A DNA stretch of 64,000 bases from Arbacia lixula (lineage: Eukaryota > Echinodermata > Echinoidea > Arbacioida > Arbaciidae): contig OZ022585.1 in assembly GCA_963669155.1 (NCBI GenBank), positions 8,043,744 to 8,107,743 on the forward strand, written 5' to 3'. Position numbers and translations under genes: made by a program. Of this stretch, positions 1 through 64,000 are shown piece after piece. Position 1 is the first letter of the stretch; every line of letters begins with the position of its first letter. The notes below the pieces were generated by a model that was not told where the DNA came from, searched no databases, and worked only from the letters and a program-made list of their open reading frames with translations.

Positions 1-2
1 AC

Positions 3-35
<33 letters not shown>

Positions 36-196
36 TTCCCTCTTACTCTCTCTCTCTCTCTCTCTCTTTCCCCTCACTCTCTCTCTCTCCCTCTTTCTTT
101 CACTCTCACTCTCTCTCCCTCTCTTACCCTATCTCTCTCTCTCTCTCTCTCTCTCTACCCCCCCCCCCCCCTCTCTCTCTCTTCCTCTGTACATCC
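1..196. repeat. CT-rich microsatellite
   Basis: An almost pure (CT)n/(TCTG)n tract with a C-run near 158-171. It is simple-sequence DNA and the reading frames across it carry no protein signal. Confidence 0.95.
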
Positions 197-3100
197 ATCT
201 CTACCTACATCTCTCCTTCTTTCTTACCGCATTAAATTGCGGGCGTGGTTGTACAACTATTCTGCTGACAAGAAAAATACAAGTACAATGAAAACAGTTT
301 GTCGGTCTCTTTCTTAATGTGGATTTATATATCCAAGAGTTTAATCGAGTTACATAGTATTTTGCGAATAAAAATGTATTACAATTTTCTTCAAAATGAT
401 ATACAGTACGTTCCATACAAATCATGACAGACATTGGCTTTTTTAAGATAGTATACACATAGTTCAAAGCATGTATACCTAGTGTCAGAGCTGTGCATGT
501 AACATGATTGCGTATAATAATAATAATAATAATACTTATTAATACGCAGTTGCATATTGGTACGGATGCGAGTTGACATTTTACCTCTACAAAACAAACC
601 AGGACATTGTTAGGGTAAGATCATGGCGCTGGTGTGAAATGCCGACGTCACCAAAAGCTGAAAGCGGAAGATGTTCGCTTCCCCGATACATTCAATGAAA
701 TACTTAATCACAAAAGGAGCCGCAAACAAACAATCAATATCAGCAAGCAGCGGTATCACTCTCGTGTAATAAGCCAATAATGTAATCCCCCAAGCCACGA
801 CTCCGTAGTATTTCAAGCTGGAGCTTACGAAAATACGGACTACAATCAGACGATGCGGATGAAGTCGTGTACCCATGTTCAGTGAAACCAATTTGCGGAG
901 TCTGTTTGAGAAAAAGGGGATTCTCGTTCTCCTAAAAACTCAAATAAAAACAGCGAAATTACGCGATAATGAGATGATGAGTGGAAGCAATAACGGGTAA
1001 TGACAGGAGAGACTGGTGCGCTAGGGCCGGGGAGAGGGTCGGGGAGAGGGCCGGGGAGGGTTGGGGAGGGGGGAGGGGGAGATGAAGCCGGGGTGATCCG
1101 TACTTTGGGAAGAGATGGTCACCTAGCGGAGGAATGTACTTTCCTTGGACTTCCTCATTATTACAGTAGAGCAGTAAGTGGCGCCGTGGATTCCATGTAA
1201 CTACCGCTCGCGCAGGTTATTACAGAAAGCGTCTTTTACAACCGTCCCTCCATACGCATGAAGACCAAGGCATACGACACGATGTTGCCACGATTCTCAA
1301 GTCGCATGGGGCCTGCGACTGGAAATGTGACGTCACGTTCTTGCACAACTCCAATGACTGGGCTCTGTAATTCAGCCAGTCGCAGGGTCGTAAGACTGAT
1401 CGTATCGTGTCACATTCGATGGCCTTTAATCCGATACGCTTCCGGAAAAGCAGCGTTTGCTTTTCGCGTTCACCCTTTCGATACCATGGGCACACACACG
1501 TGTAATAACTCAATGGGGTTTTCGTTGCTTGGTACTCATAAGGTTAGCACAGGTCATTGAGTTTAACCATGGACCGAACTACAATTTGACAGTGCCCTCT
1601 TGCAATTTGTTGACATCTTTACCACAATAATGCTGTTTTTTCAAAGATTGACTAGTGTCTATTTTCTGCATTAACCATCATGAAAGCACTGACATAAAGG
1701 AACACAAATTAATAAGACTAGTGTTGGCTTTTGTAACTACGCGTGATTAAACGCATTCTCGTAACAGCATGTGTTCTTGTATAACTTATTTTCGTGTTTG
1801 TGACAATGTTGTTCCGACTCTCAAATTCAACTACACTGTACTTTTATACATGTAGTAATCCCTTAAAATCATAATATGATCTCTCTGTTGATTCAACAAC
1901 TACACAGTACGCCCAGATAAAACTACCGTATACTTCATAGAAGACAAGGTTTGCTGCTACCAATATGGGGATCGTACTTGATACAATGTTGTTGATATTG
2001 ATTTTCATCACATATCCAACCTCTCAGCTTAAAGGAGGTGGAAAGAAAGGTGGCCCCACCTAATGCCTAGAGTTAGAGAACCCCCACCCCCTCCCACAAC
2101 AAAAATATAGATTTACTCCGTCGTGACTATGACGTCTATATTATGATTCTATGATTCTATGAACTGTGTCTAATTCGCTCGTTCGCAACACGAACTCGGT
2201 CTAGCTTCAAACACATGTTTCAGACACGCAACCTAAAGTAGGACGATCATACCTGCGTAAACCCTGTGTAATATACACTGTATCTACAGTCTCCACCTGA
2301 ATTCTGCACATTGCGGCTTGCCTACACCTGGCATTTCGACGTTGATATCACCTACGGATATTGTGTTGGCTAAAATTGATTTCATTTAGCGGGCTCCTAT
2401 TTACGAGGCAATAAACCTAGATGGGTGGATATTTGTGATAGTTAGAGGTTAGAGGTTTGTAACAAATAAAGATCGATCCAAAGGGCACGACAGAGTACAG
2501 CGGGGCGCACACAAAAAGGAGAGATAACGGGATGCGTCTGTTTGCATTGCGAGCGTTCGATAAGATTGGTGAGAAACGAGATGTGTGTATGTTTTATAAC
2601 GGTCAACACATTCTGCAAAATTTTGTATTTTGAGGGTAAGGTTAGGTAGACAATCCCCATTAGCGATGAAGTCCAAATCGAGCGTTTTATCAACCAGACA
2701 TCAAAGGATCGTGCGGTACAAGTAGTAGTTGGTTAACGAGCTATTATCATTGTGGTAAACGATGTGAAAGAATGTGTTTTAACAAATTCCGCACAAAGGA
2801 GTTGTTGACAGCAGTGGTTTCGGCTTCGATTCACTTCATAAAAACGTGTTGAACATGAACGCAACATGGGCCATTTCAGTTGGAGCTATTTCACTCGCAT
2901 TATGATCATGGCACAAGAGGTACGCGTGAGAATGAATTGCCGCAGTAATACCCTCAAACTAATGTGGTATATGAACATCAAATGTAATGAAATGTAATTT
3001 AATACCCGTAGCCATCTCATTCAGTACTTTGCACCGATATCATGCAGGAATACTCAGGGAGTGGAGTTAGTTTGCGTATGATGCGTTCCTTGTATGGCCA

Positions 3101-3236
3101 GAGTGATGTAGATTGAAATAAACATTCTTCCCAATTCAGGTCTGCAGTCTACAAAGGGACAGAGCACTTTCAACAAAAACAGGGTTGGGGTGTCGGAGGT
3201 GGTCTTGGTATGACATAGGACTATATTACTATTCTG
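197..3236. other. Non-coding stretch, no supported gene
   Basis: Only short unrelated reading frames are seen. A short (TAA)n run lies near 517-535 and a G-rich block at 1021-1080. A short minus-strand frame at 610-891 encodes a hydrophobic-looking peptide without a recognisable family, so I do not call it a gene. Confidence 0.6.
1021..1080 (+). other. G-rich block with quadruplex potential
   Basis: At least eight runs of three or more G are separated by one to five bases on the plus strand, which is the pattern expected of a G-quadruplex. It lies 4.9 kb beyond the 3' end of the Frizzled gene. Confidence 0.5.
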
Positions 3237-3399
3237 GGCCCTGTTGCATAAAACTGTAAATACATTAATGGTAACTCTGCCAGCAATGGTAACTACCATG
3301 GTAACATCGCTTGACAGCCAATGAAATTCAAGGTTTCCGTAGAACTTGCCAATGGTAGCAAAGTTACCATCAATGGTAAATTTTATGCAATATGGCCCA
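3237..3399. mobile_element. Small foldback element, family C copy 1
   Basis: About 160 bp with inverted ends: it opens with GGGCCCTGTTGCATAAAAC and closes with TTTTATGCAATATGGCCC. The interior is full of paired ACCATNNNTGGT words. Three more copies lie at 29.5, 60.5 and 60.8 kb. It has no coding capacity, so it is a non-autonomous (MITE-like) element. Confidence 0.75.
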
Positions 3400-4508
3400 G
3401 TACCTAGAAGGTAAAAACAGATAACTGAAGATATAACGGGTCTATATTCATGCCCTTTGCAGTATTTCGCAGACGGTTTCTAAAAACACGCATTCTATTG
3501 TTCAAGTGATATCATTTGTGTCATCTTCAATTTGGACACAGTTTGATTCTGTGTTAAAGCTCAGATAATGTGCCCTTTTTTGTTTGTAAGAAAATCACGT
3601 GATGCGATCAAGTTCATAAATACGGGACTCTATACGAGTGCGTTATCAAAACCAATCAACTCAAGTCTCCCTTGATAAAGATTAACTTGATAAAGTAAAC
3701 CACGTCCATGAAACACTTGCAGTATGGCGTGAAAAGTAACCCACTCTCCATCAATGGAATCATACACGTAATCATAGAAATAATAACAACCTAAACTGCA
3801 TATAATCAAACTTGACTCTCAACCCATATCATTACACACAGCGGCCTCCTTTGATGTTTATATGTAGATTACGCACAAGCAGGCCGAATCCGTTGTGACG
3901 TCACTATTTACACAAGAACTTGGCGATCGCGATTCAAACAACACAACTTAGACCTCAGAACACGTTAACTCGAGATAATAATTATAACCATACCACTTGC
4001 TTTAAGGGTACATAAACTCTGTATTTGCTGCAGTCACATTTTGCACCGTTATGCATACGGATCTTGTAGAACAATAGTTTGTTTGACACTGAAATGATAA
4101 ATGACACCCATATATAGGCTGGATCGGAAGCAGTTCATACCCAACATGTCCAGTGGATAAATCCATAACTCTACACAATAAATAACCAGGCGAACCAGCT
4201 CCAAATGAAGAGTCCCTGTTTATAGACGACCCGTCAAAAATCAATATAAAAAGTAGCAGTAAGTTCACATACCACGAATCAAAAGTCTATTATCAACTAA
4301 TTTTTCACTCAGAGGAGTTGTTAGAGCGGTATTTTCATCTATTTTCCATTGTACTTACACAACGATTTTCTCCATCATGTTCATGCTTCGACCAATAATG
4401 CCAAGTACATGTATAGCAATTAATATTAATGTATATGTTTGATGCGAGATCGAACACTCCATCACAGCCCTTTTTTGCTCGTATAAATAAACGCCTTTTA
4501 TTTCTCAT
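3400..4508. other. Non-coding stretch
   Basis: No gene signal. A TGACGTCA CRE-like word sits near 3896-3903. A minus-strand frame at 4002-4268 has no recognisable homology. Confidence 0.5.
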
Positions 4509-4902
4509 TTACCCTCTCAGTACCATTGGCATGATGAAGATATGTAGTAAGCCAATGGACTGTTAACGACCTGGTAATATGCGGGTTTACCTTCTCATTA
4601 CCATTGGCGTTCATGGTGAGGAAGTGCAGAAAGCCAGTGGACTGTTAACGACCTGGTAATGTAAGGGTTAACTCGCTCATTACCATTGGCATGATGGATA
4701 TTATGTAGTAAGCCAATGGGCTTTTCACGGCCTGGTAATATAAGGTTTACTCTTTCATTACCACAAGCGTGAACATGTGTAAAGAGCCACTGGTCTGTTC
4801 ACGACTTGGTTAATATTAGGGTTTACCCTCTAATTACCACTAGCATGAAGGTGTGTAGTAAGGCAATATGCATTTCACGGCCTGGTAATTTAAGGGTTAA
4901 AC
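4509..4902. repeat. 79-bp tandem repeat array, about five units
   Basis: Units start near 4509, 4587, 4668, 4746 and 4823. Each has the order ACCATTGGC ... GCCAATGG ... CTGGTAA, so every unit can fold on itself. Divergence rises towards the last two units. A solitary unit in the opposite orientation lies at 54,942-55,015. Confidence 0.85.
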
Positions 4903-5931
4903 GAAAATGCTGACAAATATAGCATTTCATTTACAACAACACGCCTACTCCACGTCACTGCATCAAACGTTAGAACCATACATCACATAGATATATGCAC
5001 TCTTGAAATTAATTCACGAATTGGCTGGATCATAATGTATGTCAAAGTTCGGTTTGGAGTGACTGGATTTGATAATTGCATCAATAACAGAGTTAATATC
5101 CATAAAATCACGACCACTTGTTTTACACCTTCTACCGCTAATTCTTCTTTATCTTAGCTACGTTTCCATGCTTACCACAATCATGCTAGTGGCAATAACA
5201 AACAGTTTGAAAGATGATTAATGTGTTACCTGTATGCGGACGGATTACAAATGCGTTCGTCAATTTTATTTCTGACTTCGTGCTTAGCCGTATTCGACAT
5301 CAAGCAAAACGTTTCAATTTTTGAGATCTTCTTTACATTCTTCGCTAGTACTGCGTGGCCCGATGGTATGAAATACATGATAAAATGAAGACAATATATA
5401 ATTACAAGTTATTTGAACCGAGTATTAAACGACATAGTCATCAGTGATGTCTAAACTTAACAAAATGTTGCAAACCCGCTTTGAAGATAACTTTGAAATA
5501 CATGTAGATGTCACACAATCGGTTCGACTATCTTTCACAAAAACCGTCTCTACTGAAGTCACGTTTGACCATTTGACACTTGATCTTGTACAAAGTGCAT
5601 GTTGGTGTCGATTCATTCCACTATGAATAACGCTACATAGAAATCGGAATCAATAATTGGTACACAAGCATTAAGCCATTTGAATAGGAACTAACACCTA
5701 GACGTGAGTCCATGTACAGGACATGCAGTAATCGATGAGGCATGAACAAAGTAAACATCGATTGGACAATCAAAGAATGGCGACATGAAATGAACAAGGC
5801 TTCGGCGCGCTGTTTGTCCTGCCAGGCGAAATCTTGATAGTTTAATAGTTATTTCTGTACACAATGTCGCGCTAAGCCCCTTGCTTGTAAACGAGCAGAA
5901 ACTCTTTTCGAGTGCGTATCCCTTTCAATCG
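4903..5931. other. Probable 3' flank/3' UTR of the Frizzled gene
   Basis: There is no independent gene here. On the minus strand an AATAAA-type polyadenylation signal (TTTATT on the plus strand, 5265-5270) lies about 660 bases beyond the Frizzled stop codon and is a plausible 3' end. Its use is inferred. Confidence 0.4.
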
Positions 5932-7791
5932 TCATACAATGGCACTGCCTGCGTTCACGGAGCTGTAAACGACCCCTGTGCTTCTATTGTTGCCATTTAT
6001 TGAGGGGTATTTCCCCCGGGGCGGCGTTGGCCTGCCGTCTTTGTTTGGGGTAGCCCCATTCGGCTGCTGCTGCTGGAGCTGCCGCTGCTGGTTGAAAGAG
6101 GTTTTTTGTCCCGGGGAGAATAGCGCGCATCCGCTGAACCACTTCTGCCAAGATTGCACAGTTTTGGAGCTCCAGATCCACATGCCGCTGGTGATCCCCA
6201 CCACGAGCAGCATGAAGATCTTGACCGACAGCACGGGCACGGAGGGTATGGAGAACCCCATGGGAGCGCAGGGGCCGGGGCCCGCATCCCACTGTCCCGT
6301 CAGTGACGTCACGGGTATGCAGGGTGCGAGCTCCGCCAACTTCCGCCACAGCTCCATGTTGGATCGCTGGTAGAAGTAACACGCGATCACGGCTGTGGCT
6401 GGCACCGTGTAGAGTACTGAAAAGATCCCTATCCGAACCATTAATCTCTCTAATTTGTCTATATTCGTGCCTCCATTTTTCATAACTTTCCGAATTCTGA
6501 ATAAGTAGAAAAATCCCGCAAAAATAAAAAGCGTGCCGATGACGAAGTAAATGACAAGCGGTATGAGAACGAAATAGGTGAGCGCATCAGGGTCATTGTT
6601 TCCTATGTAACACATCCCCGTGAGCTCGTCGCCGTCGAGACGTCGTTTCAGCAATGCGGCGATGGCCTTTACGGCCGGAAGTGCCCATGCCGCCACGTGG
6701 TAGTAGCTGCTATACGCCGCGATCGCCTCGTACCCCCACTTCATCCCCGCAGCCAGGAACCAGGTTAGCGTGAGGATCACCCACCAAATGGACGACGCCA
6801 TGAAGAAATAGTACTGCACCAGGAACACAATGGTGCAACAGGTGCTGTCCAACCCCTCCTGGATCAAGTACGGGACGCCCTCATCGGTGGTCTCACAGGC
6901 AATGAGCCGCGGGCCGACGAAGAGCCTGAAGATGTAGTTGATGGAGTAGATGTTGTAGCACATGGACAGAAATATGATGGGGCGCTCTGGGTAGCGGAAG
7001 CGAGCTCGGTCGATGAGAAATGTGAGGACGGTGATGGCGGTGCACACGAAACACAGGACAGCCCACACACCCATCCACAGCTCCGTGAACTCCTTGTCCG
7101 ACCGCTGGAAGTACACGTCGACGTCACAACGAGGTGCACACGACTTGGTCTGTGGAACGTAGACGAATTTCTGGGGGTTGGTGCAGATCGAATTGCTGGT
7201 CGAGTTCGCTGGGCGTTTTTGATCGCCCGATGTCGACGGCGCCGACTCATCCTCAGTTTGGACCCCAGGGTCACCATGATCGCTTCCAGGGTGGTAGGTC
7301 GGGACAGGGTCTTTGTTGTCGTGGGTATCCGGGGCGCCCATGCACAACCGATCCTTGCCGCGGTCGTTGCCGCGCGGTAACTTGTCGCAATTCATGCTCT
7401 CGGGCCAGCTGAAGCTGAAGCGCTTCATCACGGGCTCGCACTTCCGGCGCACCACCTCGCACATGCTGCGGCACGACGGGATGGGCACGTCGATCTGCTC
7501 CGAGCACATGGGCACGTACATGGAGCACAGGAACAGGCGGAGGTGCTCGGCGCACCCCACCACGACCAGCGGCCGGAACTCATGGATGCTGGGCGCCGCG
7601 TCACTCTGAGTCACGTGACCAAACAGGTTGGGCATCCGGGTCATGTTGTAGCCGATACCTTGACAGAATTCAATGGTCATGGGTTCGCAGTGGCCGTGCG
7701 TGTTGGCCTGCCGGACACCCATGGACCTACCCGTCCACCAACACGACACCAACACAAACACCTGCAAAAGGGATCGCATCCGCGTTGCCAT
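5932..7791 (-). CDS. fzd9/10: Frizzled Wnt receptor, Fz9/10 class, single exon
   Basis: Seven-pass Wnt receptor of the plasma membrane, 619 residues. A signal peptide (about 1-25) is followed by a Frizzled cysteine-rich domain with all ten cysteines (C35, C43, C80, C89, C96, C107, C111, C118, C135, C150). A Ser/Pro-rich linker leads to seven membrane segments from about 238 to 540. The Dishevelled-binding KTxxxW motif is present as KTVQSW at 543-548. A Gln/Pro-rich tail ends in SAIV. The SCAPRC linker, RYPERPIIFLSMCYN and the final membrane segment (VKIFMLLVVGITSGMWIW) resemble human FZD10 and FZD9 most. The CRD also shares features with Fz4, so Fz4 is the alternative. The start is chosen for its ACCATGG context and the signal peptide behind it. 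No intron interrupts the frame. It is transcribed away from XPO4. Confidence 0.95.
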   Translation of the reverse strand: MATRMRSLLQVFVLVSCWWTGRSMGVRQANTHGHCEPMTIEFCQGIGYNMTRMPNLFGHVTQSDAAPSIHEFRPLVVVGCAEHLRLFLCSMYVPMCSEQIDVPIPSCRSMCEVVRRKCEPVMKRFSFSWPESMNCDKLPRGNDRGKDRLCMGAPDTHDNKDPVPTYHPGSDHGDPGVQTEDESAPSTSGDQKRPANSTSNSICTNPQKFVYVPQTKSCAPRCDVDVYFQRSDKEFTELWMGVWAVLCFVCTAITVLTFLIDRARFRYPERPIIFLSMCYNIYSINYIFRLFVGPRLIACETTDEGVPYLIQEGLDSTCCTIVFLVQYYFFMASSIWWVILTLTWFLAAGMKWGYEAIAAYSSYYHVAAWALPAVKAIAALLKRRLDGDELTGMCYIGNNDPDALTYFVLIPLVIYFVIGTLFIFAGFFYLFRIRKVMKNGGTNIDKLERLMVRIGIFSVLYTVPATAVIACYFYQRSNMELWRKLAELAPCIPVTSLTGQWDAGPGPCAPMGFSIPSVPVLSVKIFMLLVVGITSGMWIWSSKTVQSWQKWFSGCALFSPGQKTSFNQQRQLQQQQPNGATPNKDGRPTPPRGKYPSINGNNRSTGVVYSSVNAGSAIV

Positions 7792-9060
7792 GGTAGCACA
7801 GTGGTATCCAACACGACGATGCCAATGGAAGGTACTTATTTGTCAGTCATTTCACGACAGTGACGGCACAAACTAAAATCGATGTATTTCAATTACAACG
7901 AAGAAATGTGACGTGTGTTATATCGCTTCTACGCAGTTTGCACCGAGCCGCACCTCCATGTTATGTTCCGTCCTCTCTGTCTCTCCCTCCCTAACTACCT
8001 CTCTCCTCCTCTCTCTCGTGAGAGAGATCCTAAATAGCTTCACCTCGAAATCCGTCCGACGCGGGGTATCACTTTACGTCTCGCTGATCCTATCCCACAC
8101 GTGGTCCTTGTTACGATCCTTTAGAGCGGCCAATCCTCCCTGTATCCCGACGAGGTCGCAGCATCCCTGCTGTAAAAAAAAAACCTGTACCCCTACCTAC
8201 ACGTCAAAGAAACCGGGTGTCAAATAGTTTCTAAAATCGCGTCGTACACAAATTTATATTTACCCTCCCTTTTAGCTTTCTGTCACTTGGATCAAACTCG
8301 AGAGCGGTGTGGTATACACACGTCTGTCGCGTCCACTTGCCTCGGCACACACTGGGTACTCTGGTTCTAAGAGCTGAATAGAGATGTCGGCCTTTATCCA
8401 ATAATAATCCGCTCAAGCATTGAAAACAAGGTTGTTGAAAAGCTGACGTATCAACAGCCGACGACAGTCCGGGACTCAATGAGATGTAAGCGATACTGTG
8501 CGAACAAGGACCGTTACCTCGCTAGTAAGTCGCGTCTCGCTCTGCTTGTGTGTACAATAATGTTCGGTGTAAGAATGCCGTGTAGACATGTGTAATAAGA
8601 TAGCCTCCTCAAAAAGTCAAATTATCAAAAGTCAAGTCACCTGGAATAAGTTTCACAATTCACGCAAAAGTACGTTACGGTATGCAAGAGTGTTGAGTAC
8701 ACACACACTTTATACACTATCGGTTATCACACGGCGTTCGACACGAGATGCTGCGACAAGAATCCCACACGACAAGAGATATTTTGTAGTCTGCACTGCA
8801 CAGCGAGGCATGGGACGGCAAGCAGCCGACTTATTCGCGAAGCACTATATGAAGGATGCCTATCGGTGGGGGATTCATGGTACCTCTGTTCGTAATAAAT
8901 AACAGCGACACAAACATACAATCCACCGCGGGGTTGCGAGCTTGCAGCGAAACACTGTAGCCAATAAAGTCTCCACCAATGAACGCGCTCGCGCCCCGCT
9001 CTCCCGGGTGGAATATTAACTCGCTCCGCTCTGTCGGGGTCGGCAGTGCCGGGCATTAGA
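7792..9060 (-). promoter_or_regulatory. Frizzled 5' flank / candidate promoter region
   Basis: No coding gene is supported. Pyrimidine tracts lie at 7970-8030. A GC- and CpG-rich block at about 8930-9060 carries a CCAAT word and could be a promoter for the minus-strand Frizzled gene. No TATA box is evident, and the assignment rests on position and composition only. Confidence 0.3.
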
Positions 9061-9413
9061 ACGGAGGTCATCGCCGCTAATAAAAAATTGAATCTAGCGC
9101 GGGCTGGGCTGCTAGCTAACTGCTGCGTGCGACTGGGGGAGGAGGTATCTGTGGAAGTTATTACTAGTATGCCTGCAAAATTCCCTCAGCGATGTACCGT
9201 CTTGCATCCCCACCGGCATCCCCACCCCACCCTCCTTGTCTTCCTCTCCTTCTCCCCTCTTTCTGTCACCCCTCCCTCCCCCCCCCCCCTCTCTTTCTCT
9301 TTCCCTAGCTCTCTCTCTTTTACACGCATAAACATCCATCCTTACTTGTATATTTCCTCGACCCGCCCTTACCCCTCATCGATTCGTCCTTTAGCCCCCC
9401 CCCCCCCCCCATC

Positions 9414-9455
<42 letters not shown>

Positions 9456-10291
9456 TCTCTCTCTCTCTCACTCCCCCACTCCCCATTCATTCATATTGAG
9501 ATTTCATCGCACAAAACGCTGCACATCCATGTAAACAAAAACTACATACAACATGACAAAAATATCACACTCATATAAACATATATAACACATATGTACC
9601 GTATTTATGGTACATTATAACGTAGTGCCCATTTACCTTTTCACGTGCTTTATCACAATTCTTATCCCACGGAGGTCTACATGTATCTAACCTTATAAAC
9701 ATAACATCTATCTATATCTATATTCTATATTATATTTGCTTCATCCAGCTATATTTCTTGATATACCTGCATGTACCTCTCAATAATAAATACATATCTT
9801 TTTCGTATTCTCTTTCCTTTCTACCAATTGATTAATCTGTATTTCTCTTCATTCATATCCATAGTTTGATTGACTCATTTATATTCATTATGTCTACCTA
9901 CTAGTATCTATTTTGTAAGTATGTATACACATCCATATTGATCAACTTTATAGGTTATAATATGTTGCTTATCTACATCCCATATTCATTCCTCTATCGC
10001 TGTATGTTTCATATGTTTGTTTACGATATCCATCACTGTACATGTTGTATATAGCTGCAGTATCTAATCAAAATGTGCTTGGATATCACTTTCACAGGAG
10101 CAATATTGGTGACCGTGTATGGATGGACTGAAAAGGAGAGAAACAGGGAGGAAAACAATGAACCGGAGAGAAGATAAAGCATTTTATTATCTAGCTTTCA
10201 ATGGAGCTTTTGGTGATTGTGTGTGGATGGGTTGAAATAGAAGATACGGAGAACGAGACAATAAAGTAGAGACGAGAGACAGCAGGAATAA
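9061..10291. other. Non-coding, CT-rich microsatellites
   Basis: A pyrimidine-rich stretch at 9210-9320 and a (CT)n tract at about 9412-9470 are followed by AT-rich DNA without a coding signal. Confidence 0.6.
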
Positions 10292-10450
10292 AGGGATAGT
10301 TCATCTTGGAATTGAATTGGCTTGAATCAAAGCAGACACATGTAAGACACATTATTAAGTGTAGTTTTTATGAAAATCCATCAAAGGATAAGAAAGTTAT
10401 GATCTTTTAAAGATTTTATTGTGGCGTCACAAGACGTCCAAGAAGGGGCT
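10292..10450. mobile_element. Foldback element family D, partial copy
   Basis: It matches the family D arm seen at 52.1 and 36.4 kb: AAGGGATAGTTCA, then an AAAGCAGACACATG segment, then GATAAGAAAGTTATGATC. The second arm is missing or highly diverged. Confidence 0.6.
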
Positions 10451-13400
10451 AAATCAGATTACGAGAAGTAAAGCTGTGATGTCTTAATTCACTACGGAGC
10501 AAAGGTGGGCATTCTTCCGTGATTCTTGGTAGTACGGTGCTAGTGATTGGTATATATCCCGAGAATGAGTACGGTAAAACCATGGTTTAAGCATCATATT
10601 CCGTGGTGTTTCTTGTTTTATAAGGAGATTGGTGTGCTTCCCGTCGGAGACAGTCGGGCGGAGTCCGTGTCGTGGTTTCCAGAAACCCAACTGAAACGTG
10701 ACTTCTCCATCAGCCCCAGCCGACAAATTACCTCCGTCTCTTTTACGTCCTGAATAGCTTCTTGCACCTCGTTGGGTCTCGGGCCCTTTCAGCTCTATAG
10801 CCCGATATCTGCTTTGTGTGGGCTAAATTGCCAGCTCTCATTCTCAAACCTAGAAAGCGCGATCTGTGTCTTCTTTTATTGTGTGGCTTTTTCTTGCTTC
10901 TTGCGAATTGAAAGACTTGATCGCGGGAGGAGTGAGCGGGTGATTGTGCGTGAGGTATCAGTTTAACAAGCTTATCGCCGAGTCTGATCCTCTCTCTCAC
11001 AATAGCCCTCCCCCTCACACAACCTACAGTCCCCCCATTGACTCGACAGGACAATAACCAAGTCATCTTCAGTCTATCTTAGAAAGTCTGAAAACCGGCC
11101 CCAAGAAGCCCTTTCATGGCGGGATTGCGGTTTCGCACGGGACAGGACAAGAGCCCAGTGCATAGCATCGCCTTAATATAGGGGCATTCTGATGAACCAG
11201 ACAATGTAAAAACGCCCACGATGTCAAAACATATCGCCCATGAAATGTGAAGAAGTACAACCACAACATTTTCCACAAACATGATGCACCAGCGTTGTTA
11301 CGTTAAGCTAGTACAATAATATTTGGAATTCACATTGTATACAATGTAAGCTATGTGTATTAGCATGTGTGGTTGCGTCTATACATTGTGTGTATGAATG
11401 TATTTCCTTGTTCAGTTGATTTGCTCTATGATTGTTTATTCACAAATTAGTGGAATGTTATGTTGTGGAAAACATATAATTTGTATTGTCTTTATCGCCA
11501 TTTTAAATCATATTGTTATTTTGTATTATAATATAACATTGATTTTGAAAAAAAAAATACTCTAGAAACAACAATTTAAGGGGGATGATATAACACGAAT
11601 ATGTGTATGAATGTGTAAAAAGACACAACCAAATATCACATGTATGGAAATGTATGTGTGTATGCGTGTATGAATGAAGTTAGGATAGTAGTGATGTATA
11701 GATAGAGGAGGGGGATGCCAGCTTAACGGTTCAGGGGTCGAATATGCCTCTGAATACAACCATACCCTCATCTACTACGTGCTTGCAACATGGTGGGGGA
11801 ACATTATTGTACCCTGGCAAAATGCTCTCATCTGTATGAAGAAGAGACAATTAAGGATAACGTTTCATTCGATGGATTTATTGTATACAGTACGTTGTAT
11901 GATAACCTAATAATGATCTTTTTAGATACCGTTGATCATACATTGCGTGACAAACGATTATCACGAGCGAATTATCCGCAATGAGTAACATATGTCATGT
12001 ATGTAGCCTTAATAATACGTTATTTAAAATGGTACCAATTCTGGTCATAGCTCTTGGGTACTAATGGCATTGATGTTAACGTATTGTGTTAAGAAAAAAA
12101 TAATACACAAACAGTTTATGAGTACATAACTTGTTTACCACTTGTGCAATGTAGGGGAAAGTGGGAGAAAAAAACCCAGGGGTAAAAGGAACCTCTCCCT
12201 CTATTTCCATTTAACAATCGTGGCTAAACCCAACCGAGTCACATCACTTCTCTTCTTGTGAAACGATATTATTGAAACTTACATCTCTCACCACTTTAAT
12301 TGTCGTCTGCCATCAATCAAAGGAAATCAAAAATTGTGCAAGCCTGGAGGAGGCCAAGAAAGGATGTTTATGTTTTCTCCCCTTTTCCCCGCTTCTCCAT
12401 TTTTCTGTGTCATTTTCAAACGTAGGCCCATAATGAAGGCCTAACTCTATTAATCAATAGTTTTGGGGTCAACGCTTATAAGACAAAGTGCTCCTGTTTG
12501 ACCCCTCATTCTCATTGCATTGATTAATGTCGTCTTTTTGTATTTAGAGACATTTTATTTATCCATGCTTATGTGTCTTTTATGAAATGTTATTTTTCTA
12601 TGTTTGTGTCTGTTTTGTGGGACAGAGCTAAAATGAAGTGATCTGGACGAAAGGCCCCTGTTTGACCCCTCATTCTCATTGCATTGATTTATGTCGTCTT
12701 TTTGTATTTAGAGACATTTTATTTATCCATGCTTATGTGTCTTTTAGGAAATGTTATTTTTCTATGTTTATGTGTGTTTTTGTGGGGAAGAGCTAAAATG
12801 AAGTGATCTGAACGAAAAGCACAGTATCGATAGATGGCGCTATTCCAAAATGTACGAGTCAAACATCCTGGTGGTCCATGAAGGTGGCATAGGGAATCTA
12901 ATCACATGATTGCGAGTGGCCATTTGTCTTTATCTTTTATAATCTTCTATTCCATGATTAGCCTAGATTTTGCAATCAGTGATGGAAAGAGTGTCCGACT
13001 TATAATTCCCTCTTTTCTATTTATTTTCCCGTCACTAGGAGAAGCTTGTCAGAATCGGACGTTGCGTGTCAAAATTAATTCCTTTGTTGCTGGCATTGGC
13101 ATATCGAGGGGCCTTGTTCCAGTGGCATCTCTGAGCCTTGATAGGGAAGTCAGTCTCTATCGACCTCTTTACCTACGCCCATGAACAGTACCAGTGAGGG
13201 CGACTTTCTCAAAAGCATTATTTAAGTATGCGGCCTAGAAAACTATTTTGTCTTGTGACTTTTATTGTTTGAAGTAACTTTCGTGATGACTGTGATCTTT
13301 CTAGGACACGTGATCAGTCCATAATACCCTCTGTCTCATCATCCTACGGAGAAACTACATCTCCGTGATTTCCAAGCGTTGTTGCATGGATTTACTTATA

Positions 13401-14755
13401 GTCAAACATGATGAATACATGTAAAGTAGAAGTTATTATGGGGTAAAACGGACCAACGGAGTTAGTTCAAAATGAACTGGGATCTGTTTTGACCCAATCA
13501 CACTTTTCTGAAAAGGGGAAGTGTTTTTGCGAGCTCAGCTACGTTAATAAGATAATTTTACAATATTTACATTTAATTATTAGAAATGTGGTAAAATATA
13601 TCCAGAATTACTGCCTATTGTTCGTAAAAGATTTCCAGGCATTCCGTATTTTCATAGAATTGTGATCAATCGAAGTTTGGTGGCCCGCTTTTGTACCGCA
13701 CTTTTCCCGACCGACTAACATTGCAGTAAAATTAAGAGGTGGCGCTATATAAGATACTTTTCGTGGACAGACTGTGCTGTCTTCTTGAAATCGACAACAT
13801 TACGAAGCAAACACACACGCCCACAGTATTTTTTATGGAGGCCTTCATTTTTAACCTACGAGCAATATTTTGCGAAGATTATTAATGACATTTGGTTGGA
13901 GTACCAAAAGCGTCGCACAAAGAGGCGAACGGGATTTGTTTTATTGTTGTTTTTAATTTAACTTTTAGGAGAAAAAGAAAAAAAAAACTTTCTTCAATAG
14001 TCGGCAAAAATAAGGGGAAATTCGCATTTTACCTCGAAATACGTTATTGGTCAAAGGCCTGTATGTTAAGAGTATATACTTTTTAGTAAAATGATTTACG
14101 CGTTGGGCCTCTTATTTATTAGTAATAATCTGTTGCTTAAATTGCATCATCCAAACTTATTGATATTAGAGATAGAAACGGATTATGAGATGGAAAACAA
14201 CAAATTAAAATGGATTTCAAAAAGAACGAACAAGAAAAAAAAGGAAAGGTATACACGATGGTTGCTTATTGTCATTAGGGAAAGCTAGAGGAAAACAACA
14301 AAATACAGTGGATTAAAATTTAAAAAAAAAAAGCTTAAGAGATGGTTGTTCATCAACACATCAATGTTGCGGTTCAGAGATGGATAATCCTTAATGAAGC
14401 TTATGTCTCACACACATCGGACGCGCAAGCGAGGAACATATTTTATACTTGTTTACATACGTTAATTGCGATTGTGAAGGCTATTCATACATCAGTTGTC
14501 ATGCTTAAAAAAAAATATTGCATCATAAGTTACTTTGCGCTTTATATCACAATGAACTAATCATAAACTAACACGTTGTACTGGCATGACTAGCCTGAAT
14601 ATATACCATACGGCAGCACAAATAGGGGCCACCTGTATAAGTTGTGAACAAAATTAATGACATCCCCTATCATATAAAGAAAATATGCATGTTTTGTGTT
14701 GTTATCGCATGGCATGCAACATCATTTCAGTCACCAGCTCTTTTCAGGGTGTGTG
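10451..14755. other. Intergenic DNA, no supported gene
   Basis: AT-rich, with many short reading frames that lack family signatures. It contains the 164-bp duplication listed separately. Purine-rich poly-A patches occur at 13,970-14,330. Confidence 0.55.
12491..12824. repeat. Tandem duplication, 164-bp period
   Basis: Two adjacent copies begin at TTTGACCCCTCATTC (12,497 and 12,661) and end at AAAATGAAGTGATCTG. They are nearly identical apart from a few substitutions and small length changes, so the duplication is recent. Confidence 0.9.
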
Positions 14756-14758
14756 TGT

Positions 14759-14943
14759 GGGGGGGGGGGGGGGGGGGGTAGCCTATCCGATATGCGTCGG
14801 GCTAGTGGGAAAACTACTGACGGGGGAGAACGAAGGCCGCTTGCCCTCGAGCCCTTCAGTCTCCTTCGAGCGACAAGTAACTTGCCTATTATAGCCCGGC
14901 GCATATCAGATAGGCTAAGGGGGGGGGGGGGGGGGGGGGGGGG
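14759..14943. mobile_element. Small inverted-repeat element between two poly-G runs
   Basis: A 139-bp core (14,779-14,917) has inverted ends of about 25 bp, TAGCCTATC...GGGCTA and TAGCCC...GATAGGCTA. It is preceded by about 20 G and followed by about 25 G on the same strand. Same-strand G-runs on both sides suggest insertion into, or duplication of, a poly-G target. Confidence 0.7.
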
Positions 14944-15109
14944 CAACTTTTCAAAACAGTTGAAATTATGCATGCATAATTAAGTGCCTATTTCGGAAAG
15001 AATGGATGAACGATAATGGGTATTATGAATGGACAAAATGATAGAATAGGTACTGTGTATCGCGAGCGCCAGCGTTGGGTAGGTGGTATCCCTGTTTACA
15101 GGGCTCAAA

Positions 15110-16075
15110 GATATTTTCCAACGTCACTCCGTTCATTATCATTTATATGCAGATGATATTCCGATTTTGTTTCCTTTTCACCCAATCAAACTAGTGCCAC
15201 CCAAGGTAGCCTATTTGTAATCTGGAAAGGTGTATAATGGACATTGACACTTGGTTGAAGTCACACTCATTACTTTTGATCCAAAGTAAATATGAGTGTT
15301 TACTTTTGGGTGCAAAATCTCAACTCAACAAATTAGACATTGATTCCATTTCCATCTCAGGTAGCAACACTCCCTTGTCAAAATCATGTCGCAACCTTGG
15401 TGTTTTGTTTTTGACTCCACAAGTATTTGCAGATCAGTTCGCTATCAATTGCGCAACATTGGATTTATAAGAAAGTATCTCACTCGCTCTGCAACAGAGA
15501 AACTAGTACATTCACTCATTTCGTCGCGGCTCGATTTTGATAATGGCCACTTATACAATTTACCAGACTCACAAATTGGGAAACTGCAGAAGCTACAAAA
15601 TGCTGCACGCATTGTAACTTTAACCGGCAAGCGCAGCCACATCACCCCTGAAAAGTCTTCATTGGTTGCACCTGAGGGAACACCTTGTCTTTAAAATACT
15701 TCTTTTAGTCTTTCATATTGTCAACGGAACTTCCCCCAGCTACAATAAATCTTTAATTCACAACTACCAACCATCACGAACCTTAAGATCCTCCACATCC
15801 GGTCTTTTGCAAGTTCCGGTTTCAAAGAAATCGTGGGGAGAACGGGCCTTTGCTCATGCAGGGCCAACCCTGTGGAATTCTCTTCCACAGAGTTTGAAAA
15901 CCTTGACGTCAGTGACCACCTTCAAGGGCAACCTAAAGACATACCTGTATAATGGTGCTTTATGACATACATGTTCATACCTGTATTATATTTTTTTTCT
16001 CTCTCTCTTAGATGAATCTCCTTGAGCATCTGATTAAGATGGAAAGTGCGCTCTATAAATTATATGTATTATCAT
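15110..16075 (+). pseudogene. Decayed non-LTR retrotransposon (reverse transcriptase 3' part)
   Basis: A 5'-truncated LINE of CR1/Jockey type. The reverse-transcriptase YADD box is visible at 15,146-15,157. Downstream homology moves between frames at about 15,220, 15,430 and 15,665. The typical C-terminal block follows (LQNAARIV, then WGERAFAHAGPTLWNSLP near 15,835-15,890, then FKGNLKTYLYNGAL and a stop at about 15,966). The 3' UTR ends in a GAAAGTGCGCTCTATAAAT-type tail with short trinucleotide repeats, as CR1-like elements do. Frameshifts make it inactive. Its end lies about 200 bp upstream of the XPO4 start codon. Confidence 0.85.
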
Positions 16076-16280
16076 TAGTAGTAGCAGTACCTTCGAAGGT
16101 ACACCAACCCCGCGCGCCGCGCGGCGCGCGCTTTGCCCGGAAGTTATGCTATACGCGACAATGGGTCATTCCTGTAGAAAACTTAGGTCTCGAGCTAACT
16201 CGACGACGAGGTTGATTGATTTTACGTGGTCAGTGTGAAATTGTGTTAACGCCACGTCAACTTGACGTTTTTTTTCCAGA
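16076..16280 (+). promoter_or_regulatory. Putative XPO4 5' region with two perfect palindromes
   Basis: A 16-bp palindrome GTACCTTCGAAGGTAC (16,087-16,102) and a 20-bp all-G/C palindrome (16,111-16,130) lie within 45 bp, 150-190 bp before the XPO4 ATG. The run TTTTTTTTCCAG directly before the ATG looks like a 3' splice site, so a separate 5' UTR exon may exist further upstream. Confidence 0.35.
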
Positions 16281-16328
16281 ATGGGTGACTTCCTAAGACA
16301 GCTTGAGGAGGCCTCTCATATCATAATG
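16281..16328 (+). CDS. XPO4: XPO4 exon 1 coding part (residues 1-16)
   Basis: Encodes MGDFLRQLEEASHIIM and ends ATG|GTAAGA, phase 0. It aligns with human XPO4 residues ending in QLENAAKVLM and joins directly to APPHTVNQEQRQ in the next exon, where human has APPSMVNNEQRQ. It is too short to be found by reading-frame length alone; the homology across the junction identifies it. Confidence 0.88.
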
Positions 16329-19300
16329 GTAAGAAATCAAATTTAAGAACAACTCCGATAAAAGGTGTGCGCCGAACCGCTTGTGAGCTGTTGCGTTCGC
16401 TATTAACATATTGTGTGAGTCAATGACACATTATAGCGCGTAGATATCCGGTCGTTTTGAACAACAGCAGTGCAAGGACAAGAGCAAGGCCATGACCGTG
16501 TTTGTGCTCGTGGGGCATTGTCATTCTTAGGTTTTTGTTTCTTCTTCATGTTTCTGTTTCCTCCTTTCTATGTTGTATCAGAGATCTCTTGAGTGTGTTT
16601 AGTAATCCAATTCAGCAACACGCACACCGTCGCAGCATGACGGGCGCACATTTAACTTTTTAGAAGTAATATTGTTGTAACAAACCAGCAAGACCAAGAA
16701 AGATAGGGACACCAGTATTTATTTAAACTAGATTTTAGCATCGTCTCCGAGTCACAGATAATGCTGCTACACTGTACACAAAATTTTACTAATTTTGCTA
16801 ACATTGATTAACGCTCTGCTGGTACTCGCTTAGCGTGTATTCCGATGGGTTGCTGAATCCGCACGGGATCAGCCAGCCTATTGTTACTTCAGGCATACAT
16901 GCATATTGGCAATCTGACTTAACTGCGAGCATGGCCGCATGCGAACGGCGCAGCACGGCCGATACATGTTCCGATATATACATGTAGTATAGTGCGTGTG
17001 CGGGACGCCGTGTCCGCACAAGCAACGCATCGCGGTCAGCTATATATAGCGCTGATCCGAGCGGTTCGGTTTAGCGAGTAGCAGGTGGCCGACTGTGGCG
17101 GCCGCGCGCGGCTACCCAGCATGACGAACTATTGTCCATAGACTGTGTACAACGGATAGATCGTCCGCAATCAGCGATTCGGAGACCGCTGATTGGGCAA
17201 TCGCGCAGATCACGTCATGACCACGTGGTTGCCTTCCGACTGCGTGTGGAAGTATCGATAGCGATAACGATATCCGGTCACATTGTGTACGCAGGAAATG
17301 GTCTTGGTTCGTGATCGGATCGCTCCAGTATCGATTGAAAATTATCGAAACTCTGCAATTTCATGCATATTGACTGACGGTCCTCAAACCCGGAAGCCAA
17401 TTGACTTTGTACACGTTGCGATAGACTCTACAAATTCCAACAAACACGATGCGGGGGTGACGCTAATTCGTACGATTTTCACGGAAAAGCAAGAAGCAAT
17501 CGAAATTCGCTTACCTGTGCGGTATCGGTGAGAAAATAGATCCTCTGAGAATACCTTTCAAAATTCATATAAAATATAGGAAAGTGAAATTCTAGGTTGA
17601 TTTTGGTACGAGGTGATAGAGAATTTTACACTTGTTTTGGTGGAATACTATGTGGGGACATAGAAGGCTTGCACTGCGCATGCTTACTATATTTTCATTC
17701 ATAAATTGGCTCTCGGCAGTGGCTGGATGACGTCATGTAATAAGCAAAAATGGACACGACCGCTAGCGACCACGCTCCGCTATCCGTTGTACACTATTGT
17801 TCGTTGTGCCCAGAGCTGTCATAGCAGCCGACAAGCCAGGCTTAGAATTGCGCGACGATTATCGTTGCCCCCTCCGGAATTTCATAAAATTTATCAACAC
17901 CGCATATTAATGGATCTAAACATGGGCTCATAAAACCCTTTTGCAGCACAACTGCGCCTTTGTAAAACGTAATAAATCAAAAGCCAAATAGAAGCTCAGT
18001 ATTTACTCTTGACACTATTCTTGTTTCGAATTGATCCACATAATGGAACATTTTCGTTTTCACCGTGATTCACGAAAAAGTGAAGTGGATTTTCAAAAAC
18101 TTACCGCAAAATGCTTCAAACTCGCTCAGTCATCGCTGCTTACCCAAAACTTTTTGTTGCAAATGAAAGAAGAACTCGCAGGGTTGTCGCGCTTAAAATC
18201 CCAACCTATAAATTTACTATAATATTCTACATCGGAAGGCCCCCACCCGAACAGATCTCGCATCTCACAAACTGCGCCCACCATTTTGCCATTCCGTTTT
18301 CGCACTTACGTGCGAAGCGCCATCTAGTGACACGTGGGTGTCCCTAACCAAGTTATCTGATTCTGAGACAGTGATGATATCGGATAAGAACATGAACATG
18401 ACCAAGCCCAGCTAAGGCTAGTAAAGCCAAAGGCAAAATGGCAAAGCTAAATTAAAGCAAACGCAATTTGGGCTGGTTAAAAATTGTAAAATAACTGAAA
18501 TGTAATTGGCGTGGACATTATTATGTCCAACGAGATTAGCATGCCCATAGTTCGGTTGGGTCACGCTGGTATTCCTTGAAAAATATCAATGAATCGGTCG
18601 GTGTAATGTCAATATCAATGCCCTGGTTAGATTTATTTGTAAATATTGTGACAAATTAATATATTCTAACATAATCCTTCAATGAATATAGAGCATTGGT
18701 AATCTAGAGCAGAAAGTTAACAAGAATTAATGAAAAGGAAAGAAAAAAGCTTGTTCACGGGTTTCCTTATATGGGCTGAACACTGCAGTTTGCGCTGCCT
18801 GCATGATTCATTGTATCTATAACTTACATGTTCTATGTGCTGTGAAGATAGGCCGAGGGGAGTTTATTCTTCTTAAACACATTTTCATTTGCCTTCTGAC
18901 GCTTTTGTAAATATCATTTTAACATGTGGCTCTGGTTTTTTTAACATGCCCTAATTATGTCAACCAAGGGGGTAAAATTAAGAAGTATGTTAGCATACTT
19001 CTTATAAGTAATTTCATTATCAAAACGAGTTAGATTTACAAGAATTTCAGGTTTCTGGGCTTAATTCACAGTAGAACCTTGTGGCAAATCCATGAACAAA
19101 GCAACATTTCAATATTTTATTGCAAAATGTTACATATCTCAAACTTATGATATTCCTGTCATGCTTTACTAACTGCTACAACAACAAATGTTGATGTTTA
19201 CAGCATGGTTCAGAGATTATTTATGCCAATTTATGGTTTTCAATTACATCAAATGTCATTTTTATGATGTTTTTAAACAAAAATAGCTCCTAATATTTGA

Positions 19301-22300
19301 TTTTGACCATGAAAAGTTTTTATTTTTTATAGAAAATTTGCCTTTCCTTGGGTGAAACTCATTGAATGTAAACATTGGATGATACTACAAAGTTACCATA
19401 AAAAAGAATTTGGAAAAACACTATGGTTGAAAATTTTCATTTTCAACTCTCAGTATGTTTCGGACGTTACACTGTGTTAACATTTCAACTTGTCTCAGTT
19501 TGTAAGGCTTAATTCTTGTCTTATTGATCTTTTAGCTCATTTACTGTCAGGACAACACAAATACATAGTCACATTGTGTATTTAAATGCATACCCACATA
19601 GTTAAAGCTTTTTCCCCTCCCAAATACACTATACCCATAGTTACAGATGGCTCTTGTTGAAATACATTCATGTATGTGGAGTATTTGTTATAAATGATGC
19701 ACATTTGTCCTAGAAAGTGACAAATATATAGCATGTTGATAAAGAAATGAGAAAAAGAAAACAGAAGAATGTGCTTTTTTATCCACAAGACTATGGATCA
19801 TGTTTTGTTTCGGACGTTACAATATGTTAACATTGCAGTTAGATCATAGCATTGGACATGTATGACTGTACTGTGCTTAGTGTTCATAAATATTCTAGAA
19901 AATACATGTAGCTAATCCATTACTTTCATGTAAGGATTGAACAAGTGTAATCAATTGTGAGGTAAAACTTCTCATTTCTTGAAATTAATTGTAAAAATAT
20001 AGCAAGTGGTAATGCTACGTGTATACTTTTGAATATGAGAGTGTCCATGTGATTGGAATTTTATTTGTTAATTTTCACTACAGAGTGGGTGAATACTATT
20101 GTACAAATGGCCCCTGCTTTATATAATATAATGTACATTTTGACAGCAGAATGGTTACATAAGCACAAGGAAATACCATTTGACAAACATGCTGGTGAAT
20201 TGTAAACCAAATAATGTAACTACAGTACTTAAACATCAACCAGACTACTGTAATGTGTTATGATCATGAATGGAAACATGCACACTGCTTAGAAAATGTG
20301 CACTAAATGTGCTTTAAATGTTTGACAATTCTATCCAATAGTTCCTCTACAAACAGAGTTTCTAACCATGTTGAGTGGCCTGAATCATATTCTCTAATTA
20401 TGAGATCTTAACTAGGAAACAGTGGAGTGAAAGGTAAAGTCTAGTTGCTGAGTTATGCAAAATGCCTCACCCATACACTTTGGAGCTGTCTACTGTACAG
20501 TGTATTTGTAAACCACTGTTGTCAACAGCAAAGAGTAATATTCTCTTGAAGTTGACAGCAATTAATGTACAAAACACTGTGCATTTAGATACCTTCTTCA
20601 AACCAAGCTCACTTTATACCTCCCTGTTCATGCTTAAGATCCCTGACAACCCACAACCTTGTACATGTACTTATACCTCTCTTCTATACTTGCAATTGTC
20701 CAATTAATTATAATATTGATAATAATTTGATTAATTAATATTAATTAATATTTAATAATATTTTTTTAATATATTAGTTCATATCATTTCCTTTTCAAAT
20801 TGTACTGTTGAAATACAAATAGAAATCAAATTGAACTAATCCCAATCCCACAGTAAGAGTTATTTGTATGTGCAGCACATCTTACACGCATTTGTGGGCT
20901 AATGATACATTTTGGTACAAATAAAAGACCTCAATCCAAAAAGAAACATTAACTCTTTAGCACAGATTTATGATTGATGAATGTTTTTAATAAATCCATT
21001 AGTCAATGGAACTGCCCATATAAGAACTGGGAATTTCCTAGTTTACAATAAAACAAGTTGCCCCGGGAGCCCACTTAGATAGATTGTTTATTTCTTGTAT
21101 CCCTTAAAAACACACGTCAATTGTTAAGATATTCAGATCCAATGAATCTCCTATAATAGTGATGCCGGCTTGATCTTGAATTCTGCTTAAATATGTGTGA
21201 AAAATTATACGGCACCTGTACATACACTCTATGTACTGTACATGTACTACACAGTGTATCAATCTGGTACTGAGAAATGCACTGAAGTTAACACTTTATA
21301 GTATGAAATAACCTTTCTTGAAGCAAAACATATGAAATAAAAAAAGAAAAATACTTCCAGGAATAAGAGGAGATGGTCAAATGCTGTTAATATTATTTTC
21401 CCTTCAAAATTATGTTGAATTTCAACAATAAATATGTATGTTAACACTATGGTGTAACGTCCGAAACATGCTCTAGATACCTCACTAAGTATCATTTGTG
21501 TGACTTAAAAAATCTTCAATGAATTTATTTCTTTAAATGTTTTAATTTGTTCAAAAGTGTGACTATTTTACAGCAAATCAAGAATGGTATGTATTACATA
21601 GACTGTTTTTACATCTCATTGTAACAGTCATTGTGTAGAAGGTGAGGTGACAGAAATCATGAGAAATGCATGTTTTTCCTTCTTAAATATGATATTTCTA
21701 CATTTGAAAAGGATTAAAAACAGTAAAATAGATTTTAATAATATAAATATTGATGTGAAGGCAGAACAAAATGTTACTATATTGAAGAAAGTATGCAAAA
21801 CTATGATTTCGTGTTAACAAAAATTTGTGTAACATCCGAAACACTTTTTATTGGATAATTTGCACTAAAAGAAATTTCTTGTATATGAATGGCCTAATTT
21901 ATGTCTAGATCTGTTGTAGAAGAAGGCATCCTTTGTATCATGATGAATAATTCACTTCAGGTACATTCTTCTCCAAGATATATGCTGAGAAAGGATATTT
22001 TTTTGTTTCGGACGTTACATTTGTTTCGGATGTTACAACTGTTAACGGAAAGTTTTACATTTTTTTATAAGGAATATGTGATTCAATACTGCATTAATTT
22101 ATGCTGTTATGGGAAGCTATCCTTTGTTTCTTTCAAAATAAAATACTAAATTGTTCCTGCAATTCTCTGATTTTTTTATAATTCAGAATTAACATTGTTT
22201 CGGACGTTACAAAATTGTTAACGGAAAATGAGATCATTTCCTAACTTCATGAATAATTTGTTGAACACCATAGCTATAACAGTGCATTGCTATTTTCTGT

Positions 22301-25300
22301 TTAGGAAATGATATGGAGCAACCTGTAGATATATTTTGACACTGATATCATGTAATTAAATGGTATTCCAAGTGAGTTAAAGAAGGGGTAAGATTGTTAA
22401 CGGAAAATGTAACATCCGAAACACCATTTTCAATAGGACTATTTCTGTAGAAAAAAGATAGATTGTTCAGAGTCCTTTGAATTTTCTGGAAGTTCCATTC
22501 ATACTCATTTATTATCACAACAAAAGAATGACATTGTTTTTGGTTTTCTTTATTTTGCAACCTGTACAAAAAAAGACCTTTTTTCAGTTGACAAATTTCC
22601 GTTAACAATTGGCTGTTCAGTGATATCTTACACACATGTAGCAAAATTGTAGAATTTTTGTCAAGGTATGGGAGGTCAATCTAGGTCCATGCTTTAAAAA
22701 AATATGAAAACCGAAGTCTACATCTGTGTTTTTAAAAAGTTTGAGGCACTCAAAGTGCCATTAAGCTTTTAGGGGTATGTTAAAAAAACCAGAGCCATAT
22801 GCAATTGCTTTTTACTGAGCTGTTATCTTCAACCCTATTACTAGTACAAACAAATTCAGGTTTTTAACTCAGAAATTGAGCTACAATCATGCGTTTAAGC
22901 CCTATTCTACGGCACATTTTTAGGGAGCAATGTTGCCGTTATATTTTTGTTCAATGATGCATTTATTTCACACCCATATGAGCACTTACTGGAAGGCGGA
23001 TATAGTCACTTGGTCCCTTGGAGAAGACTTCCTTTTGAGGGTTTAGGATGAAGGGTTAGATTTGGGGGTACTTAAGGTTTAGTTATTGACGTTTTTCTTT
23101 TTCTTGGGGGGGGGGGGGGGGAGGAAGTCATGTATTGTATGTCATCACAATGCAGCTGTTTTGCTAACGAGCATTTCAGAGCATGTTATGGCCTGATCAT
23201 TACAAAGTGTATCTTTTTGAATGCGCACTGGCCACTACAACTCTTAACTATACCACAGGCTGCAATCACTTTTCAGTAAGTAAGCATGTCTCATGAAGCT
23301 TAAGGGAAAGAATTTCCCCAAATATTCAATATTGGTAAACTAAATGTTAGGCTCTGGGGTGCTGTACCTGAAATCATGACACCTCTAACCTTTGTTTTAC
23401 ATCCGATAGTTTGCACCAAATGTGTTTCTCTCAAGACAGTTCCAGCTCCAGCTTGAAAAGTAGCCGTCGCAAATAGGATGCCACCAGAAAGTCTTTTATG
23501 TGTGGTTCAATATGGTAGAATGTCACTTTTTGTAAGATATCTCTCCTAGATGTGCAGTGCACAAAAATAGAACGTGTGGCTCAAAGGAAGCAAAAACAGT
23601 AATAAGACTGATGCTGTTCTAGTGAGAGGTGAAGTGAATCATTGAGAGCTTCACAGTCACTTTCTAGACCTGACGCGCGGTGTTTTTTGCACAATACGTT
23701 TATACACTTGAGACCACTCTGCCTCACAAATTTGTTGATGTCTTTTCCTTGGATACCATCATGTAAAAAATCACCGTATAGCTATACTCAAACAGTATCG
23801 ATATACCGTGTCAGTATAGCTTTAGGACGAAAATATGTTTGTGGACGCTGACTGACGATACGCCATAAGAAATGTTGTATAAAGAAACATGGGTCTGGGC
23901 ATCGTTTTGAACTGGAACGGTATTAAGAATCACGTTTAATCACGGTGCATCATGCGTAACATGGCCATGACAAATGATAGGTCGTAAAACTGGGCAGGAC
24001 TTAAAAGACCCAGTCAACTCAAAGTACTGTGTGCTTATCAAAGACAGACAGGACCCTGTTCGCTAAACAATGATTCTTTATCGAGTTTCGGTATAGATTT
24101 ATTTGCATGTGGACACTGTATTCGCTATACGATGAGTCCTCATATGACCTACACTGCAGCTCAAAGGAATTGGCATAGGGAAAGGGAATGGGAAGAAAGA
24201 GAAGGAGCTGCAGTTTTAAACCACGGTATATTTTGTCCAGTTCAGCATGAAACGTGATGCTTTTTGGGCTAAAGCATTCAGGCATGAGAATTTTCCGATT
24301 TTTATCGGAATTCCGATTTTTTTACATCAAAATCTGTGGTCGCCGAGTTCGATGTGAATTTGAAATAATATTTGGGGGGTAGGGTCTGGGGGGTCAAGTC
24401 ATTTTTACACTCAGAAACTATAAAAGTACTTCACCATTTCGAGTGAAATCATTGCGTAGCGAGTCACCGCGAGGCTGAATCCTTACCGGGCCGCGCCCCG
24501 GGAACGCGCCTCACTGATCGATTTGTTCGCACGGAGCGCGAGATTGCACCGCAGATGCACACCACACGAGCTTCGGTCGCACCACTGCTGCACTGATCGT
24601 GCGAGCCACTGAACTGATTCAGTGGTGCGCGCGCGAGCGCGACCGAAAATCGTGTAGCGTGTGTGCGGTGGCTTTCAGTCTCATAAACAGCCGTAATGAT
24701 GCTGTTTCGTTACACTCCACAATGTTCGCATCTTGGAGAGAAATTGACAGCATCGTAACGGCTGGTCTTTCAGACTATGCAATATCAAAATGGCGGCATC
24801 CAAGCCGAAGTTCGTTGATCGCGATGGGGGAGAAGCGGACCCGAAAGAGATAGATAAATCCGTCAAAAATAGATGGAACTGGTCGTGGTGTGACCGTGTA
24901 TTTTTGGAAGGCACTCCTGATCAACATTTAGTTGGGGATTGTTTTCGTAAGCTGTACAATCCCGGTGAAGCTTGGTGCTTATGGTGCAATGACGGCATAA
25001 GGATTAAGGTATGGCAACGGAGGTCTTAAAACACTGCGTCAGCATGCCACTGGAGACAAACACAAGAAGAGATACCGTGAAAGAAGGACCAACTACTGCC
25101 TAAACTTTGGTAATTTGAATACTTTGTTTGTGAATAATTACTGTACATGACATTCATTTTAAAGTTAAGCTTACTAACTTCGTGAACTTTATCTTTATTG
25201 ATGATTATGATTGAATGATAAGTCTAGATCTTGATCTTATTAATTTGATGTTGGGCTTCATCAATGACAATGACTAGTCTATGTTTTAAGTTTATCATTG

Positions 25301-28300
25301 TTTTGCCACCACCCTTGGGGCAAGTCACGATGGTCCGAGGTATGGAGTGACACAAGCCCCAGGGGTGAGCCAGACTACCAAGCCATCGGGTGGTCTGTAA
25401 GGGCATGAATGATTGATGGGTACCCAAGGGCATAGTCTAGACTGGGGCCCAGGCCAGGGTGCACGTGCACCCCCCCCCCCCCCCCCCCCCGCGCCAAATA
25501 GGTACACCACTATGGGTTCCTTTTTCTATCGCATTGGTACTCAAGAATGGCTTCCTATACCCCCTTAAAATGCTAAAACCCTGGACCCCCGCCGTTGGTT
25601 TAATTTACTTTCAGATATTTTTAAAGAAAGTCATTCTCATGCCTGAGCATTGTGTTTCATGCTGAACTGGACAAAATATACCGCGGTTTATAACTGCGGC
25701 TCTTTCCCTTTCTTCCCTTTCCCTATGCCAATTCCTTTGAGTTGTTGTGTATACAATGATTTTTTTTGCATGTGGACATGGGACATGTAATGTTTCTTTT
25801 TGTTGATTTTTCCTTTGTTTAGGCCCCTCCTCACACAGTGAACCAGGAGCAGAGACAGGCAGCTGAGCACACCATCCTGGCCTTCCGCCGCGCCTCAAAC
25901 CCTCTCCAGGCATGCCAGTTCATTCTAGGTAATTTCCAGTTGTTATGCCTCATCCTTTTTCCTTTTTCCCCCTTCCCCTTATCGCCGTGTACCATTTAGG
26001 AAAGTGTTGAATTGACATGACTTCAAGGTTCAGTTCAATCTATTTATGCAGGCAACAAATGTATTGATGGTGAAAGTAGAAACCACGGTATAATGTTTAC
26101 AATACTAAATCAGATTGAGCTTAGCATGTGGTAAAAAGAATGTGATCCCCACAGTAAGACTATAATCGCTCTAATGTGAAACATATAAACAAAGGATGTT
26201 TTTCCTCCTTGTAAATATTAGTCCACAAAGGTTGTATTTAGCTGCATGTTGCCCTGCAGTGCAAAAAAGACCCCCCTGTGAATATGGCATTTTGATGCAG
26301 AGGGTAGTCCATTATTAATCTAAAGCTTCAAAAGAACTCCCCTGAACATCGCAAAATCATTGTGTTCCCCTTGGTGGTTACAAGTCTCAAAAGACCCACA
26401 TTATGTACCTTGCGTGTGTGTCTTTCTACATTACTCATTCTGACAGAGCACAGCAACGTGGACTATATCCTGTTCCAGGCGGCGTCAACGGTCAAGGAGG
26501 CGGTGATCCGTGACTGGGCCATGCTTGACCACTCGCAGGTGGACAGTGTCCGGAGCTTCCTGCTCAAATACGTCACACATAAACCTGGGTATGTAGAAGA
26601 GACTGTCTAGAGGAATCAGGAGCCTGCCATGTAGTTTACTAGCATGGTTAGGGTTATGATTAGGCTTGTGGTTAAAAACAGGGTAGCCCTGATGCAGGCC
26701 CCCAAAAATAATGGGAGAATGGGACGAAAAATTCTGAACTGTATACGCCATATATTTAGCGAGTCTAATTTTTCGTGAATCAGGACTTGTCGACAAGTTC
26801 CGGGGGGTTAAATTCACAAACACAGAGTACTAGTGCTGGTAGTACATGTGCGCATGCACGTTGTATTCATATTTTTGCAAGTTGTTAAATTCGCGAATAG
26901 CACCTGACCTGCGAAATTCGCAAAAATAAACCCCCCGCAAAATATATGGCGTATACTGTAGTTTACTAGCATGGTTAGGGGTTATAACAATTTTAGGGTT
27001 GTGGAGAAAGTCTGGGTAGCCGTGTTGCAGATCAAATAAAAACAGAAAACATACGAAAAAACTGTATCATAACTTCCATCATATTATTAGAGAAGGAAAC
27101 TGACTTTGAGCGGAATTTCATTGATCTATAAAATTTTGAGTAGGATTTGGGTGTGTCAAGCATCATCCAAAATATTCGCATTACCTGTAGCCGAGAGACC
27201 GATACAGCATACCGCGGTTCTTCACTCCGAACGGTCTGCACACAGGTCAGTGATTGTCCATGGTAAACATCCAACCAGTGTGTGCAATGCGAGAACCTGC
27301 TTGCTGCATTACAAAAGTACACAAGGATAGTTTTTCACTCTCCTTAAAAACGTTTGTGAAGCTATGACTGTGAAATGTCGTACATGTCATCCTTAAGATG
27401 TACTTCTAATCCATGCATACTTACATGACTTTTGTTAAAAGGCTCTCCTGCTTTTAAGTTCATTTAAAGGGAAGTTCAACTTTGTCCTTAAAGCCCCTGT
27501 CCCACTCTTGCGTGCAAGCGTTGCATGTGATTGCGAGGGACAATTTTTGCAGATGGCCCGCACGTGACAGTACTTAGCGGGTATCTCGCCCGTAGGTGCC
27601 CGGAGGTACGCGCGCAAGTTCCATTTACCCGCAGCAAGTTTTAAGCATTTTCAAAACTTGCTCCAGGTGAGTTGCGGGGAATTGGCTGCAGAGGTCCACG
27701 CAGAACACCAGTAGGAGGCCCTTAGCAGCCGCAAGTCACAGGCAGTTAACTCGCATGAAGTGCGGAGCATAATACGGGTGTTTTACTGGCAAGGAACAGT
27801 GTCGATACTGCCAGCATCCTTGTAGCTGGTCATTTCTGCGGGTGTGGAGCGAGGCAAATACAAGCAAATTACAGGTATTTTTAGGGTCAGTTAATACCTT
27901 TCTGCTGGTTAGTTGAGGGTCGGCTGCAGCCAAGGTGATTAAGTTCTGAGAGGCAGTGCTCATATGTCGCCCGTAACTAATACGGATCAGTTTTGAAGCT
28001 CTCACGCGCCACCAACGCGCCTGACACGCAGGTCACACGGAATACACGCAAGTAGAACATATTTAGCACGGTCCAGCAGGTAAGAAGCACGCAAACCTTG
28101 TCAAAGTTCCTGTCAGCCCGCAGAAATTACCCTGCGTGCTGGAAAATTGTTCCTCGTAAGTCATATGCAATGCTTGCAAGCAATAGTGGGACAGGGGCTT
28201 AAGCTGAATTAGATCAAAGCAGGCGAATCAGAGAAACAGGTTGGCAAATGTTCTTCTGAAGATCAGACATATCAGAAATTTAGCTTGCTCTATAAATCAA

Positions 28301-31300
28301 ACCAATGGAGTTGCCTGTGAAGGTTCATGATCAAAATTTAGTGCCAGTAGTAATGAAAATCATAAATTTCTTAATAAAGTATGTCTGATTTTTCTCAAAA
28401 GTCCATTAGAGGTCAAGAGTCATTGAAAATTGCTATGGAATACAGAATACTGCAAACAACTTAAATTTTATTCTTATATGTCTTCTATTTCTACATGTTG
28501 GTTGCCTAGGTTACCAAGCTATGTGCGTGAACAGATTCTCCAGGCGGTGGCAGTGATCTTCAAGCGAGGGACGGTGGAGAGCAAGGAGAAGGGGAGAGAG
28601 GGGCTGTTCTCGGACATCTCGCACCTGATTGGGAGTGGTGACCCAACTTTGGTGAGGATGATGAGGATGATGGTTGTCATGACAATGGCTATGGTGATGG
28701 TGGTTATGATGATGGTGTGGAAGCCATGTGGGAGTGGTGAGTTTCAGCAGTAATAGGGATAATGATGATGAAGGACAAGGAGACTGAGAGAGAGAGAGGG
28801 GCTCTTCTCAGACCTTTCACTTCTCATCGCCGGTGGAGACGTAAGCTTGGTAAAGAGGATGGGGATGATGGTCGTCATGACAATGTCTATGGTAATGGTG
28901 ATTATGACGGTGATAATTGTGTGGAGGTGGTGTGGGAAGAGGAGATGCCAACAATGTCAATGATAATGAGATGATGGAGAGCAAGGAGACGGAGAGAGAA
29001 GCCCTGTGCTCATCAAAGGATGATGGGGGTAATGGTCATCACGACAATGGCTATGATGACGGTGGTTATGATGATTTTGATGATGGTATGGAGGTGGTGT
29101 GGTAGTGGTAGATGCCAACAATATCAATGATAATGATAATTGAGAGCAAGGAAACGGGGAAGAGAGGGGCTGTTCTAGGACGTAATAACTAGTAGAGACC
29201 AAAATTTGGTAAGGAGGATGAGGAGGATAGGTGATAATTTCACAAGTGATGATTGTGTTCATGGTGTGGAGGTGGTGTTGTGAGTGGTAGATGGCAACGA
29301 TGTCAACAATAATGCTGATGGTCATGACAATGGCTATGGTAATGTTGGGTATGATAATAGGAATGATCATAATGACATGAAGATAATACTATTCCTGGTG
29401 CGACCGCCCTTAATAGACAAAAGTTTGGCTTGTGCTTGTCGCTTGTCGCTCTCATCCCAGGTCTAGGAAGATATATTCTTGTTGCATAAAACTTACCATT
29501 GATGGTAACTTAGCTATCAATGGCAACTTCTATGGCAACCTTGAATTTGTTTGGCTGTTGAGCAATGTTACAATGGTAGTTACCATTGATAATGGAGTTA
29601 CTACCAATGGAAACTTTTATGCAACGGGGCCATGGTCTAGTAGATTCTTCATGAAAGTCAAGGTAATAATCAAGTGATTTGTGTGGAGCTTCATACTTTA
29701 GGAGCACTAAATACAAATCTATTATTGAAAAATTACATGTATTATCAATCTGTCTAACTTTTGTTCTCTTTCTGTCTACTTGTCATTGTTGTTGCATTGG
29801 TTTCAATGTCATTTCTCATTCCATATAGAATATTCACCTAATCTCATTTTGTGAATGTCTCTATCTTCCCTTACTCTCTACAGCAAATGATTGCTTGCTC
29901 CATGCTGACGGCATTGCTCAATGAGTACTCGGGATCGACGAGGACCAGCGACATCGGGCTAAGCTGGGAGTTCCACATCCAGTGCAAGCGCATATTTGAG
30001 GTCAGTGAAGGATGTCACAAACGCTTGCGATAACCGGTGACCAATCATAGCGATGAATCGGTTGATAAGTTGTTATGTAGGCTGCTAATGTTTAACAGTA
30101 ATTTGAAGCAAGGATTTTACATGAGTGTCATTGTTCTGATTGATGCAAAGTCATATGTGGAAAAATGTTTGACATTGAAAATAAAATGTAAATTGGCAAA
30201 ATAGAAAGGGGTAAGATTTTTTGTTCTTCCTAATCCATAATCCATTGTTTCCCAGAAAAAATTGATGTCACAATTGTTTGTCATCGTTTGTGGCATATTT
30301 ACAACATATTTACAACATAACTACAACACTTTTGCTGGTGTTGAAGGGTTTTGTGAAATCCTCCAAAATGATTCATGGCAGTCGCAATGCATCTATGGCC
30401 AGCAAAGGGTTCTGCGATGCATCGCAAACAATTGACCACTGGTCATTCTCTTCATTTCTATCATCCTCCATCAGCTACAGTACAGTCCCATGAAACATCA
30501 CTCACTCTCTGCAAATGACTACACAGGGCTCAGAGAAGTTTGGCCTCCACAGTGCAAAACGGAACCCTCGTGGAAAACCAAAGAGCCCACGTAAACATCG
30601 GATTTTCCTTGTAGGTTGTTAAAATGGGGTGTTTCTTTCATGACACAAGGCCCCACAGTTTAAAAGTTGCCCTTGCAATTGGTCTTTTTTTCTCTCTCTC
30701 TCTCTGCACACTTTAGTCTAAAGAGACTAACAGACAAGGGGGCTATTCAGGGAGCTTGATCCTATCAAGGGCACTAACATTTGATTGATGGAGAGTGCAT
30801 AGACTTACGACTACACAGCTTGTCCGTTGGGGAAGAGACTAAAGAAGTCCATTTTCTGTATGGGTTATGACATGTCATTTGAGCTTTACGCTAGTCCCAA
30901 TTTATTATCAATCTTTTATCGCTTTGATTTGTTTGTGTCCTTGTGATATAGAGCAGACACCATTTCAAGGATTATACGATTTCATGTTGACTTTGCTGCG
31001 TCCTTTGGATTGATAGGTGCATGACCTGAAGAAAGTCTTCATGTTTGCTGTCCAAGTGCTCCACCAGCTGATGGCCACGGAGGGCCCCCTCAACGGCGAG
31101 TCTGGGAAAGTCTTCAACCGATTCCTCATGATCTGTGAGCAGGTGCTCAGCTGGGAATTCCTACTCGTTCGACATATCCTTTCATTTAGAGATAATAATA
31201 ATATGGGTATTTATGCACACTATACACCAGAAAGACCATAGCGCTTACAATCTCCAAAAAATACAATTTAAATTAAAAAGGAATAGAAAAAGTTTAATGA

Positions 31301-34300
31301 GAAAAAAGGTATGTTTTTTAGCGTTCCTAAATATTTTCTATTAAGGAACATTCTCTTCTATGAATTGGGAGACTATTCCATGTATTTGGAGCTGATAAAC
31401 TAGTGATAGCGCGCTTCTCTGAATTTTCAAGAGGTATTTATCTGACATTGAATGAAGTGCTCGTGCAGGTACATATAAGGAAACCATGTCTTGGAGATGG
31501 ACAGGAGCAGTGTGAGAGAATCTTATAAAGAGGATCTGAGAAATGTACAAGTTTGAAGCAAATACAGAGCTGCCAACCGTTACGAAAAATTCGTATTTGT
31601 TACGAAAATCGGAAGAGAATACGAAAATACGAAAGCGCATCATAAAAGTACGAATTCACGGCATAAAAAATAAATTATAAAAAAGGACAAAAGTTGCATC
31701 TTAGCTAGCGATAATGTGGCATGAAAGGCACACATCACCAATATAACCATGTTGTTGACCACTATTATAATCATATATTTGTAAAGTAAAATGTTATGGT
31801 TAGCATTAATAAACTACCCCTAAGCATCGTAGAATAATTCAGCCAATCACGTAGCTCTTTCTGTAACACCTGATCGCTGACTGCATTCACGACACCACCC
31901 ATTCCATTGGCAATACATTCAGCACACACTAATTTGTCCCTCACAAGTAACATAGATACTTGTACCCTTGTAAACTAATGAACCAGGCCAGACTTTCCAG
32001 GCTAAAAGGTGGAGAAATTCACCTCAAATTACTGCAAGATAGGAAGAAACTGAAACCTGGAATATATGTGTATATCACTAGAATAACATTTATAGTGCAT
32101 TAAAATCGTAGTCAGGTTGTTTTAATAACATTTTCATAACATTTGGAAAAAGAAAAAACCCCGAAAATTTATGATTTTTGAACCCCTACCGCTAGCCGAG
32201 TTTCCCCCAGAACTCTGGGGAGGCAAGCTGTTCAAATTCTGCACACTGGTCCCTCACAACATAGATATTCGTACCCTTTTGAAATAATGAACTAGGCCAG
32301 GCAAAGATGAAGAGCTGAAAAAATGGCGGAATCCGCTTCAAATCACTGCAAAATAGGAAGAAGCTGAGACCTGGAATGTAAGTGTATGACACTACAATAT
32401 CATTTATGGTGCATTTTAATGATATTCAGGTTGCTTTTAGAACATTCTCATATCATTTGGAAAAAGAAAAAAAGATCGAAAATTTATGATTTTGTAACCC
32501 CTACCACTAGCTAAGTTTTCCCCCAGAACTCTGGGGAAGGAAAGCTAGACTTAGGCTCAGTGTGCACTGTGGTGCACTGTACATGTACTAGCAGTAGTGC
32601 TACACACTGCTAGCTGCCGATCAGCTGTCAGTGGCAGTTGGCCATTGAGTAGAAGTAAAGGGATAATATTTGTTTAGTCATAGGCTTAGACTTGCTACCT
32701 TCATCATTAAAAATACGAATTTTGAAGGCAAAATACGAATTTTGGAGGTGCAGAATATGAATTTTGACTTTCAAAGGTTGGCAGCCCTGCAAATATGTGA
32801 TGAGATAAATGAGGTAAAAACTGCTCCTGTGCAATGGGTGTGTTTTTTCACTGCTACTGATACATAAATCCCACAAAGCATCAGTTTGTCTCGCGCACAA
32901 ACAATACATTATTTTTTTTTCTTCAAATTCTCCATTATAAGCACAGGGTTTTATGGGGGAAAAAACTCACTGAAATTATTTTCTAAGAAGGGGACATATG
33001 CACATCTAAGACAAAGGACTTAATAAACCTCAAATGTGTGGCTTTAAGAGAGAAATACAACACTGATGCAAGGCTAATTCATATTATATAAAATGCTATA
33101 AACAACAGGGGTTTTACGAGAGAAAGTACTTAAATTCCATTCTGTGTATAAAGATCATCTTCATGAATGAACAATAGATTAAGTTGATTTGAATTGAATT
33201 CAAAATGTGTGGATGGTTGATTGCAACGTTGTTTTTCCTTGACTGCCGACATCCACCGGCCAAGCGGCGAATAGGGTCCTTCCAGCCAGTGGACACACCC
33301 CCTCTGAAGCCTGATGGTAAATGGAGAGACCCCTTCTTGGACAACGGCCTGCTAGAGCTGTTCTTCAAGGTAATGTGGAATATTCTGGGTCAATTAATCT
33401 AGTCAAAATTCAGACATCTATTCATTGCGCATTAATGCCATTATGTTTCCATGCTTTGGCACATTTTGGTTTGCTGCATGATTTACATTCCTAACCACAA
33501 GAGCTGGATTTTGGAGCTGTTGAAGCTTGGCGGGGCTAGTTTTTCAATATAAGACTGAATCTTCTTCAGGGCAATCAAAATGCAGACACATTTTAGTGGG
33601 GTATGACTGCTATTACATTTTGTTTTGATGCGCAATATAAAATCAATGATAAAAATATCACCATTAGTAATGAATGGTTAGAAGGACGTGCATACAATGT
33701 GAATACGTAAGAAACATGGTCTATTGTGCCAATTTGCAATATGAAACAAATGTGATATAAATACAGCATATAAACACAAGTATCTTCTACAAGTATATCA
33801 TGATTCATGGTGGTGATGATGTGCATTTATTTTCATGCCTCCACAAGGAAGTTGCCTGTCCTGTCTGACTGTTGATCTCGTTTATGCGATAACTGAAAAA
33901 ATTAAAAAACTACATCGAACTCAATACAATGATAATTGCAGGGCAATGAACTGATTAGCTTTTGGGTCATGAAGGTCAAAGGTTAGAGGTTACAGGTCAA
34001 AGTCAAATCTCCAAAAATTTCCCTTTTTACATGATGACTTGAGATATATTAAACCAAAAACCATCAAAAACAATTCAATGATAATATATGACAGGATAAT
34101 TCAACGATTCAATTTTTTTCTATCGTTTTAATTCTCCTTGGCAGATCCATGCGAGGATCCGGTTGAATCCAGACTTTTGCCATCACGCCATGCAGTGCCT
34201 CTCTCAGCTAGCTACTCTAGATGGCCCCGTCTTCTCCAACGAAAAGGCCCGGTCAGACTACCTGGCCCACTTCACACGCTGCCTTCTGCAAGTACTCAAT

Positions 34301-35852
34301 GGGTAAGCTGGAGTGGATTAAAATGATATATAACTGCACTTAAAGGGCATATACTGTACTGGCAAGACAAAAACACCTTCAAATGTGAACCTGAGCAATC
34401 TGCTTGCCAATGGTCTAAAATCCATGTATTGCCCATTTTAGAAACTTGCTTAAAGTTAGTTGTCCTAAAATTAGCCACATTTAGAGTAATTAGTGATTAA
34501 ATCACAAATCCTCAAATTGTTCGGGCCGAACATTTCAAGGATTTGTGATTTAATCATTAATTACTTCAAATGAGGACCAGATGAGTTCAAATAACTTTCA
34601 GCAAGTTTCTAAAATTGACAATACATGAATTTAAGACCATTGGCAAGAAGATTGCTCACGATCACCTTTTGAAGGCCTTTTTGTCTTGCCATTACAGTAT
34701 ATACCCTTTAACCTTCTTATTATGACCATTGATTGTCACGTATCAGTCATAACACAATTAATTGCCTATGGGACTGATAGAGTTAATCTCTCAGCTGGCC
34801 ACCATTAATGTGCTGGTCTTCACCAATGGCAAGGCCCGGTCAGACTAGCTGGCCCACTTCCCACGCTGCCTTCCGCAAGTACTCAATGGGTAAGATGGAG
34901 TGGTTGCTACAGCCCCCCCCCCCCCCCTTCCCTCCTCTGATTATGTGATAGCACTTTAATGATATCTGAGCTGGTCACTCCAAAAGTGCGTCTTCATTAG
35001 CCCGATGTGGCGAAATAGCCAGCTAGTTCAGATCAGGATAGCCTAGCCAGATCATGAAATAGCAAGCTATTTGCGTATTCCTTAGCCAGATTAGGCGAAA
35101 TAGCTAGCTATTTGGTCGAGAAAATTTCCCAAGAAAGCTTGGGCTAGATGGAGGTAGCTCAAGCTAGAACCGGAGCGTCTTCATTAGCCTGAAAATTTTT
35201 CGATCCCGGCATGCAACAGTGCACACGAGGCATTGTTTACGTAATAGGTTTTTATACGTGCATGAAGGGCGAGCTCACAACTGAAGCCATGGGATCATGG
35301 CCTATTCCCGTTGCTCACTGCTTATGTGCAAACATCGCGATAATTTATGCATCCCAAGTTTTAAGCTTACGTATCCCAAGTTTCAAGCTAATGAAGACGT
35401 GTTTGCAACTTCAGGCTAGTTCCCTGGATCCTCAAACTAGCTCGCTATTTCGTCTGATCAGGCAAATGAAGACGACTTCAAAAGGCCAGGTCCTCTCCAA
35501 CGACAAGGCCTGTATAGACAGTGTGGCCCACTTCACACACTGCCTTCTGCTACAGTTAATATCAACATTCTTCAGAGGGTGGCATGATTTTTTTTCTTTA
35601 AATGCAAATTAAACATCTTTACAAGTGCATCGTTTTCCAAACATTTTATTTTCTGAAACCCCTTGTATGTGCTGTAGGTCTGAGGTGCAGGATCACGAGG
35701 CCCTTGGCTTTGCAAACATCATCAACCACTTGATCACCCGCTGCCCCATGGAGACGGTTGCCGGGTTACCCCCAGGCCTGCTGGCCTCGTTGGTGGACGC
35801 CCTCACCTCGTTCACCTGTCTGTGCGGCAGGCAAGCTGCGCTGGAGGAGGCG
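16281..35852 (+). CDS. XPO4: Exportin-4, N-terminal part (nine exons, span)
   Basis: Importin-beta family nuclear transport receptor. In vertebrates it exports eIF5A and SMAD3 and imports SOX2/SRY in a RanGTP-dependent way. Coding segments are 16281-16328, 25823-25928, 26447-26588, 28510-28651, 29884-30000, 31017-31173, 33257-33369, 34145-34302 and 35678-35852. They join without frame conflict into 386 codons, about the first third of the roughly 1150-residue family protein. Human-like blocks run in order: QLEEA...NQEQRQAAEHTILAF, YVREQILQAVAVIFKRG, MIACSMLTALLNEYS, QVLSWEF, LKPDGKW, SDYLAHF and GRQAALEE. These form the N-terminal HEAT-repeat, Ran-binding part. The ATG has A at -3 and G at +4. 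Intron phases are 0,1,2,0,0,1,0,2,0. Later exons were not found in this window. Confidence 0.93.
17030..17130 (+). promoter_or_regulatory. TATA-like box in a CpG-rich block, candidate internal promoter
   Basis: TATATATAG at 17,041-17,049 is followed by GC-rich sequence with many CpGs, in the middle of a block (about 16.8-17.5 kb) unlike the rest of intron 1. A frame at 17,283-17,531 ends just after a GTGAGA donor-like site but has no recognisable homology. This could be an alternative promoter or part of an unrecognised mobile element. Confidence 0.25.
19457..22606. repeat. Dispersed composite motif GTTTCGGAYGTTAC + GTTAAC
   Basis: The 14-base word GTTTCGGACGTTAC, or its GGATGTTAC variant, occurs at 19457-19470(+), 19807-19820(+), 21454-21467(-), 21829-21842(-), 22005-22018(+), 22023-22036(+), 22197-22210(+) and 22409-22422(-). 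Seven of the eight have GTTAAC 4-10 bases away on the GTTAC side; the eighth, at 22005, is tandem with 22023 and shares its GTTAAC. GTTAAC continues as GGAAA at 22041, 22217 and 22396 and, inverted, at 22596-22606. The flanking DNA is AT-rich and does not align between copies, so this is not a plain tandem repeat. Confidence 0.85.
24068..24285. mobile_element. Foldback family H, left arm
   Basis: The segment from GGCATAGGGAAAGGG through TATATTTTGTCCAGTTCAGC to GGCATGAG is the inverse of the segment at 25,628-25,745. A compact copy with both arms adjacent lies at 37.64-37.85 kb, which shows that these are two halves of one hairpin element. Confidence 0.7.
24430..24789 (+). promoter_or_regulatory. 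CpG-rich promoter-like block
   Basis: About 250-350 bp of GC- and CpG-rich DNA containing GCGCGCGCGAGCGCG-type sequence and several inverted repeats. It ends immediately before the ATGGCGGCATCC start of the zinc-finger-like frame. Composition and position suggest a promoter for that frame; there is no transcript evidence here. Confidence 0.4.
24790..25110 (+). pseudogene. Zinc-finger-like frame of a mobile element, frameshifted
   Basis: An ATG frame reads MAASKPKFVDRDGG...WNWSWCDRVFLEGT...GEAWCLWCNDGIR, then shifts. A 7-base direct repeat (AAGGATT/AAGGTAT-like) around 25,001-25,013 displaces the frame. Beyond it the sense continues as YGNGGLKTLRQHATGDKHKK up to about 25,110. Joined conceptually, this is a CxxC...HxxxxxH zinc-binding module of BED/U1-like type, often found at the start of transposon-derived proteins. 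Function is unknown. The 7-base repeat could also be part of a very short intron or a sequencing artefact. It lies between the two arms of family H inside XPO4 intron 1, on the same strand. Confidence 0.5.
25628..25790. mobile_element. Foldback family H, right arm
   Basis: Inverse of 24,173-24,285 (TCATGC...GCTGAACTGGACAAAATATA...TTTCCCTATGCC). It ends about 30 bp before XPO4 exon 2, so the polypyrimidine tract of that exon's acceptor lies right next to transposon DNA. Confidence 0.7.
25823..25928 (+). CDS. XPO4: XPO4 exon 2 (residues 17-52)
   Basis: TTTGTTTAG|GCC acceptor and CTAG|GTAATT donor, 106 bp, leaving one base (phase 1). It encodes APPHTVNQEQRQAAEHTI followed by LAFRRASNPLQACQFIL, matching the first HEAT helices of exportin-4. 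Confidence 0.93.
25929..26446 (+). other. XPO4 intron 2
   Basis: 518 bp, GT-AG. No further feature is seen. Confidence 0.85.
26447..26588 (+). CDS. XPO4: XPO4 exon 3 (residues 52-99)
   Basis: TGACAG|AG acceptor completes a Glu codon. The exon encodes EHSNVDYILFQAASTVKEAV...FLLKYVTHKPG and ends CCTGG|GTATGT in phase 2. Human XPO4 has ETSKVDYVLFQAATAIMEAV in this place. Confidence 0.95.
26740..26958. mobile_element. Inverted-repeat element with GTATACGCCATATAT ends
   Basis: Ends are GTATACGCCATATAT and ATATATGGCGTATAC, about 219 bp apart, with GCGAATTCGC-like internal words. The sequence TAGTTTACTAGCATGGTTAG occurs on both sides (about 26,634 and 26,960), giving a flanking direct repeat of about 75 bp with divergence. 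Confidence 0.65.
27488..28202. mobile_element. TTAA-flanked inverted-repeat element, family F
   Basis: TTAA followed by AGCCCCTGTCCCACT, and the inverse AGTGGGACAGGGGCTTAA at the other end, 715 bp overall. The interior holds many GCAAGT/ACTTGC words and no open frame of note. The TTAA target and lack of coding fit a piggyBac-type non-autonomous element. Confidence 0.8.
28510..28651 (+). CDS. XPO4: XPO4 exon 4 (residues 99-146)
   Basis: TTGCCTAG|G acceptor completes a Gly codon. The exon encodes LPSYVREQILQAVAVIFKRG...EGLFSDISHLIGSGDPTL and ends TTG|GTGAGG, phase 0. Human has KYVREQILLAVAVIVKRG at this point. The last 75 bases are echoed three times downstream. Confidence 0.95.
28774..29340 (+). 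pseudogene. Three decayed tandem copies of the XPO4 exon 4 end
   Basis: Copies start near 28,774, 28,976 and 29,142; each resembles the exon from GAGAGCAAGGAG onward and then the following intron (GATGATGG...GTCATGACAATGG). Copy 2 keeps the exon frame as EGLFSDLSLLIAGGDVSL (28,796-28,849) and a GTAAAG donor at 28,850. The third unit has lost the exon end. The last has stops (GACGTAATAACTAG) but retains a GTAAGG donor. None has an evident acceptor. Confidence 0.8.
29479..29631. mobile_element. Small foldback element, family C copy 2
   Basis: GTTGCATAAAACTTACCAT at the left and the inverse ending TTTATGCAACGGGGCC at the right, about 153 bp, in intron 4. Confidence 0.75.
29884..30000 (+). CDS. 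XPO4: XPO4 exon 5 (residues 147-185)
   Basis: CTCTACAG|CAA to GAG|GTCAGT, exactly 39 codons, phase 0 on both sides. It encodes QMIACSMLTALLNEYSG, then a serine/threonine turn, then GLSWEFHIQCKRIFE. Human XPO4 reads ACSILTALLSEF...GLSMEFHGNCKRVF. Confidence 0.95.
30001..31016 (+). other. XPO4 intron 5
   Basis: 1.0 kb, GT-AG. A short self-complementary stretch around 30,010-30,440 (ATCGCAAAC / GTTTGTCATCG type words) is the only structure noted. Confidence 0.7.
31017..31173 (+). CDS. XPO4: XPO4 exon 6 (residues 186-238), AT-type donor
   Basis: GATAG|GTG acceptor. Encodes VHDLKKVFMFAVQVLHQL...FNRFLMICEQVLSWEFLLVR, like human IFMLTVEVLQEF...QVLSWNFLPPN. No usable GT donor follows. The exon ends CGAC|ATATCCTTT, a perfect U12 AT-AC donor. 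Reading on past it gives only 16 unrelated codons before a stop. Confidence 0.9.
31174..33256 (+). other. XPO4 intron 6, AT-AC U12-type
   Basis: Donor ATATCCTTT (31,174-31,182), branch-site match TTCCTTGAC (33,235-33,243) and acceptor CCAC (AC at 33,255-33,256), 14 bases after the branch adenosine. An alternative AC at 33,249-33,250 is in the same frame and would add two residues. The preferred acceptor gives a gapless alignment to human XPO4 from FL...W. The intron carries a 1.2-kb transposon. Confidence 0.85.
31565..32789. mobile_element. 1.2-kb inverted-repeat element with internal duplication
   Basis: Ends CAGAGCTGCCAACC and GGTTGGCAGCCCTG, with a CAAATA direct repeat immediately outside both ends (31,559-31,564 and 32,790-32,795). 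Near the ends lie repeated TACGAAAATTCGTA-like words. Inside are two copies, period about 316 bp, of a segment ending CCCCCAGAACTCTGGGGA. No transposase is visible. Confidence 0.8.
33257..33369 (+). CDS. XPO4: XPO4 exon 7 (residues 238-275)
   Basis: Starts after the AC acceptor, completing the split codon, and encodes AKRRIGSFQPVDTPPLKPDG, then KWRDPFLDNGLLELFFK, ending AAG|GTAATG, phase 0. Human XPO4 has HYIAMFE...LLKPTESWRETLLDSRVMELFF. If the upstream AC is used the exon begins at 33,251. Confidence 0.88.
33370..34144 (+). other. XPO4 intron 7
   Basis: 775 bp, GT-AG. It includes an AGGTCA-rich stretch at about 33,966-34,006. No other feature. Confidence 0.7.
33966..34006 (+). promoter_or_regulatory. 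Cluster of AGGTCA-like half-sites
   Basis: GGGTCA, AGGTCA, AGGTTA, AGGTTA, AGGTCA and AAGTCA occur within 41 bp in one orientation. These resemble nuclear-receptor half-sites, though similar strings are also common in invertebrate repeats. Function is speculative. Confidence 0.25.
34145..34302 (+). CDS. XPO4: XPO4 exon 8 (residues 276-328)
   Basis: CTTGGCAG|ATC to AATGG|GTAAGC, phase 0 to 2. It encodes IHARIRLNPDFCHHAMQCLS, then QLATLDGPVFSNEKARSDYL, then AHFTRCLLQVLNG. Human XPO4 has SLQCLAQLASLHGPIFPDE...VDYLAHFIEGLLNTING. Confidence 0.95.
34340..34711. mobile_element. Foldback family B copy 1 (TTAA-flanked)
   Basis: A near-complete hairpin about 370 bp long. Ends are TTAAAGGGCATATACTGTAC and its inverse, and the centre is GTTCGGGCCGAAC. 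No coding. Six relatives lie at 41.5, 42.1, 51.0, 59.6, 60.3 and 61.1 kb. Confidence 0.9.
34779..34889 (+). pseudogene. Decayed copy 2 of XPO4 exon 8
   Basis: It follows exon 8 from SQLAT to LNG and keeps the AATGG|GTAAGA donor plus 10 bases of downstream intron (ATGGAGTGG). It carries a TAG stop at 34,846-34,848 in place of the Tyr codon of SDYLAHF. The 5' half of the exon and the acceptor are absent, so it is a pseudoexon. Confidence 0.9.
34965..35560 (+). pseudogene. Decayed copy 3 of XPO4 exon 8, split by a family A element
   Basis: The left piece (34,965-34,985) reads SELVTPK-like. The right piece from 35,475 reads GQVLSNDKACIDSVAHFTHC followed by LLLQL. The two are separated by the 489-bp family A element, and the ACTYCAAAA flank is duplicated on both sides. 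The donor is lost. Confidence 0.8.
34986..35474. mobile_element. Foldback family A copy 1
   Basis: Begins GTGCGTCTTCATTAGCC and ends with the inverse (GGCAAATGAAGACG). The body is rich in AGCTAGCTATTT words. The flanking 9-bp repeat ACTCCAAAA/ACTTCAAAA is the size made by Mutator-like transposases. It is inserted inside a pseudoexon. Confidence 0.8.
35678..35852 (+). CDS. XPO4: XPO4 exon 9 (residues 328-386)
   Basis: GCTGTAG|G acceptor completes a Gly codon; the exon ends GAGGCG|GTGAGT, phase 0. It encodes SEVQDHEALGFANIINHLIT...LVDALTSFTCLCGRQAALEEA. Human has DSEAVGISSIISNLIT...FVNCLTHLTCSFGRSAALEE. The next human segment (DKDDMVYMEAYDKLLESW) was searched for by eye downstream and not found. 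Confidence 0.95.
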
Positions 35853-35879
35853 GTGAGTCGAGCTTGAGTTTTTAACCCT

Positions 35880-36084
35880 AGACCTAGTTTCCCCCACCAC
35901 TCCTTCTCCCTCTCTATTTTCCTCTTTCTTCCTCTCTTTCTTCTTTTTTCTCTCACTATCTCTCACTTTTATTCTCTTATTGTCTTAATCGCTCTACCAC
36001 TCAATTGATATCTCCATCCATCGATCTCTCTTTCGCTCTCTCTCTCTCTCTCTATCTTTCTCTCTGTCTCTCTCGATCTCTCAC

Positions 36085-36128
<44 letters not shown>

Positions 36129-36260
36129 TCTCTCTCTCTTTCCCTCTCTCTCATTCTATCCCTCCCTCCTGTGTCCTTCTCTCCATCTTGGTCCCTCAGT
36201 CTGTCTGTCTGTCTGTCTCTCTGTCTCTCCCTCTCTACAGTTATCTCTCTTTTTCTTATC
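35880..36260. repeat. CT-rich microsatellite
   Basis: A long pyrimidine tract with (CT)n and (GTCT)n blocks, beginning 30 bp after the XPO4 exon 9 donor. Confidence 0.9.
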
Positions 36261-36409
36261 TAGTCTTTGAATGAATAGTATCATGATTGGGGGCTGTTAA
36301 AATGGTGTGTGCATATGCTTGTGTGTGTATGTACATGCATTATGTGTGTTTTAGTGTATGATTGTGAATATGTGTGTGCATTTGTTTGCGTGTATGTGTA
36401 AAAAGACGT

Positions 36410-36818
36410 TCAAGGGAAAGTCCACCCTGAAGTCAATTTGGTTTCAATAAAAGCAGAAACAGAAAGTTTTGATGAAAATCCATCAGAGATAAGACAGTTC
36501 TGATCTTTTAAAGTTATTATTTTGTGATGTCACTTATGAGGTGCTCTCCTATAGGTTGTGTACATTTTTTTTTTATTCAAAAATCCATTTTCTCAAAAGG
36601 ATATTATGCACCATTACCTGTGCTTTCGATGAATCATTAGACACATGTTTTTACAAACATTTCTCTTTGAAAAAGATTTGTTCCTTCATCAAAAAGAGGA
36701 AAAGAGCAATTAATGGACTCATTCCTCGCATGTGATGTCACAGAATTGAACCATGTTTTGTTCATGGGTCTTCTTCCATTATAACGAACTTAACTTCAGG
36801 GTAGACTTTCCCTTTAAA
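36410..36818. mobile_element. Foldback family D copy
   Basis: AGGGAAAGTCCACCCTGAAGT at the left and ACTTCAGGGTAGACTTTCCC at the right. A GATGAAAATCCATCAGAGATAAG segment is shared with the other family D copies. Confidence 0.8.
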
Positions 36819-37031
36819 GAAGATGAAATGATTGCTTTATCTGTGGATCTCAGCCATTATTCCATTGTATGTTGTACATCTAAATAAATGTAGTATGCTA
36901 ATAAGGTATTATGAAGCTAATCTATTATTGAATGTGTAATTATTTTGTGCAAACAATAAAAAAATCCAAATTTTGTTCCTGCTTGCACACACTGCGTTAC
37001 TCTTCATCGAGGTCTGAACTTTAGATTGTTA

Positions 37032-37581
37032 TTAAAGGGTTACTATTCATTTCATTTCAAAATTACTAAATTAGAAAAATAAGTTCCCACTGATCTATGT
37101 AAAATTATCCACTAAAAATGAATTTCACATTCGTTTGCCGCAATAAAGTCTTATTTTGACAAAAATTTGAAAAGAAAGGCACGCCTCCAGTGACGTCAGA
37201 GCAGTCAAAATGCCATAAATGCCAATGGTGTGAATAAAATATTTTATTCATGCCGTTCAAACAATACGTTAACAATAGGAACCCAAAAGTTTGTCTGAGG
37301 TTTGTCTGAGTAGCAACAATTAATAGATTCAAAGTGCATTCCATCCATTGAATCTGAATGACAAGATACAGGTGAATGCAATAACGCGTTACTACGCAGT
37401 TAGGGGGAAAGTTGTGAATACATTACAAAATTACACTTCTCTGACGTCACTGGAGGCATGCATTTTTTCAAATCTTCGTCAAAATGAGACTTTATTGGGG
37501 CAAACGAATGTGAATTTTTTCTAGTGGATGATTGTACATAGATTAGTGGGAACTTATTTTTTTAATTTAGTAACCCTTTAA
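37032..37581. mobile_element. Foldback family E, TTAA-flanked
   Basis: About 550 bp with arms of roughly 170 bp. It opens TTAAAGGGTTACTA and closes TTTAGTAACCCTTTAA. Shared internal words include GCAATAAAGTCTTATTTTGA and TGACGTC next to CACTGGAGGC. It has no coding frame. Confidence 0.85.
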
Positions 37582-37639
37582 AGTGTTATCATACCACCAA
37601 GCCCACCACTGAAGTCAGGAATACCAAGTTGATATACAC

Positions 37640-37845
37640 TACAGTGAAGTGAAGAAAGGGAAGGAGCCGCAGTTTTAAACCGCGTTATATTTTGTCCAGT
37701 TCAGCATGAAACACAATGCTTTAGCCTACAAAGCAATATGCTTCATGCCAAACTGGACAAAATGTACCGTGGTTTTAAACTGCGGGTCCTTTCCTTTCTT
37801 CCCTTTCCCTTTATCTATGCCTATTCCTTTGGGCTGGAGTGTACA
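37640..37845. mobile_element. Foldback family H, compact copy
   Basis: Both arms are adjacent: GAAAGGGAAGGAGCCGCAG...TTTTGTCCAGTTCAGCATG, a short loop, then CATGCCAAACTGGACAAAAT...TTTCCCTTT. This is the reference for recognising the split copy in XPO4 intron 1. Confidence 0.8.
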
Positions 37846-39814
37846 TGTAGAAGTGGATTTTTTTTTTTTATATACCAAACTGTCGCTTCAAGATGATCAT
37901 TATATTTTTAGATATAACCCAGCAAAAAAAGATGATACATAAACTTAGGTGTTATTTGTGGTACAATCAGTTGATGCATTTTTTTTTTCTGTTCCAGTAG
38001 TAATTATTAATTTGTTATTAAAACATTACTTTGGAGATATACTATTATTTCTGTTTTCCCTGTGTGTGCATTGTGAGGATTTTGTTTCTTGAGAGAGTAA
38101 TTTCCTGGAAAGCAGTGCCATTTGGTCTACTCATATTTAGTTTTATTCCGTATATTCTAGCTCTAGCTCCTGTTTAGCAAGTAAACTTATGAATGTCTAT
38201 GGTAGAGTGCCGTCAATGGTGTTTCCACAGAATAACTGTTATGGCGCCATCTACAGTTCTCTTCACGTATGGAATGGTTTGCCTGTGTGTAAACTTCAGT
38301 GAAATTTTGTGATTTATTTGTTTGTGCACACAGGAAATGCCTTTGAATTTCGTTTGATTAAACTTGATAACAAGATTGTCACAGATACAAACAGTATTTG
38401 TTTGCACTTTATGTAAATTTTACCCTTATAGACCCGTTTACTTTGTTAGAATTGTAAGTAGGAGGACAAATAAATGGTGAGGAGGAGAAGAAGAGAGAGG
38501 GGGAGAGGACAAGAACAATGAAAAACAAGAGAGAGAATAAGAGTGAGAGGAAGGAGAAGAGGACTGGAGAGATAGATGATAAAGATGAGAAAAGGTCAAT
38601 AAGAAGAAAAGGAAAGAGAGCTGACAGAGAGAATATATATCTTTGGAAGAATCTTTAAGGCCCAATATAAATACAATTTTTGATAGAACTCTTCTGACAT
38701 TGACAAATACTTAACTTGCCTGTTCTACATGTGTGTTTAGCCCATATGTTGTTCGGTTCAATGCTGCAATGGTTATTCGATGCATGAAAAAGACTGAATC
38801 TCAAATGGACCAGAAGTCACTCTTTCAGCAAATCTTACATTAAAATAAAGCGGTCACAACCACTACTTTTACTCCAGCATGAATACTAATGTCATTGTGA
38901 AAACTTGACTGTGCCATAATATCCCTTTCTAGCCGCTATGTATCAATTTGCCTACAGGGTAAACCAGTGTAACAGTGCCTAATTCCAAGTGGTCCGTATT
39001 TGTCGAGGAAACTCGATCCCGCTGTGTTTGAAGGTGACAAGTGCCCCAATTGTGATTGCGGCCAAACATGCCCTTGGAGCAAAGTGTCTCCAGATGAACA
39101 GGTGTATTGTGCCACTCAGGTGGAGGGGTGGACTCCGTCTGGGTCTGGTGTCGGGGACAATAACTGGTCTTGTTCTCTACCCCCTGTTTCTTAACAAAAC
39201 AACCGGCCCACCTTTAAGTATATTAGCTTCTCCCTTGTCACATCTTATCCCCGGAGGTACATGTAAAAGAGGCGATCAGCTCAGCTATGATGGCTAGTCA
39301 GTCACACCTTGATCGGATTGGGCTGGGAGCGACCGGCTGGGCAGCGTGATGAAACAAGAGTTCCACTCATAGGTATCCCTGCTGGGCGTTTTTCCGAAAG
39401 GGCAAGCTGGCTGGAGTTTTTCAGTAACCCCTTACCTCCCAACCTCAACACAACCGAGCTTTGTACACACCCCCCAGATAATCCCAACCTCAAATTGCCT
39501 CTGTAATCTTCCCCCGGCCCTCTTAGCTGTGGCTTCTAATGCCCTTGTCACTCACCCCCTAAAGCCCCCCTGCCGCTTCTTAGTGCCCATGTGAAGTCGG
39601 AATTGACCCCAGTGCTAAGCGGTTGTCAAAGTTCACCCCTTCTCTCTCTGCCCCAATTACCAGCGTTCAATCCTGACAGAACTCGTAAGGAGAGAGGGGC
39701 TGTATGTGCGTAGAATGTCTGAAGATCAAGGCTTCTAATCGTTCCAAGATGGATTTGGTTCTCTGATCATTTTTGCTGCATTTACTGCATTTTGCTGCCC
39801 CCTTCCCCCCACTC

Positions 39815-39822
<8 letters not shown>

Positions 39823-39870
<48 letters not shown>

Positions 39871-39914
39871 CACACACACACACACACAATTAATGATGTG
39901 CACAAACACACACA
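39823..39914. repeat. (CA)n microsatellite
   Basis: About 70 bp of nearly uninterrupted CA repeats with a short tail. Confidence 0.95.
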
Positions 39915-40660
39915 CTTATGCTCATCTAAACGATTTAAATTATTGTCATAAGTGTATTGAATCGATATGCAAAAGTCTTATGCTAATTACAGCAGAACGT
40001 TGTATTGAAAGACAAAATTTTGTGACATTTTGTAAGGAAAATGCTGGGATCAACAAGGATTTTTAATAATTTAAGAGTTGATTTTACTGAACAAGAATAA
40101 TTGGCAGGGAAATAATGCAAGAACCATACATGTACATGTCTGTCCATACCATTTACACACCAAATAATGATCCATAGTCAAAGCACTTGTATATCCCATT
40201 TAAAAAATAACTTTATTTACATATTCGTGCACAGGGAGGCAAACAGGATTCTTTGGTTGGATAAAATACAAATTTGAAATATAAAACACTGTATAATCTA
40301 CATACATGACCATTAAACAATCGGGAATCGGTAGATAACCATGCATAACAATCTACACTCATTCATAATTCAAATATATCTTCACTAATGTACATCTGAT
40401 CATTTCAGACACATCATGTCAAACAGCGTACTCTTTTTTGTATTCTTGGATTTATGGATAAGTTTGCCATATTTGTATGTTCTGAATGGTTAAAGTGCAT
40501 AAGTGACCACATTTGCATTAGACTAATTAGTGACCACATTTCACACTAAAAATTATTATGACGGCTCAGGGCAATTCCCCCTCAAGTAAAAAAAAATAAG
40601 AGCCCATGTAAGTAAGAAAAGAGCCCCAGTCAAATGTTTATTTTCCTCAAAGGGTGTAAT

Positions 40661-40721
40661 TAAAGGGATAGTTCGCCCTGAAGTTAAGTTGATTTCAATA
40701 AAAGCAGAAATTAAAAGAAAG
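40661..40721. mobile_element. Foldback family D, single arm
   Basis: TTAAAGGGATAGTTCGCCC followed by TCAATAAAAGCAGAAATTAA. Only one arm remains. Confidence 0.6.
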
Positions 40722-41502
40722 TGTATGATTTAAATTTATGCATATACAGTGAATGTTTATCTCCACCAAAAACCATATTATGCATGTTCCTGCATAAGTT
40801 AGATATAATACGACCACTTGAATATGTATTTTAAGGACAATGTAAAAGCTAAAAGGTGACAATGCAGCATACATCCTACTAAATATACATGTAATTACAA
40901 TGAAAACTGCTTTAATTGTGACCCTGTACAGAAAGACCACCTGTCCATAAAGACTAAATGTTTTTGTTTCTTTTTTTAACCAATATTTTTTATTGAAACC
41001 TGGCTTCTTAAAATGAAGACCACAATAATGATTTCCCTTTAGCAGTGTACGATACAGGTTTCACTGTTCTGCTCAGAACTCCCAACATGTACAGGTGAAG
41101 TGTACGGTGGAGCCTGAGATCAAATGCACAGTGATTGCAATCAAATGCAATCAGCTCCATACACTGACTGCAATCTGACTGCAATAGATTACAATCAGCT
41201 GCAACGTTGATCTCAGGCCCAACTGTACATGTATATCTTGTTTATATCAGCAAATGCAACAAATTGAAGGGAAAAGAGGTAGTTTACTCAAAGGATTTTC
41301 TGCCTTGGGCATATAACAAAAATTGACAATGTTATAACAAGATATAGAAAAGGCACCATTTATTTCCCTACATGAAAATCATACACTGTTTAACACTTTG
41401 CTTGATTCAAATGAAGATATCTAAATACCAAAGTGACCATGCTTGATTAAATTCAAATAACAAACTTTAAAGATAGTGTGTCCCTTTGTGCAAATTTCTC
41501 TC

Positions 41503-41875
41503 TTAAAGGACATATACTGTACTGGGAAGGCAAAAAAGCCTTCAAAAGGTAATTGTTAGCAATTTTCTTGAAAATGGTCTTAAATTCATGTATTGTCCAT
41601 TTTAGAAGCTTGCTGAAAGTTATTTGCCCTCAAAGGGTCCACATTTGGAGTAATTAATTATTAATGATTAAATCCTCAACATGTTCGGGCCGAACATTTT
41701 GAGGATTTGTGGTTTAATCACTCATTACTCCATATGTAGATCATTTCAGGGCAAATAACTTTCAGCAAACTTCTAAAATGGACAATACATGAATTTAAGA
41801 CCATTTTCAAGAAAATTGCTAACAATTACCTTTTGAAGGCTTTTTTGCTTTCCCAGTACAGTATATGCCCTTTAA
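41503..41875. mobile_element. Foldback family B copy 2
   Basis: Hairpin with TTAA at both ends. It is part of the first unit of the 646-bp tandem duplication. Confidence 0.9.
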
Positions 41876-42142
41876 TTCTTGAAAACATTTTGTGAACCAA
41901 ATCAACATTTTTTTAAAACAAGTTTGGGGATATAACCTTGACAGGAGGGCATTGACCAATATAAAATACAGCTCCATGTGAATTATTAGAAACAGTTGAA
42001 CTTCTTGCATTTATATGAGGCAGCAGCCATGTTGGGATCAAATGAAGTCGCCGATCACTTTCCACTCACAAAATGACCCATGGACAGAAGTGACTATAAC
42101 ATGTAAACTCTGACCATTTCTTCCTTGATTGTGGGGCAACTG

Positions 42143-42521
42143 TTAAAAGGCATATACATGTACTGTACTGGGAAGACAAAAAAGCCTTCAAAATGTAATT
42201 GTTAGCAATCTTCTTGTCAATGGTCTTAAATTCATGTATTGACCATTTTAGAAGCTTGCTGAAAGTTATTTGCCCTCAAATGATCCACATATGGAGTAAT
42301 TAATTATTAATGATTAAATCTTCAAAATATTCGGCCCGAACATTTTAAGGGTTTGTGATTTAATCACTCATTACTCCATATGTAGATCATTTCAGGCCAA
42401 ATAACTTTCAGCAAACTTCTAAAATGGACAATACATGAATTTAAGACCATTTTCAAGAAAATTACTAACAATTACCTTTTGAAGGCTTTTTTGCTTTCCC
42501 AGTACAGTATATGCCCTTTAA
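42143..42521. mobile_element. Foldback family B copy 3
   Basis: Hairpin with TTAA at both ends, in the second unit of the tandem duplication; it was probably copied with the unit and not inserted anew. Confidence 0.9.
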
Positions 42522-44372
42522 TTCTTGAAAACATTTTGTGATCCAAATCAACATTTTTTAAAGCAAGTTTGGGGATATAACCTTGACAGGAGGGCATTGA
42601 CCTATATAAAATACAGCTCCATGTGAATAATTAGAAACAATTGAACTTCTTGCATTTATATGAGGCAGCAGTCATGTTGGGATCAAATGAAGTCACCGAC
42701 CACGTTCCACTCACAAAATGACCCATGGACAGAAGTGACTATAACATGTAAACTCTGACCATTTCTTGTTTGATTGTGGGGCAACTGTTAATAGTTCTCT
42801 GACCCCAGCTAATAGGTCAAGCATCTGACCTTCACTGACACAGGGTGTTTTGACTGTTGAAGTCATCTGGGGAAGGGTCACTCCCCTACTTCTAAAAAAA
42901 GAGGTCATCAAAAGGAAAGTTGTTTTTTTCCCCAATATTTTAAAGAGGCAAATAAATAAGAACCGCCTACATATACATGTAGATATAGTGAGCTGGGAAG
43001 TGTATCCCATTTGCAGACAAAAATAAAAATTTTCTAAGCATTACATGAGCTACAAGAACAACATAGAGATTAAGATTGTGAAATATGCAGCTTCATGACA
43101 AGAATTGAAATAATGTGTGGAAATTGTTGTTTATCTGCCAAACCCTTTAACACTGGGAGACATTTCATCAGGTGCATGGGAGGCGTTTCCCTGAAAGTTG
43201 TAAATACTGAGTGACTTGAAGCTTGGCACCCAGGCCAATGTACGAGTATAACCTGTTAAGAGGCCATTTACAGTTCTGCAAAATAATTTATATCAAACCT
43301 ATACAATCACAGTAGAACTTCTAAATTGGCACTGTAGCACTAAAGAAGAATTCAACAGCAAAAGTGTTCATTAGTTAATTAATTTGATACTGATGAAACA
43401 AGAAATGATTGCTTGCTTTTACTAACACACAATGGTTGGAGCTTAGTCCCACTACCTACATGTACACGTAGTGGTGCCAGATTCTGAGCAAGGAGAGAAA
43501 TAAATTTGGCTCAAATGTAAAAGTGTTGAAAAGCTTTTGAAAACAAACAATTTCAAGAAATATAGTGTAGACAACCAAATTCTTGAGAACATTAGATGAC
43601 CACAATAACAGCATACATAATCAAGTTTGTGAAATATGAAAATGAAAAAGCAAAGTGGAATTCAAATGATGTGTGAAAAACCTACATCATGCCCATTAGT
43701 TGGGGGGGGGGGCTACTTTTAAAATGAGATGTCCTGAAAAAAAGACGGAAGCATCCTTGCCATGCATTGTACCTTATGAGCAAACAAACATTTTCACAAG
43801 GGCACTTCACTTGTTTTAGGAGGGCTCTTTATGTTAAATGGGGGCTATCGCCCTGAGCCCCCATGTAATTTCTTTTCACTGGCACACACATGATGTCGAT
43901 AGGTGATGTAAATGGGATGGCTGTTCTGAGTTTATGGCCAGGCTAAATGTCCGCTAAGGCTAGAGATGAAGAATTTAATGTGCCGAGATGTCCTCTCAAT
44001 TAATACGACAGATGTGGTTCCCCCGATGGCTCGTTCAGCGAAGGCCAGATTAGGTATCTTAACTTAGTCTCAGGAACAACTATCTTAAAGGCCCTCAGAC
44101 ACGCTATGCACTACCCTGCTAGTTGTTACTTGTACCTTAAAGAAATTGCCCAACATCTTGCAAAGTGAATAACATTACAAGTTGCCTTTTTCTTGAATAT
44201 GTTTTAATATTAATTTGTTTATTTCTCAATTCATGTGCCCTTTAAAAGGGAAAGGAACAATTTTTTACTTTTCTTTTTCCTCTTTTATGTGCAAAAGTAG
44301 GGAAAAATTTCATTTTGCCGACATATCTGTAGAAAATTCAAGGCAATCCACTAATGCAGTCCATCAAAAATG

Positions 44373-44378
44373 TTTATT
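44373..44378 (-). terminator. Candidate polyadenylation signal of the Ig-domain gene
   Basis: AATAAA on the minus strand (TTTATT on plus) about 345 bases after the stop codon. Another candidate lies near 44,217. Use is inferred from position only. Confidence 0.3.
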
Positions 44379-44721
44379 TCCATCCCGTTATCTGCCCATC
44401 TGTTGGTGTGAGTTAGTCTATACTCACAAATTGCCACTGACTTGAATCAGATACAGTCACTGAAGTTTGCACTGTACCTGAAATTTGAACATGAATTCAT
44501 TTGAATGGACATGTTTGGATTGGCGAATAACTGTGCAGATGATATGATCTGCAAATGAATGAAGAATAATTTTCATATTAGATTCAACAGAATACATGTA
44601 TTCTCAAAGTGAAACAAATTATATTTTCAGTACAAGTCATCAGTAATAAAAAGAAAAATGTAGACAATTATCAAAATATTTACACTAGCACACTCCAGAA
44701 GTAGGGGGGGGGGGACATGCA

Positions 44722-46788
44722 TTATACAAGTGTTTGCTTGTTTCCCCTTTCACCTTCTTCCCCCGCGATATTCTCATAAATGTTGTCGCCATCTTCGAAC
44801 GGAGCGTCTGAGAAGAAGGTGGTGTTACCTCCCTGCATGTCGTGGATTCCCCCATCCACAAACACCAGCTTGGCCTGCTTGACCTCATTAGGGGGGTGGG
44901 GCAGTGTCCTGACATAGCACCCCTCGGTGACGTCGGGCTGGTTGGGGGAGAGGCCTGTGGGCGTGGCTAGGTGACAGGGTGCCCTCTGCTGGCGAGGGTT
45001 GTGACCCCACGTCTGGTTCATGCAGCAGGCATGGGAGCGCGGGTGCTGGTAGTGCGGCTCGAGGGAGTCCTTGCGCGTCGGAGGCTGCGGCTTAGGGGAG
45101 GGCGGCACGGACAGCATCGTCTGGGACTCGTAGCAGGCGGGCCGCGCCCCTGGCCGCACCTTCTGGTAGTGGCCCAGCTCCGGATGGTAGAAATTGCTGA
45201 CGGCACGCGGCATGCTCGGCGTTTGACAGCTGTCCATTCCGTAGTCAGACGACACGATTGTTTCCGCGGTCGTTAAGACGGGCGGGGAGTCTGGAGTGTG
45301 GGGCGGGGCGTGGTTGGCCGAGTGGACCACGACATGAAGCGTAGCCTGCACCTGCTGTCGCTGCGGGTCCACCCCGCCTCTCTCGCTCTCGGGCAGCTCG
45401 TAGACGTTAAGCGTGTCGCGAGAAGTCCGCAAAGTACTGCATCCCTGTGAGTGCATGTAGTGGAACTCAGATATCTGGCTGCTGGCTTTCGTGGTGGGGG
45501 CGGCAGCAGTGTGATGGCAGTGCGCGTCGTGTTTCTTCTCCTTGCGCTTCTTGCAGCCGCACATGACTGGGGCGTAGATAGCGAGGAGGATCAGGAGAAA
45601 CAGAGACATCAATACGCAGATAATCAGTAGCCAGATCGGCCACAAACGCCACTTTCCACGATGCGTGTGAATGAATATATCTGGTTGCTCGGTTGTATAT
45701 GGTTGCGCTGGAGGGCCCGTCGGATTAGCAAGCACGTTACTATTCAAACTAACGATAGTGCTACTGTTTGACACAGGCCACCCATTATTGGTCAATTCAC
45801 ACACAATTTCCATGTCCAACGCGCTGTAAAGGATGGTCAGGTCTGTGATGCGCAGGGTACGGCCGTTATTTTCCACTATAAATCCAAACATTCCTGGTGT
45901 GATGGGATCGTCGTTGACGTACCACGTGAAGTTGTTGACGTCCCGACTGAAGTTGGTGCTCGGGCCACACGTGAAGCTCAGCTCCACCATGTCCTGCGAC
46001 CGCGGCTCACCTCCAACAAGTGGCAGCGTCCCACGCTCAAACTCCTGCCAGACTTTATTGATGTTCGAATCAATCTGAACCGATGGGGGCGCTATAACAG
46101 TCACAGGCGAGACATTGCAGCTGCGCTCACCCTCCAACGCTTCGCCGCTAGCTTTGCAGTAATAGTGCGATAAATTCTCGTCAAGAGAGACTATAGCGCG
46201 GTGAGTCGCGACCGTTTCGTAATCCCATAACATATCCGAGGGCAAGTTAACGTTCCCGTTGAACCATTGGAGCCGAACGGCGGGCGAACCGCCCCGTGAC
46301 CGGCACACCAACTCCACCTCATCCCCCGGCATGAGCAGTCCATGCAGCTTGTGGATCTCACATTGCGGATATTCATCCGGTGGCGCCACGAGCACGATAA
46401 CCCTGGCCTGATACGACGAGAACCGATGCACCGGTCCGTAACACGCACATTCATACTGACCTCCGTCCCACGCGGTAGCGTTGCTGATCTGCAGTGTGAA
46501 ATCACCCTTGGATGCGTTCCCAACGACAGCATAACGACTGCTGAATTCGGAAGGAATTCCGCGCATGAGCTCATCATTCATCGAGATGTACGTCTGCATG
46601 TCAAGACGGTACCAGTACATGTTGCATGTAATGGACCTTCTCAGAATGCAAGGCAAACGCACTGTGTCGCCTTCTCGAATGGTTTGATCACCGGGTTCTT
46701 CCATCATGTACTCATGCTGAGCTAGTGCTCCACTTTGTAACCATAAAACTGCTACGCAGCACACAAAAGTAACTCGCGAGATCTCCAT
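44722..46788 (-). CDS. Single-exon immunoglobulin-domain membrane protein (nephrin/Kirre-like)
   Basis: 688 residues. A signal peptide (about 1-23) precedes three Ig-like domains with cysteine pairs C47-C114, C162-C211 and C274-C330, each with the core Trp (W59, W175, W289). There are seven potential N-glycosylation sites, including N91, N205 and N286. One membrane helix spans about 384-407, followed by the basic stop-transfer KKRKEKK. The roughly 275-residue cytoplasmic tail is Pro/Ser-rich, has a YENI tyrosine site near the C-terminus (GRB2-SH2-like YxN pattern) and ends QTLV, a class I PDZ-binding motif. Kirrel/Neph proteins end similarly. It is probably a cell-adhesion or recognition receptor; which IgSF subfamily is uncertain. 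No intron interrupts it, unusual for a multi-Ig gene. It lies antisense to XPO4 and may be nested in intron 9. Confidence 0.88.
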   Translation of the reverse strand: MEISRVTFVCCVAVLWLQSGALAQHEYMMEEPGDQTIREGDTVRLPCILRRSITCNMYWYRLDMQTYISMNDELMRGIPSEFSSRYAVVGNASKGDFTLQISNATAWDGGQYECACYGPVHRFSSYQARVIVLVAPPDEYPQCEIHKLHGLLMPGDEVELVCRSRGGSPAVRLQWFNGNVNLPSDMLWDYETVATHRAIVSLDENLSHYYCKASGEALEGERSCNVSPVTVIAPPSVQIDSNINKVWQEFERGTLPLVGGEPRSQDMVELSFTCGPSTNFSRDVNNFTWYVNDDPITPGMFGFIVENNGRTLRITDLTILYSALDMEIVCELTNNGWPVSNSSTIVSLNSNVLANPTGPPAQPYTTEQPDIFIHTHRGKWRLWPIWLLIICVLMSLFLLILLAIYAPVMCGCKKRKEKKHDAHCHHTAAAPTTKASSQISEFHYMHSQGCSTLRTSRDTLNVYELPESERGGVDPQRQQVQATLHVVVHSANHAPPHTPDSPPVLTTAETIVSSDYGMDSCQTPSMPRAVSNFYHPELGHYQKVRPGARPACYESQTMLSVPPSPKPQPPTRKDSLEPHYQHPRSHACCMNQTWGHNPRQQRAPCHLATPTGLSPNQPDVTEGCYVRTLPHPPNEVKQAKLVFVDGGIHDMQGGNTTFFSDAPFEDGDNIYENIAGEEGERGNKQTLV

Positions 46789-47439
46789 GTTGTCAAAATA
46801 TCTAACTTAAAAATGTACTGAGACAGTTGAAAGATCACCCAAATTTGCACAAATTGATCCCTCCAATAGGTTTCAAGAAATATTGAGATTTCCGCATGTC
46901 CAAGAATTACAGCTGATAGATCAAAGTTTGCAGAATTCCATCAGTAAGTTCCAAGAAAAGTTGATGAATTCAGAAATGCACATCAATCACTGCAGTATCT
47001 TACATGTAGACGATCCAAGAAATAAGCAATGCAGTTGAAAGGTTCACAAAAGTTTGCGCAATCTGATTCTTTCACTAAGTTCCAAGTATTCAGATGATGA
47101 TGTATTCAGAAGTGCATCAATACATCAATCAATGTAGCATTGTGGTTCACACACACATGTTCCTAAATGAATGGCTGCATGGAAATAAAAGTCAGTTTCT
47201 GTGGGTTACTACAGCAGGCCCACAGGGGTAGGGGGTCTTGCTCTTCTTATCTCCCCCTGCCTCTCCCCACCACAGCTATAAACACTGTCCCTTCCTGATC
47301 AGTAATCCCTCCTCACATAAACCCAGCTGGCCCCCCCACAAGGGATGGGAGGAAGTGGGCTCTGCAATGTGCACACAGGAGGGAGGGCTGGCTGGCTGCT
47401 GGATGCAATGTCAACACAAGATCAAGATTGGCCCACCAA

Positions 47440-47735
47440 CAGCATCAACCAGACCACAGCCACAGTTATTTTCTTCCCCCTATGCAAACAGTTTTTACAC
47501 CCCAGCTCAACATATGTTCCCCTTCCTCTCCTGTCCTTCAGCTCAAAAACTTCCCTCCACTGTCTTCCAGCTCCGTTGGTAGTAGTAGAGAAAGTGCTGG
47601 TAGGAAGTGGGGTGTTAGAATATAAACAGTTATGGTCCAGCCACACAGTTATGTTGTGCCCCCTGTGCAAACAGTTTTTTCACCCTGGCTCAACATATAT
47701 TCCTCTCCTTCCTTCAGGTTAAAACTCCCCTGGTA
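47440..47735. repeat. Imperfect tandem duplication, about 187-bp period
   Basis: Both copies contain GCAAACAGTTTTT, then GCTCAACATATNTTCC and TCCTTCAG, then a (GTAG)-type run leading to GGTAGGAAG. The second copy continues into the CAG repeat. Confidence 0.65.
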
Positions 47736-47740
47736 GAAGT

Positions 47741-47776
<36 letters not shown>
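47741..47776. repeat. (CAG)12 trinucleotide repeat
   Basis: Twelve AGC/CAG units followed shortly by a 16-18 base G-run, about 950 bp upstream of the Ig-gene start codon. Confidence 0.95.
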
Positions 47777-47777
<1 letters not shown>

Positions 47778-49837
47778 GTAGGAAGGGGGGGGGGGGGGGG
47801 TGGGCCTAGAGCTACCAGTATGTAATCCTGCCCCCTGTTGACGGATGAAAGGACAGTAACATCTGCTGCCGATCTCCGATCAATCCCTCTGAAAGCAAGA
47901 GTTACATGAAAGCTTCAAAGTCCGCATTCAGTCCCCAAGGTCAATACTCAGTTGTCGAGGTTATTAACATGTCTGGATTTTTTTTCAGATGCTCCCTCTG
48001 TGAGTTCATTGTCACGACTTCAAATAGTTTGATTTAACAGTTTCTATTTGTTAGATATTTTCACAAAGTCACATCAAACTTGCTTTTCCCATAATCCATA
48101 GTGTTGCACCGTTAACATTGTAGAGAAAGAATCAAAAGTTTATTCAATCTTGAATGAAACAGCGACTGAAATGAGTATATGTATACATCCAGGACAGTTC
48201 ACTCACTATGCGGGCTGCAATTATTCTAAGAATGCATCTTCGATTGCTACCAGGCTCTTGCTGCTCTATCCCTGGCTATCCCAGTAATCCTTTCGATAAG
48301 CCCAGGTTCAAGTTTGTGCTGTTTTATCCATCCAAGCCGAAAGAGAAGAAGAGGGAATTCGCGTCACCACTGCCAGAAGTTATTCCAAGGCGTTTGCATC
48401 ACTCCAAAGCAAAGAATTAGTTAAGCATAGTGGTCCAGTCATGTAGATTTATAAGCGTATCAGTTGTAAAAAGGTTTGTAGTTGTTCCAAACTTGAGAGT
48501 TATGTTTTCAGAGAGAAACCAATATTGAATGGTTTTTAATTCACTTGCATTTGAGACTCTCAAGTATTCATCCACGGATGGGAGGTCTGATGGGGGGATA
48601 ATTAAACAGTTAACGAGTTTGACGTCCAGCGAAGCAGTCGTTCCTCAAGGATACAATATGGCATTCAAGTTATAGGCATAATTGATATGGCTCCAGTGTA
48701 AATCGTCGCCAAGATATTTCCAGAAAGAAATAGAAAAGGCCGCGTTCTGATGATGTTCATTGTACCCCCAGCCGGCCCAGGGCAGGGTGAGATGCGTGCA
48801 TGCAGATGTCAAGAACAGATACTCCCTCCCAGCTCCTCTCAGTTGCCCTTTACCATGGCGATGAGTTTTCTGCGCTTCAAATCAGATGGCTCTCTGTCAG
48901 GTCAATCGACCTAAACGTAGATTACGTCACATTAGTCCTCGCTAATCATCCATTTAATTCATCGCTTTAGAAGAGCGTTTGGTTATTTGTAGATTTTCAT
49001 GCGTACATCCGGATCACTTTCTTCACGGGCTTATCGTCCACTCAAATTCATTACTACTGAGATGTTTTTGATCAGCTGATAGTAGAAAAGGTTTCCAAAA
49101 TGAGATTTTGTTCGAAAAGTTCAGCTTGCATACTCTGTAGGGAGGGCCTGATGAAGGTGAAACTGCGAGCGGTGGGGGGATTGGGAGAGAGGGATAGAGA
49201 ATGGAACGGAGGAGGCCCATGGACGGACTCCCTCGTCTGGAGGTGAGAGCGAACTGGCCAGACAGTTTCCTGCCCTCTGATTGGCTGCTTGCTCAAACTT
49301 TCATCACTGGGCCACAGGCTCCGCCTTCTTTGGCTGCCTCTCCTGGCAGACAAGTTTGTGTAGTCTGTTGCACAGACCCAATTGTGAGCTCTACTAGCTT
49401 GTCAAAACAGATACATTGGGTTCTTGTGATATGTACTATATTTATCATGAACATCTCTTAATACTCTAATATGCCATAAGGTGTTCAACAAATATCTTGA
49501 TGAAATTGGGACTCTTAATCTTCGATATGACTGAGAATCTTTGAGGTGATCACTGATTTTGTGTCTGTCACATGAATACATGCACATTGAAGACACTTTT
49601 CTTATATTTAGTCGCAAAATCTGTATGGCAGTAATATATGTTTGCATGTCATATTCTGCACAAGTTTGTGTGTGGAAATTAACATGCCGTAACTATTTTC
49701 TCTTCACATTACCACACTGTTTGCTTAACCTACATGTATTGTCAAGTGTATTATTTACTCCATCTCTGCCTGCATCTCTGCTGCATTTTGGAAGATTTTG
49801 TATGCAAACTCCACAGAGCAGGAGTTCGCTGGCATAC

Positions 49838-50277
49838 AAAGGCCGTGTTTTACTGTTTATCATCTTTCCAAAATTTGAAACGCCTTTCAATACCCACTAT
49901 CAAAAGGCGTTTCCAAAGGCCTTTACGAACGCGTTTAAAAAAACGTTGCGTTTGTCAACTCAAAGTCGCCCAGTCGAAAACTGGCCTCACTGCGCAGCTG
50001 TACTGCGCCGTTTGACCGAGGAAGGAGGTGCGGCGCGCGCTTTGTGATCGAAGTAGAAAGTCGTTTCAAAACAGCTTTGCATTTATCTTGCTTCTATAAA
50101 TGCGTTTTTTGGCTCAAATGTGTTCCGGAACGCACAAATTTGTGCGTTTCAAAAAGGCTTTCCGAACCCCATAATCAAAACACCTTTGCGTTTATCATCT
50201 CCTTAAAATTCCCTGAAAGGCATTTTGAAACCAAAATTCTACCCAAGAAAAGAGATAATAAACGCACCCCAAAGATA
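49838..50277. mobile_element. Foldback family G copy 1
   Basis: Words such as CCAAAGGCCTTTACGAACGC and AACCCCATAATCAAAACACC are shared in inverse orientation with 62,893-63,318. It is about 430 bp long with subterminal GCGTTTNTCAAC repeats and no coding. Confidence 0.75.
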
Positions 50278-51006
50278 GACTCAGAGTTCTGTGAAATTGT
50301 GCTTTGTAGGCAATTCTTTTTTTTAAGCAAAGAACTTGAAAAATTAACTTCAGAATGACCATAGAAATTTAAAAACAAGCGGTTGGATCTTGCTAAAACT
50401 AAAAGATACATGTTTTTGTGTGTTTTATGTAGAACAGTGGGTAAGCATGCTTCTGCATATATGGATGCACACTGTAGGCATACAGTGCACATGTGCAGTG
50501 ATAGTGTCAGGTCCAATGGTTGGTGGCTGGTATTAGTGTCTGCAAAAACTATTCTATCCACCCAGCGCACTGTATGAATGGTAGAGATTGGCAGGTGATG
50601 AGAGTGGGGGACAGAGAGGGACCATGTGTAGATTCCTGTCCAGTCAGATGTCTGTCTGTCTGTCTGTACAGTGTGATGTGATGTATGTGTGTGGTCTAGA
50701 GGAAGAGAATAGGGATGAATGCCCAGCTGTCCGCAATAAATTTCCATGGTGAAAGTGTGGCGCAAGGCTGTGATGTACATGTGTTTGGTCATGTAACTAG
50801 AGAGGTGAGAGGGATGTACTGTAGCAGCCTGGATGGCACTCATGAGAAAACCACAGCACCTTGTGCATACTCGAGATACTTTGGTTGTATTTGCACTTTA
50901 GTTTTGGAGGGGGGGGGGGGGGTATATTAAAGACAAGGTGTCCCTTTTGTAGGAAAATGGAAGAAGATACTGGAATAGAACTCCCCTCTCAATCAGAGAA
51001 GTGGCT
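50278..51006. other. Non-coding stretch
   Basis: No gene signal. The minus-strand open stretch of 222 codons over 50,175-50,843 overlaps the family G element and microsatellite-like (TCTG)n and has no domain features. A G-run lies at 50,909-50,922. Confidence 0.5.
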
Positions 51007-51378
51007 TTAAAGGGCATATACTATACTGGGAAGGCAAAAAAGCCTTCAAATGGTGGTCATGAACATTCGTCTTGCCAATGGTTCTAAATTCATGTGTTGT
51101 CCATTTTAGAAGCTTGCTGAAAGTTATTTTCCCTCAAATGATCCCCATTTGGAATAATAAATGATTAATGATTAAATCCTCAAAATGTTCGGCCCGAACA
51201 TTTTGAGGATTTGTGATTTAATCACTCATTGCTCCAAATGTACATCATTTGAGGGCAAATAACTTTTAGCAAGCTTCTAAAATTGACAATACATGAATTT
51301 AAGACCACTGGCAAGAAGATTGCTTACGATCACCTTTTGAAGGCTTTTTTGTCTTTCCAGTACAGTATATGCCCTTAA
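51007..51378. mobile_element. Foldback family B copy 4
   Basis: The most regular copy, with TTAA at both ends and the palindromic centre GTTCGGCCCGAAC. Confidence 0.92.
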
Positions 51379-52074
51379 AGCAAAATTATAGCAATTAGTA
51401 GATTTTGAGTTTTGGGCAGGTCGTTCCAAACCTATAGCTGAGAGACCAACAACCGCTGTACGCTATAGTTCACATCAGTCTGTTCAATGGGAGCAATGGT
51501 TGCATTGTAGGCAGGGCAGTAATCCTTACCCTTTAATGTTCACTCAAGTCTAACCCTAACCTTGAACCTAGACCAAATTGCAGTGTATTTTGGCATTGAT
51601 AAGAAGGGGGAAAGACTTGAATGCTAGAAGATGCAAAAGGGAATAACAATTATTTCCCAGAAGATAACACAGGTATGTCTTCCTAAAGTGTATGGCTACC
51701 AGTGCTTGGGATATAATCTTTGTTTCGCTTTTTCTTACTTGTATTTGCATAAAACAATATGAGAACACTGAAATATTTTCTCAAATTTAATGTTTTTTCC
51801 TGTGCACCATTTTATACAGCATGATACACTTCCCAGGACATGTGAACACGTACATACTGTATAATGCTATCCAATAATGTGCTAAAAGAATTACTGGACA
51901 GACTTGGCAGAGTGTAATCTGCGATGATTAAAGGAGTTTGATGGTTAATTACTGAAGTTATTTTGAGTAGTCTACAGATGCACACACAATTGTAGCCTAG
52001 TGAAACTTCTGCTCAAGAAACTGAGATTGAAACTGTCCTGTATTAAGATTAAGTCAATTAATTTAACCAAAACC

Positions 52075-52366
52075 TTAAAGAGATAGTTCACCCTAAAATT
52101 AGGTTGGTTTCGATAAAGGCAGACACATGAAAGAAACATAAGTGAACGTTTGATGAAAATCCGTCCCAGGATAAGAAAGTTATGATCTTTTACACTTTTG
52201 ATTTTGTGACATCGTGTGGGAGGTATTTTCCCATATATTGTATACAATTTTTATTGAAAAAGTTCATTTTCTCAAAAAGATATGCCTCCTGTTACATGTG
52301 CATCTGATACATAAATTACAAATATTTTTTTACAGAAAAACCTGTATGAACCATCCCTTTAAAGGG
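52075..52366. mobile_element. Foldback family D copy
   Basis: TTAAAGAGATAGTTCACCC to CATCCCTTTAA, with GATGAAAATCCGTCCCAGGA and GATAAGAAAGTTATGATC inside. Confidence 0.8.
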
Positions 52367-52601
52367 TTAGGAAAAGTATGTGGTAAAGACTACAGACCCA
52401 ATTGAGCCATTGATGTAATACAAGTGTCTGTGAGTTAGACTAGACTCGGATACCACACTCTTCAAGCAAATGGTGTCAGTAAGCATTCTCCCTGTGCTCA
52501 GTCATAACATAGGGCCTGTCCTGTGCTGTAGTCTGTCGCCTTAGGCATTGTAAAGGTTGAGGGGTAAAAGTGGTAAGGATCGTCAAAGCCTGTTCATTTC
52601 G

Positions 52602-53133
52602 AGTAACAATCTATTGTGTAGCTGCAAACTAGATCGATAGGTGCGTCTTCATTAGCCCGATCAGACGAAATAGCGAGCTATTTTGCTGATCCGGGGAACT
52701 AGCCTGAAGTTGCAATCGCGTCTTCATCAGCTCGAAACTCGGGATGCATAAATTATCCCGATGTTCGCACATGTGTAGTGTGTGACAGGAATAGGCCACG
52801 ACTGCATGGCTTCGGTTGTGAGCTCGCATTCACGCACATATAAAAACCTATTACGTAAGCAATGCCTCGTGGGCGCTGGTGCATGCCGGGATCAAGCTAG
52901 TTCACGAACTAGCTCGAGCTAGCTCCATCTAGCCCAAGATTTCTGGGGAAATTTTCTCGACCAAATAGCTCGCTATTTTGCCTGATATGGCTAATGAAGA
53001 CGCAAATAGCTAGCTATTTCGTGATCTGGCTAGCTAACCCAATCAGAACAAGTTCGCTATTTTGCCCAGCTCGAGCTAATGAAGACGCCCCTTTACAGTA
53101 ACAATCCATTGTGTAGCTGCAAACTAGATCAAT
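52602..53133. mobile_element. Foldback family A copy 2 with 37-bp flanking direct repeats
   Basis: The element at about 52,641-53,090 runs opposite to copy 1 and has GTGCGTCTTCATTAGCCCG-type ends. The 37-bp sequence starting AGTAACAATC occurs at 52,602-52,638 and 53,097-53,133 with two mismatches. Confidence 0.85.
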
Positions 53134-53537
53134 GTGAATGTTGTTTTGATTTGGAATAAACATCATTTCCCATCCTGATGAAACACTGATTTACCCCACT
53201 TGTGAAAAGCCTGCCTTTCAAATTCATACTTTTTGTTTTAGCTCCAAGGCTTTCTAACATTATTATCAAAAATCAAAGACATCAGACAATGTTTGTCCGT
53301 ATGAAAGATAACCGACTGCTTGGTACGACAGGTGATTTTCGTTCCTGTTACAATAAAGCATTAAAAAGGGAAAAAAGTGGTAAAGATTATGTACTTGCAA
53401 TCAATGAAATGCTGTTCTGCTATTCCCATGGCTCCCATTCCTGTTTGCTACCAGGATACCACAAAGAAAATCATCTGAAAAATGGTGAAACTGAACATGA
53501 TTTTTGGTGCAGATTACTGCTTCAGATAAATACTTTT

Positions 53538-53643
53538 TAAAGGGATAGTTCACCCTGAAATTAAGTTGGTTGTAATAAAAGCAGACACATGAAAGAAGCA
53601 CAAAAGTGAAGGTTTAAAGAAAAGGGTGGACCATCCCTTTAAG
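53538..53643. mobile_element. Foldback family D, deletion derivative
   Basis: About 105 bp: TTAAAGGGATAGTTCACCC then the reverse arm GGACCATCCCTTTAA. Almost all of the interior is lost. Confidence 0.75.
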
Positions 53644-55344
53644 TTGAAAGTGGCCTTTTGCTTGATAAGCCACAGTTTTTAAACTTCTTAAATTTTTAAT
53701 AATAAGAAAGCAGCTTCTTGGATGTATGGAAACAGGCACTTTTTGTTTCGTCTTTGTAAAAGGTTTTGTTCTTTACACTGTAGAGAGTAGTAAAAGAGGT
53801 CAAATGTATGTCATCTCATTCATGGCAATGTGTGTGTGTGAGTGGGGGGGGGGATGAGGATGGGGATGGAGGGTGGGGGGGGGGTCAGCAGAGATCCATT
53901 AATGCGAGAGGGCCATTTGACAGGGGACCACATACCAAGCTCCTAACATGAATGTCCTCCCACACCAGCCTTTTTGCATCTCACATGACAAGAGCTATAA
54001 CACAGATCGCTTGTTCCTCCACTCCCAATTAAATCTGCAAAGGGGCATGAGATTCTAGCCTGTGTAATGTGAATCGAAGCTAGCCATGTTTCCATTCCTC
54101 CTGAAATTCAGAAAAATTTGGGAAATTTTGCTGTTGTCAAGGAAATTTTTGGAAATCCGAGAATCGTTCAGAAAATTAAAAATTAAAAAGTTCAAGAAAT
54201 ATTGTAAAAAGTGTCATTAATAGAACTTTCTTTCTTACAACATCTACCGATCTGTAGTTGATAATATGTACATGTAGATTGTTTCAGGATTTGTTTTGGG
54301 GAGAGTGGAAACACTGGTGAGAGCATTCTTGTTTCTACCACTTGTACCAGTAGAGTAGAGTTGCTCACTATTGTGTTGTTCAGGTTCTGAATTTGGTGAA
54401 AGTTTTCCAGACCAAAATAGTAGCTATTTCTGCTGGGTCAAGATGATGAATATGCCACGAGCTGACTTTTGGGGGATCTCTAAAAAATATCATGCAATTC
54501 GGAAATTAGACCACGAAAATTTTCTTTTACACAATTTCCTGGTAAATCTCCCAATTATATAAAAAAAATATTTCCATAATATTGTTTTGTGATTTGGCTA
54601 GCTAACTCAATTATGAAATAGCTAGCTATATTTGCCAATTTGGGCTGATGAAGGTGGCCCAACTGACGTGGGTTTCCTGACTTTCCTCCCTGTTTTCCTT
54701 TGGTGGATCGTCAGAAGATTGAAGCTGTAAAACAACAATACTAGCCCTCTTTGGGAAAGTCATGAAATAATTAACCCTAATCTCCATCTTTCAAACCAAA
54801 AATATGAACCAGAGATAATTGACAAATTAGGACTTAGGATGCAAGCCTGTCAAGACCAACTTTTCTCTTCATTTAATCATTCTCTTTGTTCCTATCATTT
54901 ACAATAATGAAAGATTATTTGATGTTTTATGTTAAAAATTTACCCTCTTATTACCAGGCCTTAAAAACCCTATTGGCTTACTATGCACATCCATCCTAAC
55001 GGTAATGAGAGAGTTCTGCAGAATGTACCTGTACATTTTTTTTTTTTTTGAGGAGGGGGGATTCTGGTCACTCATTGTGCTATTTTGAGTTTTGTATAAA
55101 TTATAATTTTGTTATGGTATAGAAACTTGAAGCCAATGTGGTGGGAACTGCATGGAAAATGAACAGACAGTGTCTACTTATAGCCTGGCTTGTACTCTTA
55201 TGTCTGTAGCCTGCCATCCCAGACAGTGGCCTGGTTTCCTGTCTAGAATCAGGGAGATGCCTTCCCCTACTTCCATTCCATCTCCCTGCTGGAACATGGG
55301 TTAGGTGGGCGGGTAGACTCCCCCACCTACCAACACATAGTAGC
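53644..55344. other. Non-coding stretch with repeat fragments
   Basis: A G/T-rich tract lies at 53,826-53,883, a diverged family A-like fragment at about 54,400-54,662 and a solitary 79-bp-array unit at 54,942-55,015. No exon is recognised. Confidence 0.5.
54942..55015 (-). repeat. Solitary unit of the 79-bp repeat
   Basis: In reverse orientation it matches the units at 4.5-4.9 kb: TTATTACCAGGCC..., CTATTGGCTTACTA..., then CGGTAATGAGAGAG. Confidence 0.7.
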
Positions 55345-55599
55345 TTTAAAGGGAAAGTCCACCCTGAAGTTGAGTTGGCTTCAATAAAAACAGAAACATG
55401 AAGGAAGCATATTAGTAAAGATTTGACAAAAATCCAAAGAAGATAAGGATAAGAAGGTTATGATCTTTTAAATTGTGAGAACTTTCTTATCCTTTGACAG
55501 CTTTTCATCAAACCATCACTTTATACACTGTATGTTTCTTTCATATTTCTGCTGATATTTAAACCAACTTAATTTCAGGATGGACGATTCCTTTAAAGC
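55345..55599. mobile_element. Foldback family D, complete short copy
   Basis: TTTAAAGGGAAAGTCCACCC to GATTCCTTTAAAG, both arms present, about 255 bp. Confidence 0.8.
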
Positions 55600-58164
55600 T
55601 ACAATGGGTTGGTAGGTGGGGGAGTCTACCATGGAATGATTAATGTCAGGTAATGAGAGGGTTGAAGGAAGGGTCAGCATTCTTGAGTACTCAGAAAATG
55701 TGTGCGGATGCATGTAGCGCACATGTACATGTATGACATCGAAATTCACACACCAACCCAAGAAGCTTAATTGTTTAATTGTCATTAAGTCACCTGGATG
55801 CAATGTAAGTCTTCTTTCCTGATTACCTGTCTACATCATTTCCTCCTCCCGTGTCTTGCCAATTGTTTACAGGTGCATGTTGCAGGTATGGTTAATCGTG
55901 AGACTAAGTTTATTTTTGTCATAATTCTACAGTGATCAAGTTCCATGGCCCAGTATTTGATTCAAACTGTTCAGGTTATTGGTGTATGTTCTAGGGGAGT
56001 GTAGATCTCCATCCTGCACAGCTTCCTATCCTATGATGTTTCAGGCAAATGAACTCTCCTTTCTGACTCCTGTCTCTCCTATATTTGTTCTGTCATTTAT
56101 TTGTACCTGTGAGGTACACTGCATTGTACATATATCTATTCCTTTTTTGTGTTTAAAATGATGTATCCTAAGAATTCCCCCTGACCCTTCTTCCATCATC
56201 ATTTCAGTTTCCTCTTCCTTATCGTTCTAATATTCCTAGGGAATTATTGCTGTCTTTGACTTTTCTTCTTCTTTTTCTCCTTTCTCTTTTATCTCCTCTA
56301 TACATGCTCCTTTTCTCCTCCAAATTTTCCTTTTGACCTCTTTCTCCCTTTCGTCCTTTTCCTCCCTTTCCTCCTCCTCCCTCTCTTTCACCTCTCCAAT
56401 TCCCTCTCCTCCTCTTCCTCTTCCTCTTCTTCCTCTTTTCCCCTCTCCCTTTTCCTTCTTCCCTTTCCATTTTCTTCCTTTTTCTTCACCCTCACTATCG
56501 CCACTTGGAATATCACCATCAGTGGCGCTCATTCTTTCTAACTTTTCTGCTCACAACAATAATCACTTCCCATTGTCTCGCTCCTTGCATCTTTGACCCA
56601 AATGAATTGGTTCCACCCCTCCAATCACATCCACGTCTATTTCCTGCCTAAAAACAGTCAATGAGGAAGAGTATCGAATATCAAGCGCCCATCCGTCCAC
56701 AAACCCTCACTTTACGACTCATCGACATCCTCATATCGCGACCGGCACGCTTCCCGAACATTACAGGATATCCGCCTAGGTGCTAAATTGGGCTGAAATT
56801 GGTCATAATCGTGAACATGAGATAAAGGGGCGGATACCTGGGGCGGAAACTTGTTCAAAATGGTGAGAATTTATGACCCTGGAGGGTTATGGTAGTAGGA
56901 GTAATAATTCTAATTTCCTCCTCATTCCTGGCGATTTTGGTCCATTTTGAGTGTCTCAAGGAAACCAATTAGCACTGCTTTACCAAAATAATTACGTTGT
57001 ACTGAAAATATGAAGAGTGTTAAAGGAGACATTATTCTTAGCAGATATTACCCTAATATTTTATCCCCCGCTCTTGTAACTACGGTTTATGCAAGTTTTG
57101 TCTTCTTTGTGTACCCCAATGGTTCTAACATGTAAATCTATATCTGGGTTCTCCATATTTTAATTTAGTAATGCGCATATGATTATCCTCCTGCCTTCAA
57201 CCTTGCGTTTGCCGAGTGGTCGCAGTTTTGTCACTTAAGAGTGTCCTTAGGTGAATGGGTTGAGAAAGGTGGAAGTCAAAGGCATGAGAAAATTGGACAT
57301 TTAGTTAACAATAACTGCATTGATATACGCCCCCTATCCGCACAAAGAAGCACAACATTTGTGGCAATGTTGCTAATGCCTTCCTGATAGCTGTGAACAG
57401 GAGTCATTCCAATGATGCGGTATTTGATTCCTCCCTTTTCCGGCTATTTTGCGGATCAAGACCTAGGGAAAATATTGCAATAGTGTTTTGTTTTGGTGTA
57501 TATGAACAGTTTTTTAAGAGGCTCGCAGAAACTTGCTTATAGACTTGTATCATTGACATTACAGTATCATGGTATATGAGTGGGGCTATGGGGATGATGA
57601 TAGGGTTTAAAAAAAAAATGTCTTCCAGCCTGGTTACGAGGCCAAGATGAGGATAGTAGACAGGGTTAAGGGTTAGAGGATGAATACAGAGAGAGGGCAG
57701 GGAAGGTGGAGCCCAAGAATTCTCTGGCGTCTTAAGTGGGATGAAAGTAGCCTCATCTTATCTTTGTTGCACATGTATTTATAGAAACTATCCATCACAG
57801 GAAAAACCCTGAGGAATGCAATGGGTAGTCTTAATAACAGACCGTGAAATACCTTTATTCAAATTCAAGTTTATTAAGTTGAACACTCATCACAAAAAAA
57901 ATACAAATGTATGTGATTATAGAATACATCAAATATACTCCACAAGAGCTTACAGATGAAAAGTATGATTTAAATGCCAGAATACCCTATGGCTTACTGA
58001 CCAGCTAAGAATTATCCATTTGTAATGTCTAAAATGATAGTTTGTCCTTTTGTTGACATCTTCTCATTTCATTTTTAATGTTGATTTATTAGTGGAAACT
58101 GTATGTACTTTCCATCCTGGTAATTGTTTTTGTTGTATTTGAAAATAGAAGAACATCTGAAGGT
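55600..58164. other. Non-coding stretch
   Basis: No exon or RNA gene is recognised. A 330-bp polypyrimidine tract (56,170-56,500) is listed separately. The segment 56,640-56,860 has more CpG than its surroundings and may be conserved non-coding DNA. Confidence 0.5.
56170..56500. repeat. Long polypyrimidine/polypurine tract
   Basis: About 330 bp of mainly C and T on the plus strand with irregular CCT and TTC units. Purine-rich reading frames on the other strand are low-complexity artefacts. Confidence 0.85.
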
Positions 58165-58760
58165 TTTTTTTTTTTTTTTTTTAACATATTTTTGCCCCAA
58201 TGGGCAAGTTTATTTACAAAAAAAAATGAACACATTTACAGAAGTCAAATCTTGTACATTATTCAAACAAATGTTTCAACATACTCCATTTCAAAGTAAA
58301 ATCTGTCCTTTTCCCATTCATATCATAAATGTAACATTCATCTAAATAATAAGTTTGTATTACCTTCTGAATCTTCTTGAAATCGGGTACAGTCTTGTTC
58401 AGCCTCGAGAAGTATAATTGTTGTTTTACTAAAATGATAATACAATTCAAGGCATCATTTCGCTTTTCTTTATATCCAAACAAAATATTCTGTGGAGTTA
58501 ATTTAAGAATAAACCTAGGAGATGATATCCATGTTTCTATTTTACTCCAAATATTTCTACTAAAGTTACAGAAGTAAAAGAGGTGTTAAATTGTTTCCTT
58601 TACAGTATAACAAAATGTACATGTACAGTACTCGGTATTGGTGATCTTTCGTTTGAATAAAGTATCATTTAAAAACACAATTCTATTGAAAACTTTGTAT
58701 TGGAAATACTTTATCCGAATATTGGTTGTGAATCTGAAGATCATTCTATTAAATTCTGGT
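58165..58760 (-). pseudogene. 5'-truncated LINE fragment (RT C-terminal region) with poly-A tail
   Basis: Read on the minus strand, the frame contains a zinc-binding C-terminal block (CTFC...HLFYFC), then W...W, FGYKEKRNDALNCIIILVKQ and a final KW near the stop. This order is typical of the C-terminus of L1/Tx1-like reverse transcriptases. A stop codon interrupts the zinc-binding block. A run of about 18 A (T on plus, about 58,165-58,182) marks the 3' end. No catalytic domain remains. Confidence 0.75.
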
Positions 58761-58975
58761 ATCTGAAGGTTAGGCTAAATTGACCAGCCAGTGGGTCTGA
58801 GTGAAGTCAAGGGTTATGAAAATGAATGACAAGATTTTGATAAATGTAACCTTTCAAGCTCTATCTCAATAGTGTATGATTTTCAAAGTGTTTTTTTTTT
58901 CGGAGTTGCCAGAAATTGATTCACTCTCTCTGTCTCCTTCTCCAAATGTTTTTTCATCTCCTCCCTTCTGTGGAC

Positions 58976-58985
58976 CTCTCTCTCT

Positions 58986-59029
<44 letters not shown>

Positions 59030-59035
59030 ATCTAT
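58976..59035. repeat. (CT)n microsatellite
   Basis: About 45 bp of pure CT followed by a short (TCTA) block. Confidence 0.95.
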
Positions 59036-59337
59036 CAAGATACACACTTTTTACACTGAGCTTTCTCAGCCCCATACCATCCGGTAACCCAGACCATTTT
59101 CAGTCTTTTTAAACTAGCATTTTTAGCCCCACACTACTTGCCAAACTCCAAGCCTTGGCAACGAAATTGCGGCGCTAACCTTGCTTTTTTCCAGGGTCAA
59201 ATTATCCTTTTCTATCAACTTGGGGTTAACCCACTTTGGTTAAAACATAGTGGTTGGACTAAGGAAAATATTGCCAGTGTTAGAAAAAAAAGTATAAGAT
59301 AGATATTAGTCTGGCTTCAAGGTTGTTGGGTATTTTT

Positions 59338-59545
59338 AAACCAAAGCCATGCGGCCATGGCCTATTCCCGTCGCACTCTGCTGGTATGTGCGAAACTCGG
59401 GATAATTTATGCAACCCGAGCTTGAGCTTATGTATCCCGAGTTTCGAGCTAATAAAGACGCGATTGCAACTTCAGGGTAGTTCCCCGGATCAGCAAAATA
59501 GCCCGCTATTTCGTCTGATCGGGCTAATGAAGACGCACCTAATTT
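59338..59545. mobile_element. Foldback family A, truncated copy 3
   Basis: One arm only, ending CGGGCTAATGAAGACGCAC. It shares GGCCTATTCCCGT and GATAATTTATGCA with copy 1. Confidence 0.8.
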
Positions 59546-59608
59546 CTTTTCCAGCTCCCCCAATGTGGGAGAGACTGAGAAAAGGGGAGAATGATAAAGT
59601 GACTAATC

Positions 59609-59988
59609 TTACAAGTATATACATGTGCTGTACTGGGAAGACAAAAATCCTTCAAATGGGAGATTGTGAGCAATCTTCTTACCAATGGTCTTAAATTCAT
59701 GTATTGTCCATTTTAGAAACTTATTATGAAAGTTATTTGCCCTCAAATGATCCTCATCTAGAGTAATTAGTGATTAAATCACAAATCCTCATACTGTTAG
59801 GGCCAAACATTTTGAGGATTTGTGATTTACTCACTAATTACCTCAAATGTGGATCATTTGAGTGCAAATAACTTTCAGCAAGTTTTTAAAATGGACAATA
59901 CATACATTTGAGATCATTGGTAAGAAGATCGCGCACGATCACCCTTTTTGAAGGCTGTTTGTCTTCCCAGTACAGCATATTCCTTTTT
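59609..59988. mobile_element. Foldback family B copy 5
   Basis: Complete hairpin with diverged ends; the left TTAA is not preserved. Confidence 0.85.
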
Positions 59989-60297
59989 TGCAGTTTCTAG
60001 TCGCAATGTCCCAACAGCTTGGAAGGCAGCCTAGGTTAGAAATAGCTAGCACCTAGTTGTCTGCGGTGTGATGATATGGCTAGCATACTCTAGCCCCAGG
60101 GCCTTGCTGGCTTTGAACCCTCTCCTGCCCTTGCCTGCCCCCCCCCCCCCCCCCCAGCCCTCTGCTCAGATGAGAGATGGGCGGATGAAGGATGGATGAG
60201 GGATGGCTTCTTGCACCTCCATGGCTGGACTCCTGAAGATCCCTGTAAATTGGTCGTCCATGGACTGTATTCTTTGGCCCTTATTCAGAAAATAGCT

Positions 60298-60498
60298 TTA
60301 AAGGGAATAAACTGTACCTTGAAAGCAAATATTTTGAGGATTTGTGATTTAATCACTGAAACAGATCATTTGAAGGCAAATCGTTTTGAGCAAGCTTCTA
60401 AAATGGATAATACATGAATTTAAAGTCATTGGTAAGAAGATTGCTCACTATCACCCATTTGAAGGCTTTTTGTCTTTCCAGTACAGTACATTCCCTTT
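60298..60498. mobile_element. Foldback family B copy 6, internally deleted
   Basis: The left end TTAAAGGGAATAAACTGTAC is retained, most of the left arm is missing and the right arm is complete. Confidence 0.8.
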
Positions 60499-60506
60499 AC
60501 TAAACC

Positions 60507-60648
60507 TAATATTAATGGTAACTCTGCCATTAATTGTAACTACTATGATAACATAGCTTGACAGCCAATGAAATTCAAGGTTTCCATATAAATTGCCATT
60601 GGTAGCAAAGTTACCATCAATGGTAAGTCTTATGAAACAAGGCTCTGG
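60507..60648. mobile_element. Small foldback element, family C copy 3
   Basis: Starts directly after family B copy 6. It shares CTTGACAGCCAATGAAATTC with the copy at 3.2 kb. Confidence 0.7.
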
Positions 60649-60829
60649 GCTAACTTTATGGGGATGCATTATTATGGGAAACATTATTATTGATTCAAAT
60701 AATTTTGTTTGCAGAATAACAATGATACATTGAGTTTGTCCACATACATGTAATGATTACAGCGAATAATCGATATCTCCCATTGTTGTGATAGTGTGAT
60801 GAAAATCAATGCTTTTCTGACAGCATCAA

Positions 60830-60988
60830 GGCCCTGTTGCATAAAACTTACCATCGATGGTAACTTTGCTACCAATATCAACTTCCATGGAAACCTTTCA
60901 TTTGATTAGCTTTTGAGTGATGTTACCATGGTAGTTACCATTGATGGAAAAGTTGCCATTAATGGTTAGCTTTGTGCAACGGGGCCCT
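60830..60988. mobile_element. Small foldback element, family C copy 4
   Basis: GGCCCTGTTGCATAAAACTT to GCTTTGTGCAACGGGGCCC, the best-preserved ends of the family. Confidence 0.85.
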
Positions 60989-61141
60989 GATGTTTCATTT
61001 TGTTTTGTACACTGTTTGCGGTAAACCCTCTGTTCAGAGTACGGGCCTTTGAATTTAACCCTTTGTGTGCCAAGCAATCTGCTGCTCTCTAGGAATCGTG
61101 CATATTACTTGTTCAAAAGTGTATCACTGGTGCATTAAGAG

Positions 61142-61509
61142 TTAAAGGGAATATACTGTATCGGGAAGACAAAAAGCCTTCAAAAGGTGATCGTGAGTAA
61201 TCTTCTTGCCAATTTAAGTTCATGTATTGTCCATTTTAGAAACTTGCTGAAAGTTATTTGCCCACAGATGATCCACATTTGGGGTACTTAGTGATAAAAT
61301 CACAAATCCTCAAATTGTTTGGGCTGAACACTTTGAGGATTTGTGATTTGATAACTCATTACTCCAAATATGGATCATTTGCGGGCAAATAACTTTCAGC
61401 AAGTTTCTAAAATGGGCAATACATGAATTTAAGACCATTTGCAGGAAGATTGCTCACGATTACCTTTTGAAGGCTTTTTTGTCTTCCCAGTACAGTATAT
61501 GCCCTTTAA
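61142..61509. mobile_element. Foldback family B copy 7
   Basis: Complete hairpin with TTAA at both ends. Confidence 0.9.
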
Positions 61510-62892
61510 GATGATGGATCTGTTTCCTCTACCTTGCCTGTTGTACTCCTCAAAGAGTTTTGTAAATTAGTTCATGGATGATATTCTTTTAATTGAAGTT
61601 TTTAATTAAATTTTAGTCATTCAACCATTTTGAACAACATTACAAAGTGAAAGATACACACATCGACTGTAATTTTGGCCAGTGAACCCATAAAAATCAA
61701 GAACATGTCCATGGGCCCCCATCCTAATTAACGTTACTTCCTATCGTAAAGCTTCAAGATTCTCTCTTATCAATAGGTTGCAGCGCTTTTAATGAGTTCA
61801 GGATATTACAATCGTAAAATGGATATCAACACTGGCATCAAAATTTCACCCAGACTTCCAGTAGTTCCTTTGTTTGTTTAAATAAATTAAAAGAACTTTT
61901 GTGAGATGATAAGCAGTGGAAAGTCCATATGGAAGTTCTCTTGTGAGAATTTGCTTCCGTCCAACTGACTAATGTGCTTGAACTTTGTTTTGTGTGGACA
62001 TGGGTATGGTAGGTGCAACAAGGCCTCCATTCATAGAGTCCATGCTCTTGTTTCTACTGGGTGAGCTTTGTTAGCCAATACAAACCTGTGTCAGGGGATG
62101 GCATAGCCTGGCATCCAGGCTGTGTGACATTTTTTTTTTTTTATCTCAACTGACAAATAGAGTCTAGTACTCTAAGACTAGTCGTTGTCTCGTTCTCCTC
62201 TTTCCTCCTCTCTCCTCGGTCAGGGCGAGCTGGAGAAGAGATTGATAATGATTAGTCTACCTGCAGCCAGACCCCTCTATTTGATAGTTTGGTATAAAAA
62301 TATCCAAAAGACTGGAAGCTAGGCTAGGAAAAGTACAGAGGAGTGATTGAGGGGGTCTGTGGTTTATACCAAACGTCAATATACACAAACAACTGGGGCT
62401 GAGCAAGAGCAAGTTTATGGTTAGTGGAGATATTTGGCGATATTTAGAGCAGAAAAATCTGCCTAGGGGGACTTGGTTTGCTTTTCGCCAAATTTATTCA
62501 TTTACTGATGGCTGAATTGATTGTTCTTTACCTGGAGACCTTTTTTTATTAGCTGTGATAATTCAAGTAACTCAGTTTCAATAGTCGTGTCAATAGATTA
62601 ACTGTAGCTATGAGCTACTTACTCCCTTATTAAAGAGAGCATTGAGTTGAGTTTCAAGTGGATTTGATCGATTGTTTACTCTTGTATCCAGGGTGACAGC
62701 CAACATTTTTGGCATGTCTTAAAAGACAGGGTAGCCTTTTTGTATGTCTCTTGCAGGTCAAAAAAGTAATTTTGTATAAAAAAGAAATACTGAAAATAAG
62801 AAGAAAATTCTGTATGGAGGACTTCCCTCCCAATGATAGAACTGGAAACTGAGTAGGTTGTGGACATCCAAAACCTCACGGGTCCTGCAGCA
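61510..62892. other. Non-coding stretch
   Basis: No exon or RNA gene is recognised. An acceptor-like CAG at about 62,220 is followed by a short frame (GELEKRLIM...) without family similarity. Confidence 0.5.
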
Positions 62893-63318
62893 TAGGGTGG
62901 TGTTCATCAACTCTTTTGTTGGTAGAATTAAGGTTTCTGAACGCGTTAAAAAATTTTTAAATGCGTTTCAGGGAGTTGATAAACGCAAAGGTGTTTTGAT
63001 TATGGGGTTCGGAAAGCTGTTTTGAAACATGCAAATTTGTGCGATCCTAAACGCGTTTGAGCCAGAAACGCGTATAGAGAAGCGAGCTGTTTTGAAACCA
63101 CTTTAAACCATGTGTTTCTGATTTCTGAAACACGCGTGCCACGTTAAATAAACACATCGATCGCACACTATTGTACTACAGTGCACGTGTAACGGCGCAG
63201 TAGAGCTGCGCAGTGACAAGGGTGATTGAGTTGATAAACGCACCGTTTTTTTAAACGCGTTCGTAAAGGCCTTTGGAAACGCATTTCAAATTCTGAAAAG
63301 ATGATTAACACGCCCCTA
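62893..63318. mobile_element. Foldback family G copy 2
   Basis: Inverse of the 49.8-50.3 kb copy, with ACGCGTTT-type words throughout and a roughly palindromic GCGCAGTAGAGCTGCGC in the middle. Confidence 0.75.
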
Positions 63319-64000
63319 AAGACCAGAGACTGTAGTAGCGCACATCACAGCTCTCTCACAACACAGTAATATGTTGACTAATATGTTACTGGTGAATGCA
63401 GTATAGACCATGGTCCCTACGATTCAAACATAAACAAGGATAGTTTTTCACTTTTCCTGGAAAGATTCAGAAAGCTAAAGCTGAGATTTCTTACATGTAA
63501 TCATTCAGGTATACCGCTGATTCATGCCGAGTATCATGACTTTTGCAAATGGGACACCCTGTCTTTAAAATGAGGACCAAAATACAGAGATGAAGTGCTG
63601 ATTGCCTGAATAATATCAATGAGACTTCAAAAATATGTTTTGTTGCTACTTTCATGTGGTACCTATATTTCTTTAGCTGGCCATTGGCTTTCAGTTTCAG
63701 TGAAACTTCTGTGTTTTTGCTACATGAACATGTGTATTGCTATAAACTGAAATGAAGAATTTTTTTTTCAAAGAGGAGGCTAAAATCTCGGGAAAGCTGG
63801 GAGCTGCTAGCTATGATGTTGCCAAACAGCTGGTACATTCATACAAACAGGGACATCCTCTTTAGATCAGCTCATCTCAAGTCTGGTTATCTTTGAATGT
63901 AAACAAACCTCTCTTGTCTAGCGGATATATGTTTGGATGTGACCCAGACCTTTGCAGCTCCCAAGATTGTCTGGGGTGCAATGGGTGGGACTACATCGCT
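63319..64000. other. Non-coding end of window
   Basis: A poly-T tract at 63,762-63,769 is followed by an open stretch to about 63,875 that does not match exportin-4 or any family I recognise. No exon is called. Confidence 0.4.

Follow-up and report, generated by a model that had tools for sequence, protein, structure and literature searches.

How exons 6 and 7 of a plus-strand gene, which is probably the exportin-4 (XPO4) gene of an echinoderm, are spliced together is the question raised by this locus. A preliminary description had proposed that the two exons are separated by an AT-AC intron of the minor spliceosome. Judging from splice signals, reading frame, homology and the small nuclear RNA (snRNA) genes of the same genome, we put the probability that 31174-33256 is a phase-1, U12-class AT-AC intron of exportin-4 at about 95%. 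The analysis covered the window, i.e. the whole stretch of 64,000 nt (C10:8043744-8107743), and the genome to which it belongs (606,990,701 bases in 590 contigs). Positions are those of the window unless the contig is given.

The exportin-4 gene and its surroundings

A presumed human XPO4 sequence, checked against mouse 5DLQ from VFQEED to HLAAPDG, was used as the tblastn query. In the window, eight exons on the plus strand (25823-35852) matched human residues 23-393. With the AT-AC join the eight-exon reading is in frame and free of stops, and the readings obtained with three rival joins were likewise stop-free. For human residues 1-22 no placed match was found in a laxer scan (residues 1-30 and 385-1150, with six matches listed per piece), and the number 'exon 6' is therefore that of the preliminary description. 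A truncated gene, as might be suspected from window matches that cover only residues 23-393, was ruled out, because human residues from 387 to the last were matched at C10:8123378-8136473, 16-29 kb past the end of the window. A candidate for exon 10 at 43783 (KHFHKG) was rejected owing to stops close by.

GT-AG pairs were obtained for 16 of the 18 other XPO4 junctions (13 through a GT-AG scan, three through direct joins), with donor scores of 4.5-12.0 on an approximate matrix. The remaining two, 11-12 and 18-19, were left unassigned because the homology matches are incomplete there. A TAG acceptor lies immediately 5' of exon 6. The peptide encoded by exons 6 and 7 matched no Pfam family, and the window itself gave no Rfam or ARAGORN match. 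A processed XPO4 copy, which would have proved the junction, was sought in the same genome with a 401-nt query; for its exonic portion nothing but the query locus was returned.

The 3' part of exon 8 and the start of its intron recur in tandem at 34787-34903, in a decayed copy (85% over 117 nt) that carries an in-frame stop; near this copy, the inverted stretch 34650-34711 matches 34340-34400 at 87%. The approximately 43.8-kb intron between exons 9 and 10 harbors, antisense to XPO4, a 694-aa open frame (44725-46806, minus strand) for a protein that has an immunoglobulin domain and a hydrophobic segment resembling, by eye, a membrane span. Also on the minus strand, a single open frame of 636 codons (5932-7842) encodes a Frizzled receptor, for which the best solved match was Frizzled-4.

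Splice signals between exons 6 and 7

In the consensus sequences printed in PMC2831892, AT-AC U12-type introns have the donor ATATCCTT at positions +1 to +8, and the U12-type branch reads TCCTTAAC. As described earlier, exon 6 (...QVLSWEFLLVR) ends with ...CGTTCGAC at 31173; the sequence directly after this position is ATATCCTTTCATTT, so that the donor ATATCCTTT adjoins the exon (Table 1). The branch match and the two possible AC acceptors of the preliminary description were also recovered, with TTCCTTGAC at 33235-33243 and ACs ending at 33250 and 33256. TTCCTTGAC departs from the published branch consensus in having G instead of its first A; in general, a G at that branch position is a common variant (TTCCTTRAY). 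The intron ends in TTTTTCCTTGACTGCCGACATCCAC, which is followed by exon 7. After the branch comes TGCCGACATCCAC, and no distinct polypyrimidine tract precedes the AC end, as is also stated for U12-type introns in a passage of PMC3584512. The AT-AC join was claimed to restore the frame; it does so with either AC acceptor. Were the intron retained, a stop would be placed in frame at 31239.

Table 1. Positions in the window of exons 6 and 7, the predicted splice signals of the intron between them and the repeats inside it.
Feature	Position	Strand	Remarks
XPO4 exon 6 (VHDLKK...WEFLLVR)	31017..31173	+	Phase 1, with one base of the final codon in this exon; matches mouse exportin-4 5DLQ
Predicted AT-AC U12-type intron	31174..33256	+	2,083 nt with the preferred acceptor; signals, frame, homology
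Predicted U12-type 5' splice site ATATCCTTT	31174..31182	+	Exact match to donor consensus ATATCCTT
Dispersed repeat, (AAT)n at its 5' end	31191..31527	+	Follows the first 17 nt of the intron; contains GT 31207, the rival donor
Putative hAT-like non-autonomous DNA element	31565..32789	+	Terminal inverted repeats of 17 nt (88% complementary) and a direct duplication between them
Predicted U12-type branch site TTCCTTGAC	33235..33243	+	Branch A 33242; one A-to-G difference from TCCTTAAC
Alternative in-frame AC acceptor	33249..33250	+	Exon 7 from 33251, adds HP; 8 nt past branch A
Preferred AC acceptor	33255..33256	+	Exon 7 from 33257; intron end 14 nt past branch A
XPO4 exon 7 (RPAKRRIGSFQPVDTPPLKPDGKW...LELFFK)	33257..33369	+	GTAATG donor directly 3'

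The optimum distance from the branch to the 3' splice site is given as 11-13 nt in passages of PMC3584512 and PMC6717393, and for this reason the second AC is preferred: its distance of 14 nt (8 nt for the first AC) is just beyond that optimum, depending on counting. Very probably, exon 7 thus starts at 33257. The same U12-class intron could end at the first AC, which is present and in frame, but at only 8 nt past the branch A such an ending would fall short of the 11-13 nt optimum, and it would make the loop two residues longer than the presumed human one; we regard it as quite unlikely. It is unlikely, too, that both ACs, which are six bases apart, are used and give two exportin-4 forms differing by His-Pro. 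This difference would fall in a loop that the mouse construct used for crystallization does not contain.

Both U12-type motifs were compared with chance expectation. The donor ATATCCTTT occurs three times on the two strands of the window (1.13 expected), and the branch-plus-AC pattern TTCCTTRAY..AC twice in the window (1.84 expected); since these counts are near chance, neither motif is meaningful alone. The probability that both signals fall at the required places (spans of 30 and 55 nt) is about 2e-7 when computed after the fact, and multiplied by the approximately 20 introns of XPO4 it is still below 1e-5.

Ordinary GT-AG joins and the loop at the junction

For exons ending within 31140-31240 and starting within 33180-33329, all frame-keeping, stop-free GT-AG, GC-AG and AT-AC joins were tabulated (n=49), the splice matrices used being approximations. 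The earlier statement that there is no workable GT donor goes too far, as GTs at 31207 and 31167 allow joins that keep the frame, albeit weak ones. The best in-frame GT-AG pair that keeps QVLSWEFL has a donor score of 1.4 on the approximate matrix, so that the intron does not classify as major-class by this measure.

Were the intron of the ordinary major class, that pair would extend exon 6 to 31206, adding HILSFRDNNNM, and start exon 7 at 33290. The frame is kept, and the acceptor score of 5.9 is inside the range of the other introns. Moreover, the gapped tblastn match of exon 6 to the human XPO4 query runs past the AT-AC donor to 31205 (LVRHILS-FRDNNNM against presumed human LGRHYIAMFESSQNV), which, taken alone, favours this longer exon 6. 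The 31206/33290 join also bears on an argument of the preliminary description, namely that with the AT-AC join the spacing between FL and the conserved Trp is the same as in human XPO4. The equal length was confirmed, but it is no independent proof: the spacing cannot alone exclude an ordinary intron, because the 31206/33290 join gives an identical length. Against this join stands its donor score, which is under those of all 16 other donors scored (4.5-12.0; approximate matrix). Its GT at 31207 belongs to a dispersed repeat, 16 nt in from the edge, the NNN codons being those of the (AAT)n end of the repeat, and both U12 signals would have to be a coincidence of about 2e-7.

The two joins were further separated by the loop that they encode. 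In ungapped comparison with the presumed human loop residues, the AT-AC loop scored +7, a value reached by 0.7% of shuffles, whereas the 31206/33290 loop scored -18, which 90% of shuffles reached. Gapped global alignment gave 160 for the AT-AC join, 158 for the 31206/33290 join and 164 for an unrelated AT-AC join that lacks U12 signals; since the 14 best joins listed all fall between 152 and 164, this score was rejected as a discriminator. The solved mouse chain 5DLQ lacks these 20 loop residues. A passage of PMC4912631 describes two poorly conserved insertions that were deleted for the crystallization of exportin-4, and the XPO4 loop is probably one of these. On the evidence of donor, repeat, loop and U12 signals, the 31206/33290 join is very improbable.

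Two other GT donors that keep the frame would shorten exon 6. Donor GTTCGA at 31167, joined to acceptor 33265 with the loss of VRPAK, scored -2.3 and the acceptor -0.3. A donor at 31143 scored 4.6, and its join to 33286 ranks first in summed score among the GT-AG joins listed, but its use would cost the exon the conserved VLSWEFL and lower the alignment score to 85-110. We consider it extremely improbable that a GT-AG intron begins at either of them. An extra exon between exons 6 and 7, which would have spoken against the preliminary description, was not detected: with the presumed human query no match at E up to 1 was wholly intronic. The sole intronic match in the laxer scan (residues 1-30 and 385-1150; six matches listed per piece) was a chance match on the minus strand.

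A scan of XPO4 confined to GT-AG picked the 31206/33290 join, which we consider false. Gene prediction that relies on GT-AG ends could make the same choice and thereby give the protein a wrong loop.

Minor-spliceosome RNAs, related introns and repeats

Rfam model searches of the same genome returned, over the curated cut-offs, at least 20 matches to U6atac (best 137.7 bits), one to U4atac (98.6 bits), three to U11 (best 116.9 bits) and one to U12 (118.2 bits). Alignments of two U6atac matches, the U4atac, one U11 and the U12 were examined. In each of these searches none of 14 unspecified control genomes matched, which is a weak control. For an echinoderm, the starfish Asterias rubens, a passage of PMC10639083 gives a minor-intron density comparable to that of vertebrates.

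Intron positions +4 to +12 (TCCTTTCAT) can pair over all 9 nt, by Watson-Crick rules, with ATGAAAGGA, which is situated close to the 5' end of U6atac in the same genome, and positions +5 to +9 (CCTTT) complement U11 over 5 nt. At the branch, TTTTCCTT complements AAGGAAAA of U12 over 8 nt, and the pairing can be continued by hand through a G-U pair and, after a bulged A, two more pairs. The U6atac pairing box AAAGGAGAGAAGG is kept in five of the eight copies fetched out of at least 20. In the other three of these copies the donor-pairing box is changed, and some of the U6atac matches are therefore probably pseudogene copies.

Taken together, donor, branch, acceptor, frame, ungapped loop homology and the full snRNA set agree and argue for the U12-type AT-AC reading. 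In the general order of minor splicing (U11, then U6atac, U12), U11 and then U6atac would pair with the donor ATATCCTTTCAT, and U12 would pair with TTTTCCTTGACT, bulging out A33242. The minor spliceosome would then join 31173 to 33257, which yields ...WEFLLVR-PAKRRIGSFQ.... The splicing itself and the choice of acceptor are predictions, whereas the splice signals, the frame, the homology, the snRNA genes and their capacity to pair with the intron were found directly in the sequence.

With animal U12-type AT-AC introns the XPO4 intron shares the donor ATATCCTT, a branch near TCCTTAAC close to the AC end, its occurrence as one such intron among GT-AG introns and a host genome with U11, U12, U4atac and U6atac. 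The G in the branch and the branch-acceptor distance of 14 nt are small deviations, and the XPO4 intron is largely repeat-like, but there is no difference of kind. The intron represents a known class well but without surprise; with it a probable echinoderm exportin gene gains a well-supported minor-class intron, while knowledge of minor splicing is unchanged. Major-spliceosome AT-AC introns have the same terminal dinucleotides as the XPO4 intron; they are not known to carry the extended donor or the branch site of the U12 type. That AT-AC introns of the major spliceosome exist is stated in a passage of PMC6717393. No relevant literature on a minor or U12-type intron in XPO4 was found by a search not reaching supplementary tables, where intron lists sit, and 'exportin' is absent from the main text of the minor-intron papers PMC6717393, PMC7367187, PMC10639083 and PMC2831892. 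The XPO4 intron or a human counterpart may well be contained already in published minor-intron lists.

The two repeats occupy 1,562 of the 2,083 nt of the intron, which is thus about 75% repeat-like; neither repeat reaches into the 17 nt at the start of the intron or into its 3' end. Presumably the repeats were inserted later, and the U12 signals would have been retained in these first 17 nt and in the branch-site stretch at the end; the XPO4 intron illustrates how U12 signals can survive where repeats occupy most of an intron. The dispersed repeat has at least 40 further matches in the same genome. Its boundaries were taken from seven copies, with the end at 31527 seen in one copy only and the others stopping at 31401-31509. 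At the site of the rival GT donor, four of these seven aligned copies read exactly GGTATTTATG and three carry a one-base variant. The second element (31565-32789) is a putative hAT-like mobile element, a class suggested by its termini and structure alone; within it, 31936-32546 consists of two direct copies of approximately 300 nt each that are 80% alike.
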